DNA from: Haloarcula limicola
Lineage (GTDB): Archaea > Halobacteriota > Halobacteria > Halobacteriales > Haloarculaceae
Assembly: GCF_010119205.1 (NCBI RefSeq)
Contig: NZ_WRXM01000004.1
Coordinates: 62,001 to 126,000, forward strand
DNA: 64,000 nt
Reading direction: 5' to 3'
Part shown: positions 1 through 64,000 of the stretch, piece after piece
Layout: every line of letters begins with the position of its first letter
Position numbering within the stretch: the first letter of the stretch is position 1
Notes under the pieces: model-generated
What the model was told of the DNA's origin: nothing
What the model saw: only the letters and a program-made list of their open reading frames with translations
The model's database searches: none
Program-made: the position numbers and the translations under genes

Positions 1-261
1 TATCAACGATTCGGTATCAACTGTGCTGGTGGCGAAAACATCGCCTACACCTATTGGGAAGAGAATATTCAATCGGAAGGTAGGCTGCTATACTATGACT
101 CAGAACAGGATGTGGCGATTGGACTCGTTAATCAGTGGATGAATTCGACCGGTCATCGAGAGAACATCCTCAGAGAGCGATTTCAGTCAGAGGGTATTGG
201 AATCTCCGTTGCGGAGGTCGACGGAGCAACTCGAATATACGCTACGCAGAATTTCTGTTGA
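1..261 (+). CDS. CAP-domain (SCP/PR1-like) protein, 3' part only
   Basis: The reading frame is open from the first base and ends in TGA, giving 86 C-terminal residues; the 5' part lies outside the window. The stretch GGENIAY, then NQWMNSTGHRENIL and a final YATQNFC are the conserved signature of CAP (cysteine-rich secretory protein/PR1) domains, which in haloarchaea are usually extracytoplasmic and of unknown function. The segment and the following 150 bases are clearly more AT-rich than hisF downstream, so it may have been acquired. A second, degenerate CAP-like protein is encoded at 1639-2481. Family assignment is firm, function unknown. Confidence 0.8.
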   Translation, partial: YQRFGINCAGGENIAYTYWEENIQSEGRLLYYDSEQDVAIGLVNQWMNSTGHRENILRERFQSEGIGISVAEVDGATRIYATQNFC

Positions 262-422
262 TCGGCATTTAGTAGTTGGATATCACTACGACAATACCTT
301 CAATAGGCATTGAAATCTCCCTCAATCGGTGACAAAGGTCAATAGTCGGGTTAAATACAGCCCTCTATATCTCGCACGCGGATTTTATCCGGTGCTGAGG
401 GGTGCAACAGAGACAGTCGTTT

Positions 423-614
423 CTACACGAGCACCAGCGCGATGCCGAACGTGAGAACCAGGCCGACGAGCATGACGGCGAATCCCTGTCCGACCTGTCC
501 CATCGTAAACGGGCTCTGTGGCGACGTGGAGCGCAGCGGGGCCTGTTTGTCCGGTAGCTCGACGTGTTCGGGGTCGTAGTTCGGACGGTTTTCCTCGGCG
601 TGTTCGTCTGCCAT
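423..614 (-). CDS. Small single-pass membrane protein, conserved haloarchaeal type
   Basis: This 63-residue protein has a charged, proline-rich N-terminal half (about residues 1-36) followed by one C-terminal transmembrane helix rich in Gly, Val and Leu (about 43-63). It starts at an ATG and is divergent from hisF with about 107 bases between the two starts. I recognise the shape as one of the short haloarchaeal proteins known only by DUF numbers (possibly DUF7550, from memory). No function can be assigned. Confidence 0.6.
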   Translation of the reverse strand: MADEHAEENRPNYDPEHVELPDKQAPLRSTSPQSPFTMGQVGQGFAVMLVGLVLTFGIALVLV

Positions 615-721
615 GTTCGCGTCTACCGGGAGCGGGCACGTGTAGCTGTCGGAATCCCGGCGCGCGCAATTGCACCAGCCGAAACCGTCAAACGGCCCTG
701 TAGCGAACTCCCGGGTACTGA

Positions 722-1537
722 ATGACGCTCACGAAACGCATCATCCCCTGTATCGACGTGGACGTCGACGAGAACGGGGACGCCGCCGTCTACACCGGCG
801 TCAACTTCGAGGACTTAGAGTACACCGGCGACCCGGTGGAGATGGCGAAGGCCTACAACGAGTCGGGGGCCGACGAGTTCGTCTTCCTCGACATCACCGC
901 CTCCGCCGACGGCCGCGAAACGATGCTCGAAACCGTCTCGTCGGTGGCCGACGAGGTGTTCATCCCGCTGACCGTCGGCGGCGGCATCCGCACCCGCGAG
1001 GACATCAAGGAGACGCTGCGGGCGGGCGCGGACAAGGTCTCGATCAACTCCGGCGCGATCGCCGAACCGGACCTCATCGGCGAGGGCGCGGCCGCCTTCG
1101 GCAGCCAGTGCATCGTCATCTCACTCGACGCCCGCCGACGCTTCGACGAGGAGGGCGAACACTACGCCGAGGTCGACGGGGAGTCCTGCTGGTTCGAGTG
1201 CACGGTCAAGGGCGGCCGCGAGGGCACCGGGCTCGACGCCGTCGAGTGGGCGATGGAGGCCGAGGAGCGCGGCGCGGGCGAGATCTTCGTCAACTCGATC
1301 GACGCCGACGGCACCAAGGACGGCTACGACATCCCGCTGATGAAAGCCGTCTGCGACGCCGTCTCGACGCCCGTCATCGCCTCCTCGGGGTGTGGTAGCC
1401 CCGCCGACATGGAAGAGGTGTTCGTCGAGGCCGGTGCCGACGCCGGGCTGGCGGCTTCGATCTTCCACTTCGGCGAGTACTCCATTGAGGAGACGAAGGA
1501 GTATCTGGATAGCAAGGGCATCCCCGTGCGGCTGTGA
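722..1537 (+). CDS. hisF: Imidazole glycerol phosphate synthase subunit HisF
   Basis: HisF is the cyclase subunit of imidazole glycerol phosphate synthase. It uses ammonia from HisH to turn PRFAR into imidazole glycerol phosphate and AICAR, in histidine biosynthesis. The 271-residue (beta/alpha)8 barrel begins [15 protein letters not shown], with the catalytic Asp near residue 11, and has the phosphate-binding VGGGIR loop and the second catalytic Asp in VISLDARRR. Length and ATG start fit the family. The acidic loop [11 protein letters not shown] is typical of haloarchaeal versions. No other his gene is adjacent, so the pathway is dispersed as usual in haloarchaea. Confidence 0.96.
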
Positions 1538-1638
1538 AGCCGAGCGGGACCCTCGACAGCTAGAGACCGATAGCGCCGAGAGCGCCCAGAGAACCGCGTC
1601 CGCGCACTCTTTGTAGCTCGGTCACCTACGGTAACCCA

Positions 1639-2481
1639 ATGGAATGGCGGTGTAAGTGGTGCGGGAAGCCACACGAGGAGAACGACCCTCCCTGCGACAA
1701 CTGCGGCCACGGCACCTTCGAGCGGGCGGTCGAACAGGTCAGCCACGAAGTGGTCGAGGGCGGGCCGGTGTGGGTGTGTCAGGACTGCGGCCGCGAGCAT
1801 CAGAAGCACTCGCCGCCCTGCAGTCGCTGCGGCGGCTCCGACTTCGAGCGCCGCATCGGCCCGCCCGAGACCGACCCGCTGGACGAGATCGGCACCGGCT
1901 GGCTGGACGTCCTCGAAGCGAAGTACGTCCTCGGCTACGCCGCCGTCGCCGTCGTGCTCGGGGTCGTCCTCCTCGGCCTCCTCGGCGTCGTCTCCCTGCC
2001 CACTCTCGGCGGCCCCTCGGGACCGCCCGAGATCCCGAGCGCACCCGGCAGCGCCGACACCGCCGACGGTCTCTCGCTTTCCGCCGTCGAGGACGCCTAC
2101 GTCGACGCGCTGAACGACCGCCGGGCGAACGAGGGCGCGAGCGCGCTGACCCGCAACGGGACGGCCGACGCCGCGGCGGCCTACTACAACAAGGCCCTCG
2201 TCGACGCCCGCGTCGGCGACGGCTCCGGCCCCGACCGCGAGGCCGTAGAGAGGTTCGGACTCGCCTGCGAACGACCGTCCGTCGTCGCCTATCAGGTCGC
2301 CTACGAGCGGACCGGCCGCTCGGTGAGCGACTTCGAGAACGAGAGCGCGCTGGCGGCCTCGCTGGTCGATAGCTACGTCGAGCGCGGGACGCCGTTCCGC
2401 ACCGCGGAGGCGGGCACCGTCGGCGTCGACGTCCACGTCGCGCCGGGCGGCACCGTCTTCGTCACCTACGTCGTCTGCTGA
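1639..2481 (+). CDS. Zinc-ribbon membrane protein with degenerate CAP-like domain
   Basis: The 280-residue protein opens with two short zinc-binding modules (CKWCGKPHEENDPPCDNCG and CQDCGREHQKHSPPCSRCG, roughly residues 5-75). One transmembrane helix follows (about 95-120), then a Pro/Gly linker and a C-terminal domain of about 150 residues. That domain resembles CAP proteins in its N-terminal repeat LSAVEDAYVDALNDRRANEGASAL and its final VFVTYVVC, but it lacks the usual His-x-Glu-Asn metal-site signature, so it is probably not a canonical CAP domain. Predicted topology puts the zinc ribbons inside and the CAP-like domain outside. Start chosen at the ATG directly before the first ribbon. Function unknown. 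Confidence 0.75.
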   Translation: MEWRCKWCGKPHEENDPPCDNCGHGTFERAVEQVSHEVVEGGPVWVCQDCGREHQKHSPPCSRCGGSDFERRIGPPETDPLDEIGTGWLDVLEAKYVLGYAAVAVVLGVVLLGLLGVVSLPTLGGPSGPPEIPSAPGSADTADGLSLSAVEDAYVDALNDRRANEGASALTRNGTADAAAAYYNKALVDARVGDGSGPDREAVERFGLACERPSVVAYQVAYERTGRSVSDFENESALAASLVDSYVERGTPFRTAEAGTVGVDVHVAPGGTVFVTYVVC

Positions 2482-2508
2482 AAAGACGTCCGCGCGGTCC
2501 GCCGAGAC

Positions 2509-2793
2509 TTACGCCGCCGACTCGAACGCCGCGGTGAAGTCGTCGGCCTTCTCGATGACGCGGTCGGTGCCGTCCTCCAAGGCGTCGAGCGCGTCGACCG
2601 ACTCCTCGGTCTTGATCGTCAGGACCGGGTCGGTCTGGCCGCCGGACTGCTCGGGGTTCACGTCGTAGGTCGCCGCCGTGACGCCCTCGGTCTCCAGCAA
2701 CGCACCTTTGATGACGTTCATGAACGTGTGGTCTTCGCCCGCGATCTCGAGAGAAAGCTCCGTATCAGATTTGTCGATGACGCGCAGGTCCAT
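2509..2793 (-). CDS. rpoL: DNA-directed RNA polymerase subunit Rpo11 (RpoL)
   Basis: Rpo11/L pairs with Rpo3/D to form the alpha-like assembly platform of archaeal RNA polymerase. The product is 94 residues when read from the ATG that gives [17 protein letters not shown]; an in-frame upstream ATG adds ten basic residues not found in the family. The conserved [15 protein letters not shown] segment is the dimerisation helix of the family. It is convergent with the zinc-ribbon gene, with 27 bases between the stops. The stretch upstream (2794-3530) holds no gene, only the repeat element described separately. Confidence 0.93.
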
Positions 2794-2899
2794 ACCCCTC
2801 AGTGCGCGTCTCCGACCCATCAACGTGTCGCTTCTAGCTTTCTTTTTTGTGTGGTTTCGATTCTGTCGAGACTGCTGTACTTCGACGGAGGGACGTACC

Positions 2900-3486
2900 C
2901 TCGAAAGCCCTCGACCGCTCGCTAGCAGTGTCTACGCAGACTACCGTGATCTCGAAAGCCCTCGACCGCTCGCGGGCGCTGTGCGGGATATTCTCGCTCC
3001 GCTCGAATAGGGCCCGCGCAGCGCCCGCCACCGGTCTCGCCCTTTCAGTCCGCCAAGGAAACCGCTACAGCAGGCCTGCCCTTCCCCGCCTTCGCGCGAT
3101 GAAACGCGCTCTTGGCCCGGCGCGCGCTGTCGCTCGCTCCGCCGAGCGACGAAACTGCGCGAGGTCTTCGGGAGCGTAGCGACTGAAGGCTCGAAAGACG
3201 AGCAACGCGAGTCTTTCGGTGGATGACGGAGCGACCAACGGGAGCGACGGAGTCGGCTGGGGTGGTGTGTGGCGGCGGGGCGGAGCGGGGCGGAGCGGTG
3301 CTGTCCTCGGCGGATTGAAAGGGCGAACCCGCTCGCGCTCGCCGTGGTCGTCTGGGCGACCCCTATCCGAGCGCAGCGAGGATATGTCGGCCAGCGACCG
3401 TCGAGCAGCGAGGGGTGCGACTGGAAGGAGCAGCCCTCGGTAACGAACGGGGAGGAACGACCCGTGAGCGGGTGAGGGCTTTCGAG
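2900..3486. repeat. Non-coding element with facing inverted arms
   Basis: About 700 bases between rpoL and the gene at 3531 have no credible gene but are internally repetitive. A 23-base unit starting CTCGAAAGCCCTCGACCGCT occurs at 2900-2922 and again at 2951-2973. Three blocks of the left arm (2951-2971, 2989-3012, 3037-3057) recur in reverse complement and mirrored order at 3466-3486, 3362-3385 and 3306-3326, with 19/21, 21/24 and 19/21 identities by hand alignment. The arms face each other across about 250 bases of GC-rich DNA. It looks like a dispersed haloarchaeal intergenic repeat or a small non-autonomous element; copies elsewhere cannot be tested here. Confidence 0.75.
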
Positions 3487-3530
3487 GACCTGTCGTGCTG
3501 ACAGCCCGTAGTAGCTTCGCACTCAGCATT

Positions 3531-3815
3531 CTAAACGAGAGCGTAGATCATGAGCAGACAGAAGTAGATCGCTACCAACACCGCGAGCGCCTGCAGGCGG
3601 AAAGTCCCGAGGTCCTCCTCCTCGTCCTCGTAGGTCTCTCGAAACGCCTGCACTTCCTCGTCATCCAGTTCGGCCGGATGTTCCAGCCCGTAGTGGAGCG
3701 TGCGCCACTCCTCGCGGGCGAACGGGCGGCCGCAGTAGGGGCAGTCGTAGGTCGGGGCGTCGGCGGGCGCGTCGTACTCGTAGTCGCGGTCGTGGTCGAG
3801 GCGTTCCGAGTTCAT
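3531..3815 (-). CDS. C2H2-like zinc-finger protein with C-terminal membrane anchor
   Basis: The 94-residue product has a single zinc-finger-like motif CPYCGRPFAREEWRTLHYGLEH (residues 25-46), an acidic helical region and a C-terminal transmembrane helix (about 72-94). Its ATG overlaps the stop of the upstream 458-residue membrane protein by four bases, so the two are probably translationally coupled and may act together. Similar small proteins occur beside membrane proteins in haloarchaea, but I cannot name a function. The ATG start is the first one following the overlap. Confidence 0.7.
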   Translation of the reverse strand: MNSERLDHDRDYEYDAPADAPTYDCPYCGRPFAREEWRTLHYGLEHPAELDDEEVQAFRETYEDEEEDLGTFRLQALAVLVAIYFCLLMIYALV

Positions 3816-5188
3816 AGGTGTGGGAGCGGCACCTCCGGTTGCGAGACGACCCAGAGACTGGTCATCGTGTAGAACACCATCACGGCGATGAATGGGTACT
3901 GCGAGCGGATGGCCTGCAGGCGGCTGGGAAAGAGGTCGTAGGCGGCGGCGTGGGCGACCCAGATGGCGACCAGATGGCCGACGACGACGGCGGCGATGGC
4001 GGTCCCGCCGAACCAGCCCGGCAGTTGGTAGACGGGCACCGTCGCGGGACTCGAAAGCGGCGAGAGGGCGGCCGTTCCGAGCGCCGGTGCGAGAAAGAGG
4101 AAGTAGCCCAGATAGTGCGCGAAGTGGTAGCCGGCGGCGATCGCCAACAGCGGCGGCGCGAACCGCTCGGCGAGTTCGGCGGGCGCGAGGTAGGTCTCGG
4201 CGATCCGCGTACTCGCGCGCACGGCCAGCCGATAGACGCCCAGGAAGAGCCCGAAGCCGGCGAGCAGCGCGATCGGGTAGAGCAGATGCGGGGGGAGTCC
4301 CGCCGCCACCAGCGGTGTCGTCAGGTCGCGCCAGGCGGGCGTGGTCACGAGGCCGTCGTAGGTCGTCACCCACAGCAGGGCGACGACGAACGCCACCTCG
4401 TCGGCCCCGTCGACCAGGCGTGGCGTCGAGAGGTCCATCCCCGGCAATCGAAGTCGGAGGCCGGTCTCGTCGCGGCCGATCGGCGCGACGCGGCCGTAGT
4501 ACCGGAAGACGCGCTCGACCGGGTCGGCCTCGGCGAACCACGTCTCGCGGCCGAACACCACCGCGCCGAGGAGCGTCAGCAGGGAGTAGCCCAGCACCGC
4601 CGTCGCCAGCAACTCGGCGTCGTCGGCCAGCGGGCTCACCACCTCCAGCCAGACGAGCGCGAGGAGGCCGACGACGCTGGGCCACGCGCCGAGTCGCTCG
4701 GGGTAGTCGCGGTCCAGCGAGGGGAGCATCGCGGCGATGGTCGTCAGCGGGTTGAGGACGCGCCAGGCGTTCCCGATCAGATACGTCGTCATCGCCAGTC
4801 CGGCCCACCAGCCGACCCAGACCAGCAGGATGGCGAGGTTCGTTCGAGGGGTGTCCGGCCCGACGAAACCGACGACGAGGACGGCGGCCAGTCCCACCAG
4901 GCCGATGGCTCGACCCGCAAGCGCCGGGACGCGCGCCCCGCCGTCGAGGAGGGGGCGACCCCAGTCGTGGATGCGCTCGACGAACGAGCGGTCGGTGACG
5001 AAGGAGGCCAGCAGAAACGACGCGCCCACGGCCGCCCCGCCGGTGGTGAGAAAGAGCCACGTCGGGATCGTCAGCGGTTCGCGCCCGCCGGCGGCCAGCG
5101 CGCCGCCGTGCGCGCTCGCGGTGCCGACGGCGACGAGCAGGCAGACCGTCCCCGCCAGCGTCCCCGCGGCGCGTCGACGCGTTGTCAT
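3812..5188 (-). CDS. Conserved haloarchaeal polytopic membrane protein
   Basis: The protein is 458 residues from the chosen ATG, which gives a good signal/anchor sequence (MTTRRRAAGTLAGTVCLLVA, followed by ASAHGG). Eight or more further hydrophobic helices follow. Longer in-frame upstream sequence is not protein-like and runs into the coxC promoter. It is divergent from cytochrome oxidase subunit III and overlaps the zinc-finger membrane gene by four bases, which suggests a role in the cell envelope or respiratory-chain assembly. That is only a context inference, and I do not recognise a named family. Confidence 0.7.
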   Translation of the reverse strand: MTTRRRAAGTLAGTVCLLVAVGTASAHGGALAAGGREPLTIPTWLFLTTGGAAVGASFLLASFVTDRSFVERIHDWGRPLLDGGARVPALAGRAIGLVGLAAVLVVGFVGPDTPRTNLAILLVWVGWWAGLAMTTYLIGNAWRVLNPLTTIAAMLPSLDRDYPERLGAWPSVVGLLALVWLEVVSPLADDAELLATAVLGYSLLTLLGAVVFGRETWFAEADPVERVFRYYGRVAPIGRDETGLRLRLPGMDLSTPRLVDGADEVAFVVALLWVTTYDGLVTTPAWRDLTTPLVAAGLPPHLLYPIALLAGFGLFLGVYRLAVRASTRIAETYLAPAELAERFAPPLLAIAAGYHFAHYLGYFLFLAPALGTAALSPLSSPATVPVYQLPGWFGGTAIAAVVVGHLVAIWVAHAAAYDLFPSRLQAIRSQYPFIAVMVFYTMTSLWVVSQPEVPLPHL

Positions 5189-5260
5189 CGAGGGCGCTAG
5201 GTCACTCGCTGCCGAGTAGCTTCCGACATCGACGCGCGGCCCGCGCGAGTAATTGGATGG

Positions 5261-5270
5261 GCTTTTAGTA
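5261..5270 (+). promoter_or_regulatory. Putative TATA element for coxC
   Basis: The run GCTTTTAGTA is centred about 26 bases before the coxC ATG at 5292, so the transcript would start at or very near the start codon, as is common for haloarchaeal leaderless mRNAs. Assigned from position and AT content only. Confidence 0.4.
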
Positions 5271-5291
5271 ATCGCTCCATAAGGGGCCGAT

Positions 5292-6155
5292 ATGAGTCTG
5301 CCGGAAGAACACACGGACAGCGGACACGGGGAGCACCACCTCCCGGCCACGGAGGACTGGCCCCAGGGGTTCGGCGAGGCGAGCTGGTGGCCCTTCGTCA
5401 CGGCCATCGGCGCGTCGGGAATCTACGTCGGCGCGGCGCTCTTCGTCCTCGCGCTGGGCGATTCGGGGCTCGTGAGCATGACCGTCGGTGCCGCCGCCAC
5501 CGTCTCCAGCGTCGGCCTGTTCCTGGTCGGCATCTACGGCTGGCTGTACCACGCCTTCGTCTCGAACTTCTGGGAGCGCGGGTCGGACCACCACTCCGCG
5601 CGCACGCTGAAGTTCGCCATGCTGTTGTTCCTCGGATCGGAGCTCGCGACGTTCGGTGCCGGCTTCGTCTACTACTTCATGATCCGAGGGGCCGACGTCT
5701 GGCTCGACGCTGCCATCCCCGAAGTGTGGGGATCGCTCGTCGTCGTCAACACCGTCATCCTGGTCGCCAGCTCGGTGACGCTGCACTATAGCCACGTCGC
5801 CCTGCTGAACGGTAAGCGCTCGCGCTTCCTCAAACTCCTCGGCGTGACGCTGCTGCTCGGAATCGTCTTCATCGCCGGACAGGTCTACGAGTACTACGAG
5901 TTCATCGTCCACGAGGGCTTCACTATCACGGGAGGAATCTACGGCTCCGCGTTCTACGGCCTGACCGGCCTGCACGGCCTCCACGTCACGATGGGTGCGG
6001 TCCTGCTCGGCATCGTCTTCGTCCGAGCGTACTACGGGCAGTACTCCGCCGAACGCCACACCTCCGTCTCGACGGCCTCGATGTACTGGCACTTCGTGGA
6101 CGTCGTCTGGATCTTCCTCGTCATCGTCCTCTACGTCGGCGCGAACCTGGTCTAA
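5292..6155 (+). CDS. coxC: Cytochrome c oxidase subunit III
   Basis: Subunit III of haem-copper oxidases stabilises the catalytic core. The 287-residue protein has seven hydrophobic helices and the family motifs SWWPF near the N-terminus, FxLxSExxxF-like sequence in the third helix region (LFLGSELATFGAGFVYYF), YEYYEF, and GLTGLHGLHVTMGAVLL followed by WHFVDVVWIFL at the C-terminus. Subunit I (49028-50830) lies 43 kb away and subunit II is not in the window, so the oxidase genes are split here. Start is the ATG that gives MSLPEEH. Confidence 0.93.
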   Translation: MSLPEEHTDSGHGEHHLPATEDWPQGFGEASWWPFVTAIGASGIYVGAALFVLALGDSGLVSMTVGAAATVSSVGLFLVGIYGWLYHAFVSNFWERGSDHHSARTLKFAMLLFLGSELATFGAGFVYYFMIRGADVWLDAAIPEVWGSLVVVNTVILVASSVTLHYSHVALLNGKRSRFLKLLGVTLLLGIVFIAGQVYEYYEFIVHEGFTITGGIYGSAFYGLTGLHGLHVTMGAVLLGIVFVRAYYGQYSAERHTSVSTASMYWHFVDVVWIFLVIVLYVGANLV

Positions 6156-6186
6156 GCCTTAAGCGACCCGCGGCTCTCTTCTCCCC

Positions 6187-6429
6187 ATGGAACGGCTCGA
6201 CGTCAGCGACGGCTTCGACGTCCACGACTATCGCCACGGCCTGAAGCTACTCAAACAGGACCGCGGGTCGATGACCCTGGAGAATCGGCACGGCTTCGCC
6301 TGCCCGGCCTGTGGCGAGCGCTTCGACCGCCTGTTCGTCAGCGAGAACCGCGAAAACACCTTCGGGAAACCCAGCAGCCCGATCTGTCTCGTCCGGACCG
6401 ACGAGCGGTTACTGTTGCTCACCCACTGA
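6187..6429 (+). CDS. Small conserved haloarchaeal protein with CPxCG motif
   Basis: An 80-residue soluble protein with a single CPACGERF zinc-knuckle-like pair (about residues 39-46), preceded by a hydrophilic region VSDGFDVHDYRHGLKLLKQD. It follows coxC by 31 bases on the same strand and might be cotranscribed. Homologues in haloarchaea carry a DUF name (possibly DUF7385, sometimes annotated as flagella cluster protein, from memory). Only one Cys pair is visible, so zinc would need dimerisation or other ligands. Function unknown. Confidence 0.65.
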   Translation: MERLDVSDGFDVHDYRHGLKLLKQDRGSMTLENRHGFACPACGERFDRLFVSENRENTFGKPSSPICLVRTDERLLLLTH

Positions 6430-6497
6430 CGACGGCTGCGACGCATCGAGGAGACCACGCCGGACGCTTTTGTTCGTGTGCTACGTACTGCCACTCG

Positions 6498-7538
6498 ATG
6501 CACGCCGCCAGACTCCACGAGTACACCGACGACATGGCGAACGGCCTCTCCATCGACGAAGTGGACGAGCCACAGGTGTCGAACAGCGACGACGTGGTGG
6601 TCGAAGTCGAGGGAGCCGGCTGGTGCCAGACTGACAACCACATCATCGAGGGGATGTGGACCGACTACGTCGAGCAGACGCTCCCGATGACGTTGGGCCA
6701 CGAGAACGCCGGGACGGTGGTCGCCGTCGGCGAGGAAGTGACACTGGTCTCGGAGGGAGATCAAGTGATCTGTCACCCGGTCCAGACCTGCGGGACCTGT
6801 CGGCCCTGTCGGCAGGGCGAGACGATGTACTGCGAGAACCAGTCGTTCAACGGCCTGACGACTGACGGCGGTTTCGCCGACGAACTGCTCACGAACGAGC
6901 GGTCGGTCATCCCGCTTCCCGACGGCGTGGACCCCACGACCATCGCGCCCCACGCCGACGCGGGCATCACCGCCTACCACGCCGTGAAGAAGGCCGAAGA
7001 CGGCCTCAATCCCGGTGACACCGCCGTCGTCATCGGGGTCGGCGGGCTCGGTCACATCGGGCTGCAGTGCCTCGACGCGATGAGCGCCGCCGACATCGTC
7101 GCGGTAGACCTCAAGCAGTCCGCGCGCGACCTCGCGTCGGACCTCGGCGCGCACTACACGCTCGACCCCGACAGCGAGGACGTGGCGAGCGAGGTCGAGG
7201 ACATCACCGACGGCGTCGGCGCGGCTCAGGTGCTTGACTTCGTCGGAGCCGACGAGACGACGCGACTGGCCCCCGACATCTGCGCGGCCGGAGGCGACCA
7301 CCACATCATCGGCTACGGCGGCCACATCCACGAACCCGCACAGTCGCTGGTCAACGGCGAGTTCGCCTACCAGGGGAACATCGTCGGCCGCTACACCGAA
7401 CTCCAGGAACTAGTCGCGCTGGTCGAACGCGACGCCGTCGAGTTGCACACGACGCAGTACGGCTTAGACGAGATCAACACCGTCGCCGAGAAACTGGAAC
7501 ACCGCGAGATCGACGGCCGGGCCGTCATCACGCCGTAG
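6498..7538 (+). CDS. Zinc-dependent alcohol dehydrogenase, medium-chain family
   Basis: A 346-residue NAD(P)-dependent dehydrogenase of the medium-chain family. Visible features are the catalytic-zinc segment WCQTDNHIIEG, the GHENAGTVVAVG motif, the structural zinc cluster CGTCRPCRQGETMYC (four cysteines) and the Rossmann nucleotide-binding GVGGLGHIGLQ. An Asp after the second beta strand (VDLK) suggests NAD preference. The substrate cannot be read from sequence; primary alcohols or an aldehyde are plausible. It stands alone, convergent with the small zinc protein at 7548. Confidence 0.9.
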   Translation: MHAARLHEYTDDMANGLSIDEVDEPQVSNSDDVVVEVEGAGWCQTDNHIIEGMWTDYVEQTLPMTLGHENAGTVVAVGEEVTLVSEGDQVICHPVQTCGTCRPCRQGETMYCENQSFNGLTTDGGFADELLTNERSVIPLPDGVDPTTIAPHADAGITAYHAVKKAEDGLNPGDTAVVIGVGGLGHIGLQCLDAMSAADIVAVDLKQSARDLASDLGAHYTLDPDSEDVASEVEDITDGVGAAQVLDFVGADETTRLAPDICAAGGDHHIIGYGGHIHEPAQSLVNGEFAYQGNIVGRYTELQELVALVERDAVELHTTQYGLDEINTVAEKLEHREIDGRAVITP

Positions 7539-7547
7539 GGGCGTCGC

Positions 7548-7853
7548 CTATCGGCGACGGTTCTCGGGGGGCGCGTCGTCCTCGCTCGAAAGCGCACAGT
7601 ACCGCCGCAGGAAGGTCGCGCGATCGACCGCGCCCGCACCGGCCTCGACGAGGCGGTCCTCTAACCCCCGTCGCGGACTGTGAGAGCGCGCGCGGTCACA
7701 GGGCGTGCAGAGGTACTCGAACTCCTTTTCGTCCCTGTCCCAGCGGTCGCCGAATTTGTCGTACTCTCTGGCGTCGTCGCGCGAGACTGCCTCGCCACAG
7801 GCGACACAGACGACCGTCGAGTCCTCGCGCTGCCACGCGTTCCGGTAAGACAC
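7548..7853 (-). CDS. Small zinc-binding haloarchaeal protein
   Basis: The 101-residue product carries two Cys pairs, CVACG near residue 16 and CTPC near residue 50, spaced as in a treble-clef or zinc-ribbon fold, with a basic, Arg-rich C-terminal half ending ENRRR. It looks like a conserved haloarchaeal family known only by a DUF number. A nucleic-acid-binding role would fit the fold but is not shown. It is convergent with the alcohol dehydrogenase. Confidence 0.6.
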   Translation of the reverse strand: MSYRNAWQREDSTVVCVACGEAVSRDDAREYDKFGDRWDRDEKEFEYLCTPCDRARSHSPRRGLEDRLVEAGAGAVDRATFLRRYCALSSEDDAPPENRRR

Positions 7854-8065
7854 GTCAGTGACCCCCCCGGAACGCGGAGCCGGTCGCCGAGTCGAATCGT
7901 CGCTGGTGTCTTCGCGTCATGGTGTTCGTTCGACGATTCGCTCCGGTAGCTACTCGCTCTACTGCGCCAGCCGTGAGGGCCATTTATATATCGCCGCTCA
8001 ACGAGACCAGCGGTCTCCACGGCCGCCAGCCAGCTATTTTTGCCCGGGCGACGTATCGGATTCCG

Positions 8066-8962
8066 ATGTCGGACGAACCCCCCACCTCGAAAGGCGACCG
8101 CCGGCTCCCCCGACTCGCCGCTCGAACCGCCCTCTTCGGGCTCCTCGGTCTGTCGCTCGGGAGCGTCCTCGCCGGCAGGCGACGGACCGGACGCCAGCGC
8201 GCGCAGTTGGTCGAGGAGTTACGGGAGACTGCCAGCGAGCGGTCAGAGAGACCCATCACGTCCGAAGACTACGCCGACCTTCCCGACCCGGTGCGCCGAT
8301 ACTTCGAGACGGTGCTCGAACCCGGTCAGTCTCGCGTCCGGACCGCTCGACTGAAACAGCGCGGCGAGTTTCGCCTCGGCGACAGCGAATCGTCGTGGCA
8401 CCCGCTGAGAGCGACCCAACGCTACACGGCTTCGCCGCCGGGCTTCGTCTGGGACGCGACGATACGCCTGGGGTCGGTTCTCCCGACGCAGGTGGTCGAT
8501 AGCTACGTCGACGGCACCCCCGCGCTCGCCGCCCGCCTGCTCTGGACGGTGCCGGTCGCCGACGCCGCCCCCACGCCGGAACTGGCCGCGGGCGAACTGA
8601 GCCGCTACCTCGCCGAAGCCGTCTGGTTTCCAACGGCACTCCTCCCCGCGAACGGCATCGAGTGGGAACCGATCGACGACGACGCCGCGCGAGCGACGCT
8701 CACCCACGACGGGACGACGGTCTCGCTCGTCTTCCGCTTCGACGAGGCGAATCTGGTCGACCGCGTCGTCGCCGAGGACCGCTTTCGCGCGGTCGGCGAC
8801 GGCTTCGAACGAGCGAAGTGGACCGGCCGCTTCGCGGACTACGAGCGGCGAGACGGGATGCTGGTCCCGACTCGCGGCGAAGTCGAGTGGAACCTCCCGA
8901 GCGGCGACCTCCCGTACTGGCGCGGGCGTATCACCGAGTTCGAGTTCGACCTCGGCGAGTGA
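8066..8962 (+). CDS. DUF6544/DUF6920-type conserved protein
   Basis: The protein is 298 residues from the chosen ATG (MSDEPPTSKGDRRLPRL). It has a hydrophobic N-terminal segment (about residues 22-40) that probably anchors it. The motif LPDPVRRYFETVLEPG, followed by WHPLRATQRYTASPPGFVWDA, ELSRYLAEAVWFPTALLP and a C-terminal VPTRGEVEWNLPSGDLPYWR, is the pattern I associate with this family, found in bacteria and haloarchaea without assigned function. The alternating beta pattern resembles lipocalin-like lipid-binding proteins, which is speculation. A longer frame upstream is AT-rich intergenic sequence and was not used. Confidence 0.75.
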   Translation: MSDEPPTSKGDRRLPRLAARTALFGLLGLSLGSVLAGRRRTGRQRAQLVEELRETASERSERPITSEDYADLPDPVRRYFETVLEPGQSRVRTARLKQRGEFRLGDSESSWHPLRATQRYTASPPGFVWDATIRLGSVLPTQVVDSYVDGTPALAARLLWTVPVADAAPTPELAAGELSRYLAEAVWFPTALLPANGIEWEPIDDDAARATLTHDGTTVSLVFRFDEANLVDRVVAEDRFRAVGDGFERAKWTGRFADYERRDGMLVPTRGEVEWNLPSGDLPYWRGRITEFEFDLGE

Positions 8963-9081
8963 ATTGGCGGACTGATACCGAACGTAGATGCGCTGCAGCC
9001 GCCGAATGAACGGTTCTGAACCGATTGAAGACCGGCGAACGGTCGGGGTGGTTTAGGTTCCGGGACCGCCATCGGAGTCGT

Positions 9082-9744
9082 ATGCCACGCCGCTCACTTC
9101 AGGTACTGCTCGTCGCCGCCGTCCTCCTCGCCGGATGCGCCGGCGGCGTCTCCGATGCACCCGGTTCACCGACCGCGGCGGACCGATCCGGAACGTCGGG
9201 GACGACGGCGACGACGACCGCGACCACCGGCGGGACGGTCGCGTTCTACATCAGCGACGAGAAGAACGCTATCGGTGACTTTCGATACCTCAACGTGACG
9301 GTCTCGCGGGTCGGCTTCGAGCGAACGGGGAACGGAAGCGGCGGCTGGGTCGAGTTCTCCGGCGGTAACACCACGCTCGATCTGACCACGCTTCAGGGGG
9401 AAAACGCCACGCTCGTCGACGCCTACAGACTCCCGAACGCGACCTACGGGAAGGTCTTCGTCCACGTCAGCGAGGTGAACGCGACGCTCGAAGACGGCGA
9501 GCGCGTCCGCGTGAAACTCCCGAGCGAGAAACTGCAACTGAACGACGAGTTCACCGTCCGCGACGGCACCGAAGTGGACTTCGTCTTCGACATCACGGTC
9601 GTGAAAGCCGGCAACAGCGGGAAGTACGTCCTCAAGCCGGTCATCAGCGAATCCGGAACCACGGTTCCGATCAAGCCGACGGGGGCCGTCGAAGCGGAAT
9701 CCGGAGCCACGTCGAACGCGACGGCGACTAACGGAACCGCGTGA
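9082..9744 (+). CDS. DUF4382-type lipoprotein
   Basis: This is a secreted lipoprotein of 220 residues. The signal sequence SLQVLLVAAVLLAGC ends in a lipobox with Cys 18, followed by a Thr/Ser/Gly-rich linker (about 25-50). A beta-sandwich domain follows, starting GTVAFYISDEKNAIGDFRYLNVTVSRVG and containing LPNATYGKVFVHVSEV; this is the DUF4382 pattern. Several Asn-X-Thr/Ser sequons suggest surface glycosylation. The ATG was chosen because it directly precedes the signal peptide. Confidence 0.8.
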   Translation: MPRRSLQVLLVAAVLLAGCAGGVSDAPGSPTAADRSGTSGTTATTTATTGGTVAFYISDEKNAIGDFRYLNVTVSRVGFERTGNGSGGWVEFSGGNTTLDLTTLQGENATLVDAYRLPNATYGKVFVHVSEVNATLEDGERVRVKLPSEKLQLNDEFTVRDGTEVDFVFDITVVKAGNSGKYVLKPVISESGTTVPIKPTGAVEAESGATSNATATNGTA

Positions 9745-9815
9745 AGACCGCGCCACGACGAACGTGAACTGGACTCACGCAAAGTATATGTGTAAACGGA
9801 AGTGATTGTGTCTCG

Positions 9816-9929
9816 ATGGAACACGTTCGGTACGACTGTACGAACTGCGGCACCGAGTTGAGCTATCAGCGCACGAAACACACGGGCTGTTCGAGCTGCG
9901 GTTTCCTGCCGGCCCACAGCGCCGACTGA
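9816..9929 (+). CDS. 37-residue zinc-finger micro-protein
   Basis: An ATG-initiated frame of 37 residues reads MEHVRYDCTNCG, then CSSCGFLPAHSAD before a TGA. The two CxxC pairs, 15 residues apart, would form a complete zinc ribbon, so the frame is very unlikely to be chance. An AT-rich stretch (AAAGTATATGTGTAAACGGA, 9781-9800) lies 16-35 bases before the ATG and may be its promoter. Such tiny zinc-finger proteins are abundant in haloarchaea. Function unknown. Confidence 0.7.
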   Translation: MEHVRYDCTNCGTELSYQRTKHTGCSSCGFLPAHSAD

Positions 9930-10106
9930 GTACGCCGTTGCGGTTGCGAAGGGTAGTAACGATTTTTCTCGCCGACAGAGAGTATCCGCCTACAGGTTAG
10001 CAACGGGCAGACGCACCCAGCGTCGAGTAAGGGTCGAGACGCCGAGCGGCGCGCCTCTCAACGTAGCGAGGTCACTCGTCCGTGCGATCGTTCGGACAGA
10101 AGCGAT

Positions 10107-10127
10107 CCGGTGGAGGGATTATGAACC
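10107..10127. repeat. Candidate left attachment site (tRNA-Thr 3' end copy)
   Basis: CCGGTGGAGGGATT is identical to 18031-18044 in the tRNA-Thr gene. The next bases, ATGAACC, differ from the tRNA's TGAACC by one inserted base. The site precedes the integrase. No gene is seen between 9930 and 10272; besides this site and the copy at 10206 that stretch holds only unremarkable sequence. Confidence 0.65.
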
Positions 10128-10205
10128 ACAGTCGTTCTGCTTCGCGTCACTCCCTGATTCAAATCCCACGACGACTTTCGCTGCTCACGAATGGTTCGCA
10201 GCAGA

Positions 10206-10219
10206 AAGCCGGTGGAGGG
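10206..10219. repeat. Second partial copy of the tRNA-Thr 3' end
   Basis: AAGCCGGTGGAGGG repeats the sequence at 18028-18041, including two bases outside the acceptor stem pairing, 99 bases after the first left copy. It could be the true left boundary, an earlier attachment site or an integrase arm-type site. Confidence 0.5.
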
Positions 10220-10272
10220 CTTACTGAATAAGGGTTACAAACAGTTACAGCGGTGCGGCGCGTATGTAATTC

Positions 10273-11505
10273 ATGCCCACGGAGAACTACGAGAAGCGGC
10301 TCAACGAGACGCTGGAGAACATCCAGCAGTCCGAGGTCATTTGTACCCGGAACAAGGAACTGCTCCAGGAGTACAAACGTGACAAAGTTCTTGACGGTCT
10401 GAGCGAGGCCACACTCCTGAAGAACCTCACCCGACTGAAGGTGATGGCCGAGCACCTGGAGGACCAGCAACTCGACGAGATGGACAAGGGCGACGTGAAG
10501 GACCTCGTCGCGTGGGTCCACTCCGAGTACGACAACGAGGAAACGATCGACACGTACAAGAACGTTATCCGGAGCTTCTGGAAGTGGCTGGATCCCGACG
10601 AGGACGGGGACGCACCCGAGACTGTCGCCTGGATTAAACTCAACAACTCCACGGGGAGCGACAAACTTCCGAAGGACCTGCTGTCGAAGGACGACATCGA
10701 AGCACAGGCGGAGGCCGCTAACAACCCACGCGACAGGGCGCTCATCTGGATGCTATACGAGACCGGCGCTCGCATCGGCGAACTCATCGACTTGACCGTA
10801 GGCGACATCGAGGACCGCAAACACGGGAAGAAGGTCGTCATCGAGGGTAAAACCGGCGCGCGTCGCCTCCCACTGGTGGAATCCGTCCCCCACATCAACA
10901 AGTGGCTGAACGACCACCCGAACCCCACGAAAGACGCGCCGCTGTGGTGTAAGATTCAGCAGGGCGGCCCGGACGACCAACTCGGCTACCGATACATCCG
11001 GGACAAGATCCTACGGAAGACGATGAAGGAGGCCGACATCGACAAGCCGTCGAATCCACACCACTACCGTCACTCCCGCGCGTCGTACTTGGCGAACCAC
11101 CTGAAAGAGGCGCAACTATGCGCGTGGTTTGGGTGGGTGCAGGGATCGGACGTCCCGGCCCGATACGTCCACCTCTCAGGACGTGACATCGACAACGCCT
11201 ACGACGAGATGCACGGGCTGTACGTTCCGGAGGAAGACAGCGACGAACCAGAAATCCGCGAGTGCGGGCGCTGTCAGGAACTCAACGAACCCGAAGCGGC
11301 TTTCTGTATGCGCTGTGGCTACGCGCTGAAAGGCGAGTCGGCGGCCGACTTCGAGGCGGAGGTCGAAGACGACGTGAAACAGGACTACGCCGAAACGGGC
11401 CCCGAGGACACGAGTACACAAGAGAAAATTGACACTATCGACAACCTCCTTGACGACCCGGATGTGAAGACCGCGCTCCTCGAACGGATGGGTACTGCCG
11501 AATAG
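10273..11505 (+). CDS. Tyrosine-recombinase integrase with C-terminal zinc ribbon
   Basis: This 410-residue integrase has an N-terminal core-binding (SAM-like) domain (about 25-125) and a catalytic domain with Arg167 in TGARIGEL, Lys193 in EGKTGARR, His263 and Arg266 in HHYRHSRASYL, Trp288 in FGW and nucleophile Tyr298 in ARYVHL. A four-Cys zinc ribbon (Cys331, 334, 345, 348) and an acidic tail follow. All catalytic residues are present, so the enzyme should be active. It reads inward from the left boundary, with the tRNA gene at the far end. Its codon use is closer to the host than that of the rest of the element. Confidence 0.9.
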   Translation: MPTENYEKRLNETLENIQQSEVICTRNKELLQEYKRDKVLDGLSEATLLKNLTRLKVMAEHLEDQQLDEMDKGDVKDLVAWVHSEYDNEETIDTYKNVIRSFWKWLDPDEDGDAPETVAWIKLNNSTGSDKLPKDLLSKDDIEAQAEAANNPRDRALIWMLYETGARIGELIDLTVGDIEDRKHGKKVVIEGKTGARRLPLVESVPHINKWLNDHPNPTKDAPLWCKIQQGGPDDQLGYRYIRDKILRKTMKEADIDKPSNPHHYRHSRASYLANHLKEAQLCAWFGWVQGSDVPARYVHLSGRDIDNAYDEMHGLYVPEEDSDEPEIRECGRCQELNEPEAAFCMRCGYALKGESAADFEAEVEDDVKQDYAETGPEDTSTQEKIDTIDNLLDDPDVKTALLERMGTAE

Positions 11506-11589
11506 ACGGAGGTCTAAGACGCTCTCCGAGGGGGTCGAACACCCATACGATAGTTCGTCGGTGGCGCGGTCGTGCGTCCCTTTCCCGCT

Positions 11590-11742
11590 GTGATTTCAGC
11601 ACATGCTACGAGCTCACCAACAATCCTCTACGGTAGAACGTACTTCGAAAGCAACATTGTGAAAGATGGAGAGATTGTATTCAGCAGTAGCGGCGAAGAT
11701 AGCGCTAATTCTGTCGGTCTAAGTGATAATGAGGCTGAATAG
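11590..11742 (+). CDS. Possible small gene or 3' remnant, 50 residues
   Basis: A GTG-initiated frame reads VISAHATSSPTILYGRTYFE, then SNIVKDGEIVFSSSGEDSAN, and ends at TAG just before the stop of the convergent CSGSK gene. The composition looks protein-like rather than random. There is no clear promoter or ribosome-binding site, and the frame is open upstream only to 11554. It may be the tail of a gene deleted during rearrangement of the element. Confidence 0.3.
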   Translation: MISAHATSSPTILYGRTYFESNIVKDGEIVFSSSGEDSANSVGLSDNEAE

Positions 11743-11748
11743 CTATCA

Positions 11749-12462
11749 TCAAGCGAACTCATCAAATCCAGACTGGGTCGTTTCGGTAGCCAAGCACCCC
11801 TCTCGAATTTTTTCTATATTAGAGATGGACTCTTCCCTCCCCACTTGTTGAGCGAAATTCTTCACGTAGACGCCTTTCAGCGCGACTACGATCGTGCTGT
11901 AACGTTTGGCATCATCTGTCCGTGCAGATATGGAAATCACTCTGTCGTTACCACCAGCTCTCTCTTCTTGATTGAATAAAATTACTAGCGTCGAATCGGG
12001 TATGCTTGCTAACGTTTGATCAAGGTCAATAGCATGATAATAGTCAGAACCGAGGGCGAAGAATATTATGTCGAATGGATCGTCAGATGTCTCGGTAAGC
12101 AGCTCACAGACTTCTTCGGCAATTTGCAATCTTTCCGCGCGCTGGTCAATTTCGCCATGATTCATACCACTGAACGTAATCTCGTACGGCGGAAGTTCTT
12201 CCCTCTCATCAATAAGTCCGAAACCCGCACTCACGAACTTTCGATCAACTTTGTGGCCTTTCGAACGAAGAACTTCAACGGCCTCGTTAATCCGCTGCTG
12301 CTGACGTCCTGAGTAAAGTTCGTTAGCTGGAATACCTGCTGTGTCAGGACGTTCCAGCAGCTGCTCTACCGGGCCTGAATCGACTTCTTCTTGCGTCAAT
12401 TCGTGGAGCGCTTCAGGATAGTTTTTTGATCCAGAGCACTGGTCAATGACGAGAATTTTCAT
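11749..12462 (-). CDS. CSGSK-motif protein (DUF6884/YaaA-like), partner of TGT-like genes
   Basis: The protein is 237 residues from ATG. The N-terminus ILVIDQCSGSKNY, then ANELYSGRQQQRI, KFVSAGFGLIDEREELPPYEITFSGM and a FFALGSDYYHAI strand follow the layout of DUF6884-like proteins, which resemble YaaA and the domain found beside TGT modules in archaeosine synthase (family memory, not searched). I chose the ATG one base after the stop of the 727-residue gene; its GGTGAG ribosome-binding site lies seven bases upstream. A GTG 12 bases earlier is possible. Tight coupling to the TGT-like gene suggests a joint task, perhaps handling the base or its precursor. Function is inferred. Confidence 0.7.
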   Translation of the reverse strand: MKILVIDQCSGSKNYPEALHELTQEEVDSGPVEQLLERPDTAGIPANELYSGRQQQRINEAVEVLRSKGHKVDRKFVSAGFGLIDEREELPPYEITFSGMNHGEIDQRAERLQIAEEVCELLTETSDDPFDIIFFALGSDYYHAIDLDQTLASIPDSTLVILFNQEERAGGNDRVISISARTDDAKRYSTIVVALKGVYVKNFAQQVGREESISNIEKIREGCLATETTQSGFDEFA

Positions 12463-12463
12463 T

Positions 12464-14647
12464 TTAGAACTCACCTAGCCCTTTCTGAGTGTGGCGTTTC
12501 GGTGTTTCTGTATCATCGTATCCAAGTTTGGTTAGAACAGCCTCTCTGATTTCCTCAGGGTCACTATATGTGAAAACGCTCTCTCGTGTAGTCGTCTCTC
12601 TCCCCAATATGGATTCTGCGTTAAGTAGATGGATTTCTTCGTATCGCTGTGAAGCTTTCTGAATTGCTGCCGCTTGAGTATCGGAATTTGAGTCTGACTC
12701 GGTAGCAGAGGTCTCCCACCATTCGTATACCCCTTGAGGAGTGATCAATCCAATCTCAACTACCGGAATATCAAATACCTCCCTCCATACCTCGTTATAT
12801 TCTGAAGTAAGATACTCCATGACTGTCTCATCTGCTTCGATTTCGTCTTCAGTGGGAATTCCGACGAGAATTCGAGGAAGTTGACGGTTAAAATCCTTAT
12901 AGAACTGATGCATATTGTGGAATCCTCGTCGTCGATTTCTGTTGTTCCCTCTGAAAACGACTACCTCAATACCGAGTTCTTCGCAGATTGTACAGTCACA
13001 GTCTTTCCAAGGTTCAGCACGCAGTGTCAATTCATAATCATCGAGATATTTTTCGTCTCCGACCCAGCGTGCATACTCCTCAACGACGTGCCACAGCTGG
13101 TCGAACGTACTCACTTCTCCTTGGCGTTTTTCAAGTGTATTTACTGCGTCCAGACACCACGGTGATTGACTTAGAATCTCTCGGGCAGTATCGATATCCG
13201 CGAGATACGCGTCGATATCGATGGGATCTTCGTCATCGTCATCCCGCATACGCTTGAGAATTTTCTTACGGAATACATCGCTGAAATGCGCTTGCGTTTC
13301 TCGACCGAACTCGAAATCGGTTCGGAAGGCTTCATTCAAATCTCGTATTCGAGACTGATTATACTGGTCGTCGTGTCGATGTTCACGGACGTATTCTTCG
13401 AGCGCATCCAGAGTCTCCTCTGCTTGTGCGGCCCAGGATCGAAGTGTATCCGAAATTGATTTATCTTGGTCGTAGGCTCGAAGCGACCGAAGCACCTCCT
13501 GTCCCCTTAGCGATTTTTCTATTGCCGTCTCGAATCCATCTCGGGCTGTCGCATACCGGACCCGTACCGCTGTGTACTTCTGATCCCCCGCCATGTGGTA
13601 ATTGCTCCCACCAGTCCACGCCGAACGGAGCATACTGGCGCTGTCGAAGGAACTCATGCCAGCGCGACCAACCGTATCGAAAGCTTTCGGCTTCGCGAAG
13701 CCGAACACGTGGCTGTCGACCCGTTCCTGGTGTTCTCTCTCGAATTCTCGTATGGTTTCTCCTACAACTGTTACGATATCTTTGATAGTCGATACGTGAC
13801 TGCTGGCTACACCGCCAATTCCGATATATCGGAAACCAGTATCTAATAGGAGATCAGCCGCTTCTGCATACGAGTCTGGGTCCCATCCCTGAAATGCCCC
13901 CATCAGACGGAACGAGTAATTCCCATTCTGATACTCCTCGAACATATGTTGGGCGTTATCTAACGTGAGATTATATCTGAACTCCCGGTCGTTCTCTCGA
14001 TGAACGGCCCGTGGATCGTTATTCAGGTGGTCAAGAATATCGTCGATAGATCCCTCGAAATCGCTCAGTGTGAACTTCTCTTTCGTGCTTTCGTTATAAA
14101 TAGAAGGTTCATATTCTCTAACGCAATCTGGCCATGTTTCGGGCCATTCCTCGATCATCAAGTCGACCTTCTCGCGTACTTTAGAGGGAATATCGCTTTC
14201 CGAGAATGCCTTCGAAAAACATTCTTCGTTTAGATAGAGACGTCCTCGCTCTTTTCCTTCCCCCATTATGAGGTGGTCGATAGTAACTCCCGTCGTAACT
14301 CCGATATCAGTGTAGAATTCCAGCATCTCGTCGTTGTCATATGGTGGGAATGGGAGCGATTTGTATCCCCAAGCACCGCAGTCACTGATCGTGGGCATCC
14401 AATCAGGGACTGACAGATTAGGGTCGTCGTAGACGCCTTCTGAGGTGAAACGGGTAAACTTGGATTTGCTGGATTCAACTTGTTCGCGGGAAATAAGGAC
14501 GCCGTCAACTGGTGTCGTTTCAGAATCAAAGATATCCCATATGAAATCTCGGTCCCGGTCGACTTTAACCAGATTAGAGAGTTCGTCGTTTACGAAGTCA
14601 TAGTCAGTATCGACGGCGTCGTCCCATTCGGGAACGTAGAATCGCAT
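12464..14647 (-). CDS. Large divergent TGT-superfamily protein (DpdA-like)
   Basis: The 727-residue protein keeps the landmarks of tRNA-guanine transglycosylases: Asp89 in ISDCGAWGY, Asp124 in GVTIDHL, FQGW (252-255), IGIGGV (275-280), GFAKP (316-320) and a candidate nucleophile Asp335 in SSFDSAS. The zinc site would be Cys550, Cys552, Cys555 plus His577 or His580 in RGFHNMHQFY. A helical insert (about 360-540) and a C-terminal extension (590-727) make it much longer than TGT (about 380). DpdA proteins are TGT relatives that insert 7-deazaguanine bases into DNA. No PUA domain is evident, so DNA is the likelier target. It is the second gene of a minus-strand operon, 48 bases after the compact TGT-like gene. 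Confidence 0.75.
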   Translation of the reverse strand: MRFYVPEWDDAVDTDYDFVNDELSNLVKVDRDRDFIWDIFDSETTPVDGVLISREQVESSKSKFTRFTSEGVYDDPNLSVPDWMPTISDCGAWGYKSLPFPPYDNDEMLEFYTDIGVTTGVTIDHLIMGEGKERGRLYLNEECFSKAFSESDIPSKVREKVDLMIEEWPETWPDCVREYEPSIYNESTKEKFTLSDFEGSIDDILDHLNNDPRAVHRENDREFRYNLTLDNAQHMFEEYQNGNYSFRLMGAFQGWDPDSYAEAADLLLDTGFRYIGIGGVASSHVSTIKDIVTVVGETIREFEREHQERVDSHVFGFAKPKAFDTVGRAGMSSFDSASMLRSAWTGGSNYHMAGDQKYTAVRVRYATARDGFETAIEKSLRGQEVLRSLRAYDQDKSISDTLRSWAAQAEETLDALEEYVREHRHDDQYNQSRIRDLNEAFRTDFEFGRETQAHFSDVFRKKILKRMRDDDDEDPIDIDAYLADIDTAREILSQSPWCLDAVNTLEKRQGEVSTFDQLWHVVEEYARWVGDEKYLDDYELTLRAEPWKDCDCTICEELGIEVVVFRGNNRNRRRGFHNMHQFYKDFNRQLPRILVGIPTEDEIEADETVMEYLTSEYNEVWREVFDIPVVEIGLITPQGVYEWWETSATESDSNSDTQAAAIQKASQRYEEIHLLNAESILGRETTTRESVFTYSDPEEIREAVLTKLGYDDTETPKRHTQKGLGEF

Positions 14648-14695
14648 GAATAGATTATGGTTGAGCTCGGGGGGAAATGAATCCTTCCAACTAAC

Positions 14696-15604
14696 TCAAG
14701 ACACCGATTTAGCCAACTGGTCTATCACCCACGCATTGTGGATTGCTCTTAGCTGCCGAACTCTACGCCTTGCTCCAGTGTACTTTTCGAGCTCGAATTC
14801 ATTCGTGAATACGTCGAATTTGTCACAGACAGGACAACTGCAGTAGAACTCCTGAGGACGAGAATCGCATTTTTCATGATATTCGATTCCACTGTTTTTC
14901 CATTCATACACTTCTCTGAGCATCGTGGCGTTGCGGATCGCTGAGGAGGAATCAAATGAATCGATTTTTTCGGAGATCCGTTGTAGAATACCTGGATTCG
15001 ATACCCCAAGTAAGTGAAGATTCCCTCCGTCTACAACCTCAGCTACTGCTTCTACGATCTCCGATACTTCATCGGTTTTCCGTAAGAAAGACCGACCGAC
15101 GAGATTGCCGAGACAGAATTTTTCGCAACCGATCTCCTTCAGTTGAGTCGCACAATCAAGATACTCCTCGACTGAAGACCCCTGTACAACATACCACACC
15201 TCAAAGTCGTACTGTCCCGCTAACTCATAGGTTCGCTCGGCATCCGATATCGTTTGAGCAGCATCGCCGACGGTATCTTTCTGGATTACGATATCGGGCG
15301 AGAAGGAACTCTGTAGCTCCAGAACCTTTTCTGGAGGGTCACCAGTTCCCTGAAATCCACCGCTATCGATGATAATTGGCCCTGGATAATCTAAGACCGC
15401 GTTGATCCCGTTCTCTTCAGCTGCGCGTCTGAAGCTCTTTTTCGCTCTTCCGCCGACTAAGTGTTCGAGTGATATCATATACCCGTTAACAGAGATAGGT
15501 GTATCAAGCAGTGGCGGGTCAATCGTCATCTCCTGAGGGCTCTGACTAGGATCATGGTACAAGGGATCTGGATTGGGGGCCCATTCGATGAAGTATTCTA
15601 CCAT
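14696..15604 (-). CDS. Compact TGT-like protein with complete catalytic motifs
   Basis: This 302-residue protein is a minimal TGT fold. It has DSGGFQ (80-85) as in base-exchanging TGTs, VVQG (139-142), LGNLVG (165-170), LGVSNP (199-204), candidate nucleophile Asp218 in DSFDSSSAIRNA and a zinc site CSCPVC (Cys255, 257, 260) with His289 in LRAIHNAW. It lacks the PUA and other C-terminal domains of archaeal tRNA TGT (ArcTGT). It is the first gene of the minus-strand operon. Having two TGT paralogues side by side suggests a heteromeric enzyme, by analogy with queuine TGT, where one subunit is non-catalytic; here both appear to keep the Asp. A DNA substrate is inference. Confidence 0.82.
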   Translation of the reverse strand: MVEYFIEWAPNPDPLYHDPSQSPQEMTIDPPLLDTPISVNGYMISLEHLVGGRAKKSFRRAAEENGINAVLDYPGPIIIDSGGFQGTGDPPEKVLELQSSFSPDIVIQKDTVGDAAQTISDAERTYELAGQYDFEVWYVVQGSSVEEYLDCATQLKEIGCEKFCLGNLVGRSFLRKTDEVSEIVEAVAEVVDGGNLHLLGVSNPGILQRISEKIDSFDSSSAIRNATMLREVYEWKNSGIEYHEKCDSRPQEFYCSCPVCDKFDVFTNEFELEKYTGARRRVRQLRAIHNAWVIDQLAKSVS

Positions 15605-15609
15605 TGCAA

Positions 15610-15625
15610 CTCAGATTAATCTGAG
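15610..15625. promoter_or_regulatory. Perfect 16-bp palindrome, candidate operator
   Basis: CTCAGATTAATCTGAG is a perfect inverted repeat ending six bases before the start codon of the compact TGT-like gene. The AT-rich run AATAAATACTTT (15631-15642) on the far side could be its TATA element, which places the palindrome over the transcription start. The divergent winged-helix gene starts at 15683, so its product is the obvious candidate binder, repressing the TGT operon and perhaps itself. Confidence 0.6.
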
Positions 15626-15682
15626 CTACTAATAAATACTTTACTGATGTTTCATGCCAGCGGTGGTTCGACATTTGTAATA

Positions 15683-15976
15683 ATGCCTGCACCAGCAGAG
15701 GACGGTATTCTCCGTGTCCTGCAAGGAAAGGGGGCAATCCTCGTCTTGCATCTTCTCGCGGAAGAGCCAGAAGTTGGATTCAACCAATTAGAGGAATCTT
15801 GCAGGAGTGAAATCAGCCATTCTACTCTATCAAACCGCCTAAATGAATTGGAAGAATTGAATTTAATCGAGCGTAGAAGTTCCGACGAAAGGCCCCCCCG
15901 GACGTATTATACCCTCACTGAGAAAGGAGAGCGCGCAGTCGAGTTATTGAACCAGATACAGAATCTGGATCAGTAG
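15683..15976 (+). CDS. Winged-helix transcriptional regulator (HxlR/MarR-like)
   Basis: The 97-residue protein is almost entirely one winged helix. Its helices are GILRVLQGKGAILVLHLLAE and GFNQLEESC, the recognition helix is SHSTLSNRLNELEELNLI, and the wing is RRSSDERPPRTYYTLTEKG. A final helix probably dimerises. An in-frame ATG at 15647 would add 12 residues; the later ATG gives the more usual N-terminus. The gene is divergent from the TGT-like operon across a gap holding the 16-bp palindrome, and its 3' end overlaps the nuclease gene's stop by seven bases on the opposite strand. Confidence 0.8.
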   Translation: MPAPAEDGILRVLQGKGAILVLHLLAEEPEVGFNQLEESCRSEISHSTLSNRLNELEELNLIERRSSDERPPRTYYTLTEKGERAVELLNQIQNLDQ

Positions 15977-17424
15977 TCGAGTAGGCTTTCTATATCGTTG
16001 AGCATCCGATCCACATCATCAATCATATAAACTCCGTCGAACCCTGCGATCTGTTTGAAGAAGTCGAGAGACTTATTCTCATACGAGGAAGGCCCTCGCC
16101 AGTACCCGTCAAGCACTATTATATGATGCCGGTCTTTTTCAGAGACATTGTCTCCCTTTAGCGCATAGCGAGTGAGGAAAGACCTTCCAGCGACACGATG
16201 TGCCTCGTAACCTGCCTGCTTCGGTCCAGATCCTCCCTTCCCGCCTGAGAGAGATTTCACCTCAATATAGATATCAGTCTCTCCGTTCAATTTGATATCC
16301 CACTCGTATTTTTTACTAAGAATACCCAGCTGGTGGACGAATCCATCTGAGGTTATGCCATTCGAACTCCATTCAATTGTAATGTCGTCATCCAATTTCT
16401 GATCAAGAATCGCGTACACGGTCCCTTCTGTGGGATTGAAATAGTCCCATCGTTTGGCCGGATTTCCGTGTTCAAACATCTCGTAGTAGAATTCTTCTAA
16501 GTCACCATTCTCAACCAGTTGCCGCATTTTTGACCCACGAGATAGATTCGTTAGGGAGTAGTACGCCTCACGGAGGCCATCACGAACTAAAGAAGGTGTG
16601 AGTCCATGGTCAAATCGCTTGAAGACGTCGTGTAATTCGTATTCATCTCGTAAGTCATCAAGCTCCGCTAAGAACCAATCTTCGTCGAAGTTGTTCAGCC
16701 AGTCGTCCCGTTGCAGCACCAGCTTCGCCAATGAAGTGTAGTTGTCCGCGAAGCCGGTGATTGCTGGCAAAGTAATCGGCTTATCACCTGCATACCCAGC
16801 ACGCGATTGTATTTGATCTAGTTCCTTTTCTAACGCATTCTGCCCCGCTTTCCTCGCTTGGTCGCTCGGATTAACCTCTTTGTATTCAATCGGCTCCTCT
16901 TGAGTAACATTGATGACCGTATCCCAGAACAGAGAGTAGGTCTCAAGATAATCCTCCGCTCGGCTGACGTCAGAGTCTTTGGTTGCATACGTACCGAACA
17001 CCATGACCGTTGTGGCATCGGGGAAGTGAGATTTCAAAAATAGTAGTTCGCCGAGATTCTTCTGAAAGTTTTTATTGAAATGACCTTGCTTCACCTGCGT
17101 CGCCCAGGCTACGATCCACGGATCACTTTCATTAGGCGCATATGCATCATATTGGATTCCAGTCTCGCGATCTGGAATCATCCCGTCGTTCATCGTTTCC
17201 GGATCAACGTCAAATTCGGATGCCAGAATAACGGGCAGAATCTCTTTTTCAAGATGGCTACCTGTGAGGTTTGACTCCTCCATTACACGGGTCATATCTT
17301 TCCCGGAGAACCCCCCGTCGTGACGGAGTTCGCTATCGGTCTTCTCTGAATCGGCCGTAAAATCATCCAGAGAGGTACTAACAGGAGAATCGTTTCCACT
17401 ATCTTCGTGGTTTTGCCGACCCAT
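15970..17424 (-). CDS. Candidate restriction endonuclease with two PD-(D/E)XK-like motifs
   Basis: I found no named family for this 484-residue protein. Near the C-terminus, Asp376 in YEWDIKL and Glu388-Val-Lys390 in IYIEVKSLSGG match the PD-(D/E)XK nuclease core, followed by KQAGYEAHRVAGRS and a VLDGYW strand. A second possible core lies at the N-terminus: Glu60 in SHLEKEI, Asp93 in IQYDAYAP and Gln110-Val-Lys112 in ATQVKQG. The middle (180-350) is helical. The ATG at 17424 was taken over an upstream in-frame TTG. Context beside TGT/DpdA-like genes suggests it cuts DNA lacking, or carrying, the modified base. Fold and role are inferred. Confidence 0.65.
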   Translation of the reverse strand: MGRQNHEDSGNDSPVSTSLDDFTADSEKTDSELRHDGGFSGKDMTRVMEESNLTGSHLEKEILPVILASEFDVDPETMNDGMIPDRETGIQYDAYAPNESDPWIVAWATQVKQGHFNKNFQKNLGELLFLKSHFPDATTVMVFGTYATKDSDVSRAEDYLETYSLFWDTVINVTQEEPIEYKEVNPSDQARKAGQNALEKELDQIQSRAGYAGDKPITLPAITGFADNYTSLAKLVLQRDDWLNNFDEDWFLAELDDLRDEYELHDVFKRFDHGLTPSLVRDGLREAYYSLTNLSRGSKMRQLVENGDLEEFYYEMFEHGNPAKRWDYFNPTEGTVYAILDQKLDDDITIEWSSNGITSDGFVHQLGILSKKYEWDIKLNGETDIYIEVKSLSGGKGGSGPKQAGYEAHRVAGRSFLTRYALKGDNVSEKDRHHIIVLDGYWRGPSSYENKSLDFFKQIAGFDGVYMIDDVDRMLNDIESLLDY

Positions 17425-17490
17425 AAGCAAAACCAGAAAAGGTAGCCTGAATAAGTGTAGGTATTTTTATACTTAGTTACTAAATATAGA
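17425..17490. promoter_or_regulatory. AT-rich divergent promoter region
   Basis: The 66 bases between the starts of the nuclease (minus) and the 170-residue gene (plus) contain GTATTTTTATACTTAG and ACTAAATATAG. These can supply TATA elements in both directions; the former is nearly symmetric. Confidence 0.45.
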
Positions 17491-18003
17491 ATGAAACGCT
17501 CAGATAAAGTTGAGCCAATTAGCAGTAACGGCGATCGACGGAACCTTCGGACGGTAACGCATCCGAAGCCGCGAGATGCCGACCGTGCGATGGACCCGTA
17601 TCCTGACAACACCGACGTTGACCCCGTTATAGATCCCGATGGTGATCTCGACGTTGACCTGTGGGGTGGTGCTGGGGTCTGGCGAGAGTTCTTCGACCTC
17701 GTTCGGTTCTTCTGGCTTGACCAGCGCGAGGCAGGGCTGTCGTGTGACGAGTTAGAACGCTCTGTCACCGCCAGTATCGAGGCCGCAGAAGGAGAGTTTC
17801 GCCACGGGAAGCGGGGAAGGATGCAGCACAATGACGTGGCAGCAACGTTTTCGGTCGAGACTGTCGACAACGTGAACGTAGAATCTGCGAAGCAGCGCTT
17901 CGAACGGGGAGTAGCTTTGGCTCCCATAGAATTGAAAGCGCTCGTCGAATCTGGCGAGTACGAAATCCGACCGACTGAGTCATCAGACGAGAATCGAGTG
18001 TAG
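17491..18003 (+). CDS. Unknown protein at the tRNA end of the element
   Basis: This is a 170-residue soluble protein with a disordered, Asp/Pro-rich N-terminal third (DADRAMDPYPDNTDVDPVID) and a helical remainder (GVWREFFDLVRFFWLDQREAGLS, CDELERSVTASIEAAEGEFR, VESAKQRFERGVAL). It shows no catalytic motif I recognise and no Cys pairs that would bind zinc. It is divergent from the candidate nuclease, which could make it a control, immunity or accessory protein. It ends 25 bases before the tRNA-Thr 3' end. Function unknown. Confidence 0.6.
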   Translation: MKRSDKVEPISSNGDRRNLRTVTHPKPRDADRAMDPYPDNTDVDPVIDPDGDLDVDLWGGAGVWREFFDLVRFFWLDQREAGLSCDELERSVTASIEAAEGEFRHGKRGRMQHNDVAATFSVETVDNVNVESAKQRFERGVALAPIELKALVESGEYEIRPTESSDENRV

Positions 18004-18027
18004 AAAGGTTCTGAACCCTTTTTCCGG

Positions 18028-18050
18028 AAGCCGGTGGAGGGATTTGAACC
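18028..18050. repeat. Right attachment region in the tRNA-Thr 3' half
   Basis: AAGCCGGTGGAGGGATTTGA followed by ACC covers the discriminator, acceptor and T-arm sequence of the tRNA gene. Its first 14 bases recur at 10206-10219, and bases 18031-18044 recur at 10107-10120. Confidence 0.65.
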
Positions 18051-18102
18051 CTCGGCCTAATCCTTACGAAGGATTCGCTCTGCCAGTCTGAGCTACACCG
18101 GC
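18029..18102 (-). tRNA. tRNA-Thr (anticodon CGT)
   Basis: The minus strand folds into a complete 74-base cloverleaf. The 7-bp acceptor stem is GCCGGTG/CACCGGC with discriminator T, the D arm is GCTCAGACTGGCAGAGC, the anticodon stem AATCC/GGATT encloses loop TTCGTAA with anticodon CGT, and the T arm is GAGGG-TTCAAAT-CCCTC. CCA is not encoded. It decodes ACG. The gene remains intact although the element is integrated at its 3' end. Confidence 0.96.
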
Positions 18103-18292
18103 GCGACAGACACACGACGACCGGTCTCGCGTGCCAACAGCACGTCGTCGGTGTGTCACTCGGCACTCGTACGTTGTGCCGATAGCCGCAATAAGGATTG
18201 CGAATCGGGGGCATCGAGAGACGCGTTCGCACGCCTCAAGGGCGCGTTCGACCCCAATGGCGTCGAGATCGAAAACGAGTATGCGGCCCGTG

Positions 18293-19039
18293 TCAGCCGC
18301 CGAGGTAGAGCCGACCGACCTCCTCGTTGTTGAGGAGTTCGGTACCCGTACCGGTGAACTTTATCTCGCCGCTGGCGAGGACGAACCCGCGGTCGGCGAC
18401 CGAGAGCCCCTTCTCGGCGTTCTGTTCGACCAGCAGGATCGTGGTCCCCAGGTCGTTCAGCTGCTCGATGCGCTCGAACACGTCGTCGATAAATCGCGGT
18501 TCGAGACCGATGGACGGTTCGTCGAGCAGCATCAGATCCGGATCGACCATGAGCGCGCGGGCGAGTTCGAGCAAGCGGCGCTGGCCGCCCGAGAGCGTCC
18601 CGGCCTTCTGCTGGCGGATGTCGCCGAGCACCGGGAACTCGTCGTACAGCGTCTCGGCACGCTCTGCGGCCTGTTCGTCGTCGTCGAAGACGTAACCGCC
18701 CATCAGCATGTTCTCCTGAACGGTCATGTTCGGGAACACGCTGGCGTCCTGCAGGACGTAGCTTATCCGGTTCCTGAGGTTCTCCTGTGGCGACCGGCCC
18801 GTGATGTCCTCGTCGCGGAAGGTGACGGTCCCCGACTGCACGTCGGCGAAGCCGTAGATGCTCTTCATCAGCGTCGACTTCCCCGACCCGTTGGGGCCGA
18901 TGAGACACGCTACGTCCTCCTCTTCGATGGCGATGCTGACGTCGTGGAGGACGGTCGTGTTGCCGTAGCCCGACGTCACGTCGTCCATCGAGAGTATCGG
19001 GTCCGTAGTCGTCGTGGTATCGGTGTCTGACGTCGCCAT
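18293..19039 (-). CDS. livF: Branched-chain amino acid ABC transporter ATP-binding protein (LivF type)
   Basis: The 248-residue ATPase has Walker A GPNGSGKST, the signature LSGGQRRLLELARAL, Walker B LMLLDEPS followed by the LivF-typical IGLEPRF, and a switch His replaced by Gln (LLVEQN), as usual for LivF. It is the last gene of a five-gene minus-strand operon (binding protein, LivH, LivM, LivG, LivF) that imports branched-chain amino acids or related amides. The ATG giving MATSDTD was chosen; it lies one base from the upstream stop. Substrate is not determined by sequence. Confidence 0.92.
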   Translation of the reverse strand: MATSDTDTTTTTDPILSMDDVTSGYGNTTVLHDVSIAIEEEDVACLIGPNGSGKSTLMKSIYGFADVQSGTVTFRDEDITGRSPQENLRNRISYVLQDASVFPNMTVQENMLMGGYVFDDDEQAAERAETLYDEFPVLGDIRQQKAGTLSGGQRRLLELARALMVDPDLMLLDEPSIGLEPRFIDDVFERIEQLNDLGTTILLVEQNAEKGLSVADRGFVLASGEIKFTGTGTELLNNEEVGRLYLGG

Positions 19040-19040
19040 C

Positions 19041-19826
19041 TCATTCCCTCCCGAGATATGCGTCGAGGACGCGTTGGTCGTTCTGAATCTCTTCGGGCGT
19101 GCCCTCGGCGATGCGCTCGCCATGGGCCAGCACGTAGATGCGGTCGGCGATCTCCATCACGAAGTCCATGTTGTGTTCGATGAGGAAGATCGTCGCCTCT
19201 TCGTCGACGTTCGCGGTGCGGATGTACTCGATGAGGTTCCCGATCATCGAGGGGTTGATGCCGCCGGCCGGCTCGTCCATCAGCAGTATCTCCGGGTCGG
19301 CCATCAGCGCCATCGAGAACTCGATGAGTTTCTGCTGGCCGAAGCTCAGGCGACCGGCCCGCACGTCGGCGAGGCCGTCTAAGTCGACGTACGCGAGCAG
19401 TTCGTCGGCCCGGCCGACCAGCGAGTCGTCGGGACGGCGAAGGAGGCTGCTCACGTCGTCGCCGCCCTCCTGTGCGGCCAACAGCAGGTTCTTCCGAACG
19501 GTCATATCGCCGAAGATGCGCGTCTCCTGGAACATGCGTCCGAGACCGGCGCGGGCGATCTTGTACTCCGGCCAGTCGGTGACCTCCTCGTCCCGCAGAT
19601 AGACGTGGCCCTCGTCGGCGTCCAGCGTGCCGGTGATGCAGTTGAACAGCGTGGACTTGCCGGCTCCGTTCGGTCCGATGAGCCCGACGATCTCTCCCTC
19701 GGACACTTCGACGTCGACGTCGTCGACGGCGGTGAGCCCGCCGAAGCGCTTGGTGACGCCGTCAGTCCGAAGGACTGCCCGTTCGCCGGACGGGTCCGTC
19801 GTCGCGGCGTCGGCGGCTTCGCTCAC
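19041..19826 (-). CDS. livG: Branched-chain amino acid ABC transporter ATP-binding protein (LivG type)
   Basis: This 261-residue ATPase is distinguished as LivG by its long Asp-rich insertion between Walker A (GPNGAGKST) and the Q-loop, and by the GLGRMFQETRIFGDMTVRKN segment. The signature is LSFGQQKLIEFSMAL and Walker B is ILLMDEPAGGINP; the switch His is present in FLIEHNMDFVM. Its start overlaps the LivM stop by four bases, indicating translational coupling. It pairs with LivF to power the LivH/LivM channel. Confidence 0.92.
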   Translation of the reverse strand: MSEAADAATTDPSGERAVLRTDGVTKRFGGLTAVDDVDVEVSEGEIVGLIGPNGAGKSTLFNCITGTLDADEGHVYLRDEEVTDWPEYKIARAGLGRMFQETRIFGDMTVRKNLLLAAQEGGDDVSSLLRRPDDSLVGRADELLAYVDLDGLADVRAGRLSFGQQKLIEFSMALMADPEILLMDEPAGGINPSMIGNLIEYIRTANVDEEATIFLIEHNMDFVMEIADRIYVLAHGERIAEGTPEEIQNDQRVLDAYLGRE

Positions 19827-20905
19827 TGGGGATCACCCCCGGTCGGCGCGCCGTCGTCGGACGGCTCGGCGTCGGTCTCGTCGGTCGCGGCCATCCCGCC
19901 CCGCTCGTAGTAGTCCATCTCGCTGGCGTACTCTCTGAGCGCGCCGACGATCCCCTCCGGGATCGCGATGACGGTTCCGATTATCGCCAGTCCAAGCAGG
20001 ACGAGTTGCCAGCCGACGGCGTAGGACTCGACGATCTCGATGACCGTGTGGAGTCCGAACGCGCCGATGATCGGGCCGACGACGGTCCCGGAGCCACCCA
20101 GCAGCGCCATCGCGATGAGCTCGACGTTCCAGGCCGCGTTGTACGCCGTCTGTGGGTTGATGAACGTGTTGAACAATCCGTACGCGCCGCCGGCAGCGCC
20201 GGTGAACAGCGCCGCCAGCCCCCACGCGGCCGTCTTGTAGTACGTGGTGTTGAACCCCATCGCCGTCGCCTTGGCCTCGTCGTCGCGAATCGCGTTGAGC
20301 ACGAAGCCGAACCGGGTGCTCGAGAGGTAGTAGATGACGGCCGCCTCGAGGACGAGGATGCCGAGGAACACGTAGTAGAAGACTTCTCCCGGCGGCGTCT
20401 GGAGCAGGATCTTCCCGCTCGCGCCCCCGGTGATGCTGAGGTTCCGAGACACCTGCTGAGCGGCCAGCAGGACTCCCAGCGTCGCGATGGCGAAGTAGTG
20501 GCCGCGCAGTCGCAGCACGATGAGTCCGATGATGAGCGCGAACGCGGTCGCCACGACCCCGGCGCTGAGGAAGGCGAGGGGGAACGCGACGGCGAAGTCC
20601 TTCGTCAGTATCGCCGTCGTGTACGCGCCGATACCGAAGAAGGCCATGTTCCCGAAGCTCGGATACCCCGTCTGCCCGCCGACGATGTCCCACGACAGGG
20701 CGAGGACGCCGAACAGATACATCTCGGTGAGGACCGTCATGAAGTAGCCGGCCTCCAGACCGAGTAGCGGCGGCAGCACGCCGACGACGGCGCCTGCCAC
20801 CAACAGCTTCCACCCGTGATTATCGCAGGTTTCGAAGGCCCGATCGACCTGTTCGGGCGGAAGGATCGAGCGGAGCACGCCGGAGTCGTCGGTCTCGGCG
20901 CTCAT
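19823..20905 (-). CDS. livM: Branched-chain amino acid ABC transporter permease (LivM type)
   Basis: This is a 360-residue inner permease with about ten hydrophobic helices. The family motif GYPSFGNMAFFGIGAYTTAIL lies early, and the EAA-like coupling loop SSTRFGFVLNAIRDDEAKATAMGFN precedes GGAGGAYG-type helices and LLGGSGTVVGPIIGA. A cytosolic, acidic C-terminal tail (about 325-360) is added. Its start overlaps the LivH stop by four bases. Confidence 0.92.
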   Translation of the reverse strand: MSAETDDSGVLRSILPPEQVDRAFETCDNHGWKLLVAGAVVGVLPPLLGLEAGYFMTVLTEMYLFGVLALSWDIVGGQTGYPSFGNMAFFGIGAYTTAILTKDFAVAFPLAFLSAGVVATAFALIIGLIVLRLRGHYFAIATLGVLLAAQQVSRNLSITGGASGKILLQTPPGEVFYYVFLGILVLEAAVIYYLSSTRFGFVLNAIRDDEAKATAMGFNTTYYKTAAWGLAALFTGAAGGAYGLFNTFINPQTAYNAAWNVELIAMALLGGSGTVVGPIIGAFGLHTVIEIVESYAVGWQLVLLGLAIIGTVIAIPEGIVGALREYASEMDYYERGGMAATDETDAEPSDDGAPTGGDPQ

Positions 20906-21789
20906 TCGCTCACCCCCTCACCGAACAGGCCCTTCGGTTTGACGACCAGCAGGACGATGAGCAGGGAGAAACTCACCGCGAGCGTCCATCGCGTGGAGAT
21001 GAACCCCGCGACGAGCTCCTCGACCGACCCCAACAGCAGGCCGCCGACGAGCGCGCCGGGGATCGAACCGACGCCCCCGAACACCACGATGACGAAGCTC
21101 TTGAGCGTGTATATCAGCCCCATCTGCGGCTGGATGTTGAGGATGGTGGCGACGAACGCACCGATGCCGCCGGCGATGGCCGAGGAGACGCCGAACGTGA
21201 TCGCTCGCGTCCGCTCGACGTCGATGCCGACCAGCGCGGCCGCCTCCGGATTCTGCGAGACTGCTCGGATGGCCCGGCCGGTGCGGGTGCGCTGGAGAAA
21301 CAGGTAGAGCGCGGCCGTCAGGACGATCGCGCCGACGAACGCCACGAGCTTCATCTTCGGAACGACGATCCCGGCGATAGTGAGCGACGGGTTCGCGAAG
21401 GACACCTGAATCGCGCGGGGATTGGCCGACCAGGCCTGCAGCGCCAACTGCTGGATGGCGATGCTCGCGCCGAAGGTCACCAGCAGCGTCAGGAAGATGT
21501 CCGTGCCGATGACTCGCGAGACGAGCACTCGCTGGAGCGCGTAGCCGACGACGAACATCGCGCCGATCGCGACCGGGATGGTCGCGAGAAACAGCAGCGG
21601 CGACCCCTCGGCGTTGCCGGTTATCAGCGTCAGCGTCCAGTAGGAGGTGTATCCCCCGAGCATCACCATCTCGCCGTGGGCCAGGTTGATGATGTCGACG
21701 ACGCCCCAGATGAGCGCGAAGCCGACGGCTATCCCCGCGAACAGCGCGCCGACTAGCAGCCCGTTGACGACGAACTGAGTCGCGGCCAT
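20902..21789 (-). CDS. livH: Branched-chain amino acid ABC transporter permease (LivH type)
   Basis: The 295-residue permease has the N-terminal motif DIINLAHGEMVMLGGYTSYW, the coupling loop RTRTGRAIRAVSQNPEAAALVGID and the C-terminal FGGVGSIPGALVGGLLLG, all standard for LivH. Eight hydrophobic helices are evident. It follows the substrate-binding protein by three bases. Confidence 0.93.
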   Translation of the reverse strand: MAATQFVVNGLLVGALFAGIAVGFALIWGVVDIINLAHGEMVMLGGYTSYWTLTLITGNAEGSPLLFLATIPVAIGAMFVVGYALQRVLVSRVIGTDIFLTLLVTFGASIAIQQLALQAWSANPRAIQVSFANPSLTIAGIVVPKMKLVAFVGAIVLTAALYLFLQRTRTGRAIRAVSQNPEAAALVGIDVERTRAITFGVSSAIAGGIGAFVATILNIQPQMGLIYTLKSFVIVVFGGVGSIPGALVGGLLLGSVEELVAGFISTRWTLAVSFSLLIVLLVVKPKGLFGEGVSE

Positions 21790-21792
21790 CGG

Positions 21793-23109
21793 CTACCGTT
21801 CGCTCCAGTCCGGCATCGGATAGACCGGGTCGGACTGTGCGACGTTGTCGGGGTAGACGATCTGCAGGTCCTTCTCCGGTTTCCACTGGTAGACGAGCAT
21901 GTTCTTGTCGATGACGCCGTTCTCGTCGAAGGCGACGTTACCGTACGCCGACATGAAGTCGGAGTTGCGGATCCGGTCGCGGACCGCCTTGGGACCCAGT
22001 TCGTCGACCTGCTTGAACGCGTTCATGAACGTCAGGATGACCGCCTCGCCGGCCGCGCTGTGGTAGTCCGGCGTGTAGTCGTAGTTCTCCTCGATGGCCG
22101 AGACGAACTCGGACGTGCTCCCGAACACGGGGTCCTCGAAGTCGGCGTTGACCGCCCACGACGAGGGGCCGTAGAGGTAGTTCCCGTTGCTCCCGACCTC
22201 GTTGATGAACGACTCGTTGAGGCTGCCGACCGTCCCCATCGCCGCGTCGACGTTGACGTTCTGACTTTGCATCTGGTTGGCCAGGATGATGTTGTGCTTC
22301 TGGTGGGCACACAGCAGGAGGACGTCGACGTCCTGATCGCGGACCTTTCCGAGGGCCGTCGAGAGGTCGGACGTACTGGAGGGGAACGTCTGGTCGACGT
22401 CGAGCGACAGGTCGGAGCTCTCTATCTTCTGCCGGGCCCCCTCCGCGGTGGCCTGGCTGAAGGTCCCGTCTTCGGCGAGGATAGCCACCGACTTCGGCGC
22501 CGGTTGCTGGGCCATACACATGTCGAGGTAGCTCTTGGCGTACTTGTTGGCCGTCGGCAGCAGGCCGAAGATCCACTCGTTGCCCTGGCTGAAGATCTCC
22601 GGACTCGCGCCGCCGCCCTCGACCATCGGCACCTGATTCTGGGCCGCGACGGCGCTCGCCGGGAGCGTCACCGTACTGGAGTACGGTCCCAGCAGGTAGT
22701 TGATGTTCTCCCTGTCGATGAGTTCCTGATAGATGGACTTCGACGTGGAGGCGTCGGTCCCGTCGTCCCGCAGTACCATCTCCAGTTCGTACGTGTTCCC
22801 GTCGCCGGCCTCGACGCCACCGGATTCGTTGATACGCTGGATGGTGAGTTCGTACGCGTCCTTATACAGCTTACCGAGGTCGGCGTTGTCACCGGAGAGG
22901 CTCATCGACCCGCCCAGCGTGATCACGTCCGAACCGCCCCCGCTGCCGCCGGTCGAGCCGCCGTCGCTCCCGTTCCCGCTTCCTCCGTCACCGCCATCGC
23001 CGCCACCGTCGCCGCCATCACCGGAACAACCCGCGAGTCCGGTCAGTCCGATAACTCCTGCGCTACCCGCCGCCTTGATGAAGTTCCGCCTGTTGTGCCC
23101 TTGGGTCAT
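21793..23109 (-). CDS. Branched-chain amino acid-type substrate-binding lipoprotein
   Basis: The protein is 438 residues from the ATG giving MTQGHNRRNFIKAAG, which has a Tat-like RR motif and a lipobox ending LAGCSG. A Gly/Ser/Asp-rich linker (about 28-60) separates the anchor from a periplasmic-binding type I (Leu/Ile/Val) fold with ITLGGSMSLSGDNADLGKLYKDAYEL, GGVEAGDGNTYELEMVLRDD, LLGPYSSTVTLPASAVA and SVAILAEDG. It captures the substrate outside the cell and delivers it to LivHM. An upstream in-frame methionine belongs to intergenic sequence. It is first in the operon. Confidence 0.9.
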   Translation of the reverse strand: MTQGHNRRNFIKAAGSAGVIGLTGLAGCSGDGGDGGGDGGDGGSGNGSDGGSTGGSGGGSDVITLGGSMSLSGDNADLGKLYKDAYELTIQRINESGGVEAGDGNTYELEMVLRDDGTDASTSKSIYQELIDRENINYLLGPYSSTVTLPASAVAAQNQVPMVEGGGASPEIFSQGNEWIFGLLPTANKYAKSYLDMCMAQQPAPKSVAILAEDGTFSQATAEGARQKIESSDLSLDVDQTFPSSTSDLSTALGKVRDQDVDVLLLCAHQKHNIILANQMQSQNVNVDAAMGTVGSLNESFINEVGSNGNYLYGPSSWAVNADFEDPVFGSTSEFVSAIEENYDYTPDYHSAAGEAVILTFMNAFKQVDELGPKAVRDRIRNSDFMSAYGNVAFDENGVIDKNMLVYQWKPEKDLQIVYPDNVAQSDPVYPMPDWSER

Positions 23110-23167
23110 AATTGGTTCACGACGGTGTGCCAGTGACACACGCGCTATGTTCGATACGCCATCAGGC

Positions 23168-23177
23168 ATTATTAAAC
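23168..23177 (-). promoter_or_regulatory. Putative TATA element for the liv operon
   Basis: On the minus strand the run AACGTTTAATAATGCC contains a haloarchaeal TATA-like TTTAATA, about 60 bases before the binding-protein ATG. This would leave a leader of roughly 35 bases. Positional evidence only. Confidence 0.4.
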
Positions 23178-23331
23178 GTTAAGGAAATTCCCGCGAGAGC
23201 GGCGGTAAAAAGAACGTCCGTGCAGCGATTGCCTCTCGACGGTCAGAAGATGGCCGCGAACGTCGTCGGTGCTCGCGTGCTCGACTGCCGAATTCGGTCC
23301 CGGTTCGTCCAGCAGCGAACGACTGACCCCG

Positions 23332-24312
23332 TCAACGACGCAATCGAACGTCCAGCACCACGTTCTGTTCGCCCGGCGCGTATGACCGAACTGCTCGTCG
23401 GGTCTCGACAGTGACCTCGTACTCGGGTTCGGCGGCCGTGCGTATCGCTCGCTCGCCGGGACCGTACAGGTCGTCGTCCGACTGGATGTCATAGTAGTGG
23501 AGCGTGCAGTCGTCCCCGGCCAGCGAGACCGCCGTCTCGACGAACTCGTCGGCGCTGTGCGGGAGGTTCATCACCACTCGGTCGGCCCACCCCTCGTAGT
23601 CGGTCGCCACCTCGCGGACGTCGCCACAGACGGCGGTTACCCGGTCGGTGACGCCGTTTCGCTCGGCATTCTCGTGGAGGTACTCGATAGCCGTCTCGTT
23701 GATGTCCGTCCCGACGCACGTCGCGCCCGCCTTGGCGAACGGGATCACGAACGGGCCGACGCCCGCGAACATGTCGAAGGCCCGCTCGCCCGCCGCGACC
23801 CGTTCGACGACGCGGTGGCGTTCCGTCGCGAGCCGCGGTGAGAAGTAGACCTCGGCGAGGTCGAGTGCGAACGTGCAACCGTACTCCCGATGGACGACCT
23901 CGGTGGTGTCGCCGGCTAGCACCTCCCAGTCGCGGACGCGCGTCTCGCCTTTGATCTTCGAGGCCCGGTTCAACACGCCCTCGACGGGCAAGTCGGAGGC
24001 GACGATGGCGTCGGCGATCTCCCTCGCGCGCTCCGGGTCGTCCTCGTCGACGATGACGATGTCGCCGATCCGCTCGTAGCTCGGGTCGAAGCCGAGGAGA
24101 TCCGCGGGCATCGTCTGTCCCTCCCGGACCGGCGCGTCGAACTCCACGACGTCGAACACGTCGGGGACGGCCGCCGGGTCCGTGACCGGGATGTACAGCG
24201 ACCCGTCCTCGACCGTGATGTCGTAGCCGTCGTCGACGAGGTCGGCTTCGGCGAGTCGCGTGCGGGTCGCCTCGCCGTCCTCGCGGGCGACGCGAACGCT
24301 TGGAACGCCCAT
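23332..24312 (-). CDS. trm5: tRNA (guanine-N1)-methyltransferase, Trm5 family
   Basis: The enzyme methylates N1 of G37 in tRNA, protecting the reading frame. The 326-residue protein has an N-terminal domain typical of archaeal Trm5, the SAM-binding motif FDMFAGVGPFVIPFAKAG, GTDINETAIEYL, and the NLPHSADEF catalytic motif near the C-terminus, then RRAVRSYAPGEQNVVLDVRL. The ATG giving MGVPSVRV was chosen; a longer frame continuing upstream overlaps the divergent dph5 gene and is not protein-like. The 75-base gap to dph5 must hold both promoters. Confidence 0.92.
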   Translation of the reverse strand: MGVPSVRVAREDGEATRTRLAEADLVDDGYDITVEDGSLYIPVTDPAAVPDVFDVVEFDAPVREGQTMPADLLGFDPSYERIGDIVIVDEDDPERAREIADAIVASDLPVEGVLNRASKIKGETRVRDWEVLAGDTTEVVHREYGCTFALDLAEVYFSPRLATERHRVVERVAAGERAFDMFAGVGPFVIPFAKAGATCVGTDINETAIEYLHENAERNGVTDRVTAVCGDVREVATDYEGWADRVVMNLPHSADEFVETAVSLAGDDCTLHYYDIQSDDDLYGPGERAIRTAAEPEYEVTVETRRAVRSYAPGEQNVVLDVRLRR

Positions 24313-24387
24313 ACCGCCTCTCTCCCGGCGCGGGCGGTAAGCCTGACGCTTCGCGCCCTTTATCTCCGCCGCCGTCCGACGGTCGGT

Positions 24388-25158
24388 ATGCTCACCTTCG
24401 TCGGTCTCGGTCTCTACGACGAGCGGTCGGTCACCATCGCCGGACGCGACGCTATTCGGGAAGCGGACCGCGTGTTCGCGGAGTTCTACACGAGCCGCCT
24501 CGTCGGCACTGACCTCGAATCGCTCGAAGCCTTCCACGAGACGGCCATCGAGGTCCGCGACCGCGCCGGCATCGAACGGGACCCCGAACCGATCCTCGAC
24601 GCCGCCGAGCGCGAGGACGTGGCGTTCCTGACCGCCGGCGACACGATGGTCTCGACGACCCACACGGACCTCCGCCTTCGCGCCGAAGAACGCGGCGTAG
24701 AGACGCGCGTCGTCCACGGCACGACCGCACAGACCGCCGCGGCGTCGCTGACCGGCCTGCAGAACTACCGCTTCGGGAAGGCGACGACCCTTCCCTTCGA
24801 ACGCGCCCACGGCGGCGACGGCGTCCCCGACAGCGTCGTTCGGACCATCGAAGACAACCGCTCGCGCGACCTCCACACCCTCGTCTATCTGGATATCAAG
24901 GTCGACGACCCGCACTGGGACGACGGCGACGACACGTACATGACCGCCGACCACGCGGCGACGCTGCTCGCCGAGGAGTTCCCGGAGACGCTCGCTGTCG
25001 TGGTCGCCCGCGCCGGGAGTCCGGACCCGGTCGTCGCCGCCGGAACGCTCTCGGAACTCGCGGACAGTTCGTTCGGTGACCCCCTCCATCTGCTCGTGAT
25101 CCCGGCCGAGCTCCATCCGATCGAAGAAGAGACGTTAGACGCGATCGCCGACGCTTAG
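24388..25158 (+). CDS. dph5: Diphthine synthase
   Basis: Diphthine synthase methylates the modified histidine of elongation factor 2 during diphthamide synthesis. The 256-residue protein starts MLTFVGLGLYDERSVTIAG and has the family motifs LTAGDTMVSTTHTDLRLRA, THGT-like VVHGTTAQTAAASLTGLQNYRFGK and TLVYLDIKV. Its 3' end overlaps the archaeosortase gene by four bases, tail to tail. Confidence 0.95.
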   Translation: MLTFVGLGLYDERSVTIAGRDAIREADRVFAEFYTSRLVGTDLESLEAFHETAIEVRDRAGIERDPEPILDAAEREDVAFLTAGDTMVSTTHTDLRLRAEERGVETRVVHGTTAQTAAASLTGLQNYRFGKATTLPFERAHGGDGVPDSVVRTIEDNRSRDLHTLVYLDIKVDDPHWDDGDDTYMTADHAATLLAEEFPETLAVVVARAGSPDPVVAAGTLSELADSSFGDPLHLLVIPAELHPIEEETLDAIADA

Positions 25159-26159
25159 TCGTCGCTCGGCCGAGTCACGGCCTCGCCGGTCTCGCGCTCG
25201 ATGTCGAACGCGCTGGATAGGTCGTACTCCGTCCCGGTCACGAGATACAGCAGGTCCTCGACGAGGACGGTTATCTCCGGCAGCTCACGGACGAGGAACC
25301 ACGTGATGACGACGAGCGCGACGACCGAGCCGAACTGCGCCAGCATGCGGTCGGCGATGTAGTACGACACCATCCGCGGGTCGCTCAGGCCGAACAGCGA
25401 CATGATCGTCCCCTCGAACCACTGCATCCGCTGCTGGCCGAACATGATCGCGATGAAGACGTTCCGAAACAGGTTCAGGACGTAGATGAGCGAGACGGTC
25501 AGCGCCAGCGCGCGCAGTTTCCGCCGCCACGGCGCGTCTACCGCGAGGATGCCGCCCGCGAAGATGGAGATGCTCCCCATCCCCGTACACGCCAGCAGGA
25601 TGTTGTACGTGATCGGACCGGCCTCGTGATCGAACCAGAACGTGCTCTCGTAGGGGTACTGCTTCGTCGCGATCTCGATGCCGTTGTGCGAATAGCCGTC
25701 GACGACCAGCGGATCGATCCCCGTCAGCGACATCAGAAACGCCGTCTGGTCGGTCACGACCTCGACCAACCACTGTCTGAGCGGCCCGATGGTGAGGAAA
25801 GGGACATAGACGATCCCCATCACGCCGACGGCGCGCGTCAGCGCGAACAGCGAGTCGCGGCCGTTCCAGAGGAGATACCCCGCGTACAGCGAGAGCGGGA
25901 CCGCCGCGAGACTGCCGACCCCCTCGACGAGGCTCTTCTGGGTTAGCGTGAAGTGCGGGATGAGCACCAGCCAGAACAGGCCGAACAGCCCCCAGCCCGC
26001 GACCGCGACGCGACGCGCCCACGACTCGTCGTAGCGGAGGAGCACGGCGCTGCCGAGAAACGCCGCCAGCACCAGCCACATCAGCGGTTCCGACCACACG
26101 AGCGGGTCGAAGGACAGTCCGCCGAAGCTCACGGTGGACTGCAAGAGCGGAGGCCTCAT
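25155..26159 (-). CDS. artA: Archaeosortase A
   Basis: ArtA is a polytopic membrane transpeptidase-like enzyme that removes the C-terminal PGF-CTERM signal and anchors surface proteins through lipid. The 334-residue protein has about eight helices and the catalytic Cys191 in LLACTGMGS, Arg232 in LFRNVF and Arg271 in ADRMLAQFG. Their spacings of 41 and 39 residues match what I recall for the characterised Haloferax enzyme (Cys173, Arg214, Arg253). The next gene downstream, transcribed the same way 141 bases upstream of its start, is a PGF-CTERM S-layer protein, the expected substrate. Confidence 0.93.
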   Translation of the reverse strand: MRPPLLQSTVSFGGLSFDPLVWSEPLMWLVLAAFLGSAVLLRYDESWARRVAVAGWGLFGLFWLVLIPHFTLTQKSLVEGVGSLAAVPLSLYAGYLLWNGRDSLFALTRAVGVMGIVYVPFLTIGPLRQWLVEVVTDQTAFLMSLTGIDPLVVDGYSHNGIEIATKQYPYESTFWFDHEAGPITYNILLACTGMGSISIFAGGILAVDAPWRRKLRALALTVSLIYVLNLFRNVFIAIMFGQQRMQWFEGTIMSLFGLSDPRMVSYYIADRMLAQFGSVVALVVITWFLVRELPEITVLVEDLLYLVTGTEYDLSSAFDIERETGEAVTRPSDD

Positions 26160-26185
26160 TCGTGCCTACGTTGGCCAATCCGGCC

Positions 26186-26197
26186 TATATGCTTTGT
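26186..26197 (-). promoter_or_regulatory. Putative TATA element for artA
   Basis: The minus-strand run AAGCATATAGGCC lies about 30 bases before the artA ATG, compatible with a leaderless or short-leader transcript. Confidence 0.35.
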
Positions 26198-26300
26198 CGT
26201 TGTGCCGACGCGTGCGGATCGAATCCACGCGGGACGGAGCCGTCGCTACTCGGAGTAGCGCGCCAAAGAAAGGGCGAAAGTCAGGGACGGGAAGTTCCCG

Positions 26301-28523
26301 TTAGTTGTCGCGGCGGACTGCGAGCAGCGCAGCGGCGACGAGCGCGACGAGAGCGACGACGGCCGTGAAGCCGGGTCCGTCACCGGACGTCGGCGTCTCG
26401 GTCGCAGCGCCACCGTCGCCACCGTCGCCACCTTCAGTCGGGCTCATGCCGCCGTCGGTCGGCGACGCGCCACCCTCGGTCGCGGTCTCGGTCATGCCGG
26501 TCTCGGTCTCGGTCATGTCCGTACCGGTCTCGGTCTCGGTGCCGGGGGTCGGCGTGGCGGTACCGTTGTCCGAGTCGTTGGTGGCTTCCACGATGGAGCC
26601 GTCAACCTCGTCGCCGAGGTTGTCACCGCCGAGCTTGGTCTGTGCGGTGAAGTTCGCGCCGGGGCTGTAGTCGCTGAAGTCCGCGGTAGCCGTGTAGCTA
26701 CCGTTCGCGTCGACATAGGTCGACGGCTGGACCAGGAACGGGCTACCGGACGTCGTGCTGCGCATCCGGACGGTCAGTTCCGTGCCGGGTGCAACGTTTG
26801 TCTGACCGGTAACCTGCTGGTCGTCAGCGGCCTCGACGGTGATGTCCTCACCGTCGTTCAGCGTCGCGTCGCGGTCCTCGATGGTGAACGTGTCGTTAAC
26901 CTCGACATCATCTTCGCTGAGGTCAGTCTCGTCCAGCATCGTGAAGTTGGCTTCGTACTCGGAACCATCGTCGTAGTTGAGTTCCGAGGTAATGTCGCTG
27001 CTATCGACGACGACGAAGTGCGTGTCGTTCGCCTCGTCGTAGATGATGTCACTCTCGTCGGTGATCTCCGGAATACCGACGAAGGCAGCGTCCGCGTTCG
27101 CGGAGGCTGGCTCGCCTTCGATCTTGTGAACGAAGGCAGTGCCGTTCAGAGCCGCGTAGTCGTTAGCCGCAACAGGCCCTTCGAGGCCGGAGGCCTGAAC
27201 CTGAATGACAGCAGCGTCGCCCTGAGCGATCGTGTCAGACTGGGTCAGGTTGTTGCTCTCGACGAGGCTGTAGATCTCGTCGGCATCAGCGTCGTCAAGT
27301 TCGTCACCGAGCGCGCTCTCGGGAGCGGTCCAGACCTGCACGCCGTCAGTGGACCGTTCGTTCAGCGAGAGCGTTGCGAAGGCCTGTTCGTTGTTGATGC
27401 TGCCGTTGGTGAAGGTAGCACCAGTATCGGCAGTAGCCAGGAGGTCGTAGTCCGTGGCTGCGAGGACGTCCTCACCAGCATCGTCGTCCGTGTCGGTGAA
27501 AGGACCGCCCTGGGTTGCGTCCACTAGTTCGTCGTCGTCGTCAGCAACAGAGACGACGTCAGTGGCCGGTTCAGCGCCAGCGAGGTAGCTGTTGAACTCC
27601 AGCGTGACCTCGCCGTCGTCGTTACCGTCCTCGACCTCTGCGGTGATGAAGTAACCGTCGTCGTCCTCGGTACCGACTTGGACGAGTGCAGTGTCAGTGT
27701 TTTCGAGCTGAACCGTGACTTCGGCGACGTCACCACGGTTCTCCTCGACGACAGACTGTGCGAAGCCTGCGTTCTCGTCGTCCGTGCTGACAACTTCGAT
27801 GGAGTCAGAGTCGGACGCGTCTGTGTCGGTCACATTCGTCTCGAACGTGTAGTTGCCAGTGTCGATCTCGGTGAAGTTGAGTTCCCAGTCCTCGGCCTCG
27901 GCGTTGTCGATCTGGACCTTCTCGACGTCATCGTCCCACTCAGAGGGGATAGTGACGTTCTCCGAACCGAAGATCTGTTCGAGTTCGTCCTGGTCCAGAC
28001 CGTCGGCGGAGACGTTCACCGCGTAGCCGTTTCGGACGTCGGAACTGATCTCGAAGTCGACGTTGGCGCTGGCGCCAGTAGTGCCGACCGTGTCATCGTC
28101 GAACTCGGCCGTGAGGTCCTGTGGGATAACCTCGAAACCGTACTCAGATCCGGTGTAGCTGGAGTCGGCAGTGCCAGTCGAGGGATTGACAACGTCCTGT
28201 GATTCAGCCTCAACGAGAACGAAGTTCCCTTCGCTCAGACGGCCGTCGAGGGTGAACGTAATTGACGTTTCACCGGATTCAGTCGAGATAGCGCGACGGA
28301 GGTTGCCAATGTCGTTGGCGTTGTCGGTATCGACGGTACGAACTTGGTAGTCAGTGCCACTTTCCAGATTGCCCACCGTGACTTCCTGACCGCTATAGAA
28401 AGTCCCCGTGGAGAGGTTCGCTGCCGTACCGGCTCCCGCAAACGCGACGGTCCCGGCGAATACGCCGAAGACCATCAGCGCTGTCAGGAACAGGCTACGG
28501 ATTTTTTCGTTAGTATCTGTCAT
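26301..28523 (-). CDS. csg: Major S-layer glycoprotein with PGF-CTERM anchor
   Basis: The 740-residue secreted protein begins with a long signal peptide (MTDTNEKIRSLFLTALMVFG, cleavage probably after AGTAA near residue 35). Large beta-rich ectodomains follow, very rich in Asp, Glu, Thr and Ser, with several Asn-X-Ser/Thr sequons (for example NLTQ, NVTD, NFTA, NGSY). A Thr/Pro/Glu/Gly stalk (about 655-712) precedes the C-terminal PGF motif, hydrophobic helix and RRDN tail that ArtA processes. N-terminal SGQEVTVGNLESGTDYQVR resembles haloarchaeal S-layer proteins. It should form the cell's surface lattice and be very highly expressed; tandem promoter-like repeats lie upstream. Confidence 0.92.
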   Translation of the reverse strand: MTDTNEKIRSLFLTALMVFGVFAGTVAFAGAGTAANLSTGTFYSGQEVTVGNLESGTDYQVRTVDTDNANDIGNLRRAISTESGETSITFTLDGRLSEGNFVLVEAESQDVVNPSTGTADSSYTGSEYGFEVIPQDLTAEFDDDTVGTTGASANVDFEISSDVRNGYAVNVSADGLDQDELEQIFGSENVTIPSEWDDDVEKVQIDNAEAEDWELNFTEIDTGNYTFETNVTDTDASDSDSIEVVSTDDENAGFAQSVVEENRGDVAEVTVQLENTDTALVQVGTEDDDGYFITAEVEDGNDDGEVTLEFNSYLAGAEPATDVVSVADDDDELVDATQGGPFTDTDDDAGEDVLAATDYDLLATADTGATFTNGSINNEQAFATLSLNERSTDGVQVWTAPESALGDELDDADADEIYSLVESNNLTQSDTIAQGDAAVIQVQASGLEGPVAANDYAALNGTAFVHKIEGEPASANADAAFVGIPEITDESDIIYDEANDTHFVVVDSSDITSELNYDDGSEYEANFTMLDETDLSEDDVEVNDTFTIEDRDATLNDGEDITVEAADDQQVTGQTNVAPGTELTVRMRSTTSGSPFLVQPSTYVDANGSYTATADFSDYSPGANFTAQTKLGGDNLGDEVDGSIVEATNDSDNGTATPTPGTETETGTDMTETETGMTETATEGGASPTDGGMSPTEGGDGGDGGAATETPTSGDGPGFTAVVALVALVAAALLAVRRDN

Positions 28524-28660
28524 AGTTTGTTGGTTGCTATCGGGCGGCGTCAGCCGTTTTCCACTTGGTCGGTGCGCGGTCCACGCGACCGCGCATAGAC
28601 CGAACCCGTGTACTCACTTCTGGCGCCTTGGGTAGGGGTACGCTTCTAACCAAAGCGGGA

Positions 28661-28682
28661 CATTATAAATGTTTTGTGGTCA
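28661..28682 (-). promoter_or_regulatory. S-layer promoter candidate, proximal copy
   Basis: Read on the minus strand, ACCACAAAACATTTATAATG contains a BRE-like ACCACAAA and a TATA element TTTATAAT. It lies about 140 bases before the csg start, predicting a leader of roughly 110 bases. No gene is seen in the whole 28524-28875 gap. Confidence 0.6.
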
Positions 28683-28741
28683 GATATGTGGGATGAGAGA
28701 ACATGTCACGCCCGTTTTCGGCCGATACAGGCGATATCGTG

Positions 28742-28763
28742 GGATTATAAGCACTTTGTGGTT
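28742..28763 (-). promoter_or_regulatory. S-layer promoter candidate, distal copy
   Basis: The minus-strand sequence AACCACAAAGTGCTTATAAT repeats the BRE plus TATA arrangement of the proximal copy 80 bases downstream, with ACCACAAA and TTATAAT shared. Two near-identical units suggest tandem promoters driving the S-layer gene. Confidence 0.55.
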
Positions 28764-28875
28764 CGTTTCAAAATCCCGTCATACGCCCGTCAGACGCGGC
28801 GTCGAAAACGGGGTGAATTGACGAGAACGGCTCGAAGAAAAAGCGGGCTCCGCCGGTCGAACTGCGACTCTGGGG

Positions 28876-29628
28876 CTAGTTGGTGACGATCTCGATCTCG
28901 TGGCCGTCGGGGTCTTTCGTGAAGGCGTAGCGGTCGTCACAGCTCTCGGGGTCGCGGTAGTCCTCCGCGCCGCGCGTCAGCAGTTCGTCCCACGTCTCGT
29001 GGAGGTCGTCGGTGCTGACGGCGACGTGGCCCCAGGCGTCGCCCAGCTCGTAGGACCGGCCGTCGTAGTTGTAGGTGAGTTCGACCGACATCGCCTCGTC
29101 GGCCGCGTCTCTCGGCTTGAGGAAGTAGAGTGCGAAGCTATCGTGCTCCGAGCGGCGGAACATCTCGTAGTCCAGCTTGCGGGTGTACCAGCCGATGGCC
29201 TCGTCGGCGTCCTCGACGCGGAGCATCGTGTGGTCGAGCGACCACTTCGCGCCGTGGTCCCGCTCGACGATCTCGATCTCGTGGCCGTCGGGGTCAGTGA
29301 CGAAGGCGTACGAGCCGCCACAGGAGTCGGGGTCGCGGTAGTCCTCGACGCCGTCGTCCATCAGTTCCTCGTAGGCGTCGTAGACGTCCTCGACGCGGAC
29401 GGCGATGTGCCCCCACGAGTCCCCCATCGTGTACGCGCGCCCGTCGTGGTTGTACGTCAGTTCGAGGAGCGCCCCCTCGTCGTGGACGTCTTCGGGGCCG
29501 AGGAAGACGTTCGTGAACGTGTCGGCCTCCCAGCGGCTCTTCTCCTCGTAGTCCAGATGGGTCTGATACCACTCTATGGACGCTTCGAGGTCTTCGACGC
29601 GCATCATCGTGTGGTCAAGTGTCAGCAT
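28876..29628 (-). CDS. Tandem VOC/glyoxalase-like protein
   Basis: The 250-residue protein is two VOC (glyoxalase I/dioxygenase) modules of about 125 residues. Each begins LDHTMxRVED and contains LTYN(H/Y)DGR, WGH(I/V)AV and a terminal DPDGHEIEIV. The metal ligands His, Glu, His and Glu appear in both repeats, so both could be active or form one dimer-like unit. Proteins like this are annotated as lactoylglutathione lyase, but haloarchaea generally lack glutathione, so another thiol or substrate is likely. It lies upstream of the S-layer promoter region. Confidence 0.85.
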   Translation of the reverse strand: MLTLDHTMMRVEDLEASIEWYQTHLDYEEKSRWEADTFTNVFLGPEDVHDEGALLELTYNHDGRAYTMGDSWGHIAVRVEDVYDAYEELMDDGVEDYRDPDSCGGSYAFVTDPDGHEIEIVERDHGAKWSLDHTMLRVEDADEAIGWYTRKLDYEMFRRSEHDSFALYFLKPRDAADEAMSVELTYNYDGRSYELGDAWGHVAVSTDDLHETWDELLTRGAEDYRDPESCDDRYAFTKDPDGHEIEIVTN

Positions 29629-29683
29629 ACTCTGTCGGTGGGCCGGGCGAGCGAAAAGAGTACCGCACGCGGCGAGCGACGGG

Positions 29684-30136
29684 TCACTCCGAAACAGATT
29701 CTCCGTCCGGATAATCTCGGAACAACGGCCAGTAGTACCACCACGCCACGCCCAACATGACGACCGTTCCGACGGGGAGCGCGACGTAGCCGATGCGGCG
29801 ATTGAACCCGAGGACGACCCCGATCTGTGAGAGCGCCGCCCCGACGAGTGAGAGCGCCGTGATGCGGGAGTCCTCTCGCCAGACGACGCCCGAGAGCGCG
29901 CTGGCGAGGGCGAGTAGATACAATAAGACGCCCGTTCCCCAGGACTCGATGAATCGCGGCAGCCGCCGGGTGAACCGGAAGAAGTAGTCGTATATCGGGA
30001 GCAGTTCCGGCGGGCTCGTCGTGAAGAGACCGAACGTGAACAGTATCGTCAGCTCGCCGCCGACGAGCAGGACGGTCCACGGCGCGAGTCCGGCGACGAC
30101 CACGGCGAGAAAGCGGCGACGGGGACTGGCGACCAT
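29684..30136 (-). CDS. Small polytopic haloarchaeal membrane protein (TIGR04206-like)
   Basis: A 150-residue protein with four hydrophobic helices (about 9-33, 65-85, 90-110, 115-135), a basic N-terminus and an acidic C-terminus. I associate this pattern and the WxPWTxLLVGGELTxLFTFG opening with the haloarchaeal family TIGR04206, from memory. It sits between the VOC protein and the Drg GTPase on the same strand. No function can be assigned. Confidence 0.65.
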   Translation of the reverse strand: MVASPRRRFLAVVVAGLAPWTVLLVGGELTILFTFGLFTTSPPELLPIYDYFFRFTRRLPRFIESWGTGVLLYLLALASALSGVVWREDSRITALSLVGAALSQIGVVLGFNRRIGYVALPVGTVVMLGVAWWYYWPLFRDYPDGESVSE

Positions 30137-30198
30137 ATCGAGACACGGGACTGAACGTAAAAGAGCGGTTCTATTCGCGCACGCACGCGGCGGAGAAA

Positions 30199-31308
30199 CT
30201 ACTTCCGAGCGACGATCCGGAGGACGTCCTCGTCGGCCAGTTCGTGGTCGCGGCCGACCTGTTGCTCGTCGTGCTTCGCGCTCGGACCGGAGACGCGGGC
30301 GAAGCGGAATCGCTCGTCGAAGCTCCCACCCAGCTTCTCGCAGGCGTCGTCGACCGTATCGCCTCGACGGAGGATGAGCGGTTCCTCTCTGTCGACGCCT
30401 CGGCCCGGCTTGTCCATGTAGATCCGGATGAGACCGAGTTCCTGCCAGATTCGCTCGGTCAGCCCGTCGAGACCCTTCTCCTCTTCGGCGCTGATGAAGA
30501 TGGCCTCCTCGGGGTCGATGTCTCTCTCCTCTAGCTCCGCGTTTACCGTCGAGAGGTAGTCCGGCTCGATGAGGTCGGCCTTATTGATGGTGACGATCGA
30601 CGGGACGTACTCGCGGTTGTCCATCACGCCGTCGATGAGGCGGTCTATATCCACCTGTTCGCCGACGGTGACGTTCGCGTTGACGTAGCCGTGTTCGCGG
30701 AGGACGCTCTTTATCGTCTCGTCATCGAGGTCGAGGTCGACGGAGCTGTTGACCGAGATGCCGTCTTTGGCTTTCTTCCGAATCGTCACGCGTGGCGGCT
30801 CGGTGTCGAGGCGGATGTCGTTCTTGTACAGCTCCTCTCGCAGGCGGTCGTACTGCTCGATCTCGAAGACGGAGACGAGGAAGACGACGAGGTCGGCGGT
30901 GCGGACGACCGACAGCACCTCCTTCCCGCCGCCGCGCCCGCCGGCCGCCCCTTCGATGAGCCCCGGAACGTCGAGAAGCTGGATGTTCGCGCCTTTGTAC
31001 TTCAACATCCCGGGGTGGACGTCGAGCGTCGTGAACTCGTAGGACCCAGTCTCGGACTCGGCGTTCGTCAGCGCGTTCAACAGCGTGGACTTCCCGACGC
31101 TCGGGAACCCGACCAGCGCGACGGTCGCGTCGCCGTGCTTTTCGACGGCGTAGCCGCCGCCACCGCCGGATCCGGACTGCTGTTCCAACTTCTCTTTCTT
31201 CTCCGCGAGCTTCGACTTCAGTCGGCCGATATGGGCCTCTGTGGACTTGTTGTAGGGCGTACTGGCGATTTCTTCCTCGAGTTCCTGTATCTCCTCGTCG
31301 AGCCCCAT
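30199..31308 (-). CDS. drg: Drg-family GTP-binding protein
   Basis: The developmentally regulated GTP-binding (Drg/OBG) family works in translation and ribosome function. The 369-residue protein has an N-terminal coiled coil (1-45), a Gly-rich joint, then G1 GFPSVGKST (67-75), G3 DVPGLIEGA, G4 NKADL and G5 ISAEEEKG. A C-terminal TGS domain follows (IRIYMDKPGRGVDREEPLIL, RRGDTVDDACEKL to the end). All GTPase motifs are intact. Start at the ATG giving MGLDEEIQEL. Confidence 0.94.
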   Translation of the reverse strand: MGLDEEIQELEEEIASTPYNKSTEAHIGRLKSKLAEKKEKLEQQSGSGGGGGYAVEKHGDATVALVGFPSVGKSTLLNALTNAESETGSYEFTTLDVHPGMLKYKGANIQLLDVPGLIEGAAGGRGGGKEVLSVVRTADLVVFLVSVFEIEQYDRLREELYKNDIRLDTEPPRVTIRKKAKDGISVNSSVDLDLDDETIKSVLREHGYVNANVTVGEQVDIDRLIDGVMDNREYVPSIVTINKADLIEPDYLSTVNAELEERDIDPEEAIFISAEEEKGLDGLTERIWQELGLIRIYMDKPGRGVDREEPLILRRGDTVDDACEKLGGSFDERFRFARVSGPSAKHDEQQVGRDHELADEDVLRIVARK

Positions 31309-31522
31309 CAGTTGTACGTCGGCCTCTCGCGCCGAATAAGACTTTCTTCCCTCACCGAACGGCAGTCGACAGTTGGAAGCTTCTCACCGCGCGAAAGCCA
31401 CACTATCGCGTTCGAGAACACCTCTGCGTCGAAAACAGTCGATAGCAACGGTTCGAACGCGTCGAACGCCCGCGCTAGAGATTTCGACACACCTATACGA
31501 CTTCCGCGAACAGAAATCGATA

Positions 31523-31723
31523 ATGGCGAGTGCTGACCGGTTCCGCGACAGCACGCAGATCCAGTTGCCAGTAGGAACACTAGAGGGTATCCGCGAAGAA
31601 CTCGAAGACCGGTTCACGGTCACGATTCGCCGCGAAGGCGAACACGTCCGAATCATCGGCTCGCCTGTCGAGATCAAGGACGCCGGTGACTTCCTGGCGA
31701 TGAACGGCGTTACCTTCGCTTGA
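31523..31723 (+). CDS. Short conserved haloarchaeal protein upstream of rpl11 (VNG_1110C-like)
   Basis: The 66-residue soluble protein MASADRFRDSTQIQLPVGTL continues as a single small alpha/beta unit ending FLAMNGVTFA. I recall a matching family named for Halobacterium VNG_1110C, also located near the ribosomal stalk genes. The ATG after an AT-rich ATCGATA stretch was chosen; the longer frame is upstream noise. Function unknown. Confidence 0.7.
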   Translation: MASADRFRDSTQIQLPVGTLEGIREELEDRFTVTIRREGEHVRIIGSPVEIKDAGDFLAMNGVTFA

Positions 31724-31737
31724 ACCTTTTTACTGCA

Positions 31738-31759
31738 GGGGGTTCGCAAGCGAACCCCC
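31738..31759. repeat. Perfect hairpin after the VNG_1110C-like gene
   Basis: Two ten-base arms, GGGGGTTCGC and GCGAACCCCC, enclose a two-base AA loop, 15 bases after the stop and preceded by CTTTTTACTGC. It could end transcription or be an intergenic repeat. The rest of the 31724-32046 gap has no gene and ends with the rpl11 promoter. Confidence 0.6.
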
Positions 31760-32016
31760 GCTTGCAAAACCGTTCGTCAAAAACCGACGGCTCGGCCGCT
31801 GGCCTCGCCGCCGGTGAAACGCCTCGCTTCGCTCGGCGTATGCTCTCATCACCGATGACCGCTCACTCTGCATGCACACTTACCAGTCGGATTACCGTCT
31901 ACGCAGTAGAATAAGACGAGTCGCACGCGACGCTATCGTCCTACCACGCGACGAGCGACGAATCAGCCCACCTAGACCGTGTGCCCCCCTCACGCGGACG
32001 GTGCTGAAACGCAATC

Positions 32017-32023
32017 CTTTAAA
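32017..32023 (+). promoter_or_regulatory. Putative TATA element for rpl11
   Basis: CTTTAAA lies about 27 bases before the rpl11 ATG, predicting a leaderless or nearly leaderless transcript. A GGAGG nearby (32031-32035) would then fall outside or at the very start of the mRNA. Confidence 0.5.
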
Positions 32024-32046
32024 CTGCCGCGGAGGATTGACCGTAC

Positions 32047-32535
32047 ATGGCTGGAACTATCGAAGTGCTCGTCCCCGGTGGGCAGGCCAACCCTGGCCCG
32101 CCTCTCGGTCCCGAACTGGGACCGACGCCTGTGGACGTGCAGGCAGTCGTTCAGGAGATCAACGACCAGACCGAAGCGTTCGACGGCACCGAAGTCCCCG
32201 TCACCGTCGACTACGACGACGACGGCTCGTTCAGCATCGAGGTCGGCGTCCCCCCGACGGCCGAACTCATCAAGGACGAGGCCGGCTTCGAGACGGGCAG
32301 CGGCGAACCCCAGGAGAACTTCGTCGCCGACCTCTCGGCCGACCAGATCAGACAGATCGCAGAGCAGAAGCAGTCCGACCTGCTGGCCTACGACCTGAAG
32401 AACGCCGCGAAGGAAGTCGTCGGTACCTGTACCTCGCTCGGCGTCACCATCGAGGGGAACAACCCCCGCGAGTTCAAGAAGCGAATCGACGAGGGCGAGT
32501 ACGACGACGTGTTTGCTGAAGAAGCCGCAGCGTAG
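32047..32535 (+). CDS. rpl11: 50S ribosomal protein L11
   Basis: L11 forms the GTPase-associated centre with 23S rRNA and the stalk. The 162-residue protein has the N-terminal signature VLVPGGQANPGPPLGPELGP and the C-terminal rRNA-binding domain with LLAYDLKNAAKEVVGTCTSLG. It is separated from the L1-L10-L12 genes by 360 bases with their own promoter, as known for Halobacterium, where L11 is transcribed alone. Confidence 0.96.
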   Translation: MAGTIEVLVPGGQANPGPPLGPELGPTPVDVQAVVQEINDQTEAFDGTEVPVTVDYDDDGSFSIEVGVPPTAELIKDEAGFETGSGEPQENFVADLSADQIRQIAEQKQSDLLAYDLKNAAKEVVGTCTSLGVTIEGNNPREFKKRIDEGEYDDVFAEEAAA

Positions 32536-32800
32536 CGAGGACGCTTCGCGAACGCTCGACACGCGAGTTTTGCGAGCGAGTCGCTGTCTTCGCCGAGAGA
32601 GCCGCAGCATAGCGACTGACGAGGCGACGGCTCGGAAACGAGTGAAGCGAGTTTTCGATGTCGCTCTGGCGGTGTGCCAGCGGACGGCACGAGCGTTATC
32701 TGACTCTCTCGACGGCGGTCTTTCTTTCTCACGCCCGCCTGTTTGAGACTGCGTGACAGCGACAGCGCCGTGTAAGAAACGGTGGGAAGACGGTTCGACG

Positions 32801-32896
32801 GCTTTAAGTGTCGCATTGGCCTCTCACCGTACGAGACAGGCATCCGCCTGTTTCACTGACCCGTAGAAGCCGTTTGGCGCACTACGGAGGTGAACA
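32801..32896 (+). promoter_or_regulatory. Promoter and leader of the L1-L10-L12 operon, candidate L1 autoregulatory site
   Basis: A TATA element CTTTAAG (32802-32808) would start the mRNA near 32830, leaving a leader of about 65 bases. This contains the hairpin ACAGGC-ATCC-GCCTGT (32837-32852) and a GGAGGTGA ribosome-binding site before the rpl1 ATG. In archaea L1 is known to repress its own mRNA by binding a leader structure that mimics its 23S rRNA site; this hairpin region is the natural candidate. The rest of the 32536-32800 gap shows no gene. Confidence 0.55.
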
Positions 32897-33535
32897 ATGG
32901 CAGACCAGGAAATAGAGAACGCAGTCTCTCGCGCACTCGAGGACGCACCTGAGCGGAACTTCCGCGAGACGGTCGACCTCGCTATCAACTTGCGCGACCT
33001 TGACCTCAACAACCCGTCGAATCGTGTCGACGAGTCTGTCGTCCTTCCTTCCGGCACCGGACAGGAGACCACCATCGTGGTCTTCGCAGAGGGCGAGACC
33101 GCCCTCCGTGCCGAGGAGGTCGCAGACGACGTACTCGACCAGAACGACCTCGAGGAACTGGGTGGCGACGACGACGCCGCCAAGGACCTCGCCGATGACA
33201 CCGACTTCTTCATCGCGGAGACAGACCTGATGCAGGACATCGGTCGCTACCTCGGCACCGTGCTGGGACCGCGCGGGAAGATGCCGGAACCGCTCGACCC
33301 CGACGACGACGTCGTCGAGGTCGTCAACCGCATGAAAAACACCGTACAGCTCCGCAGCGGGGAGCGACGGACGTTCCACACCCGCGTCGGTGCCGAGGAC
33401 ATGTCGGCCGAGGACATCGCCGACAACATCGACGTCATCCTGCGGCGCTTGCACGCCGACCTCGAGAAGGGGCCGCTCAACATCGACTCCGTCTTCGTGA
33501 AGACGACGATGGGCCCCGCCATGGAGGTGGCCTGA
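32897..33535 (+). CDS. rpl1: 50S ribosomal protein L1
   Basis: L1 forms the mobile L1 stalk at the tRNA exit site and represses its own operon in archaea. The 212-residue protein shows the family pattern [39 protein letters not shown] and the C-terminal [20 protein letters not shown]. It overlaps nothing, and L10 starts one base after its stop, so the genes are coupled. Confidence 0.96.
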
Positions 33536-33536
33536 T

Positions 33537-34586
33537 ATGAGTGCCGAGAGCGAACGAAAGACCGAGACCATCCCGCAGTGGAAGGAAGAGGAAGTCGACG
33601 CGATCGCCGAGATGCTCGAGTCCTACGAGAGCGTCGGCGTCGTCGACATCACCGGAATTCCCTCGCGACAGCTCCAGGACATGCGCCGTGACCTCCACGG
33701 CACCGCGGAGCTCCGCGTCTCCCGAAACACGCTGCTCGTGCGCGCGCTCGAGGAGGTCGACGACGGCCTCGAAGAGCTGACCGAGTACGTCACCGGACAG
33801 GTCGGTCTCATCGGGACGGACAGCAACCCGTTCTCGCTGTACCAGGAACTCGAAGCGTCGAAGACGCCCGCACCCATCGGTGCCGGTGAGGTCGCCCCGA
33901 ACGACATCGTCATCCCCGAGGGTGACACCGGCGTGGACCCGGGCCCGTTCGTCGGCGAGCTCCAGAGCATCGGCGCGGACGCTCGGATCCAGGAGGGCTC
34001 GATTCAGGTCCTCTCCGATTCGACCGTCCTCGAGACGGGCGAAGAGGTCTCGCAGGACCTCGCCAACGTCCTCAACGAGCTGGGCATCGAACCCAAGGAG
34101 GTCGGTCTCGACCTGCGCGCCGTCTACGCCGACGGCGTCCGCTTCGAGCCGGACGAACTGGAACTCGACGTCGAGGAGTACGAGAGCGACATCAAGGCGG
34201 CCGTCAGCGGGGCGTTCAACCTCTCGGTCAACGCCGAGTACCCCACGTCGACGACCGTCACGACCATGCTGCAGACGGCCCGTGGCGAAGCCAAGAGCCT
34301 CGCGCTCGCGGCCGCCATCGAGGACCCCGAGGTCGTCCCCGACCTCGTGAGCAAGGCCGACGCGCAGGTCCGTGCGCTCGCCGCACAGATCGACGACGAG
34401 GAGGCCCTGCCGGAGGAACTCCAGGAGCTGGAGACCGCCCCGGCGACGGAAGAACAGGCTGATGACCACGACGACACCGCTTCTGAGGACGACGCCGAAG
34501 CCGATTCCGAGTCCGAAGCCGACGAGGCCGAGGACGACGATGACGACGACGAAGACGCCGGCGACGCGCTCGGAGCGATGTTCTAA
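33537..34586 (+). CDS. rpl10: 50S ribosomal protein L10 (P0)
   Basis: The L10/P0 protein anchors the L12 stalk dimers on 23S rRNA next to L11. The 349-residue archaeal form has the rRNA-binding N-terminal domain ([20 protein letters not shown]), the archaeal/eukaryal insertion (100-210) and the L12-binding helical spine. A long acidic tail ends in DALGAMF, the P-protein C-terminus that contacts elongation factors. It starts one base after the rpl1 stop. Confidence 0.95.
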
Positions 34587-34607
34587 CACAACTCACACGA
34601 CAGACCA

Positions 34608-34955
34608 ATGGAATACGTTTACGCTGCACTCATCCTGAACGAATCGGGCGAAGAGATCAACGAAGACAACCTCACCGACGTGCTCGACGCCGCCGGCGTC
34701 GACGTCGAGGAGTCCCGCGTCAAGGCGCTCGTCGCGGCCCTCGAGGACGTCGACATCGAGGAGGCCGTCGAGGAGGCCGCTGCCGCACCCGTCGCCGCTG
34801 GCGGCGCTGCCGGCGGCGCACCTGCCGGTGGCGACGAGGACGCCGACGAGGCCGACGACGAGGCCGAAGAAGAGGAAGCCGCCGACGAAGACGACGGCGA
34901 CGACGACGAGGACGACGAGGCCAGCGGCGAGGGCCTCGGCGAGCTCTTCGGCTAA
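34608..34955 (+). CDS. rpl12: 50S ribosomal protein L12 (P1-like)
   Basis: L12 forms the flexible stalk that recruits translation factors. The 115-residue protein has the N-terminal dimerisation domain [20 protein letters not shown], an Ala/Gly/Pro hinge (about 58-75) and a highly acidic tail ending GEGLGELFG, as in archaeal P1-like proteins. It is last in the L1-L10-L12 operon, 21 bases after L10. Confidence 0.95.
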
Positions 34956-35058
34956 TTCGGCGCTTCAGATACGCATTTTCTTTCGCGCGACCGGGTAGCC
35001 GCCGCGCTGTCTCTCCGTCGCCCGCAGGTTCAAGTACCGGAACGGGACCAACGGGCGT

Positions 35059-36285
35059 ATGCTCCCGGTCAGGCTGACGGCGGACCCGCTCTCGGTCGCC
35101 GGGTTGCTGGTCGCCGTCGTCGGCGGCGTCTGCCTCGGCACGCTGAGCGGGCTCGTGCCGGGGTTGCACGCCAACACGCTCGCACTGTTGCTCGCGGCGA
35201 CAGCCGGAGAGGTCCCCGGTCCCCGCCTCTACGTCGGCGCGGCGATGCTCGCCGCCGGGGTGACACACACGTTTCTCGACGTGGTTCCGGCGCTGGCGCT
35301 CGGCGTCCCCGATCCGGCGATGGCCGCCGGTGCGCTGCCGAGCCATCGATTGGTCATCGAGGGTCGCGGCCGCGAGGCGCTTCGCCTGTCCGCGCTGGGG
35401 AGCGGCGGCGCGGTCCTCCTGGCGGTGCCACTCGCCGTTCCCGTGACCGCGGTGATGACGCGGCTCTACCCGCTGGTCTCGGCGAACCTATCGCTGGTGC
35501 TGGGCGGAATCGCGGCGCTACTGGTGCTCACCGAACGCGGACTCGGGCGGCGGGTCGGAGCGGTGCTCTCGCTCGCGGCCAGCGGTGCGCTCGGACTCGC
35601 GCTGCTCGACGCTCCGGTGTCGGGCGCGTTGCCCGTCTCGGACGTCCTCGTCCCGCTGTTCTCCGGGTTGTTCGGCGCGCCCGTGTTACTCTCGGCGATC
35701 GAGGGCGACGGCGTGCCACCGCAGGCCGACGCGCGAGTGACGACGCCACCGCGGGCGATCGCGCTGTTGGCCACCGTCGGGACGCTCTGCGGGGCCGCCG
35801 TCGGCTATCTCCCGGGCGTCTCCAGCGCCGTCGCGGCGACGCTGGCGCTGGGTCTGACGACCAGTCGCGGGCCGCGAGCGTTCGTCGTCACCACGAGCGG
35901 CGTGAACACGGCGACGGCGGTGTTCGCGCTGTTCGCGCTGGTCGCCTTCGGCGATCCTCGGACGGGCGTGCTGGTCGCGCTGGACCGCGCCGCGGTCCCG
36001 CTCGCGCTCCCCTCGTTGTTGACCGCCGTCGCCGTCGCGGGGGTGGCCGGCGCACTGCTGGTGCCCGTACTCGGTGACCGCTACCTGCGGACGGTCGGCC
36101 GGCTAGATCCGACGTGGCTCTCGGTGTCGGTCCTCGCCGGCCTCGTCTGCCTCTCGGCGGTGTTCGCCGGGGCGGTCGGCGTCGGCGCGTTCGGCGCGGC
36201 GACGCTCGTCGGTCACCTGCCGCCGCGCTCTGGCTGTCGGCGAGCGACCCTGATGGGCGTGCTCCTCGTTCCCATCGCTTTATAG
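35059..36285 (+). CDS. TctA/DUF112-type membrane transporter
   Basis: A 408-residue, very hydrophobic protein with ten or more helices. The N-terminal LVPGLHANTLALLLAA and the internal GYLPGVSSAVAATLAL form a duplicated PG(L/V) motif found in the TctA family of tripartite tricarboxylate transporter permeases, and archaeal single-gene members of COG1784 share it. No TctB or binding protein gene is near, so it may work alone and on another substrate. The gene is extremely GC-rich. It is convergent with corA and overlaps its end by six bases. Confidence 0.75.
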   Translation: MLPVRLTADPLSVAGLLVAVVGGVCLGTLSGLVPGLHANTLALLLAATAGEVPGPRLYVGAAMLAAGVTHTFLDVVPALALGVPDPAMAAGALPSHRLVIEGRGREALRLSALGSGGAVLLAVPLAVPVTAVMTRLYPLVSANLSLVLGGIAALLVLTERGLGRRVGAVLSLAASGALGLALLDAPVSGALPVSDVLVPLFSGLFGAPVLLSAIEGDGVPPQADARVTTPPRAIALLATVGTLCGAAVGYLPGVSSAVAATLALGLTTSRGPRAFVVTTSGVNTATAVFALFALVAFGDPRTGVLVALDRAAVPLALPSLLTAVAVAGVAGALLVPVLGDRYLRTVGRLDPTWLSVSVLAGLVCLSAVFAGAVGVGAFGAATLVGHLPPRSGCRRATLMGVLLVPIAL

Positions 36286-37257
36286 GTAACCCCGACGGCG
36301 AAAGTGAACGAGCATGAGGGCGGTCATCAGCGCCATCCCGAGTATCGTCGCCGGATAGGCGTACGTCCAGCCCAACTCCGGCATGTTGTACGGACCGCCG
36401 GCGAAGTTCATCCCGTAGACGCCGACGACGAAGGTCAGCGGGATGAATATCGTGGCGACGACGGTGAGGACCTTCATCACCTCGTTGGTCGACTGCGAGA
36501 GCGTGTTGAGGTAGATGTCGCGTGCGCCCGCGACCAGATCGCGGTACGTCTCGGTCAGGTCCACGATCTGGACGAGGTGGTCGTGGATGTCGCGGAAGTA
36601 CTTCTCCGTCTGTTGCTGGACCTGTGGCGGGTCCCCCCGAGCGAGGGTCCCGACGGCCTCGCGCGCCGGCCAGACCTGCTTACGGAAAGAGAGCAGGTCC
36701 CGGCGCACGTCGTTGATCTTCTCCAGCGTCTCGATGTCCGTCGAGACGAGCACTTCCTCCTCTATCTCCTCGATGTCGGTCTCGACGTCGTCGAGTAGAT
36801 CGAAGTAAGCGTCCACGATGACATCGGCGACGCGGGAGGCGGTGAAGTCCGGCCCCCGATGGAGCAGGCGTTCGTCGCCGCGCTCGGCGGCGTCCATCAC
36901 GCGCTGGACCGCGGCGACTCGGCCCGGTGAGAGAGTGACGACCCAGTCCCGACCGATGAAGATACCGACGGGGCTGGTCGCGACCTCCTTCTCGAAGGTC
37001 GTCTCGCCGGGCGTGAGCGTGACGCTCTTGAGGAGGACGAACGTGTGGTCGGCGAACTCCTCGGTCTTGGCCCTGACGCCGTTGCGGAGGTCGTCGATAG
37101 CGAGGCGGTGGAGGTCGAAGGCCGCGGCGACGGCGTCGATCTCCTCGTCGTCGGCGTCGGCGACGTGGACCCACGTCGTCCCGACGGCGCGGCGGGCGGC
37201 GGTCAGGTCGTCGTAGGCCACGGCCTCCCGGTCGGCGTAGACCAGCGCGGAGATCAC
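36280..37257 (-). CDS. corA: CorA-type magnesium/cobalt transporter
   Basis: CorA is a pentameric divalent-cation channel. The 325-residue protein has the large N-terminal cytoplasmic domain, the long stalk helix (about 180-260), two C-terminal transmembrane helices and the selectivity motif GMN in VVGVYGMNF, with the periplasmic loop GGPYNMPELG. The start is a GTG that overlaps the stop of an upstream 55-residue gene as GTGA, so translation is probably coupled. Confidence 0.92.
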   Translation of the reverse strand: MISALVYADREAVAYDDLTAARRAVGTTWVHVADADDEEIDAVAAAFDLHRLAIDDLRNGVRAKTEEFADHTFVLLKSVTLTPGETTFEKEVATSPVGIFIGRDWVVTLSPGRVAAVQRVMDAAERGDERLLHRGPDFTASRVADVIVDAYFDLLDDVETDIEEIEEEVLVSTDIETLEKINDVRRDLLSFRKQVWPAREAVGTLARGDPPQVQQQTEKYFRDIHDHLVQIVDLTETYRDLVAGARDIYLNTLSQSTNEVMKVLTVVATIFIPLTFVVGVYGMNFAGGPYNMPELGWTYAYPATILGMALMTALMLVHFRRRGYL

Positions 37258-37421
37258 GTCGGTCCCTCCGCGTCGGACCGGCCGACCGCGACCGCTGTCA
37301 GTCCGACCATGAGCGCCGGAAGCGACAGCTCACGGCCGGGATAGGGGACGAGAACGCCCGCGCCGTAGCCCACGAGACCGGCACCGGTCAGTGCCGCCCC
37401 CGCGAGGGAGACGGAATTCAT
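37254..37421 (-). CDS. 55-residue membrane micro-protein coupled to corA
   Basis: An ATG frame encodes MNSVSLAGAALTGAGLVGYG, a turn with PYPGRE, then SLPALMVGLTAVAVGRSDAE and a short tail: two Gly/Ala/Leu helices joined by a short loop. Its TGA overlaps the corA GTG start by four bases. Length, hydrophobic pattern and coupling make it a likely real gene, possibly a CorA accessory subunit. It is too short and plain to name. Confidence 0.6.
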   Translation of the reverse strand: MNSVSLAGAALTGAGLVGYGAGVLVPYPGRELSLPALMVGLTAVAVGRSDAEGPT

Positions 37422-37478
37422 GGCGCGGTAATCACAGTGACGGATGAAAAGCGTACTCCACGCCGCGGACCGACCGGC

Positions 37479-38114
37479 TCAGTTCCCCTCGTGTTCCAGG
37501 CCCCGAAGCATCGTATCGACGCGGGCCTGCTCGTCTATCTCGTCTGGATGGACCGCGAACACGACGATGACGTCGCCCTCGTGCTCGAAGGAGGCCGCGT
37601 GCATCAGGACGTCGACGTCCTGCCCGAAGACGGTCATCACTCCCGAGAACGTGCTGACCTGTCGGGCCTCGCCGAGCGACTGCGTAGTGCGATTGCTCTC
37701 GAACTGGATGTCCCGGACGCCGCCGGCGCGAGCGGCCACCTGTGCGACGACCTCTCGGTTCGACCAGCTAGCGGCGGGGTTGAGGCTCTGCCCGGCCACC
37801 TCGGCGTTGGGCGTCGAGACGACGACAAAGCGGGATAGCTGTACCGTCCCGAGCGGGCCGAAGTCGATGCCGCGACGGTACTGGTCGACGTGGCTGACGA
37901 CGCGGATCGTCCGCTCCTGTCCCGCGAACTCGACGGTTCGAGTGACGTTCTGTTCGGTCGAGTTGGTCAGTTCGTACCCCGTCGATTCCAGGACGCTGTC
38001 GTCGACGCTGGTCGGCGCGGACTCGAACGCGACGGTCTCGCCCGTGATGAGGCCGACGCATCCGGAGGAGACGACGAGGAGGGCGACGAGGACACCCAGT
38101 AGCGGTTTGCGCAT
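37479..38114 (-). CDS. DUF6517-type lipoprotein
   Basis: A 211-residue lipoprotein with signal MRKPLLGVLVALLVVSSGCV (lipobox Cys 19) and a soluble alpha/beta domain containing ESTGYELTNSTEQNVTRTVE and AAGQSLNP-like AEVAGQSLNPAASWSN. I recognise it as the haloarchaeal DUF6517 family, from memory. A paralogue with similar layout is encoded at 62214-62990. Function unknown; it should sit on the outer face of the membrane. Confidence 0.75.
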   Translation of the reverse strand: MRKPLLGVLVALLVVSSGCVGLITGETVAFESAPTSVDDSVLESTGYELTNSTEQNVTRTVEFAGQERTIRVVSHVDQYRRGIDFGPLGTVQLSRFVVVSTPNAEVAGQSLNPAASWSNREVVAQVAARAGGVRDIQFESNRTTQSLGEARQVSTFSGVMTVFGQDVDVLMHAASFEHEGDVIVVFAVHPDEIDEQARVDTMLRGLEHEGN

Positions 38115-38160
38115 ACGAGAACTGTACGAGTGGGGGGTGATAAGTCCGCCGCCGCTACTC

Positions 38161-39642
38161 TCAGAGTCGATAGCTCGGGCCGTCGTCGGTGTCCTGTACC
38201 TCCACGCCGAGCGCTTCGAGTTCGTCGCGCAGCTCGTCGGCCCGCTCGTAGTTGCCGGCGTCCCGTTCCCGTTCGCGCACGTCGAGGACGAGTTCGACGA
38301 TATCGCCGGCGAGCGTCACGTCGCTTTCCCCGCCCGCGTCGCCGAAGGAGAGGCCGAGAATCCCCCCGCCGAACTCCTCGAACGTCTCGATCGCCTCCCG
38401 AAGCGCGCGGTAGTCGTACTCGTCGGTCCCGTCGACGTGCGTGTTGACCGCGCTCGTCAGGTCCAGCAGCGCGGTCGTCGCCTCGCGCGTGTTGAAGTCG
38501 TCGTTCATCGCCGCCTCGAAGTCGTCGCGGACCGAGTCGACGGCGTCGCGGAGCCCCTCGTCTTCGACTTTCGCGTAGGCGTCGACGTCGTCGCAGGCCT
38601 CGACCGCTCGCTCGTAACCGCGCCGGAGGCGGTCCCAGCGCTCCTCGGCCTCGGCGATGGTCTCCTCGCTGTAGGTCGCCCGCGAGGTGTACGCCGTCGA
38701 GAGGAGGAAGGTCCGGAGCACGTCGGGACCGAACTCGTCGACGGCCGCGCCGACGGTGAAGAAGTTCCCCAGCGAGGAGGACATCTTCTCGCCTTTCGTC
38801 TCCAGCAGTCGAACGTGCAGCCAGTAGTCGGCGAAGCGTTGGCCGGTCGCCGCTTCGCTCTGTGCCACCTCGTTCTCGTGGTGCGGGAAGACGAGGTCCT
38901 GTCCGCCGACGTGAATGTCGATGGTCTCGTCTAAGTGCGTCATCGACATCGCCGAACACTCGATGTGCCAGCCCGGTCGGCCCTCGCCCCACGGCGAGTC
39001 CCACGTCTGAGCGGTCTCGCAGGCCTCTTCGGCGGGCGCGGCCTCCGGGTGCTGGTGCTCCTCGATGTCCTCCGGCGCGACGCCGCCGCCCTTCCAGAGC
39101 GCGAAGTCCGCGGGGTGGCGCTTCTCCGATTCGGCGTCTTCGCCCTGCGACTCTATCTCGTCGACGGACTGGTTCGATAGCTTCCCGTACCCCTCGAAAC
39201 TCGTCACGTCGAAGTACACCGAGCCGTCGGCCTCGTAGGCGTGGCCGCCCTCGACGAGTCGCTCGACGAGGCCGATGATCTCGGGGATGTGCTCAGAGAC
39301 GCGGGGGTAGACCTCCGCGCGGTCGAGATTCAGCGAGCGCATGTCCTCGATGACCTGCCGGACGTAGTGTCGAGCGACGCTCTCCTCGCTGTCGCCGTCC
39401 TCGCCGACGCGGGCGACGATCTTCTCGTTGACGTCGGTGAAGTTCTCGACGTGGTGGACGTCGTACCCCAGCCACTCCAGCCAGCGACACATCACGTCGA
39501 CGTGGACCCACCCGCGGGCGTGGCCCAGATGCGGCGGGTCAGAGGTCGTGAGGCCGCAGTAGTAGAGCAGGACGGAGTCGGGGTCGCGCGGCTCGAACGG
39601 CTCTGTCTCGCCGGTCAGCGTGTTCGTCACGCGCAGCGTCAT
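38161..39642 (-). CDS. cysS: Cysteinyl-tRNA synthetase
   Basis: The 493-residue class I synthetase charges tRNA-Cys. It has the HIGH variant HLGHARGWVHVDV with the zinc-binding YYCGLTTSDPP, the substrate-site GWHIECSAMSMTHLDETIDIHVGGQDL, the KMSKS variant KMSSSLGNF and a C-terminal anticodon domain. Family length is usual. The ATG start gives MTLRVTNTLTGE. It stands alone. Confidence 0.96.
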   Translation of the reverse strand: MTLRVTNTLTGETEPFEPRDPDSVLLYYCGLTTSDPPHLGHARGWVHVDVMCRWLEWLGYDVHHVENFTDVNEKIVARVGEDGDSEESVARHYVRQVIEDMRSLNLDRAEVYPRVSEHIPEIIGLVERLVEGGHAYEADGSVYFDVTSFEGYGKLSNQSVDEIESQGEDAESEKRHPADFALWKGGGVAPEDIEEHQHPEAAPAEEACETAQTWDSPWGEGRPGWHIECSAMSMTHLDETIDIHVGGQDLVFPHHENEVAQSEAATGQRFADYWLHVRLLETKGEKMSSSLGNFFTVGAAVDEFGPDVLRTFLLSTAYTSRATYSEETIAEAEERWDRLRRGYERAVEACDDVDAYAKVEDEGLRDAVDSVRDDFEAAMNDDFNTREATTALLDLTSAVNTHVDGTDEYDYRALREAIETFEEFGGGILGLSFGDAGGESDVTLAGDIVELVLDVRERERDAGNYERADELRDELEALGVEVQDTDDGPSYRL

Positions 39643-39710
39643 TGTCGGAGTGGACTGCTCCTGGCCGCTTTAAGCCGTCGGATAGCCGGCGCGTGACCGC
39701 TGGGACCGGC

Positions 39711-40199
39711 TCACCGACCGACGGCGTCCTCGGTGATTCTGAGCGCGTCCGGACCGTGGCGGCGTTCGACGACCACGGCGAGCGTGGCGTCGCCGACGGC
39801 GGCCGCCTCGACGGGCACCTCTGCGGCCCGCAGCCGCCCGAGAACGTCGGCCAGCGCGGTCGGGGAGAGGTCGCCGCTGGCGACGATGCCCGTCAGCGAC
39901 CCGGCTCCGTCGGCGAACGCCGCGTCGCCGACGACGAGCAGCGGCGAGGTCTCGTCGTCGTCCGCGTCGTCAGTTCGTCCCAATCCGCTTCGCATCGCGA
40001 CGCGGGCCTCGCTGTCGTGAACCGGGTCGTCGGGGAGCTCCTCGGCGAAGCGGCGCAACGCGGTGGCGACGGCGTCGGTCTCCCCCGCCACGTCGAGTGT
40101 TCGAGCGGCGGCGGTGTAGTTGACGACGCCCGCTCGGAGCGCGTCGTAGAGGAACGGGCGCTCGCGGACGGCGTCGCGCGTGGCGGCGGCGAGTGACAT
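39711..40199 (-). CDS. Conserved haloarchaeal protein divergent from cbiX (ACT-like)
   Basis: The 162-residue protein starts at the ATG giving MSLAAATRDAVRERPFLYDA. Its N-terminal half is a helical, HTH-like unit (LRAGVVNYTAAARTLDV). Its C-terminal half has the beta-alpha-beta rhythm of an ACT or similar ligand-sensing domain (LTGIVASGDLSPTALADVLG, VPVEAAAVGDATLAVVVER). That combination would suit a regulator. It is divergent from the cobalt chelatase, 85 bases apart. Family known to me only as a haloarchaeal DUF. Confidence 0.65.
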   Translation of the reverse strand: MSLAAATRDAVRERPFLYDALRAGVVNYTAAARTLDVAGETDAVATALRRFAEELPDDPVHDSEARVAMRSGLGRTDDADDDETSPLLVVGDAAFADGAGSLTGIVASGDLSPTALADVLGRLRAAEVPVEAAAVGDATLAVVVERRHGPDALRITEDAVGR

Positions 40200-40284
40200 A
40201 CGAAGTGGCGGGCGACGCGGGACCAAAAGTCTACCCGACGCCGCCAGCGAAGCCCATAAGAGCGGGTCGTCCCAAGCGAATCGC

Positions 40285-41163
40285 ATGAGACAGGCACTCG
40301 TCATCGCGGCTCACGGCTCGCATCTGAACGCCGAGTCGAGCGCGCCGACGTTCACGCACGCCGACACGATCCGCGCCACGGGCGCGTTCGACGAGGTCCG
40401 CGAGACGTTCTGGAAGGAGGAGCCGTCCTTCCGCGAGGGGCTTCGCACCGTCGACGCCGAGGAGGTGTATCTCGTTCCGCTGTTCGTCTCGGAGGGGTAC
40501 TTCACCGAGCAGGTCATCCCCCGGGAGTTCCGCCTGGAGGAGTGGGACCCGGAGCTGTGGGACTCCGACGGCACCAGCGCCACGCACGCGACGCTCACCG
40601 CCGGGGACACCGGCCAGACGGTCCACTACTGCGGCCCGGTCGGTACCCACGACTCGATGAGCGACGTCATCGTCCAGCGGGCGGAGTCGGTCACCGGCGA
40701 CCCCGACGTGGGCGAGGGGTTCGGCCTCGCGGTCGTCGGCCACGGCACCGAGCGCAACGAGAACTCGGCGAAGGCCATCGAGTACCACGCCGACCGCATC
40801 CGCGGGATGGACCGCTTCGACGAGGTGGAGGCGCTGTTCATGGACGAGGACCCCGAGGTCGACGACGTGACGGAGTTCTTCGAGAGCGACGATATCGTCG
40901 TCGTCCCGCTGTTCATCGCCGACGGCTACCACACGCAGGAAGACATTCCCGAGGACATGGGCCTCACCGACGACTACCGGACCGGGTGGGAGACGCCCGC
41001 CGAGGTCGACGGCCACCGCATCTGGTACTCGGGGGCCGTCGGGACCGAGCCGCTGATGGCCGACGTGTTGCTCGAACAGGCCGCCGACGCCGGGGCCGAC
41101 GTGCGCGCGGCCATCGAACGAGTCCGCGAGGAGACCAGAGAGCGCGTCGCGAGCGGCGACTGA
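40285..41163 (+). CDS. cbiX: Sirohydrochlorin cobaltochelatase CbiX
   Basis: The 292-residue protein is a class II chelatase with two homologous halves, each opening with an active-site motif: AAHGSHLNAES (residues 7-17) and VVGHGTERNENS (near 151). It inserts cobalt into sirohydrochlorin at the start of the anaerobic cobalamin pathway. It is followed by a DR2241-type Fe-S protein, the usual neighbour in haloarchaea. The ATG giving MRQALVIAAHG was chosen. Confidence 0.92.
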   Translation: MRQALVIAAHGSHLNAESSAPTFTHADTIRATGAFDEVRETFWKEEPSFREGLRTVDAEEVYLVPLFVSEGYFTEQVIPREFRLEEWDPELWDSDGTSATHATLTAGDTGQTVHYCGPVGTHDSMSDVIVQRAESVTGDPDVGEGFGLAVVGHGTERNENSAKAIEYHADRIRGMDRFDEVEALFMDEDPEVDDVTEFFESDDIVVVPLFIADGYHTQEDIPEDMGLTDDYRTGWETPAEVDGHRIWYSGAVGTEPLMADVLLEQAADAGADVRAAIERVREETRERVASGD

Positions 41164-41241
41164 TCCGACTCGGATTCTCCGCTGTCACGCCGTCCTGCCG
41201 GAACGAGCGGCTTTTTGCGCTCCGACTGCTACCCCGCGGAC

Positions 41242-42345
41242 ATGGACGAGTCTCACGTCGAGGCGTTCGCCGACGCCGCGTCGGACGGCGTCGCGTTCGA
41301 CGGCATCGAGGCGCGGGTGGAGGGCGACAGCTACGCCGTCGAGGCCGCCGACGGGTCGGCGACGGTCGTCGCCACCGAGGAGTTCGCCGACGTGGCCGCG
41401 GAGTACGACGAGTACGTCACGAACTGGTACTTCTGGCACGCGACGGCTCCGCAGGCCCAGGCTCGCTGGGCGTTCCTCCGGTGGGTCGAGGGGGCGGACT
41501 CGACGCCGGTCCCCGAGCGATACGACCGCTTGCGGGAGGGGCTGACGACGACGTGGGGTCAGTTGGCGATCACCGTTTCGCTGACCGGGGGCGGCGACCG
41601 GGTCTACGAACTCCGTCACGAGGACGACCAGGCCGAGATCGACCGCGGTGAAGCTCTCGCGCTCGACACCTACGAGGACCCGCTCGACGCCCGCGAACTC
41701 GCCAAGCACGACGACGACGGACAGTACCGCCCGCTCAAGACCGCGCCCACCCTCCAGACGGGATGGGAGTTCGCCGCACTCGGCCCAGCCGACCTCGTCG
41801 AGGCGGTCCACGCCTTCTACCCGGCGACGGTCCAGAACTGGTATCGGGAGCGCGAGGGCGAGTTCGACGTGAACCACTGGCACGAGACCGTCGAGCGCCA
41901 GACCGGCATCTACGGCGTGGTACAGACGTGGGACCGCGGCGAGGGCCACGAACACGTCGACTGGGTCGCGGAGGCCTGCTGTGACGACTCCCAGTGCCTG
42001 AAGCGCCGCGAGTGGGAGTACGACGAGGAGACGGCGCTCGACCCCGGGGGCAACCAGACCGACGAGGGCGAATTCCCCTGCCGCGAACCCTGCTCGCTCG
42101 TCATCTCCGCCGCGCGCAAGTGGACGAAACTCGAAGGCGAGGAGTCCCGGACCTACGAGTTCGAACTGACGCCCAGCGAGAAGGAACAGGTCGAGGAGAT
42201 CATCGACGCCGTGGCCGACGGCCGTACGGCGGACGTCAGGGAGGCGGACATCTACGACGGCGCGAACCGCTATCGGACGCGGTTCCTCCGAGCGAAACGG
42301 TTCGACGACGAGGGCAACCTCTCGGGGATCGAAACCGACGACTGA
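41242..42345 (+). CDS. DR2241-family Fe-S protein, cobalamin-associated
   Basis: This 367-residue protein is of the type I associate with Deinococcus DR2241. It is largely alpha/beta, with a C-terminal cysteine cluster EACCDDSQC, then FPCREPCS (about residues 245-290), suited to a 4Fe-4S centre. Its position 78 bases after cbiX suggests a role in cobalamin precursor metabolism, perhaps redox or protein stability. The ATG giving MDESHVEAF was chosen because the upstream bases are promoter-like. Precise reaction unknown. Confidence 0.8.
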   Translation: MDESHVEAFADAASDGVAFDGIEARVEGDSYAVEAADGSATVVATEEFADVAAEYDEYVTNWYFWHATAPQAQARWAFLRWVEGADSTPVPERYDRLREGLTTTWGQLAITVSLTGGGDRVYELRHEDDQAEIDRGEALALDTYEDPLDARELAKHDDDGQYRPLKTAPTLQTGWEFAALGPADLVEAVHAFYPATVQNWYREREGEFDVNHWHETVERQTGIYGVVQTWDRGEGHEHVDWVAEACCDDSQCLKRREWEYDEETALDPGGNQTDEGEFPCREPCSLVISAARKWTKLEGEESRTYEFELTPSEKEQVEEIIDAVADGRTADVREADIYDGANRYRTRFLRAKRFDDEGNLSGIETDD

Positions 42346-42366
42346 GAACGACGCGAGCGAGGCGAC

Positions 42367-42924
42367 TCACCGAGCGGCGGCCGCGTAGACGGCGACGAGC
42401 GTGCCGATGGCGACCAGTAGCGCGAGGAAGACGACGAGGAGGTTCTGTGAGAGGAACGCGGCCAGCACCGCGAAAAACAGCACGGCACCGCCGACCGCCA
42501 GAACCTGTTCGTCGGGGACGTCGGCCAGCGCGAACCCCGTGTTCGAGTCGCGCTTCGGCTGTGGCTTGGCGAGGTCCTCGTCGACCTGTACGGGTTCGTC
42601 CTCGGGTTCGGGTTCAGCGATCCGAACGTCGACGTAGCGGGTCGTGCTCCCGTAGGCCGTGACGACCTTCAGGTTCCCGCGGGTCTCGCCGTCGCCGTCG
42701 ACCGTCACGCGGACGCGCCGCTCGCTGTCCCGGTCGACGTGGTAGTTCGTGGCTTCGAGGGCGGCCAGCTTCGAGAGCGAATCGTCGAGGTGCAAGTGGA
42801 CGTGCGTCGACTCGCCGTGGTTGATGAGGCGCACGTCGAAGCTATCGCTCGTCTCGAAGGTATCCGGGACCTCCAGCCCGTGGAGCTCCTTCCGGTTGAT
42901 GTGGACGGGCAACGAGTCGGGCAC
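42367..42924 (-). CDS. Haloarchaeal beta-domain protein with C-terminal membrane helices
   Basis: The 185-residue protein has an N-terminal beta-sandwich-like domain (FDVRLINHGESTHVHLHLDD, VRVTVDGDG, YVDVRIAE) of about 105 residues, an acidic linker and two C-terminal helices (about 140-182). There is no signal peptide, so orientation is uncertain. Haloarchaeal homologues carry only a DUF name. It is convergent with the DR2241-type gene. Confidence 0.65.
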   Translation of the reverse strand: MPDSLPVHINRKELHGLEVPDTFETSDSFDVRLINHGESTHVHLHLDDSLSKLAALEATNYHVDRDSERRVRVTVDGDGETRGNLKVVTAYGSTTRYVDVRIAEPEPEDEPVQVDEDLAKPQPKRDSNTGFALADVPDEQVLAVGGAVLFFAVLAAFLSQNLLVVFLALLVAIGTLVAVYAAAAR

Positions 42925-42973
42925 GTTCGGAAATCGCGTGGACCCGAGAAAAAGGTTCAGGAGTCCGTCCGGG

Positions 42974-43168
42974 TCACGCCGGCGCTTCGTCGCGCATGTC
43001 CGGCGGGAGGAGGTTCGGGATGCCGTCCTCGATGGGGAAGGACTCGCCGCACTCCGTACAGACCAGTCGGCCGGACAGGATATCCTCGTCGTCGCGCTCT
43101 TCGACCTCCAGTTCGAGGTCGTGCTTGTCCAGCGGACAGCAGATGATGTCCATCAGGTCCTCTTTCAT
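42974..43168 (-). CDS. Trm112-like zinc protein
   Basis: The 64-residue protein MKEDLMDIICCPLDKHDLEL, then CTECGESFPIEDGIPNLLPP is a Trm112/UPF0434-type zinc fold. Such proteins activate SAM-dependent methyltransferases acting on tRNA, rRNA and release factor. Cys pairs ICCP and CTEC provide the zinc site. The ATG directly preceding KEDLMD was chosen; a longer frame adds an unrelated 15-residue leader. Confidence 0.85.
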   Translation of the reverse strand: MKEDLMDIICCPLDKHDLELEVEERDDEDILSGRLVCTECGESFPIEDGIPNLLPPDMRDEAPA

Positions 43169-43253
43169 ACCCGGGAGTGGGTCCGGTGTCCCTAAAAGCG
43201 TACTGTCTGCCAACCGTCGCCACGGTCCGCGGCGGACTGCTCCGCGAGCGACT

Positions 43254-43652
43254 TCAGATGAGCTTGTTCCCGCTGGCGGTGACCGGACGCTTCTCGACGA
43301 CGGTACCGTTGACGGTGTTCGTCGCGAGCAGCGTCGAGGTCTGGTTCGTCGGGAAGAACATCGTCGTCGTGGTCTGTCCGCTGTCGAGCAGCGCGGTGTC
43401 GTAAGAGTCGCCGCTCGCGTCGACGACCGTGAGCTTCGTGACGCCCTTGTCGGTCGTCGCCGCCTCCGAGAGCGTCACCGTCGTGGTCACGTGCCCGCTG
43501 CTCCAGGGTTCGCTCGTCGATACGTCGTCGAAGACGGCGGAGTCGCTCGGTCCCGCGACCGTCGGTTGGAGCGTGAGACAGCCGCTCGTCCCCAGCGCGA
43601 GGAGCAAGACGATGCCCGTGAGGACCACCCGGCGCGTATGTGCTGCGGTCAT
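43254..43652 (-). CDS. Short lipoprotein of unknown function
   Basis: The 132-residue product has signal RRVVLTGIVLLLALGTSGC with lipobox Cys 26, then a Thr/Ser-rich beta-type domain (SGHVTTTVTLSEAATTDKGV, TTTTMFFPTNQTSTL). Sequon NQTS and NGTV could be glycosylated. It faces outward. The ATG before the basic TAAHTRR stretch was chosen. I do not recognise the family. Confidence 0.65.
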   Translation of the reverse strand: MTAAHTRRVVLTGIVLLLALGTSGCLTLQPTVAGPSDSAVFDDVSTSEPWSSGHVTTTVTLSEAATTDKGVTKLTVVDASGDSYDTALLDSGQTTTTMFFPTNQTSTLLATNTVNGTVVEKRPVTASGNKLI

Positions 43653-43771
43653 CTGGCTAACCCGCCCTTCGAGGCGGAGCCATTTGAGCGTTGTACCGTC
43701 GGTTGCAAGTCGTCGCTCGGAAGTCACGTGTCCCCCGAGTCGGCGGCTCGGAAAAGCCGCTCTCGCACGTC

Positions 43772-45148
43772 TCAGAAGGGACGTTCTCGGATGATCGTCT
43801 CGCCGCGGCCCGGTCCGACGCCGATGGCGTAGGCGGGCGTATCGAGTTCGTCCTCGATGTACTCGACGTACGCTCTCGCGTTCTCGGGCAGCGCTTCGTA
43901 CCCCTCCGCAGCGGTTTCCGAGGGATCGAACGCCTCCCAGCCGTCGAAGGTCCGAAGGTTCGCCTCGCATCGCGCCCACTGCTCCGTCGTCGCGGGCATC
44001 GACTCGCGCTCCTCGCCGTCGAGCGTGTACGTGTGGCCGACGCTCACCTCGTCGAGGCCGGCGAGCACGTCGAGGTGGTTTATCGCCAGCCCCGTGAAGC
44101 CGGAGACGCGGGTCGCGTGGCGGAGCATCGGCATGTCCAGCCAGCCGACTCGACGCGGACGGCCGGTGACGGTGCCGTACTCGCCGCCCTCCTCGCGGAT
44201 GTAGTGAGCCAGTTCCTCGTCGTCGCCCTCGCCCTGCTCGTCGTAGCCGGGCGTGTCGCCGACGACGCCGCCGAGCTCGGTCGGCAGCGGGCCGCTGCCC
44301 ACGCGCGTGAGGTACCCCTTCACGATGCCGATGACTTCGCCGCCGCCGACGACGCCGGGGCTGACGCCCGTGCCGACGGCCGCGCCGCCCGCCGTCGGGT
44401 TCGAGGACGTGACGTAGGGGTAGTTGCCGTGGTCGATGTCGATGATGGTCCCCTGTGCGCCCTCGAACATGACGTTCCGGCCGTCGGCCATCGCGTCGGT
44501 GAGGAACGCGCCCGCGTTGACGGTCATCTCCTCCGCCTCGAAGCGGCGGCCGACCTCGCGGAACTCCTCGTAGAGCGCGTCGACGTCGAAGGCGTCGGGG
44601 TCCTCCAACTCGGAGACGTCGAGGCCGTAGACGTCCTCGGCGAGCGCGCGCTTCTGGGGGACGACGTACTCCAGTCGCTCCCGGAGGACCTCGGAGTCAA
44701 GTAGGTCGCCGACGCGAACGCCGCGCCGTCCGGCCTTGTCCTCGTAGGTCGGGCCGATCCCGCGGCCGGTCGTCCCGACTTCGTCGCCGGACTCGCTCTT
44801 GACTTCCTCCTCGATGCCGTCGAGCACGCGGTGATAGGGGAGAATGACGTGAGCGCGCTCCGCGACGCGAACGTCGGGGTCGAGGCCGCGCTCCTGCAGC
44901 GTGTCTAGCTCGTCGAACAGCGTACGCGGGTTGACGACGCACCCGTTGCCGAGGACGCCGACCTTGCCGCGGATGGCTCCGCTCGGGACCAGGGAGAGCT
45001 TGTACTCCTCGCCCTCGTGGACGACGGTGTGGCCGGCGTTGTCGCCGCCCTGATAGCGCGCGACGACGTCCGCGTCGTCGCCGTACAGGTCGACGATGCC
45101 GCCCTTCCCCTCGTCGCCGAGCTGCGAGCCGACGATGGTTACGGTCAT
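43772..45148 (-). CDS. purA: Adenylosuccinate synthetase
   Basis: PurA makes adenylosuccinate from IMP, aspartate and GTP in AMP synthesis. The 458-residue protein has the N-terminal P-loop GSQLGDEGKGGIVDLYG (bacterial enzymes have QWGDEGKGK; the Leu and Gly forms are usual in haloarchaea as I recall), YQGGDNAGHTVV, GIGPTYEDKAGRRGVRVGDL, GAQGTIIDIDHGNYPYVTSS and GRPRRVGWLD. The ATG giving MTVTIVGS was taken over one three codons earlier. Confidence 0.95.
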   Translation of the reverse strand: MTVTIVGSQLGDEGKGGIVDLYGDDADVVARYQGGDNAGHTVVHEGEEYKLSLVPSGAIRGKVGVLGNGCVVNPRTLFDELDTLQERGLDPDVRVAERAHVILPYHRVLDGIEEEVKSESGDEVGTTGRGIGPTYEDKAGRRGVRVGDLLDSEVLRERLEYVVPQKRALAEDVYGLDVSELEDPDAFDVDALYEEFREVGRRFEAEEMTVNAGAFLTDAMADGRNVMFEGAQGTIIDIDHGNYPYVTSSNPTAGGAAVGTGVSPGVVGGGEVIGIVKGYLTRVGSGPLPTELGGVVGDTPGYDEQGEGDDEELAHYIREEGGEYGTVTGRPRRVGWLDMPMLRHATRVSGFTGLAINHLDVLAGLDEVSVGHTYTLDGEERESMPATTEQWARCEANLRTFDGWEAFDPSETAAEGYEALPENARAYVEYIEDELDTPAYAIGVGPGRGETIIRERPF

Positions 45149-45307
45149 CGCCCGCACCTTTCGGGGGCCGTGATAAACAGATTACGGTCCCTCGCCGGCT
45201 GGAAACCAGTATCAGAACGCTACCGTCACCCATGTGAGACGTTACGACGGCTTTAATACCCCGCTCTCCGAAGCCGGAAACCGGCAAAGACGGGTAGCCG
45301 AGGGGAA

Positions 45308-45315
45308 CTTTTAAA
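45308..45315 (+). promoter_or_regulatory. Putative TATA element for the 45343 regulator
   Basis: CTTTTAAA is centred about 31 bases before the ATG, followed by GTTAACAATTGCC immediately before the start, giving a very short leader. Positional evidence only. Confidence 0.45.
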
Positions 45316-45342
45316 CCCTCCAAACACAAGTTAACAATTGCC

Positions 45343-45648
45343 ATGATAGACAGGCTTGAGAAGGAAGTCGACATGCTGGAGCGCCACTTGCAGGTGCTTC
45401 GCATGGTTATCGAGAACGAGCCTATCGGTATCGTGAAGATGTCCAACGAGACGGGCTACCCCCACCACAAGGTCCGCTACTCGCTTCGCGTCCTCGAAGA
45501 GGAGAACCTCATCGAGCCCTCCAGTCAAGGAGCCATCACGACCGAACAGACGGGCGAGTTCGTCGACGACCTGGACGAAAAGATAGACGAGATAATCGAG
45601 AAGCTCGAAGGAATGAAGATCGAAGACGCGGCAGAGATAGAAGGCTAA
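45343..45648 (+). CDS. Small archaeal helix-turn-helix protein
   Basis: The 101-residue protein has an N-terminal helix (MIDRLEKEVDMLERHLQVLR), a winged-helix core (VIENEPIGIVKMSNETGYPH, HKVRYSLRVLEEENLIEPSS) and a C-terminal coiled coil (FVDDLDEKIDEIIEKLEGMK). The core looks like a DNA-binding PadR/ArsR-type unit conserved in haloarchaea; the coiled coil probably dimerises. It is divergent from purA with 194 bases between starts. Target genes unknown. Confidence 0.8.
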   Translation: MIDRLEKEVDMLERHLQVLRMVIENEPIGIVKMSNETGYPHHKVRYSLRVLEEENLIEPSSQGAITTEQTGEFVDDLDEKIDEIIEKLEGMKIEDAAEIEG

Positions 45649-45657
45649 CCCCGTTCT

Positions 45658-48024
45658 CTACAACTCCGGTACCGCGAGGTGGAACTCCCGGTTTCTCGCC
45701 TCGAGCAGACAGAGGTGGTAGCCGTCTTTCCGCGAGAGGTTCACGAAGCTCTTTCGCTTATCGCGGCTGAACAGGCCGCTGGAAGTCGCTTCTTCCGCGG
45801 TCTCCAGCGCGCCGGGTTCGAAGAAACTGCTCGTGACCAGGAACGCCGCCGCGAGCGACTCCGAGGCGTTGCCGACTCGCTCGGCGTCGCGGACGATGTC
45901 GGTCATCTGTCCGTCCGTCGCCGGTTGGCGAGAGTCGTTGATGTTCGCCACTACCAGCGGATTGCCCATTCGGTCGCGAGCGACCACGTCGAAGCGCTCC
46001 TGTGAGCGGTGTTGCTTCCCGTCCTCGGTGTAGGTGATCGAGACGTTCCCGTTGAGTTCGGCGCGGTCTATCTCGGGGAGCGCGTCGTACAGGTCGCGCA
46101 TCGCGCTCGCGTGTCCGGTGTCTCTGATCTCGTACAGCAAGTTCCGCACGAGCCAGTCGACGAACCGGTAGTGGATGCTCTCCTGGAGGAACGTCTCGAA
46201 CTCCTCGCCGTCCACGACGGCGTCGGCCCCGTCGAACTGCGTGTGGTACTCCAGTCGGAGGTTCTCCTCGACCTGCGAGCGGTCGGCGTCGCCGGCGTGA
46301 GCCTTCTCCAGGGTCGCCTCGCCCTTCGAGTGATAGCGGACGAAGAGGTTCGTCCCGTCGATGGCTTCGGTCGGCGACAGCCGCGTGCCGGCGTCCGGGG
46401 CGTCCTCCTGCACGTCGCCGAGGCGTCGCTCCAGCCGTTGGATCTCCGTCTTCGCCTCGTCGAGTTCGGTCTGAAGCCGGTCGCGTTCGGCTCTGAGGTC
46501 GTCGTTGGTCGCCGAGAGGTCGTCCAGCTCGGTGCGCAGTCGACCGACCTCGGCCTCCTTGGCGTCGAGCTCGCTCTCGACTTCCTCGACCCGTTCGCGC
46601 TGCCGGTCCGCGGCCGGCCGGTCTCGCTGTTCGTCGGTCGCCCGCGGCCGTGCCGCCGAACTCGTCGCGTCCGCCGAACGCTCCGTCCCCGTCTCCTGGG
46701 GGGTAGTCATCGATTCGGCATCGTTCGAAACGGTCGCCGCCGTCGCTGCCGTCTCGGTGCTCGCAGCCGTCGAGCGGTCGGGGTCCAGCGAGGGAATCGA
46801 CCGGGTTTCGAGGTCCATCGGCGTCGTGCCGCTGGGCGCGCCGCCGGTCGCGCCACCGGTGCCGCTCGCCGCTGTCGGCGACTGAGCGGTCTCACCGGCC
46901 TCCAATGCCGTCTGTGGCGGTTCCGTCGGATCCGTCGACCCCCTCGGTTCCGCCGTCGTCGAATCGCTGCCGGACGAGGACCGCGATGCGGGCGCGTCCC
47001 GCCCGGACGCTCGCTCTGCACTCGCGGTCGTCTCGGCCGTCTCCGGCGCGGACTGCCGTGCCGACTCGGACGAGTCCATCGAGCCACCGGTCGTCGACCC
47101 CTCGGTCTCGGTCGCCTCGGCTTCGCCCGTCTGCTCCTGCTCGTGCTCGTTCGGCTGTGCCGCCGCATTCGACCGCTGTCTCTCCACATCGGGACCCGCG
47201 ATTCCCTGGTCGGTACCCGCCGCCTTCGATCCCGGTGGCCCGCCGGTCGCCGGTCCGGATCTCCGTCCGGTCTCCGGATCGTCGCTCGCTTCGTTCGTCG
47301 CGTCAGTCGCCGTCGGCGACTCGGACTGGTCGGCCGGCCCGCCCGAGCCGATCGGTTCCGCGGTCTCGTCGGCCGACTCGCCTTCGCTCGCCGCCGGGTC
47401 CGTCTCGGCCTCGTTCGCGTCGGCGTCGTCCGCTTCGGCGGTCCCGACAGTCCCGGCCATCGCTCCACCGGTGTCCGGCTCGGCGGGTTCCGGGACCTCG
47501 ACGGGCGAGATCCCGACCGGTTTGACCTCGTAGATGCCGACTTCGTCGTCGGCCTGCTCGAACGCGTCGTCGTCGGTGACGAGGCGTTCGGCGCTACCGA
47601 CCCAGGCGACGCTCATCGACCGGCCGCCGTGGTAGACCTGGTAGTAATCGCCCGAGAGGACGTTCTCGGAGAGCTCGACGAACCCGGTGAAGTTGCCGTC
47701 CGAGAGCGTCTCGTTCACCTCGGAGAGCGGCGTGTCCTGCGTGTAGTACTTCGCCCGGACCTCGTCGGCGCGTTCTTGCATCACCGCGAGCAACGGGAGC
47801 GCCTCGTGGGGCGCCCGCCGAGCGGTACCCTCTCCGTCCTCGAAGTCCTCGATATCACCCTCCAAGACGCCGACGACGGTGCCGCCCACCATGAACAGCC
47901 GCGTCGGCCCGCTGACGACGGCACCGGAGAACTCATCGGCGGCGAGAGCCCGAAGCCCCTCGTAGCCGCCCTCGAAGGGCACCGACTCCCACTCTGAAAC
48001 CAGTTCTACCGTGCGCGTGCTCAT
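45658..48024 (-). CDS. Large haloarchaeal protein with disordered linker, coiled coil and conserved C-terminal domain
   Basis: The 788-residue protein has a folded N-terminal domain (1-175; FSGAVVSGPTRLFMVGGTVV recalls DUF4388-like sensors, weak). A linker of about 300 residues made mainly of Ser, Thr, Ala, Glu, Gly and Pro follows (about 180-465), then a coiled coil (about 470-540; RERVEEVESELDAKEAEVGR, DELRAERDRLQTELDEAKTE-like) and a C-terminal domain (550-788) with FDVVARDRMGNPLVVANIND, which has a restriction-endonuclease-like beta strand pattern. I recall haloarchaeal homologues under a DUF7527 name. It may be a scaffold or DNA-associated protein. ATG giving MSTRTVELV chosen. Confidence 0.65.
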   Translation of the reverse strand: MSTRTVELVSEWESVPFEGGYEGLRALAADEFSGAVVSGPTRLFMVGGTVVGVLEGDIEDFEDGEGTARRAPHEALPLLAVMQERADEVRAKYYTQDTPLSEVNETLSDGNFTGFVELSENVLSGDYYQVYHGGRSMSVAWVGSAERLVTDDDAFEQADDEVGIYEVKPVGISPVEVPEPAEPDTGGAMAGTVGTAEADDADANEAETDPAASEGESADETAEPIGSGGPADQSESPTATDATNEASDDPETGRRSGPATGGPPGSKAAGTDQGIAGPDVERQRSNAAAQPNEHEQEQTGEAEATETEGSTTGGSMDSSESARQSAPETAETTASAERASGRDAPASRSSSGSDSTTAEPRGSTDPTEPPQTALEAGETAQSPTAASGTGGATGGAPSGTTPMDLETRSIPSLDPDRSTAASTETAATAATVSNDAESMTTPQETGTERSADATSSAARPRATDEQRDRPAADRQRERVEEVESELDAKEAEVGRLRTELDDLSATNDDLRAERDRLQTELDEAKTEIQRLERRLGDVQEDAPDAGTRLSPTEAIDGTNLFVRYHSKGEATLEKAHAGDADRSQVEENLRLEYHTQFDGADAVVDGEEFETFLQESIHYRFVDWLVRNLLYEIRDTGHASAMRDLYDALPEIDRAELNGNVSITYTEDGKQHRSQERFDVVARDRMGNPLVVANINDSRQPATDGQMTDIVRDAERVGNASESLAAAFLVTSSFFEPGALETAEEATSSGLFSRDKRKSFVNLSRKDGYHLCLLEARNREFHLAVPEL

Positions 48025-48170
48025 TACCTTCATCAAACCGCATGGCAGACAAATAGTTTGTGCCCCGTCAGACGCGCGGCGAGTCGGCCGGTCCGCGACG
48101 CCGGTTCACGCTCGTGTCAGCGGTCGCGGGACTCCGATGGGCATATGCCGCCCGACTGCCAACGCCGGGT

Positions 48171-48566
48171 ATGGAAGAGCAACCGGGGTTGAGCGACCAG
48201 TATCGAACGGCCAGTCCGTGGCCGGTGTTCGTCGCCCTCGGACTGACACTCTCGGAGATCGGCGTCTTCATCGGCCTGTTCCCGGTCGCGGTGTTCGGCC
48301 TCATCCTGTTCGGCGGGAGCATCGCCGGCATCCTCACCGAGTCGGACTACGCCGAGCGGCCGTGGCCGACGCTGCTCGCCGTCGGCGGGATTCTGGCCGT
48401 CCTCGCGCTCGCGATCGGCGTCTTCCAGCTACCGATGTCGGCGTTCACGGTGGCGAACATCGGCGAGGGACCGCTGTTTACCCGACTCGTGGCCGTCGTC
48501 GTTGCCGGTGTCATAATGATGGCGATGGGCGGCGTCGGGTCGCTCCTCGAACGGACCAAGGTCTGA
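48171..48566 (+). CDS. Small polytopic protein of the cytochrome oxidase cluster
   Basis: The 131-residue protein has four hydrophobic helices (about 19-40, 42-58, 70-88, 105-125) after a short polar N-terminus MEEQPGLSDQYRTASPWPVF. It precedes the DUF6684-like protein and subunit I of cytochrome oxidase on the same strand, so an oxidase assembly or accessory role is the obvious guess. Family known to me only as a haloarchaeal DUF (possibly DUF7541). Confidence 0.65.
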   Translation: MEEQPGLSDQYRTASPWPVFVALGLTLSEIGVFIGLFPVAVFGLILFGGSIAGILTESDYAERPWPTLLAVGGILAVLALAIGVFQLPMSAFTVANIGEGPLFTRLVAVVVAGVIMMAMGGVGSLLERTKV

Positions 48567-48614
48567 GCGAAACCAACAGTCTATTTACCGGCCTGCGCTA
48601 ACTCCGTGACATAC

Positions 48615-48959
48615 ATGGCACTGCTCGGGTTCGAAAAGGACACCCTGCTTGACCTCACTGTCAACGTCATCCCGCTGGGCATTCTCCTCTTCTTCATGGG
48701 GGTATTCGCAGTCGTGCCCGCGTTCGGCACCGACCCGGTCTTCACCGGGCTCCAGTTCACGCTGATGCTCTCGACGTTCTTCCTGCTGGCGGTCCTGACC
48801 TACTACGCCGGTCGGGCCATCGAGAACGCCGAGGAGCACGAGGGCGACGCCCAGCAAGCCAGCGCGACTAACGAACCGAAGGGCGAAGTGACTGGTCTCG
48901 ACGACACCGGCGTCGAGGACGAACGCGCCCTCGAAGACGGCGAGCACGACGACAGCTAA
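48615..48959 (+). CDS. DUF6684-like protein upstream of cytochrome oxidase subunit I
   Basis: The 114-residue protein has two transmembrane helices (about 15-38 and 50-72) and an acidic cytosolic tail (78-114). The ATG giving MALLGFEKDTLLDL was chosen. It lies 48 bases after the 131-residue membrane protein and 68 bases before subunit I, and this gene order recurs in haloarchaea. It is likely an accessory subunit of the oxidase. This role is inferred from position. Confidence 0.7.
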   Translation: MALLGFEKDTLLDLTVNVIPLGILLFFMGVFAVVPAFGTDPVFTGLQFTLMLSTFFLLAVLTYYAGRAIENAEEHEGDAQQASATNEPKGEVTGLDDTGVEDERALEDGEHDDS

Positions 48960-49027
48960 TCGAAGGCAGCCGAGCGAACCGCGGCGGAACCGCCCCTTTC
49001 ATTATCGCCCAGTTCTGAGGTGCCACC

Positions 49028-50830
49028 ATGGCAGCAGGAGATCTAGTGTTGACGGGGTTGATGGCCTTCCTCCTCGTCGCCGTCGCCGCGCTACTCACGC
49101 GCATCGAGAACTGGCGGTCCTACACGCCGCTGGCGGGCGGCGGGACCGCGACGGGCGAAACCGTCGTGCATCGGGAGAAGCCCACAGGCATCATTCGCTG
49201 GCTAACCACGGTCGACCACAAGGACATCGGACTGCTGTACGGGACGTACGGCATCATCGCCTTCGCGGTCGGCGGCGTCATGGCGATGGCGATCCGCCTC
49301 CAGCTGGTCACGCCGAGCGGTGCGCTGCTCGGGACGAGCGCGTACAACTCCATCCTGACCAGCCACGGCATCACGATGCTGTTCCTGTTCGGGACGCCGA
49401 TCATCGCGGCGTTCGCGAACTACTTCATCCCGCTGCTGATCGGGGCCGACGACATGGCGTTCCCGCGCATCAACGCCATCGCGTTCTGGTTGCTCCCGCC
49501 GGCGGCGCTGCTCATCTGGGCCGGGTTCTTCCTCGCGCCGGTCACCGAGAACATGATCGAACCCGCCCAGACCGCCTGGACGATGTACACGCCGCTGTCC
49601 GTCCAGCAGGCGAACCCCGGCGTGGACCTGATGTTGCTCGGGCTGCACCTCTCCGGTGTCGCCGCCACCATCGGTGCGATCAACTTCATCGCCACCATCT
49701 TCACCGAGCGTGACACCGAGGTGACCTGGGCCAACCTCGACATCTTCTCGTGGACAATGCTGACCCAGTCGGCGCTCATCCTCTTCGCGTTCCCGCTGCT
49801 CGGGAGCGCCATCGTCATGCTGCTGCTCGATCGGAACCTCGGGACGGCGTTCTTCGCCGTGGAGGGCGGCGGACCGCTGCTGTGGCAACACCTGTTCTGG
49901 TTCTTCGGCCACCCCGAGGTGTACATCCTCGTCCTCCCGCCGATGGGACTGGTGAGCCTCATCCTGCCGAAGTTCTCGGGCCGGAAACTGTTCGGCTTCA
50001 AGTTCGTCGTCTACTCGACGCTCGCCATCGGCGTCCTCTCGTTCGGCGTCTGGGCCCATCACATGTTCTCGACGGGCATGGACCCGCGCCTGCGAGCCTC
50101 GTTCATGGCGGTCTCGCTGGCGATCGCCATACCGAGCGCCGTCAAGACGTTCAACTGGATCACGACCATGTGGAACGGTCGCCTCCGCTTGAACACGCCG
50201 ATGCTGTTCTGCATCGGGTTCGTCTCTAACTTCATCATCGGCGGCGTCACCGGCGTCTTCCTCGCCGCGATCCCCGTCGACATGGTGCTTCACGACACCT
50301 ACTACGTCGTCGGTCACTTCCACTACATCGTGATGGGCGCCATCGGCTTCGCGGCCTTCGCCGGCATCTACTACTGGTTCCCCATCTTCACGGGCCGGAT
50401 GTACCAGCGCACCCTCGGGAAAGCGCACTTCTGGCTCTCGATGATCGGGACCAACGTCACGTTCTTCGCGATGCTGGCGCTCGGCTACCTCGGAATGCCG
50501 CGCCGGTACGCGACCTACGAGTTCAACGGCGCGATCGCGCCGCTGGCGCAAGTCGAGACGTTCCACATCCTGGCCTCCGTCGGCGCGGTCATCCTCTTCA
50601 TCGGCCAGCTGTTCTTCGTCTGGAACATCGTCCAGTCCTGGCTCGAAGCGCCGAAGGTCGAGGACGGCGACCCGTGGAACCTCGAACGCGACGACATGCT
50701 GGACCGCGAGTTCCAGTGGTTCGACCGAAAGCTCCAGACCGCGGTCACGGACGGCGGTGAAGACGAAGAAGAGCAGTCGATGCTGACCGACGGCGGGCAG
50801 CCGGAAGAGGAGACTGACGGCGACAACTGA
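49028..50830 (+). CDS. coxA: Cytochrome c oxidase subunit I
   Basis: The catalytic haem-copper subunit reduces oxygen to water and pumps protons. The 600-residue protein has twelve or more helices and the metal ligands in SHGITMLFLFGTP (low-spin haem), FFGHPEVYILVLPPMG (CuB His and the cross-linked Tyr), WAHHMFSTGMD (two CuB His) and DTYYVVGHFHYIVMG (both haem His). The Glu of GHPE marks an A-type family member. An acidic C-terminal tail is present. Subunit II is not adjacent. Confidence 0.96.
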   Translation: MAAGDLVLTGLMAFLLVAVAALLTRIENWRSYTPLAGGGTATGETVVHREKPTGIIRWLTTVDHKDIGLLYGTYGIIAFAVGGVMAMAIRLQLVTPSGALLGTSAYNSILTSHGITMLFLFGTPIIAAFANYFIPLLIGADDMAFPRINAIAFWLLPPAALLIWAGFFLAPVTENMIEPAQTAWTMYTPLSVQQANPGVDLMLLGLHLSGVAATIGAINFIATIFTERDTEVTWANLDIFSWTMLTQSALILFAFPLLGSAIVMLLLDRNLGTAFFAVEGGGPLLWQHLFWFFGHPEVYILVLPPMGLVSLILPKFSGRKLFGFKFVVYSTLAIGVLSFGVWAHHMFSTGMDPRLRASFMAVSLAIAIPSAVKTFNWITTMWNGRLRLNTPMLFCIGFVSNFIIGGVTGVFLAAIPVDMVLHDTYYVVGHFHYIVMGAIGFAAFAGIYYWFPIFTGRMYQRTLGKAHFWLSMIGTNVTFFAMLALGYLGMPRRYATYEFNGAIAPLAQVETFHILASVGAVILFIGQLFFVWNIVQSWLEAPKVEDGDPWNLERDDMLDREFQWFDRKLQTAVTDGGEDEEEQSMLTDGGQPEEETDGDN

Positions 50831-50878
50831 CGACGGCGACGCTCGACGCTTTTTCGCGCGCGATCTTCGACGGCGAGA

Positions 50879-50971
50879 CTACGCCGCGCCCGAGACGAGG
50901 ACGATCGCCGTCACGAACATCATCAACGCGATACCGGAGAGAACGACGAACAGCAGTTCTTTCTGTGACAT
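50879..50971 (-). CDS. 30-residue single-helix membrane micro-protein
   Basis: An ATG frame reads MSQKELLFVVLSGIALMMFV, then TAIVLVSGAA and TAG. It is one transmembrane helix with a charged N-terminus, divergent from the 93-residue membrane gene and convergent with coxA. The compact design resembles tiny oxidase subunits, but such a short frame may also be chance in GC-rich DNA; the absence of disruptive residues favours a real gene. Confidence 0.5.
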   Translation of the reverse strand: MSQKELLFVVLSGIALMMFVTAIVLVSGAA

Positions 50972-51030
50972 AGCGAGACTACGGGACCGAAGTGAAAAAG
51001 GCTAATCGTCTCGCTCGCCTACGGACCGAT

Positions 51031-51312
51031 ATGACCGAACAGCCCGCGGGGACGCCCGGCGAGAAGGTCGTCGCCCAGTTGTACGTCATCATCGTCGCGC
51101 TGGCGGGCGTGATGGGGTTCGTGCTGGGCACCATCCGCCCCGCTGACCTCGACCCGCAACTGTTCGGGGTCATCCAACTCCCGCCGACGCCGTTCGGCGT
51201 GGCGCTGTACGGCGTCGGAACGGTCGGGACCGGCCTCGGAGTACTGCTGGCGCTGGTCGTCTACATCTCGCGGCGAACCGAGGGCGCGGGCGGCGAGCGC
51301 GACCCGCAGTAG
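51031..51312 (+). CDS. Small two-helix membrane protein near the oxidase genes
   Basis: The 93-residue protein MTEQPAGTPGEKVVAQLYVI has two helices (about 15-35 and 58-80), a proline-rich loop IQLPPTPFGVALYG and a polar tail. I recall haloarchaeal homologues with a DUF7520 name near cytochrome oxidase. The ATG after TACGGACCGAT was chosen over a longer upstream frame. Possible oxidase accessory protein. Confidence 0.65.
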   Translation: MTEQPAGTPGEKVVAQLYVIIVALAGVMGFVLGTIRPADLDPQLFGVIQLPPTPFGVALYGVGTVGTGLGVLLALVVYISRRTEGAGGERDPQ

Positions 51313-51344
51313 CCGTCGGTATCAGCCTCGACACCGCCGACGGG

Positions 51345-52235
51345 TCAGGTGCGGTCGATCGTCACCAGATCTTCGACGTCGAGTGCCACCGATTCGAGGC
51401 GACAGTCGCCCGTCGCGTCGTGGTACAGCGCCGTCGAGACTGGTCCCGCGACGAGGGCGGTCAGAAAACTGCTCGCGAACAACCCACCCAGAAATACGGC
51501 GACTGCGAGAACGAGTACCTGTGGGAGACCGGACCCGACCGGCAGGAATTCGAACGCCGGGTCGAACGGCAGGGCGCCGAGGACGTGAGCGACGACGAGA
51601 CCGACCGCGCTTCCGATTCCGAGAACGCCCAACGCGTGGCTGAGCGTCTTGGCGCTGTAGACCACGACCAGTCCGCTCCCCCACCGGCCGGTGACGACAG
51701 ACTCGATACGGCTCGCGAGGTCACGAACGCCGCCGTCCTCTGTCGCGATCGCCGGCGCGAGGAAGACGCCGAGGAGACCCGAACCGGTTCGCAGGCTCTC
51801 GGTGTCGCTGTAGTAGCCGGCGAAGAACGCGCCCGAAACGGCGAGCGCGCCGAGCGCTATCTCCGGCAGTCGGTGAGTAGCAGCGACCAGCCCTGACCCC
51901 GGCCGCGGACGGCGACCGCGGAACACCGCGTCCAGTTCGTGACAGTACGCCACGTTCAAGAAGGTCGTGACGACCGGCAGGACGGCGAAGTTCAGGAACA
52001 GGCCACAGCCCGCCAGCGCGAAGATCACCAGCGGATGCGAGGGGAGATTCGGACCGACGCCGGTCAGCAAGAGCGCGAAGACGCCGACCATCGAGACGAC
52101 GGAAGCGACGACGGTAGTCGAAACCAACGCGGGGTACACTAGGGACGACGGACGAGACCTTATCGACCGGACGCACTCGGAGAAGATGCCGACCTGCCGC
52201 CGCAGCGACGGCGTCGTTCTGCGTAGTTCTCTCAC
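51345..52235 (-). CDS. DUF6159-like polytopic membrane protein
   Basis: The 296-residue protein has six hydrophobic segments and an N-terminal amphipathic region (SLRRQVGIFSECVRSIRSRP). The first pair of helices, the loop FLNVAYCHELDAVFRGRRPR and the final FLTALVAGPVSTALYHDAT are the pattern I link with DUF6159. It starts at GTG; a TATA-like TATTTAAA lies about 25 bases upstream, giving a leaderless transcript. Function unknown. Confidence 0.7.
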   Translation of the reverse strand: MRELRRTTPSLRRQVGIFSECVRSIRSRPSSLVYPALVSTTVVASVVSMVGVFALLLTGVGPNLPSHPLVIFALAGCGLFLNFAVLPVVTTFLNVAYCHELDAVFRGRRPRPGSGLVAATHRLPEIALGALAVSGAFFAGYYSDTESLRTGSGLLGVFLAPAIATEDGGVRDLASRIESVVTGRWGSGLVVVYSAKTLSHALGVLGIGSAVGLVVAHVLGALPFDPAFEFLPVGSGLPQVLVLAVAVFLGGLFASSFLTALVAGPVSTALYHDATGDCRLESVALDVEDLVTIDRT

Positions 52236-52301
52236 GAGGCGAGATGACTCGTTTTGCTATTTAAACCGTCGCGCGGGAGCTACCGGCCGAGTGAGACAGT
52301 C

Positions 52302-54005
52302 TCAGGCCACGCCCGCGGTCTCGCGGTAGCTCCCGTACTTGGCTTCGAACACCGCCATGATCTCGCCCATCGTCGCGTACGCCTTGACGGCGTCGACGAC
52401 GGCGGGCATCACGTTCTCGTCGGCCTCGACGCGCTCGCGGAGGTCGTCGAGCGCGGCCTCGACCTCGCCCTCGTCCCGGTCGCCCTTCACCTCGGCCAAC
52501 CGCTCGCGCTGGCGCTCCTGGACCGCTTCGTCGACTTTCAGCACTTCGGGTTCGGTCTCCTCTTCGACCGCGTAGGCGTTGACGCCGACGACGACCTCCT
52601 CGTCGCGCTCGACGCGCTCCTGATACTCGTAGGCCGAGTCCTGTATCTCCCGCTGGAAGTACCCCTGTTCGATGCCGGTCAGGACGCCGTCTCTCACCGA
52701 GCCGTCGCCCAGTTCCTCGCGGACGTGGTCGATGTGAGCCATCGCCTTCTCCTCCATCTCGTCGGTCAGCGCCTCGACGGCGAAACTGCCGCCCAGCGGG
52801 TCGACGATGTCGGCCGCGCCCGACTCCTCGCCGATGATCTGCTGGGTGCGGAGCGCGACCCGGACGGCCTCCTCGCTCGGCAGTGCCAGCGCCTCGTCGA
52901 AACTGTTCGTGTGGAGGCTCTGCGTGCCGCCCAGCACGCCCGCGAGCGCCTGGATCGTCACGCGGACGACGTTGTTGATCGGTTGCTGGGCGGTCAGCGA
53001 CTGGCCGGCGGTCTGGGTGTGGAACTTCAGTTGCTTGCTCGCGTCCGCTTCGGCCCCGTACCACTCGTCCATCGCGCGGGCGTAGATGCGCCGGGCCGCG
53101 CGGAACTTCGCGACCTCCTCGAAGATGGAGTTGTGCGAGTTGAAGAAGAAGGAGAGCTGGGGCGCGAACTCGTCGACGTCGAGGCCGCGCTCGAGACAGT
53201 CCTCGACGTATGCGAAGCCGTCGGCGAGGGTGAAGGCGAGTTCCTCGACGGCGGTGGACCCGGCCTCGCGGATGTGATAGCCCGAGACGGAGACGGGCTT
53301 GAACTTCGGCGTCTCCCGACAGGCGAACTCGATGACGTCCGTGACGAGTTTCAGCGAGGGCTCCGGCGGGACGACCCACTCCTTCTGTGCGATGAACTCC
53401 TTGAACATGTCGTTCTGGAGGGTCCCTCGGATCTCCTCGCGAGGGACGCCCTGCCGGTCGGCCAGCGCGAGGTACATCGCGTAGACGACCGGCGCGCTCG
53501 GGTTGATGGTGAAGGAGGTGGAGACCTCGCCCACGTCGATGCCGTCGAACAGTTGCTCCATGTCGGCGAGCGTGTCGACGGCGACGCCCTCCTTGCCCAC
53601 CTCGCCGTCGGCCATCGCGTCGTCGGAGTCGATGCCCATCAGGGTCGGCATGTCGAAGGCCGTCGAGAGGCCGGTCTGTCCCTCGTCGATGAGGTAGTGG
53701 AACCGCTCGTTGGTCTCGGCGGCGGTGCCGAACCCGGCGAACTGACGCATCGTCCACTGACGGCCGCGGTACATCGTCGGGTAGACGCCGCGCGTGTACG
53801 GCTCCTCGCCCGGGAATCCGACGTCGCCTTCGTAGTCGATCCCGCTCACGTCGAGCGGCGTGTACAGGCGGTCGACTTCGAGGTTAGAGACGGTGGCGAA
53901 GCGGTCGCGCCGTTCGCCGTGGGTCGAGAGGGCGGGATCGAGCGTCTCGGCTTCCCACTCGGCCTTCGACTCCCGGATCGACTGGAGGTCCTCCTCGTCG
54001 AACAT
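52302..54005 (-). CDS. Methylmalonyl-CoA mutase large (catalytic) subunit, without B12 domain
   Basis: The enzyme interconverts methylmalonyl-CoA and succinyl-CoA. The 567-residue protein is the (beta/alpha)8 substrate-binding part, with PYTRGVYPTMYRGRQWTMRQFAGFGTAAETNERFHYLI, TAFDMPTLMGIDSD, TINPSAPVVYAMYLA and SGYHIREAGSTAVEELAFTLADG. It lacks the C-terminal cobalamin-binding DxHxxG domain, which archaea encode as a separate small subunit not seen here. The ATG giving MFDEEDLQSI was chosen. Confidence 0.93.
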   Translation of the reverse strand: MFDEEDLQSIRESKAEWEAETLDPALSTHGERRDRFATVSNLEVDRLYTPLDVSGIDYEGDVGFPGEEPYTRGVYPTMYRGRQWTMRQFAGFGTAAETNERFHYLIDEGQTGLSTAFDMPTLMGIDSDDAMADGEVGKEGVAVDTLADMEQLFDGIDVGEVSTSFTINPSAPVVYAMYLALADRQGVPREEIRGTLQNDMFKEFIAQKEWVVPPEPSLKLVTDVIEFACRETPKFKPVSVSGYHIREAGSTAVEELAFTLADGFAYVEDCLERGLDVDEFAPQLSFFFNSHNSIFEEVAKFRAARRIYARAMDEWYGAEADASKQLKFHTQTAGQSLTAQQPINNVVRVTIQALAGVLGGTQSLHTNSFDEALALPSEEAVRVALRTQQIIGEESGAADIVDPLGGSFAVEALTDEMEEKAMAHIDHVREELGDGSVRDGVLTGIEQGYFQREIQDSAYEYQERVERDEEVVVGVNAYAVEEETEPEVLKVDEAVQERQRERLAEVKGDRDEGEVEAALDDLRERVEADENVMPAVVDAVKAYATMGEIMAVFEAKYGSYRETAGVA

Positions 54006-54074
54006 ACCACGCAATTTGTCACCAGTTAGCAAGAGTTTTCGGGCGACCGGGAACGCCCACGCACCGACCGGGAT

Positions 54075-54872
54075 TCACTCCTCGTCCTGTAACCGCTGTG
54101 TCGTCTCGACGAGCGGATGTCTCCCGTAGTCGACCACCTCGATGTCGTCGATGCGTTCGAGGTCCGAGTCGGCGGCCGTCTCGGCCATCCCCAGTTCGAC
54201 CGGTTCGTCGAGGACGATGACGTAGGCGTCCATCTCCTCGATGCCCAGGCGGGCCGCCGCCTTCACGCGGTGGTGCCCGTCGGCCAACAGGAGGTCCCCG
54301 TCGTTGTCGATGACGACGAGCGGCTCGGCCAGTCCGCGTTCGAGTTCGTAGACCCGCCCCTCCAGCTCGTCCGCGTACACCGTCGTCTGCGTCGGCGTCA
54401 GGTCCGAAAGCGTCACCTGCCGGTGGTCCTCGTGGGACGTGATGTCGTGGATATTCTCCAAGGTCCGGCCGAGCTTGTCGACCTTGTCCGGCGTGGCCCG
54501 CTCGATGTGCGACCGGATCACGTCGGCGTTCGAGATGATGCCGACGAGGTGGCCCGCGTCGTCGACCACCGGCAGTTTCTGGATGCCCGACCGGAGGATG
54601 ACGCGGGCGGCGTCCTGGACGGCCATGTCCGGGTGGGCGACGAGGATGTCGTCGCTCATCACCCGGAACATCGGCTCGTGGTCGGCCGCGAGCAGGAGGT
54701 CGCGCGCGCTGACGAACCCCTCGACCCGCCGGCCGTCCGTCACAGGGAAGCCGCTGAAGTCGTCGCTCTCGGCGATTCGCTTGGCCACCTCGGCGACGGT
54801 GTCGTCGAGTTCGACAGTCGCCACGTCGCGGGTCATGTACTCCCCGACCGTCGGACGACTCGGGTCTCCCAT
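54075..54872 (-). CDS. CBS-pair protein with ParB-like domain
   Basis: The 265-residue protein has two CBS repeats (MTRDVATVELDDTVAEVAKR and MSDDILVAHPDMAVQDAARV), which usually bind adenine nucleotides. They are followed by a ParB/Srx-like domain with LSDLTPTQTTVYADELEGRV, PLVVIDNDGDLLLADGHHRV and KAAARLGI. The DGHHR motif is the nucleotide-binding signature of ParB. The ATG giving MGDPSRPTVG was chosen; in-frame upstream sequence is not protein-like. It may couple nucleotide sensing to DNA or nucleotide handling. Function inferred. Confidence 0.8.
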   Translation of the reverse strand: MGDPSRPTVGEYMTRDVATVELDDTVAEVAKRIAESDDFSGFPVTDGRRVEGFVSARDLLLAADHEPMFRVMSDDILVAHPDMAVQDAARVILRSGIQKLPVVDDAGHLVGIISNADVIRSHIERATPDKVDKLGRTLENIHDITSHEDHRQVTLSDLTPTQTTVYADELEGRVYELERGLAEPLVVIDNDGDLLLADGHHRVKAAARLGIEEMDAYVIVLDEPVELGMAETAADSDLERIDDIEVVDYGRHPLVETTQRLQDEE

Positions 54873-54909
54873 CGCTCCGAGTACTCCACCGAGCGAGAAA
54901 AAGCCTCGG

Positions 54910-56445
54910 CTACTCCTCTTCGGTCTCGGTGTCGGCGTCATCCACGAGAGTCGGTTCGATATCGCTCGTGACCTCCGCGTACGTCTCGGGGCCGAACTCC
55001 GCGGCGGGGTAGACGCTCCCGAGCAGGCGGTGTGACCGCGACTGCACGGCGTCGAGGAACCGGTCGTTGACGACCGAGCGGACAATGTCCTCGAGCGACT
55101 CCTCGCGGTCCTCGACGGAATCGAGGACGCCGAGGGTGATCTGTGCACCGGCCATGTCGGCGTGGCCGCCCGCCGACCCGATCTGTCCGAACGCGTCGCG
55201 CATCGCCTCGCCGAGGTCGATGTCGGCCCCGCGCGCCCGAGCGGAGGCGTAGATGGTGCCGTCGAGGACGCCGTACACCATCGTCGCCTGCACGTCTTCG
55301 AGGTCGAGCAACCGGTCCGCGGCCTGTGCCAGCGCGTCCCGGTCGGAGAGTTGGCCGACGCAACTCAACAGCACCGACCCCTCCTGTTCGCGGTTGTCGA
55401 TGGCGCGACCGATTATCGAGAGCGTCTCGGCGCTGACGCTCGGGTCTTCGATGCGCTGGAGCGCGTCCATGTCGGCCCGGGAGACCAGGTGTGCGGCGGC
55501 CTCGAAGTCCTCGGCCGAGACCTCCCGCCGGAAGTCCTTGGTGTCGACCCGGATGCCGAAGAGCAGGCCGGTGGCGATGGGTTCCGGGATCTCGATCTCG
55601 AAGCGCTGGAAGTAATCGACCAGCAGGGTGCTCGTCGCGCCGGCCGCGCTCCGCAGGTCGACGTACCGGGCTTCGACCGGGAACCGCGGCGGGTGGTGGT
55701 CGATGACGACGTCGACGTCTAACTCCTCCGGCAGCTGGTCGTTGACACCGGGGCGGGAGTGGTCGACGAGCGCGAACCCGTCGTAGGGGTCGAGGGCCTC
55801 GGCGTCCTCCGGGTCCAAGTTCACGAGCTCGTACTCCAGGAGGTTGACGAACGCGCGGTTCTCCTGGTGGGAGATCGAGCCGTAGTAGCAGACCGAGACG
55901 GTACAGCCGACCCGCTCGGCGAGGTTTCCGAGCGCGACGGCGCTGGCGATGGCGTCGGGGTCGGGATTGTCGTGCGTGACGATGGCGAGGTGGCCCTCGA
56001 CGTCCCGGAGAGCGCGCTGGAGCTGTCGAGCGCGGGTCCCGTCCGTCCCGACCGTCCGACCGAGCCGTTCGGTGATGACGCTCGCCGGGTCGACGACCCG
56101 GTCAGCGTTTTCCTCGATCTCGGCACGCTGGGACTCCGAGACGTCGTAGCCGGTGTAACACAGGCAGAAGGACTCGGGAAAGAGATCGCCGACGACAGTC
56201 GTCGCCGCGGCGTTGTCGGCGGCGTCCTCGGTCGCGACGATGACTGTCTCCGGGACGACGCTGAGCCCGTCGAGGACGGCGGGGTCCGAGATCTCGCCGA
56301 CGGTGACGGCGGTCCCCTCGGTTCGCAGCGTCTCGGCGCGGTGCTCGTCGGCGGTCACGACGTGAATCGACCCGTTGTCGTCACTGAGAGCGTCGACGAG
56401 GGCGAGTGCGGTGGGCCCGGCTCCCAGTACCAACCGAGACGGCAT
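54910..56445 (-). CDS. TrkA-N/DHH-DHHA1 phosphoesterase fusion
   Basis: The 511-residue protein fuses an N-terminal Rossmann RCK/TrkA-N domain (LVLGAGPTALALVDALSDDN, about 1-135) to a DHH phosphoesterase. The latter has DNPDPDAIASAVAL, VDHSRPG and VIDHHPPR motifs, and a DHHA1 domain with GSAGGHADMAG (near 430). DHH enzymes hydrolyse nanoRNA or cyclic dinucleotides. The pairing with a nucleotide or ion-sensing domain fits c-di-AMP or pAp turnover, but that is inference. It is transcribed with the CBS-ParB gene, 37 bases upstream. Confidence 0.85.
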   Translation of the reverse strand: MPSRLVLGAGPTALALVDALSDDNGSIHVVTADEHRAETLRTEGTAVTVGEISDPAVLDGLSVVPETVIVATEDAADNAAATTVVGDLFPESFCLCYTGYDVSESQRAEIEENADRVVDPASVITERLGRTVGTDGTRARQLQRALRDVEGHLAIVTHDNPDPDAIASAVALGNLAERVGCTVSVCYYGSISHQENRAFVNLLEYELVNLDPEDAEALDPYDGFALVDHSRPGVNDQLPEELDVDVVIDHHPPRFPVEARYVDLRSAAGATSTLLVDYFQRFEIEIPEPIATGLLFGIRVDTKDFRREVSAEDFEAAAHLVSRADMDALQRIEDPSVSAETLSIIGRAIDNREQEGSVLLSCVGQLSDRDALAQAADRLLDLEDVQATMVYGVLDGTIYASARARGADIDLGEAMRDAFGQIGSAGGHADMAGAQITLGVLDSVEDREESLEDIVRSVVNDRFLDAVQSRSHRLLGSVYPAAEFGPETYAEVTSDIEPTLVDDADTETEEE

Positions 56446-56480
56446 AGCTCTCTGTGGGCGTCGGAGTCCCTAAAAACCCG

Positions 56481-56909
56481 TTACTTTAATCGCTCCTGCA
56501 GGAACGACGGATGCGCGGCGGTAACGCCGTCCAGCGTGAGTAGCTCCTCCTCTATGACGGCGGCCAGCGAGTCGCCGTCGTCCGCTCGGACCTCCGCCAT
56601 CAGCATGTGGTCGCCACTGGACGTGTACAGCGCCTCGACGGCGGGGACGTCCTTGAGCTTGCGCGTCGCCTCCACGTAGCGTTCGCTGGCGACGTCCATG
56701 CCGACCATCGCGATCGACTGTCCGGCGAGTTTCTTCGGGTCGATATCCGCGGAGTACCCGACGATGACGCCCTCGTCTTCGAGTTTCTTGATGTACTTTC
56801 TGACCGTCGGCTTCGAGACGTTGGCCCGGTCGGCGATCTCCGCGTATGATGCCTGTGCGTCCTCTTCGAGGACCGACAGGATCCGACGCTCCGTAGACTC
56901 GGCACTCAT
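56481..56909 (-). CDS. Lrp/AsnC-family transcriptional regulator
   Basis: The 142-residue protein has an N-terminal HTH (RRILSVLEEDAQASYAEIAD, RANVSKPTVRKYIKKLEDEG) and a C-terminal RAM/ligand-sensing domain (VGMDVASERYVEATRKL, ADDGDSLAAVIEEELLTLDG). The ATG giving MSAESTERRI was chosen over one seven codons earlier. It lies 94 bases downstream of the porB stop, on the same strand as porAB. In other haloarchaea an Lrp-type gene is likewise linked to these oxidoreductase genes, as I recall. A link between amino acid and 2-oxoacid levels is plausible. Confidence 0.9.
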   Translation of the reverse strand: MSAESTERRILSVLEEDAQASYAEIADRANVSKPTVRKYIKKLEDEGVIVGYSADIDPKKLAGQSIAMVGMDVASERYVEATRKLKDVPAVEALYTSSGDHMLMAEVRADDGDSLAAVIEEELLTLDGVTAAHPSFLQERLK

Positions 56910-57003
56910 GGAGCAATATTTACGATGCAAGAAAAAATATCTTCCGAACCAGAAACCGGCGTTCTGGCCGTCGAAGGTGGGGTCGTCCTGACCGAAACGA
57001 CCC

Positions 57004-57942
57004 TTACTTGTGGTGTTCGAGCAGGTTGTCGTAGGTCCGCTCCCACTCGGCGTCCTCGTCGAAGTACCGCTCTGCGAGCGGTTCCTCGGGCATCTCGCCG
57101 ATCTGGCGCTTCTCCTGGCCGTAGGAGGGGCGGCCGTCCTCGACGTAGTAGCGACCGGTCAGCACTTCGCCCTCGTGGAGCTTGTTCTCCGTCTCGAACA
57201 TCATCTCGGAGGCCTCCTGCCGGTTCGAGACGTCGAAGTCGTAGTCCTCGGACTGCTGGATGTCCGTGTAGGGGACGTACTGCTTCGCGTCCTTGTTCCA
57301 GGTCGGACACTGCGTCAGGAAGTCGATGTGCGCGAAGCCGTCGTGTTCGATGGCCTCGGCGATGATCTCCTTGGCCTGGTTCGGGTTGACGGCGGCGGTC
57401 CGGGCGATGTAGGTCGCGCCGGCGTTGAGCGACTGCGACAGCGGCCGGACGGGCGTCTTCGCCGAGCCGTGAGGCTGGGTCTTGGACTTGTGGCCCTTCG
57501 GCGACGTCGGGGACGTCTGTCCCTTCGTCAGGCCGAAGATCTCGTTGTTGAACACGATGTAGGTCATGTCGTGGTTCTCACGAGCGGTGTGGATGAAGTG
57601 GTTCCCACCGATGCCGTAGCCGTCGCCGTCGCCGCCGGCGGCGATGACTTCCACGTCGGGGTTGGCCAGTTTCGCGGCCCGGGCGACGGGCAGCGACCGG
57701 CCGTGGATGGTGTGGAAGCCGTAGCTGTTGAAGTAGCTGTTCAGTTTGCCCGAACAGCCGATACCGGTGAACAGCGCGACCTCGTCGGGGTTGCGCCCGA
57801 CCTCCGGCATGGCCTGTTTCAGCGCCTTGAGGACGCCGAAGTCGCCACAGCCCGGACACCAGGTCGCCTGCGGTTCGATTCCCGGTGTGAACTCGTCTCT
57901 ATCGATCTCGCGGTCGTCGCCGATTGCGCTGAATGCACTCAT
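57004..57942 (-). CDS. porB: 2-oxoacid:ferredoxin oxidoreductase beta subunit (pyruvate type likely)
   Basis: The beta subunit binds thiamine diphosphate and drives oxidative decarboxylation of pyruvate or 2-oxoglutarate with ferredoxin as acceptor. The 312-residue protein has WCPGCGDFGVLKALKQ, GIGCSGKLNSYFNSYGFHTI, GRSLPVARAAKLANPDVEVI and the ThDP motif GDGDGYGIGGNHFIHTARENHD to NNEIFGLTKGQTSPTS. Length matches haloarchaeal PorB better than the shorter KorB. It starts two bases after the alpha-subunit stop. Confidence 0.88.
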   Translation of the reverse strand: MSAFSAIGDDREIDRDEFTPGIEPQATWCPGCGDFGVLKALKQAMPEVGRNPDEVALFTGIGCSGKLNSYFNSYGFHTIHGRSLPVARAAKLANPDVEVIAAGGDGDGYGIGGNHFIHTARENHDMTYIVFNNEIFGLTKGQTSPTSPKGHKSKTQPHGSAKTPVRPLSQSLNAGATYIARTAAVNPNQAKEIIAEAIEHDGFAHIDFLTQCPTWNKDAKQYVPYTDIQQSEDYDFDVSNRQEASEMMFETENKLHEGEVLTGRYYVEDGRPSYGQEKRQIGEMPEEPLAERYFDEDAEWERTYDNLLEHHK

Positions 57943-57944
57943 AG

Positions 57945-59843
57945 TTAGTCACCCGCTGCGGGGAGGTACTTCATGTTGCTCGCGGCGAGGTCCTCGCCGT
58001 TGATGCTGGTCTCGAAGCCGTCGACGATCTCCGCGGGTTCGAAGGGGTTGCCGTTGTACTTGAGCAAGCTCGAGAGCTTGTCGCCGTACTTGCCGATCTC
58101 CTTCTGCGTGAGCCCGCGGAACTGCGCCGAGGCGTTCATCTCGACCACCAGCGCCTCGTCGACGGAGTCGAGCCACTCGCTGACTTCGTCGACGGGGTAG
58201 GGCATCATGTCGGATACGCCTAACGCCTTCACGGAGTGTCCGTTCTCGTTGAGTCGGTCGACCGACTCGAAGACGGTGTCCTGCTGGCTGCCCCAGACGA
58301 GGATGCCGTGGTCTGCGTCCTCCGGACCGTAGTAGGTCTGGTGGCTCGTGTTCTCGTCTAAGTCCGACCGGATGTCGTCGAGCTTGTTAATCCGACGCTC
58401 CATCTGGGCGATGCGGTTCTCGGGGTCCTCGCTGATGTGACCCGAGGGGTTGTGCTCGTTCCCGGTCGCCAGATAGCGGCCGTCCTTCTGGCCGGGGACC
58501 GAGCGCGGACTGACGTTCGAGCCGTCCGCGGGTTCGTGGAGGAACCGCTGGAACTTGCCCGAGGCGTGGTGTGCCGCCTCCTGGATCTCGTCTTCGGTCA
58601 GCACCGACCCGGGGTCGGCGTTGGCCTCCTCGTCGAAGTGACTGGCGGGCACGTTCCGGAGCTCGCCCTGGATCTTCTGGTCGTAGACGACGATGGTCGG
58701 GATCTGGTACTCGTAGGCGATGCGGAACGCCGAGCGCGTCTGCGTGTAGCACTCGCGGATGTTCGCGGGCGCGAAGACGACGCGCGCGGAGTCGCCCTGT
58801 GAGGTGTACAGGACGTGCTCTAGGTCGGCCTGCTCGGGCTTGGTCGGCATCCCGGTCGAGGGACCGGCGCGCATCGCTTCGACCAGCACGAGCGGCGTCT
58901 CGGTCATCTCGGCGAGACCGAGCGGCTCCGACATCAGCGCGAAGCCGCCGCCGGACGACCCGGACATGGACTTGACGCCCATGTGCGAGGCACCGAGCGC
59001 CAGCGCCGCCGCGGCGATCTCGTCCTCGACCTGTTCGGAGATCCCGCCGAACTCCGGCAGGTGTTGGGACATGATGGTGAAGACGTCGGTCCACGGGGTC
59101 ATCGGGTACCCGGAGATGAACCGACAGCCCTCGTCGAGCGCGCCGTAGGAGATGGCGTTCGACCCCGAGAGGATGACCTGCTCCTCGTCGTGGGAGCCGT
59201 CAGGAACCTCGATGTCGTGGTCGATGTCGAGGTCCGAAGCCGCCTCGTAGGCGTCCTCCAAGACGCTGAGGTTGGCCTCCTGCATATCCCCGCTCATGTT
59301 CTGCTCGATGAGGTTCTCGAACTCCGTGGTGTCGATACCGAGGATGGCGGCGGTCGCACCGATACCCGCGGTGTTCCGCATGATCTCGCGCCCGTGTTCC
59401 TTGGCGATGCCGCGCAGGTCCATCGGGACGAGGTGCCAGCCGTTCTCCTCGGCGTGTTCCTCGAGCTCTATCTCCTCGACGTCCGATTCGTCGAGCAGCC
59501 CCTCGTCGTACAGGAGAACCCCGCCCTCGCGGAGCTCGTCGAAGTTCTCGTAGAGGGGTTTCAGTTCCTCTTTGCCGTAGTAGGCCTCGTCCTGCGGATT
59601 CCGGGCGAAGGAGTCGCCCAGCGCCAGCAGGAAGTTGTAGCCGTCGCCGCGCGACTGGACTGGGTCGTCCTTCGCGCGTACCTCTACGTACGTGTGGCCG
59701 CCCCGAATGCGCGACGGGTAGTGACGATGTGTGAAAACGTGAAGTCCCGAACGCATCAGGGCCTTCGCGAAGTTCTGGCTGGTCGAGTCGATCCCGTCAC
59801 CGGAACCGCCAGCGATCCGCCAGATTAGTTCGTTGTCTGTCAT
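57945..59843 (-). CDS. porA: 2-oxoacid:ferredoxin oxidoreductase alpha subunit (fused gamma-alpha)
   Basis: The 632-residue protein combines the gamma domain (residues 1-190, with GGSGDGIDSTSQNFAKALMR and HRHYPSRIRGGHTYVEVRA) and the alpha domain (from about 220, GSNAISYGALDEGCRFISGY, PMTPWTDVFT, MSGSSGGGFALMSEPLGLAE). This fusion is normal in haloarchaea. The ferredoxin reductase acts in central carbon oxidation. No iron-sulfur delta subunit is encoded nearby, also as expected. An AT-rich TAATATAG box (59913-59920) is the likely TATA element. Confidence 0.9.
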   Translation of the reverse strand: MTDNELIWRIAGGSGDGIDSTSQNFAKALMRSGLHVFTHRHYPSRIRGGHTYVEVRAKDDPVQSRGDGYNFLLALGDSFARNPQDEAYYGKEELKPLYENFDELREGGVLLYDEGLLDESDVEEIELEEHAEENGWHLVPMDLRGIAKEHGREIMRNTAGIGATAAILGIDTTEFENLIEQNMSGDMQEANLSVLEDAYEAASDLDIDHDIEVPDGSHDEEQVILSGSNAISYGALDEGCRFISGYPMTPWTDVFTIMSQHLPEFGGISEQVEDEIAAAALALGASHMGVKSMSGSSGGGFALMSEPLGLAEMTETPLVLVEAMRAGPSTGMPTKPEQADLEHVLYTSQGDSARVVFAPANIRECYTQTRSAFRIAYEYQIPTIVVYDQKIQGELRNVPASHFDEEANADPGSVLTEDEIQEAAHHASGKFQRFLHEPADGSNVSPRSVPGQKDGRYLATGNEHNPSGHISEDPENRIAQMERRINKLDDIRSDLDENTSHQTYYGPEDADHGILVWGSQQDTVFESVDRLNENGHSVKALGVSDMMPYPVDEVSEWLDSVDEALVVEMNASAQFRGLTQKEIGKYGDKLSSLLKYNGNPFEPAEIVDGFETSINGEDLAASNMKYLPAAGD

Positions 59844-59910
59844 GGTGAAATCCTCGGCCCCAGCTGTGGTGCCGTACCGGGAGATTGGGGGGCCACGACT
59901 AAAGATTTTC

Positions 59911-59922
59911 CACTATATTAGG
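59911..59922 (-). promoter_or_regulatory. Putative TATA element for porAB
   Basis: Minus-strand CCTAATATAGTG lies about 70 bases before porA. Adjacent ATTAATTG and further AT-rich runs (59925-59970) make the region unusual for this genome and may hold regulator sites. Confidence 0.4.
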
Positions 59923-60050
59923 GTCCATTAATTGTTATCAATAGCGCGAGGGCTCCTGATTTAACGATTTTTAAGAGTGTGGTGTGATTACTCACCGCAT
60001 ATCAGCCGTCGAGCGGTATCTCCTCGAAGAGTCGGGACCGACTCGGGCGA

Positions 60051-60839
60051 TCAGTCCGCCAGTCGTTCGAAGACGGCGAGGTCGTGACCGAGTAGGATCT
60101 CGGCGTCGGTCTCCCGCTGGAGGTCGCGACAGCGCTCCAGACTCTCCTTCCACGCGCCGTTGTTCCAGAGGAGTCCGGTCGCCATCGGCCGCCCCGCGTA
60201 GTTGGCTTCGACGTAGGCCTCGTCGCCGACCACCAACAGCGGGGCGTCCGGTCGCTCGACGAGCGCGCCGAGCAGTCCGGGCGTGTGCCCGGGCAGGTGG
60301 AGCAGTTCGACGCCGTCGGTGAGATGGTAGCTGTCGCCGTGGACGACCCGCCAGTTCAGGTCGCGGTCGAAATCGCGCTGGAGGTACGCGATGGAGCCCT
60401 CGTCCGTGTTCGAGCTGAAGTACGCGAAGGGGAGTTCCTCGCGGTGGACGTATATCGGAACGTCCGTGCCTTCGAAGGCGCGGAGGCCGCCGGCGTGGTC
60501 GAGGTGGAGGTGGCTCATCACCACGGCGTCGATATCGTCGAGCCCGCAGCCGGCGTCGTCGAGGTCCGCTTCGAGGGGGTGGTCGGCCGCGTCGACGTGG
60601 GCGAACGCCTCGTACAGCGGCTCGGGCCAGTAGCCGTCGGCCGCTTCCGGGTGGGAGCCGGTGTCCCAGAGAATCGTCATCTCCGGCGTCTCGATCACGA
60701 GGTTCCAGACGACGTACGTCTCGTAGTCGTGGGTCGGCTCCCGGTTCGACGCCGTCGCGACGCTGTGGCCGTCGACGACGAAGTTCCGGTCGGCCTTCAC
60801 GCGCCCGCGGTCGACGAACGTGACAGTGAGGTCGTCCAT
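60051..60839 (-). CDS. Metallo-beta-lactamase fold hydrolase (AHL-lactonase-like)
   Basis: The 262-residue protein has the MBL metal motif MSHLHLDHAGG (residues 108-118), a second ligand His in LLHLPGHTPGLLGALV, Asp in LVVGDEAY and a terminal His in LLGHDLAVF. Overall layout matches N-acyl homoserine lactonase-like hydrolases. Whether it acts on lactones or on another ester cannot be seen. The ATG giving MDDLTVTFVD was chosen. Confidence 0.85.
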   Translation of the reverse strand: MDDLTVTFVDRGRVKADRNFVVDGHSVATASNREPTHDYETYVVWNLVIETPEMTILWDTGSHPEAADGYWPEPLYEAFAHVDAADHPLEADLDDAGCGLDDIDAVVMSHLHLDHAGGLRAFEGTDVPIYVHREELPFAYFSSNTDEGSIAYLQRDFDRDLNWRVVHGDSYHLTDGVELLHLPGHTPGLLGALVERPDAPLLVVGDEAYVEANYAGRPMATGLLWNNGAWKESLERCRDLQRETDAEILLGHDLAVFERLAD

Positions 60840-60931
60840 GCGCGGTGTAGGTCGCCTGACGAGAAAAACGCGGCGTGCGGACAGTTCACACGCCTAACTG
60901 GAGCCGTCGGGACGGACCGACGTCCGTTTGC

Positions 60932-62086
60932 CTACTGGGGGGCCTGTCGGTAGATGAGGTTGCGCTGGATGTCGTTCGCCCCCTCGTAGATGACCGGGAT
61001 GCGAACGTCGCGGTAGACGCGGGCGATGCGGTTCTCGGTCAGCACCGACCGGCCGCCGTGGAGCTGCATCCCCTTCTCGGCGCAGTCGGTCGCGGCCTCG
61101 GTCGCCTTCGTCTTCGCGAGGGCGGCCCAGTAGCCCGCGTTCTCTTGATTGGCGACACGGTCGGCGGCGTCCCACGTCAGCGACCGCGCGGACTGGAAGG
61201 CCAGTTGCATGTCGGCGAGCTTGTGCTGGACCGCCTGGAACTCGTCGACGGTCCGGCCGAACGCCTCGCGGTCGTGGACGAACTCCCACGCCTCCTCGAT
61301 GGCCGCGGCGGCCATCCCGAGGCCGTGGCCCGCGACGACGACGCGTCCGTGGTTGAAGAACTCCGCGAGCATGTAGAAGCCCGCGCCCTCGGTACCGACG
61401 AGGTTCTCCTCGGGGATGCGGCAGTCGTCGAAGACGATGTGTCCCTGCTTCGAGGCCCGAAAGCCCATCTTCTCGGGAATGTGCTCGGCGTCGTAGCCCT
61501 CGGCGTCGGTCGGGACGATGAACATCGAGAAGTTGCCGTAGCGGTTGTCCGGGTCGTCGCCGGTCTTGGCGTAGACGGTGAGCCAGTCGGCCTCGACGGC
61601 GTTACCGACCCAGTACTTCTCCCCGTTGAGCACCCACTCGTCGCCCTCCTTCTCGGCGCTGGTGGACATGCCGGCGAGGTCGCTCCCGGTCTGGGGTTCC
61701 GAGACCGCCAGTCCCGTGATCTGCTCGTTCTGGGCGACCGGTCGGAGGAACTCCTCGTGTTGGTCCTCGTTCCCGTGTTCCTCGACGATCTCCGCGCCGA
61801 AGCTCGCCAGTTGGAGCGTGAGCGCGATGCCGGCGTCCGCTCGATAGAACTCCTCCGCGACGGCGAGTACTTGGTGTAAATCGAGTCCGCGACCTCCCAA
61901 CTCTTCACCGAGGTCCTGTGCGACGAGGTCCGCGCTCATCCCCGCTTCGAGGATCTCCCAGGGATACTCCCCGGAGGCGTAGTACTCGGCGGCGTTGGGC
62001 GCGATGTGCTCCTGTGCGAACTCACGGGCCTCCTGCTTGACCTCGTGGGCACGTTCGGGCACGGGATACTCGGACAGTAACTCCAT
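60932..62086 (-). CDS. Acyl-CoA dehydrogenase
   Basis: The 384-residue flavoprotein oxidises acyl-CoA to enoyl-CoA. Motifs are GLAVSEPQTGSDLAGMST (FAD/substrate), WITNG-like WVLNGEKYWVGN, GRVVVAGHGLGMAAAAIEEA, LHGGRSVLTENRIARVYRDV and the catalytic Glu in IPVIYEGANDIQRNLIYR. The ATG giving MELLSEYPVP was chosen; an in-frame start nine codons earlier is less like the family. With the acyl-CoA synthetase at 63045 it hints at fatty-acid or branched acyl-CoA use. Confidence 0.94.
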   Translation of the reverse strand: MELLSEYPVPERAHEVKQEAREFAQEHIAPNAAEYYASGEYPWEILEAGMSADLVAQDLGEELGGRGLDLHQVLAVAEEFYRADAGIALTLQLASFGAEIVEEHGNEDQHEEFLRPVAQNEQITGLAVSEPQTGSDLAGMSTSAEKEGDEWVLNGEKYWVGNAVEADWLTVYAKTGDDPDNRYGNFSMFIVPTDAEGYDAEHIPEKMGFRASKQGHIVFDDCRIPEENLVGTEGAGFYMLAEFFNHGRVVVAGHGLGMAAAAIEEAWEFVHDREAFGRTVDEFQAVQHKLADMQLAFQSARSLTWDAADRVANQENAGYWAALAKTKATEAATDCAEKGMQLHGGRSVLTENRIARVYRDVRIPVIYEGANDIQRNLIYRQAPQ

Positions 62087-62213
62087 GAAGGCAATGATGA
62101 ATCGTGACAACATATACCTCGTGAAACTCGCGAGAACACCGGCGGAGTTGTTTTCCCGAAAACTTTGATAATTAGGACAGTACGTTTTTCCGAGATACCG
62201 CCAACTGAAGCGT

Positions 62214-62990
62214 ATGAATCGCCGTGACTACCTCGCAGCGGGACTGGGCGTCGGTGCGGCCGCGCTGAGCGGCTGTTCGTCCTTCCTAGCGGCCGCGGAG
62301 ACGCCGCGACCCATCGTGCCCGAAGAACGCCTCGACGCCACCGGCTGGGAAGAGACCGGAGACGACAGCGGCACGGTCCTGGACGAGAGCTACGGGCCGG
62401 TGACGCTCGAAGCGGTCCAGCACACGCTCCGATTTCAGGACGTCGCTCTCAGGAAGAGCGTCAGGGAACGGACGCTCGGGGAGGTCGACACCGCGCTGTC
62501 GATATTCTTCGCCTCCCGAGTCGACTTCAGCCCGAACCTCGACAACCTCCCGGCGGGCGCCGGGCAGGCCGAGATCGTCGACCAGGTGCAGACCAACGCC
62601 CGACAGCAGTTCGAACGGCAGATGGAGAACCAAGGGCTGACGAACGTCGAGGAGGTCGGCACCGGGAACATCGACGTCGACACCGGCGAGACGGCCGAGG
62701 CGGTCAACCTCTCGGCGATCTTTCCTTTCGAGGGCATCACTTTCGACGTGAGCGAGGGCCAGAGCGTCGAGGTGCCGGCCGCGGACATCGCCATCGACGC
62801 CTTCCTGGCGGTGTGGCACCACGGGGACTACGTCCTCATCTCCGGCGGGGCCCACCCCGCGGAGAACTTCAAGCAGACCATCGAGAGCGACCTGAGCGCG
62901 GGCATCAACGTCTCGGTCGACATCGACCTCGGCCTGCAACCCGAGGCCTACCGAACGGAGACGCGCTCGCTCGTCGCGGGCGTGCGGTAA
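62214..62990 (+). CDS. DUF6517-type Tat lipoprotein
   Basis: The 258-residue protein starts MNRRDYLAAGLGVGAAALSG with an RR Tat motif and a lipobox Cys 21. The mature part (VTLEAVQHTLRFQDVALRKS, AVNLSAIFPFEGITFDVSEG, DAFLAVWHHGDYVLISGGAH) resembles the 37479-38114 lipoprotein in layout and I place both in DUF6517. The repeated family in one window suggests lineage expansion. Function unknown. Confidence 0.75.
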   Translation: MNRRDYLAAGLGVGAAALSGCSSFLAAAETPRPIVPEERLDATGWEETGDDSGTVLDESYGPVTLEAVQHTLRFQDVALRKSVRERTLGEVDTALSIFFASRVDFSPNLDNLPAGAGQAEIVDQVQTNARQQFERQMENQGLTNVEEVGTGNIDVDTGETAEAVNLSAIFPFEGITFDVSEGQSVEVPAADIAIDAFLAVWHHGDYVLISGGAHPAENFKQTIESDLSAGINVSVDIDLGLQPEAYRTETRSLVAGVR

Positions 62991-63044
62991 CTCGCGACCA
63001 TCGGAGTACCCCGCGGCTACTCAGGGGGGCGTCCTAGGAGACGG

Positions 63045-64000
63045 CTACTCCGGTGCCGCGTCCTCGGGGGCGCGACCTTCGACCAGCGACTCGTCGCCGT
63101 ACTCCTCGCGGAGCGCCTGTTTATCGAACTTGCCGGTCGCCGTCTTGGGCACCTCCTCGATGGTGACGACGCTATCGGGCACCCACCACTTCGGGTACGA
63201 GTCGAGGACGTGGTCGCGCAGTTCCTCGGCCAGCGAGTCGGTGTCGGCGTCCTCGGCGGGCACGACGAGCGCGAGCGGTCGTTCCTGCCAGCGCTCGTGG
63301 GGGACGCCGATGACCGCCGCCTCCGAGACGCCCTCATGGGCCATCAGTTCGTTCTCCAGTTCCTGCGAGGAGATCCACTCGCCGCCGCTCTTGATGACGT
63401 CCTTCGAGCGGTCGACGATCTTGATGTAGCCGTCCTCGTCCACCGAGACCACGTCGCCGGTCTTCAGGTAGCCGTTCTCGAACTCCCGTTCGGTCGCTTC
63501 GGGCCGGGCGAAGTACTCCGTCGTCACCCACGGCCCGCGGATGAGGAGTTCGCCGTAGGCCTCGCCGTCGTGGGGGACCGCCTCGCCCTCGTCGTCGACG
63601 ACCTCGAACTCCAGTCCGGGGACGATGAGTCCCTGTTTCGAGCGCTTCTCCAGTTGCGTCTCGTAATCGGCGTCGTCGAGGCCGTGTTTGAGGTGCGAGA
63701 CGGCCCCGACGGGTGCCGTCTCGGTCATCCCCCACGCGTGGACGAGTTCGACGCCGTGGTCGTCGAAGAAGCGAATCATCGCCTCGGGGGCGGCGCTCCC
63801 GCCGACGACGAGGCGCTCTAACTGCGAGAGGTCGACATCGTTCTCCTTGACGTAGTCCATCAGCCCCAGCCACACCGTCGGGACGCCCGCGGTGATGGTG
63901 ACGCCCTCCGACTCGATGAGGTGCGCGAGGTCAGCCGGCTCCGGTTGCGGGCCGGGATAGACCTGTTTGGCACCGCCGGCCGTCGCGGAGAACGGCAGGC
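63045..64000 (-). CDS. Long-chain acyl-CoA synthetase (AMP-binding), 3' part
   Basis: About 318 C-terminal residues are in the window; the frame stays open to the edge and continues beyond it. Motifs are VTITAGVPTVWLGLMDYV, VVGGSAAPEAMIRFFDDHGV, HAWGMTETAPVG, YGELLIRGPWVTTEYF, YLKTGDVVSVDEDGYIKIVD and RSKDVIKSGGEWISSQELEN, all diagnostic of AMP-forming acyl-CoA synthetases. The catalytic Lys appears in VPKTATGKFDKQALRE. Chain-length preference cannot be read. Confidence 0.94.
   Translation of the reverse strand, partial: LPFSATAGGAKQVYPGPQPEPADLAHLIESEGVTITAGVPTVWLGLMDYVKENDVDLSQLERLVVGGSAAPEAMIRFFDDHGVELVHAWGMTETAPVGAVSHLKHGLDDADYETQLEKRSKQGLIVPGLEFEVVDDEGEAVPHDGEAYGELLIRGPWVTTEYFARPEATEREFENGYLKTGDVVSVDEDGYIKIVDRSKDVIKSGGEWISSQELENELMAHEGVSEAAVIGVPHERWQERPLALVVPAEDADTDSLAEELRDHVLDSYPKWWVPDSVVTIEEVPKTATGKFDKQALREEYGDESLVEGRAPEDAAPE

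What the first reader, a model, noticed from the sequence alone, without database searches (positions are those of the whole stretch)
11749..17424. Compact candidate 7-deazaguanine DNA-modification plus restriction system in a tRNA-integrated element
Seen: a three-gene operon (compact TGT-like, large TGT/DpdA-like, CSGSK-motif protein) with a divergent winged-helix gene and a tail-to-tail gene for a protein with two PD-(D/E)XK-like motifs. Known: DpdA is a TGT relative that puts preQ0-derived bases into DNA in bacteria and viruses, and haloarchaea already make preQ0 for tRNA archaeosine. Inferred: the element borrows host preQ0, marks DNA with two TGT-like subunits and discriminates marked from unmarked DNA with the nuclease. 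The set lacks the helicase and many accessory genes of known bacterial Dpd clusters.
Basis: partly seen in the sequence, partly recalled or inferred. Interest (0 to 1): 0.92.

Follow-up and report, generated by a model that had tools for sequence, protein, structure and literature searches.

The report
Mobile archaeal DNA-marking system with two transglycosylases
A small mobile element in a salt-loving archaeon carries a stripped-down version of a known bacterial DNA-marking (7-deazaguanine) defence system; it uses two related base-swapping enzymes instead of the usual one plus a helper, and may pair them with a single DNA-cutting enzyme.

Summary
An ~7.8 kb integrative element sits at tRNA-Thr(CGT). 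It carries an operon encoding a compact TGT (14696-15604), true DpdA (12464-14647) and a DpdC-like DUF6884 protein (11749-12474), plus a divergent HxlR-type regulator with a perfect 16-bp palindrome in the shared promoter. A tail-to-tail gene (15970-17424) encodes an orphan protein with one plausible and one degenerate PD-(D/E)XK motif. DpdA is certain; DpdC is well supported; the compact TGT keeps its catalytic and zinc residues but lies on its own deep branch.

New comparative result: a second compact TGT is DpdA's near-obligate partner in haloarchaea (33 of 35 DpdA+ genomes, 1 of 258 DpdA- genomes). Across 80 DpdA loci from other genomes, a second TGT (27) and DpdB (15) never co-occur. So this is a minimal member of a widespread two-TGT, DpdB-less Dpd class.

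Most likely it writes dPreQ0/dADG into DNA from host preQ0. That the orphan protein restricts unmarked DNA is only inferred: it has no homologue in any collection searched, and structure prediction failed. The host also has a canonical dpd cluster. A new variant of a known kind.

The parts
10206..10219 (+). attL candidate: copy of the tRNA-Thr 3' end (AAGCCGGTGGAGGG); a poorer copy at 10104-10120
   Evidence: direct repeat with 18028-18041
10273..11505 (+). tyrosine recombinase/integrase, 410 aa, C-terminal zinc ribbon
   Evidence: PF00589 2.5e-16, XerA-type NCBIfam model 1.6e-24
11749..12474 (-). DpdC-like protein (DUF6884, motifs CSGSK/LYSGRQ/SAGFGL/PPYEITF)
   Evidence: PADLOC DpdC 1.3e-10; PF21818 25 bits, below cut-off 30; homologues fused to DpdA in 20 of 36 haloarchaeal loci
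12464..14647 (-). DpdA, DNA-guanine transglycosylase (Asp of DCGA at residue 89, Asp of FDSAS at 335, CxCxxC...H zinc site 550-577) with an insertion and a C-terminal extension
   Evidence: NF041059 298 bits vs cut-off 200; PDB 7ui4 2.6e-46; invariant columns in A1
14696..15604 (-). compact second TGT (302 aa, no PUA domain), catalytic Asp80 (DSGGFQ) and Asp218 (FDSSS), zinc CSCPVC...H kept
   Evidence: PF01702 62 bits; 1iq8 5.8e-10; profile of Dpd-associated second TGTs 74 bits vs TgtA 43; deep unresolved branch
15610..15625 (.). perfect palindrome CTCAGATTAATCTGAG between the divergent TGT and wHTH genes, probable operator
   Evidence: 8 gapless palindromes at least this long in 64 kb, so ~0.5% chance in this 42-bp gap
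15647..15976 (+). HxlR/PadR-type winged-helix regulator
   Evidence: PF01638 6e-13; counterpart of c11 regulators in canonical haloarchaeal clusters
15970..17424 (-). orphan 484-aa protein, putative restriction nuclease: C-terminal WDIK(375)...IYIEVK(388-390), N-terminal YD(92)...QVK(110)
   Evidence: motifs by eye; NOV_C/DUF3883 only at E 0.17 on this motif; no homologues
17491..18003 (+). 170-aa ORF of unknown function at the tRNA end of the element
   Evidence: no family match
18029..18102 (-). tRNA-Thr(CGT), integration target
   Evidence: ARAGORN; empty site in five congeners

Best explanation
The element is a compact, DpdB-less, two-TGT Dpd-type DNA modification system in an integrative element. 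Host preQ0, made for tRNA archaeosine, is exchanged for guanine in DNA by DpdA acting together with the compact TGT (most simply as a heterodimer, TGTs being dimeric). The DpdC-like protein then hydrolyses the nitrile to give dADG. The HxlR-type repressor sits on the palindrome between its own gene and the operon and autoregulates expression. The orphan tail-to-tail protein most probably cleaves incoming DNA that lacks the mark, taking the place of the helicase/PLD restriction genes of larger clusters. Shown: gene identities, two-TGT association, element boundaries, palindrome, host QueC/TgtA. Inferred: base identity, heterodimer, repression, and restriction by the orphan protein.
For: DpdA. 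DpdC-like; DpdA-DpdC fusions in 20 of 36 haloarchaeal loci and in 57 of 80 others, with opposite domain orders. Second TGT. Companion rule: DpdA in 35 of 293 haloarchaeal genomes; another compact TGT (c3) in 33 of these and in 1 of the 258 without DpdA, Fisher 4e-40. Replacement of DpdB: 80 loci, 27 with second TGT, 15 with DpdB, none with both, Fisher 0.0009. No DpdB in the own genome. Host preQ0: QueC, TgtA. Mobility. Operator; TTGGT-N4-ACCAA palindromes at the same place in five canonical clusters.
Against: The orphan protein has no homologue in 146 family, 293 order or 393 phylum genomes, in plasmids, viral contigs or GTDB, so no co-occurrence supports its role; its structure models are useless (pLDDT 35 and 46). 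The compact TGT is not the c3 type of other haloarchaea (27% identity, 21 bits to its profile) and does not group firmly with any Dpd-associated type. DpdB/second-TGT exclusion is not corrected for phylogeny, and three genomes of one genus hold a weak DpdB-like match together with c3. No chemistry was measured.
Confidence: 0.62

Rival explanations
1. Modification only: the operon marks DNA to protect the element (or host) against other restriction systems, such as the canonical dpd cluster in the same genome; the orphan protein is unrelated cargo (for example a modification-dependent or independent nuclease, or not a nuclease).
For: The orphan gene is not part of the operon, is convergent to the regulator gene, and is found nowhere else; viruses use DpdA alone for protection (PMC6884629; HRTV-29 in PMC8651126); the same genome has a canonical cluster.
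Against: The protein lies inside the element with the same low GC as the operon and has a plausible PD-(D/E)XK core; Dpd loci normally pair writers with restriction genes.
Confidence: 0.27
2. The compact TGT is a tRNA (or other RNA) enzyme carried along with DpdA, a stray TgtA paralogue without PUA domain.
For: Best BLAST hits are haloarchaeal TgtA, 27%; 1iq8 is the best PDB match.
Against: Far below the TgtA equivalog cut-off (54 vs 350 bits); the profile of Dpd-associated second TGTs fits it better than that of TgtA does (74 vs 43 bits); no tRNA-binding PUA domain; second compact TGTs accompany DpdA across phyla.
Confidence: 0.12
3. A decaying remnant of a larger dpd cluster that has lost the c1/c2, helicase and PLD genes and no longer works as a defence.
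For: Lacks c1, c2, c7, c12 and the preQ0 genes found in many haloarchaeal clusters.
Against: All reading frames are intact with closely spaced or overlapping ends, catalytic residues are kept, and the second TGT is of another type, not a c3 remnant.
Confidence: 0.1

Closest known systems
Bacterial Dpd system (dpdA-K, Salmonella Montevideo type)
   Same: DpdA and a DpdC/DUF6884 protein; preQ0-dependent; on a mobile island
   Different: no DpdB, no DpdD-K (helicases, PLD, DpdG/H); second TGT instead; single orphan putative nuclease
Haloarchaeal canonical dpd cluster (35 of 293 genomes here; a host DpdA was noted in PMC6884629)
   Same: DpdA about 50% identical, DpdC 48%, and in several loci an HxlR-type regulator beside the second TGT gene
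   Different: second TGT of another type (27%), no BrxD-like ATPase (c1), c2, helicase or PLD; gene order TGT-dpdA-dpdC instead of dpdA-dpdC ... TGT-c2-c1
Two-TGT Dpd loci of Paenibacillus, Chloroflexota, Deinococcus and cyanobacteria
   Same: DpdA with a ~300-aa second TGT and no DpdB; similar N-terminal [YF][YF][VI]xW motif in the Bacillota/Chloroflexota type
   Different: those carry ATPase genes (DpdH-like in several) and often helicases; DpdC fused to the DpdA N-terminus in most
BREX-Related Capture systems with TGT (PMC12839542)
   Same: archaeal and bacterial loci using a TGT homologue as predicted DNA modifier without DpdB
   Different: built on PglZ, BrxC, HerA; no DpdC; none of these here
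Phage/halovirus DpdA (HRTV-29, phage 7-11)
   Same: minimal modification borrowing host preQ0
   Different: described as DpdA alone; here DpdC, a second TGT and a putative nuclease are added

Membership tests
DpdA (DNA-guanine transglycosylase), 12464-14647 | scores above the curated DpdA equivalog cut-off and aligns with a solved DpdA over the TGT core | tested here: met
   NF041059 298 vs 200 bits; 7ui4 2.6e-46
DpdA (DNA-guanine transglycosylase), 12464-14647 | two catalytic Asp and CxCxxC...H zinc site | tested here: met
   invariant across 11 DpdA sequences including this one; positions
Dpd system | DpdC, converts dPreQ0 to dADG | tested here: met
   homology only: PADLOC DpdC 1.3e-10; Pfam DUF6884 25 bits, under its cut-off of 30; activity not testable
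Dpd system | DpdB (DGQHR, ParB-like ATPase) | tested here: not met
   no match in the own genome or the element; not seen either in 65 of the other 80 DpdA loci, some of them short contigs
Dpd system | restriction genes dpdD-K | tested here: not met
   none among the element's genes
Dpd system | preQ0 supply | tested here: met
   QueC 239.7 bits and TgtA 290.7 bits in the same genome
Dpd system | dPreQ0/dADG in DNA | not testable with these tools
   needs nucleoside mass spectrometry
Two-TGT Dpd class (defined here) | compact TGT next to dpdA and no DpdB | tested here: met
Two-TGT Dpd class (defined here) | compact TGT groups in a tree with other Dpd-associated second TGTs | tested here: inconclusive
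   profile score best for the Bacillota/Chloroflexota type but unresolved deep branch
TgtA / arcTGT (tRNA archaeosine) | equivalog score and C-terminal PUA region | tested here: not met
   54 vs 350 bits; protein ends after the catalytic core at 302 aa
PD-(D/E)XK nuclease, 15970-17424 | D...(D/E)xK on a beta-hairpin core | tested here: inconclusive
   motif WDIK-IYIEVK present; NOV_C E 0.17; models pLDDT 35/46

The most novel reading that the evidence does not exclude
A whole 7-deazaguanine restriction-modification system in five genes: a hetero-oligomeric DNA transglycosylase (DpdA plus a second catalytically complete TGT that replaces the DpdB ATPase), DpdC, a repressor, and one nuclease of a new family that senses absence of the mark. 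The second-TGT-for-DpdB swap would be a general principle across archaea and bacteria.
Probability: 0.38. Interest if true: 0.8.

Novelty: new variant of a known kind. Interest (0 to 1): 0.62.

Why it matters
The part played by DpdB in Dpd systems is unclear, and many clusters lack it. A second TGT that accompanies DpdA in 33 of 35 haloarchaeal genomes, and is never seen with DpdB in 80 other loci, makes a concrete, testable proposal: DNA insertion needs a partner subunit, either DpdB or a second TGT. The window's element would be the smallest such set seen here, useful as a portable tool for writing 7-deazaguanines into DNA, and possibly a single-nuclease restriction system in archaea, where Dpd defence has barely been described.

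Tried and rejected
Structure of the orphan protein: full length (pLDDT 35) and C-terminal 155 aa (pLDDT 46); too poor for a fold search, so none was run. Homologues of the orphan protein: none in plasmids, viral contigs, GTDB or three genome samplings; one hit at 0.002 (G395) looked like an unrelated Fe-S hydrogenase-type protein, in a genome without DpdA. Relatives of the compact TGT or DpdA in viral contigs: none. Considered that the compact TGT is the c3 protein of canonical clusters: rejected (27% identity, 21 bits). Considered that it is a stray TgtA: disfavoured. Considered chance resemblance: rejected for DpdA and the TGT, whose family matches are far above thresholds. The key papers on Dpd (Thiaville 2016, Yuan 2018, Gedara 2023) are not in the held library, so prior mention of second TGTs could not be ruled out.

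Full report
WHAT IS THERE. The window belongs to a 3.9 Mb haloarchaeal genome. A tyrosine integrase (10273-11505) and tRNA-Thr(CGT) (18029-18102) bracket a low-GC cargo. The tRNA 3' end is repeated at 10206. The cargo genes from the operon to the nuclease have GC3 of 0.46-0.51 against 0.83-0.89 in flanking genes; the integrase has 0.80. In five congeners the same left-flank gene stands 0.2-0.4 kb from the same tRNA and the same liv transport genes, so the site is empty there.

GENE IDENTITIES. 12464-14647 is DpdA: the NCBIfam DpdA equivalog gives 298 bits against a cut-off of 200, and the solved DNA-guanine transglycosylase 7ui4 matches at 2.6e-46. All catalytic and zinc residues are invariant with ten other DpdA proteins. 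11749-12474 is DpdC-like: PADLOC DpdC at 1.3e-10, while Pfam DUF6884 is below its cut-off. Homologues of it are fused to DpdA at the C-terminus in most of the 20 fused haloarchaeal loci (36 loci in all) and mostly at the N-terminus in bacteria. 14696-15604 is a TGT-superfamily enzyme (PF01702, 62 bits) without a PUA domain and with both catalytic aspartates and the zinc site. 15647-15976 is an HxlR-type regulator; the 42-bp gap to the TGT gene holds the perfect palindrome CTCAGATTAATCTGAG. 15970-17424 has no family match. Its C-terminal WDIK...IYIEVK motif resembles a PD-(D/E)XK core, and the only echo is NOV_C at E 0.17.

THE SECOND TGT IS A RULE, NOT AN ODDITY. Of 293 haloarchaeal genomes, 35 have DpdA. 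Their loci share a layout of dpdA-dpdC (separate or fused), in several a small winged-helix gene, a second TGT of ~344 aa (c3), a ~300-aa protein (c2) and a BrxD-like ATPase (c1). Many also carry QueD, QueE, QueC and FolE, a helicase and a PLD protein. c3 occurs in 33 of the 35 DpdA+ genomes and in one of 258 without DpdA (Fisher 4e-40). In 80 DpdA loci from GTDB genomes, mostly bacterial, a compact second TGT is present in 27, DpdB in 15 and both in none (Fisher 0.0009, uncorrected for phylogeny; the loci were chosen by similarity to a cyanobacterial DpdA). Annotated plasmids show the same: DpdB in Enterobacter and Caulobacter, a second TGT and no DpdB in Nostoc, Picosynechococcus, Paenibacillus and Deinococcus. 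An exception to watch is a weak DpdB-like protein together with c3 in three genomes of one genus.

WHERE THE WINDOW'S SECOND TGT BELONGS. It is not c3 (27% identity). The profile of the Bacillota/Chloroflexota type of second TGT scores it best (74 bits; cyanobacterial type 61, TgtA 43, DpdA 35, c3 21), and the N-termini share an [YF][YF][VI]xW motif. A tree leaves it on a long unresolved branch. So it is a new TGT lineage in the same genomic role.

MECHANISM. Known from the literature: DpdA inserts preQ0 and DpdC hydrolyses it (summarised in PMC12839542); TGTs are dimers (PMC6884629). From own knowledge of the Yuan 2018 abstract: DpdA and DpdB suffice for dPreQ0 in Salmonella, and DpdB is dispensable in some clusters. 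The host makes preQ0 (QueC) for archaeosine (TgtA). Hence: host preQ0, then DpdA plus the second TGT giving dPreQ0 in DNA, then the DpdC-like protein giving dADG; the regulator represses from the palindrome; the orphan protein restricts unmarked DNA. The first steps rest on homology and co-occurrence; the last is inference from position and a motif. The rival in which the operon only protects (for example against the canonical dpd cluster of the same genome, C2:33.6-40 kb) remains open.

NOVELTY. Dpd is known, and a haloarchaeal host DpdA was mentioned in 2019 (PMC6884629). A 2025 survey that required dpdA and dpdB reported dpd islands in eight bacterial phyla (PMC11888242); by construction it would miss the two-TGT class. 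No held paper that I found describes the second-TGT-for-DpdB swap, but the main Dpd papers are not in the library. I rate it a new variant of a known kind.

Noticed in passing
L036 (G000:C2:28000-47000), locus 5628-12046: The same genome carries a second, canonical haloarchaeal dpd cluster (DpdA 49%, DpdC 48%, c3 TGT, c2, BrxD-like ATPase), with a QueD-like ORF next to it that is only 100 aa, against ~151 aa elsewhere.
   Followed up: partly
L044, L057, L058 and others: About half of haloarchaeal loci have a ~967-aa DpdA-DpdC fusion; bacteria mostly have the opposite order (DpdC-DpdA, ~700 aa).
   Followed up: yes
L036:8751, L056:11095, L062:6935, L063:11063, L067:7085: TTGGT-N4-ACCAA palindromes at the regulator/c3 gene border of canonical clusters, probable operators of the HxlR-type protein (five of nine loci).
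   Followed up: partly
L137:2782-7477 (Salinibaculum sp. KK48 plasmid): A 275-aa TGT-like protein near a queuosine-precursor transporter, an AccI-family restriction enzyme and an N6 methylase; may be another deazaguanine-linked locus.
   Followed up: no
L127:11576-12049 (Haloarcula sinaiiensis pHsi139): EVE-domain protein (a family that often reads modified bases) inside a canonical haloarchaeal dpd cluster.
   Followed up: no
window 7919-10100: Host-like-GC stretch between the conserved left-flank gene and the attL copy that is also absent at this site in five congeners; perhaps an older insertion.
   Followed up: partly
L039 (G180:C2), L038: One genome holds two canonical dpd clusters on one replicon, with DpdA or c3 apparently split by stop codons or frameshifts.
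   Followed up: no
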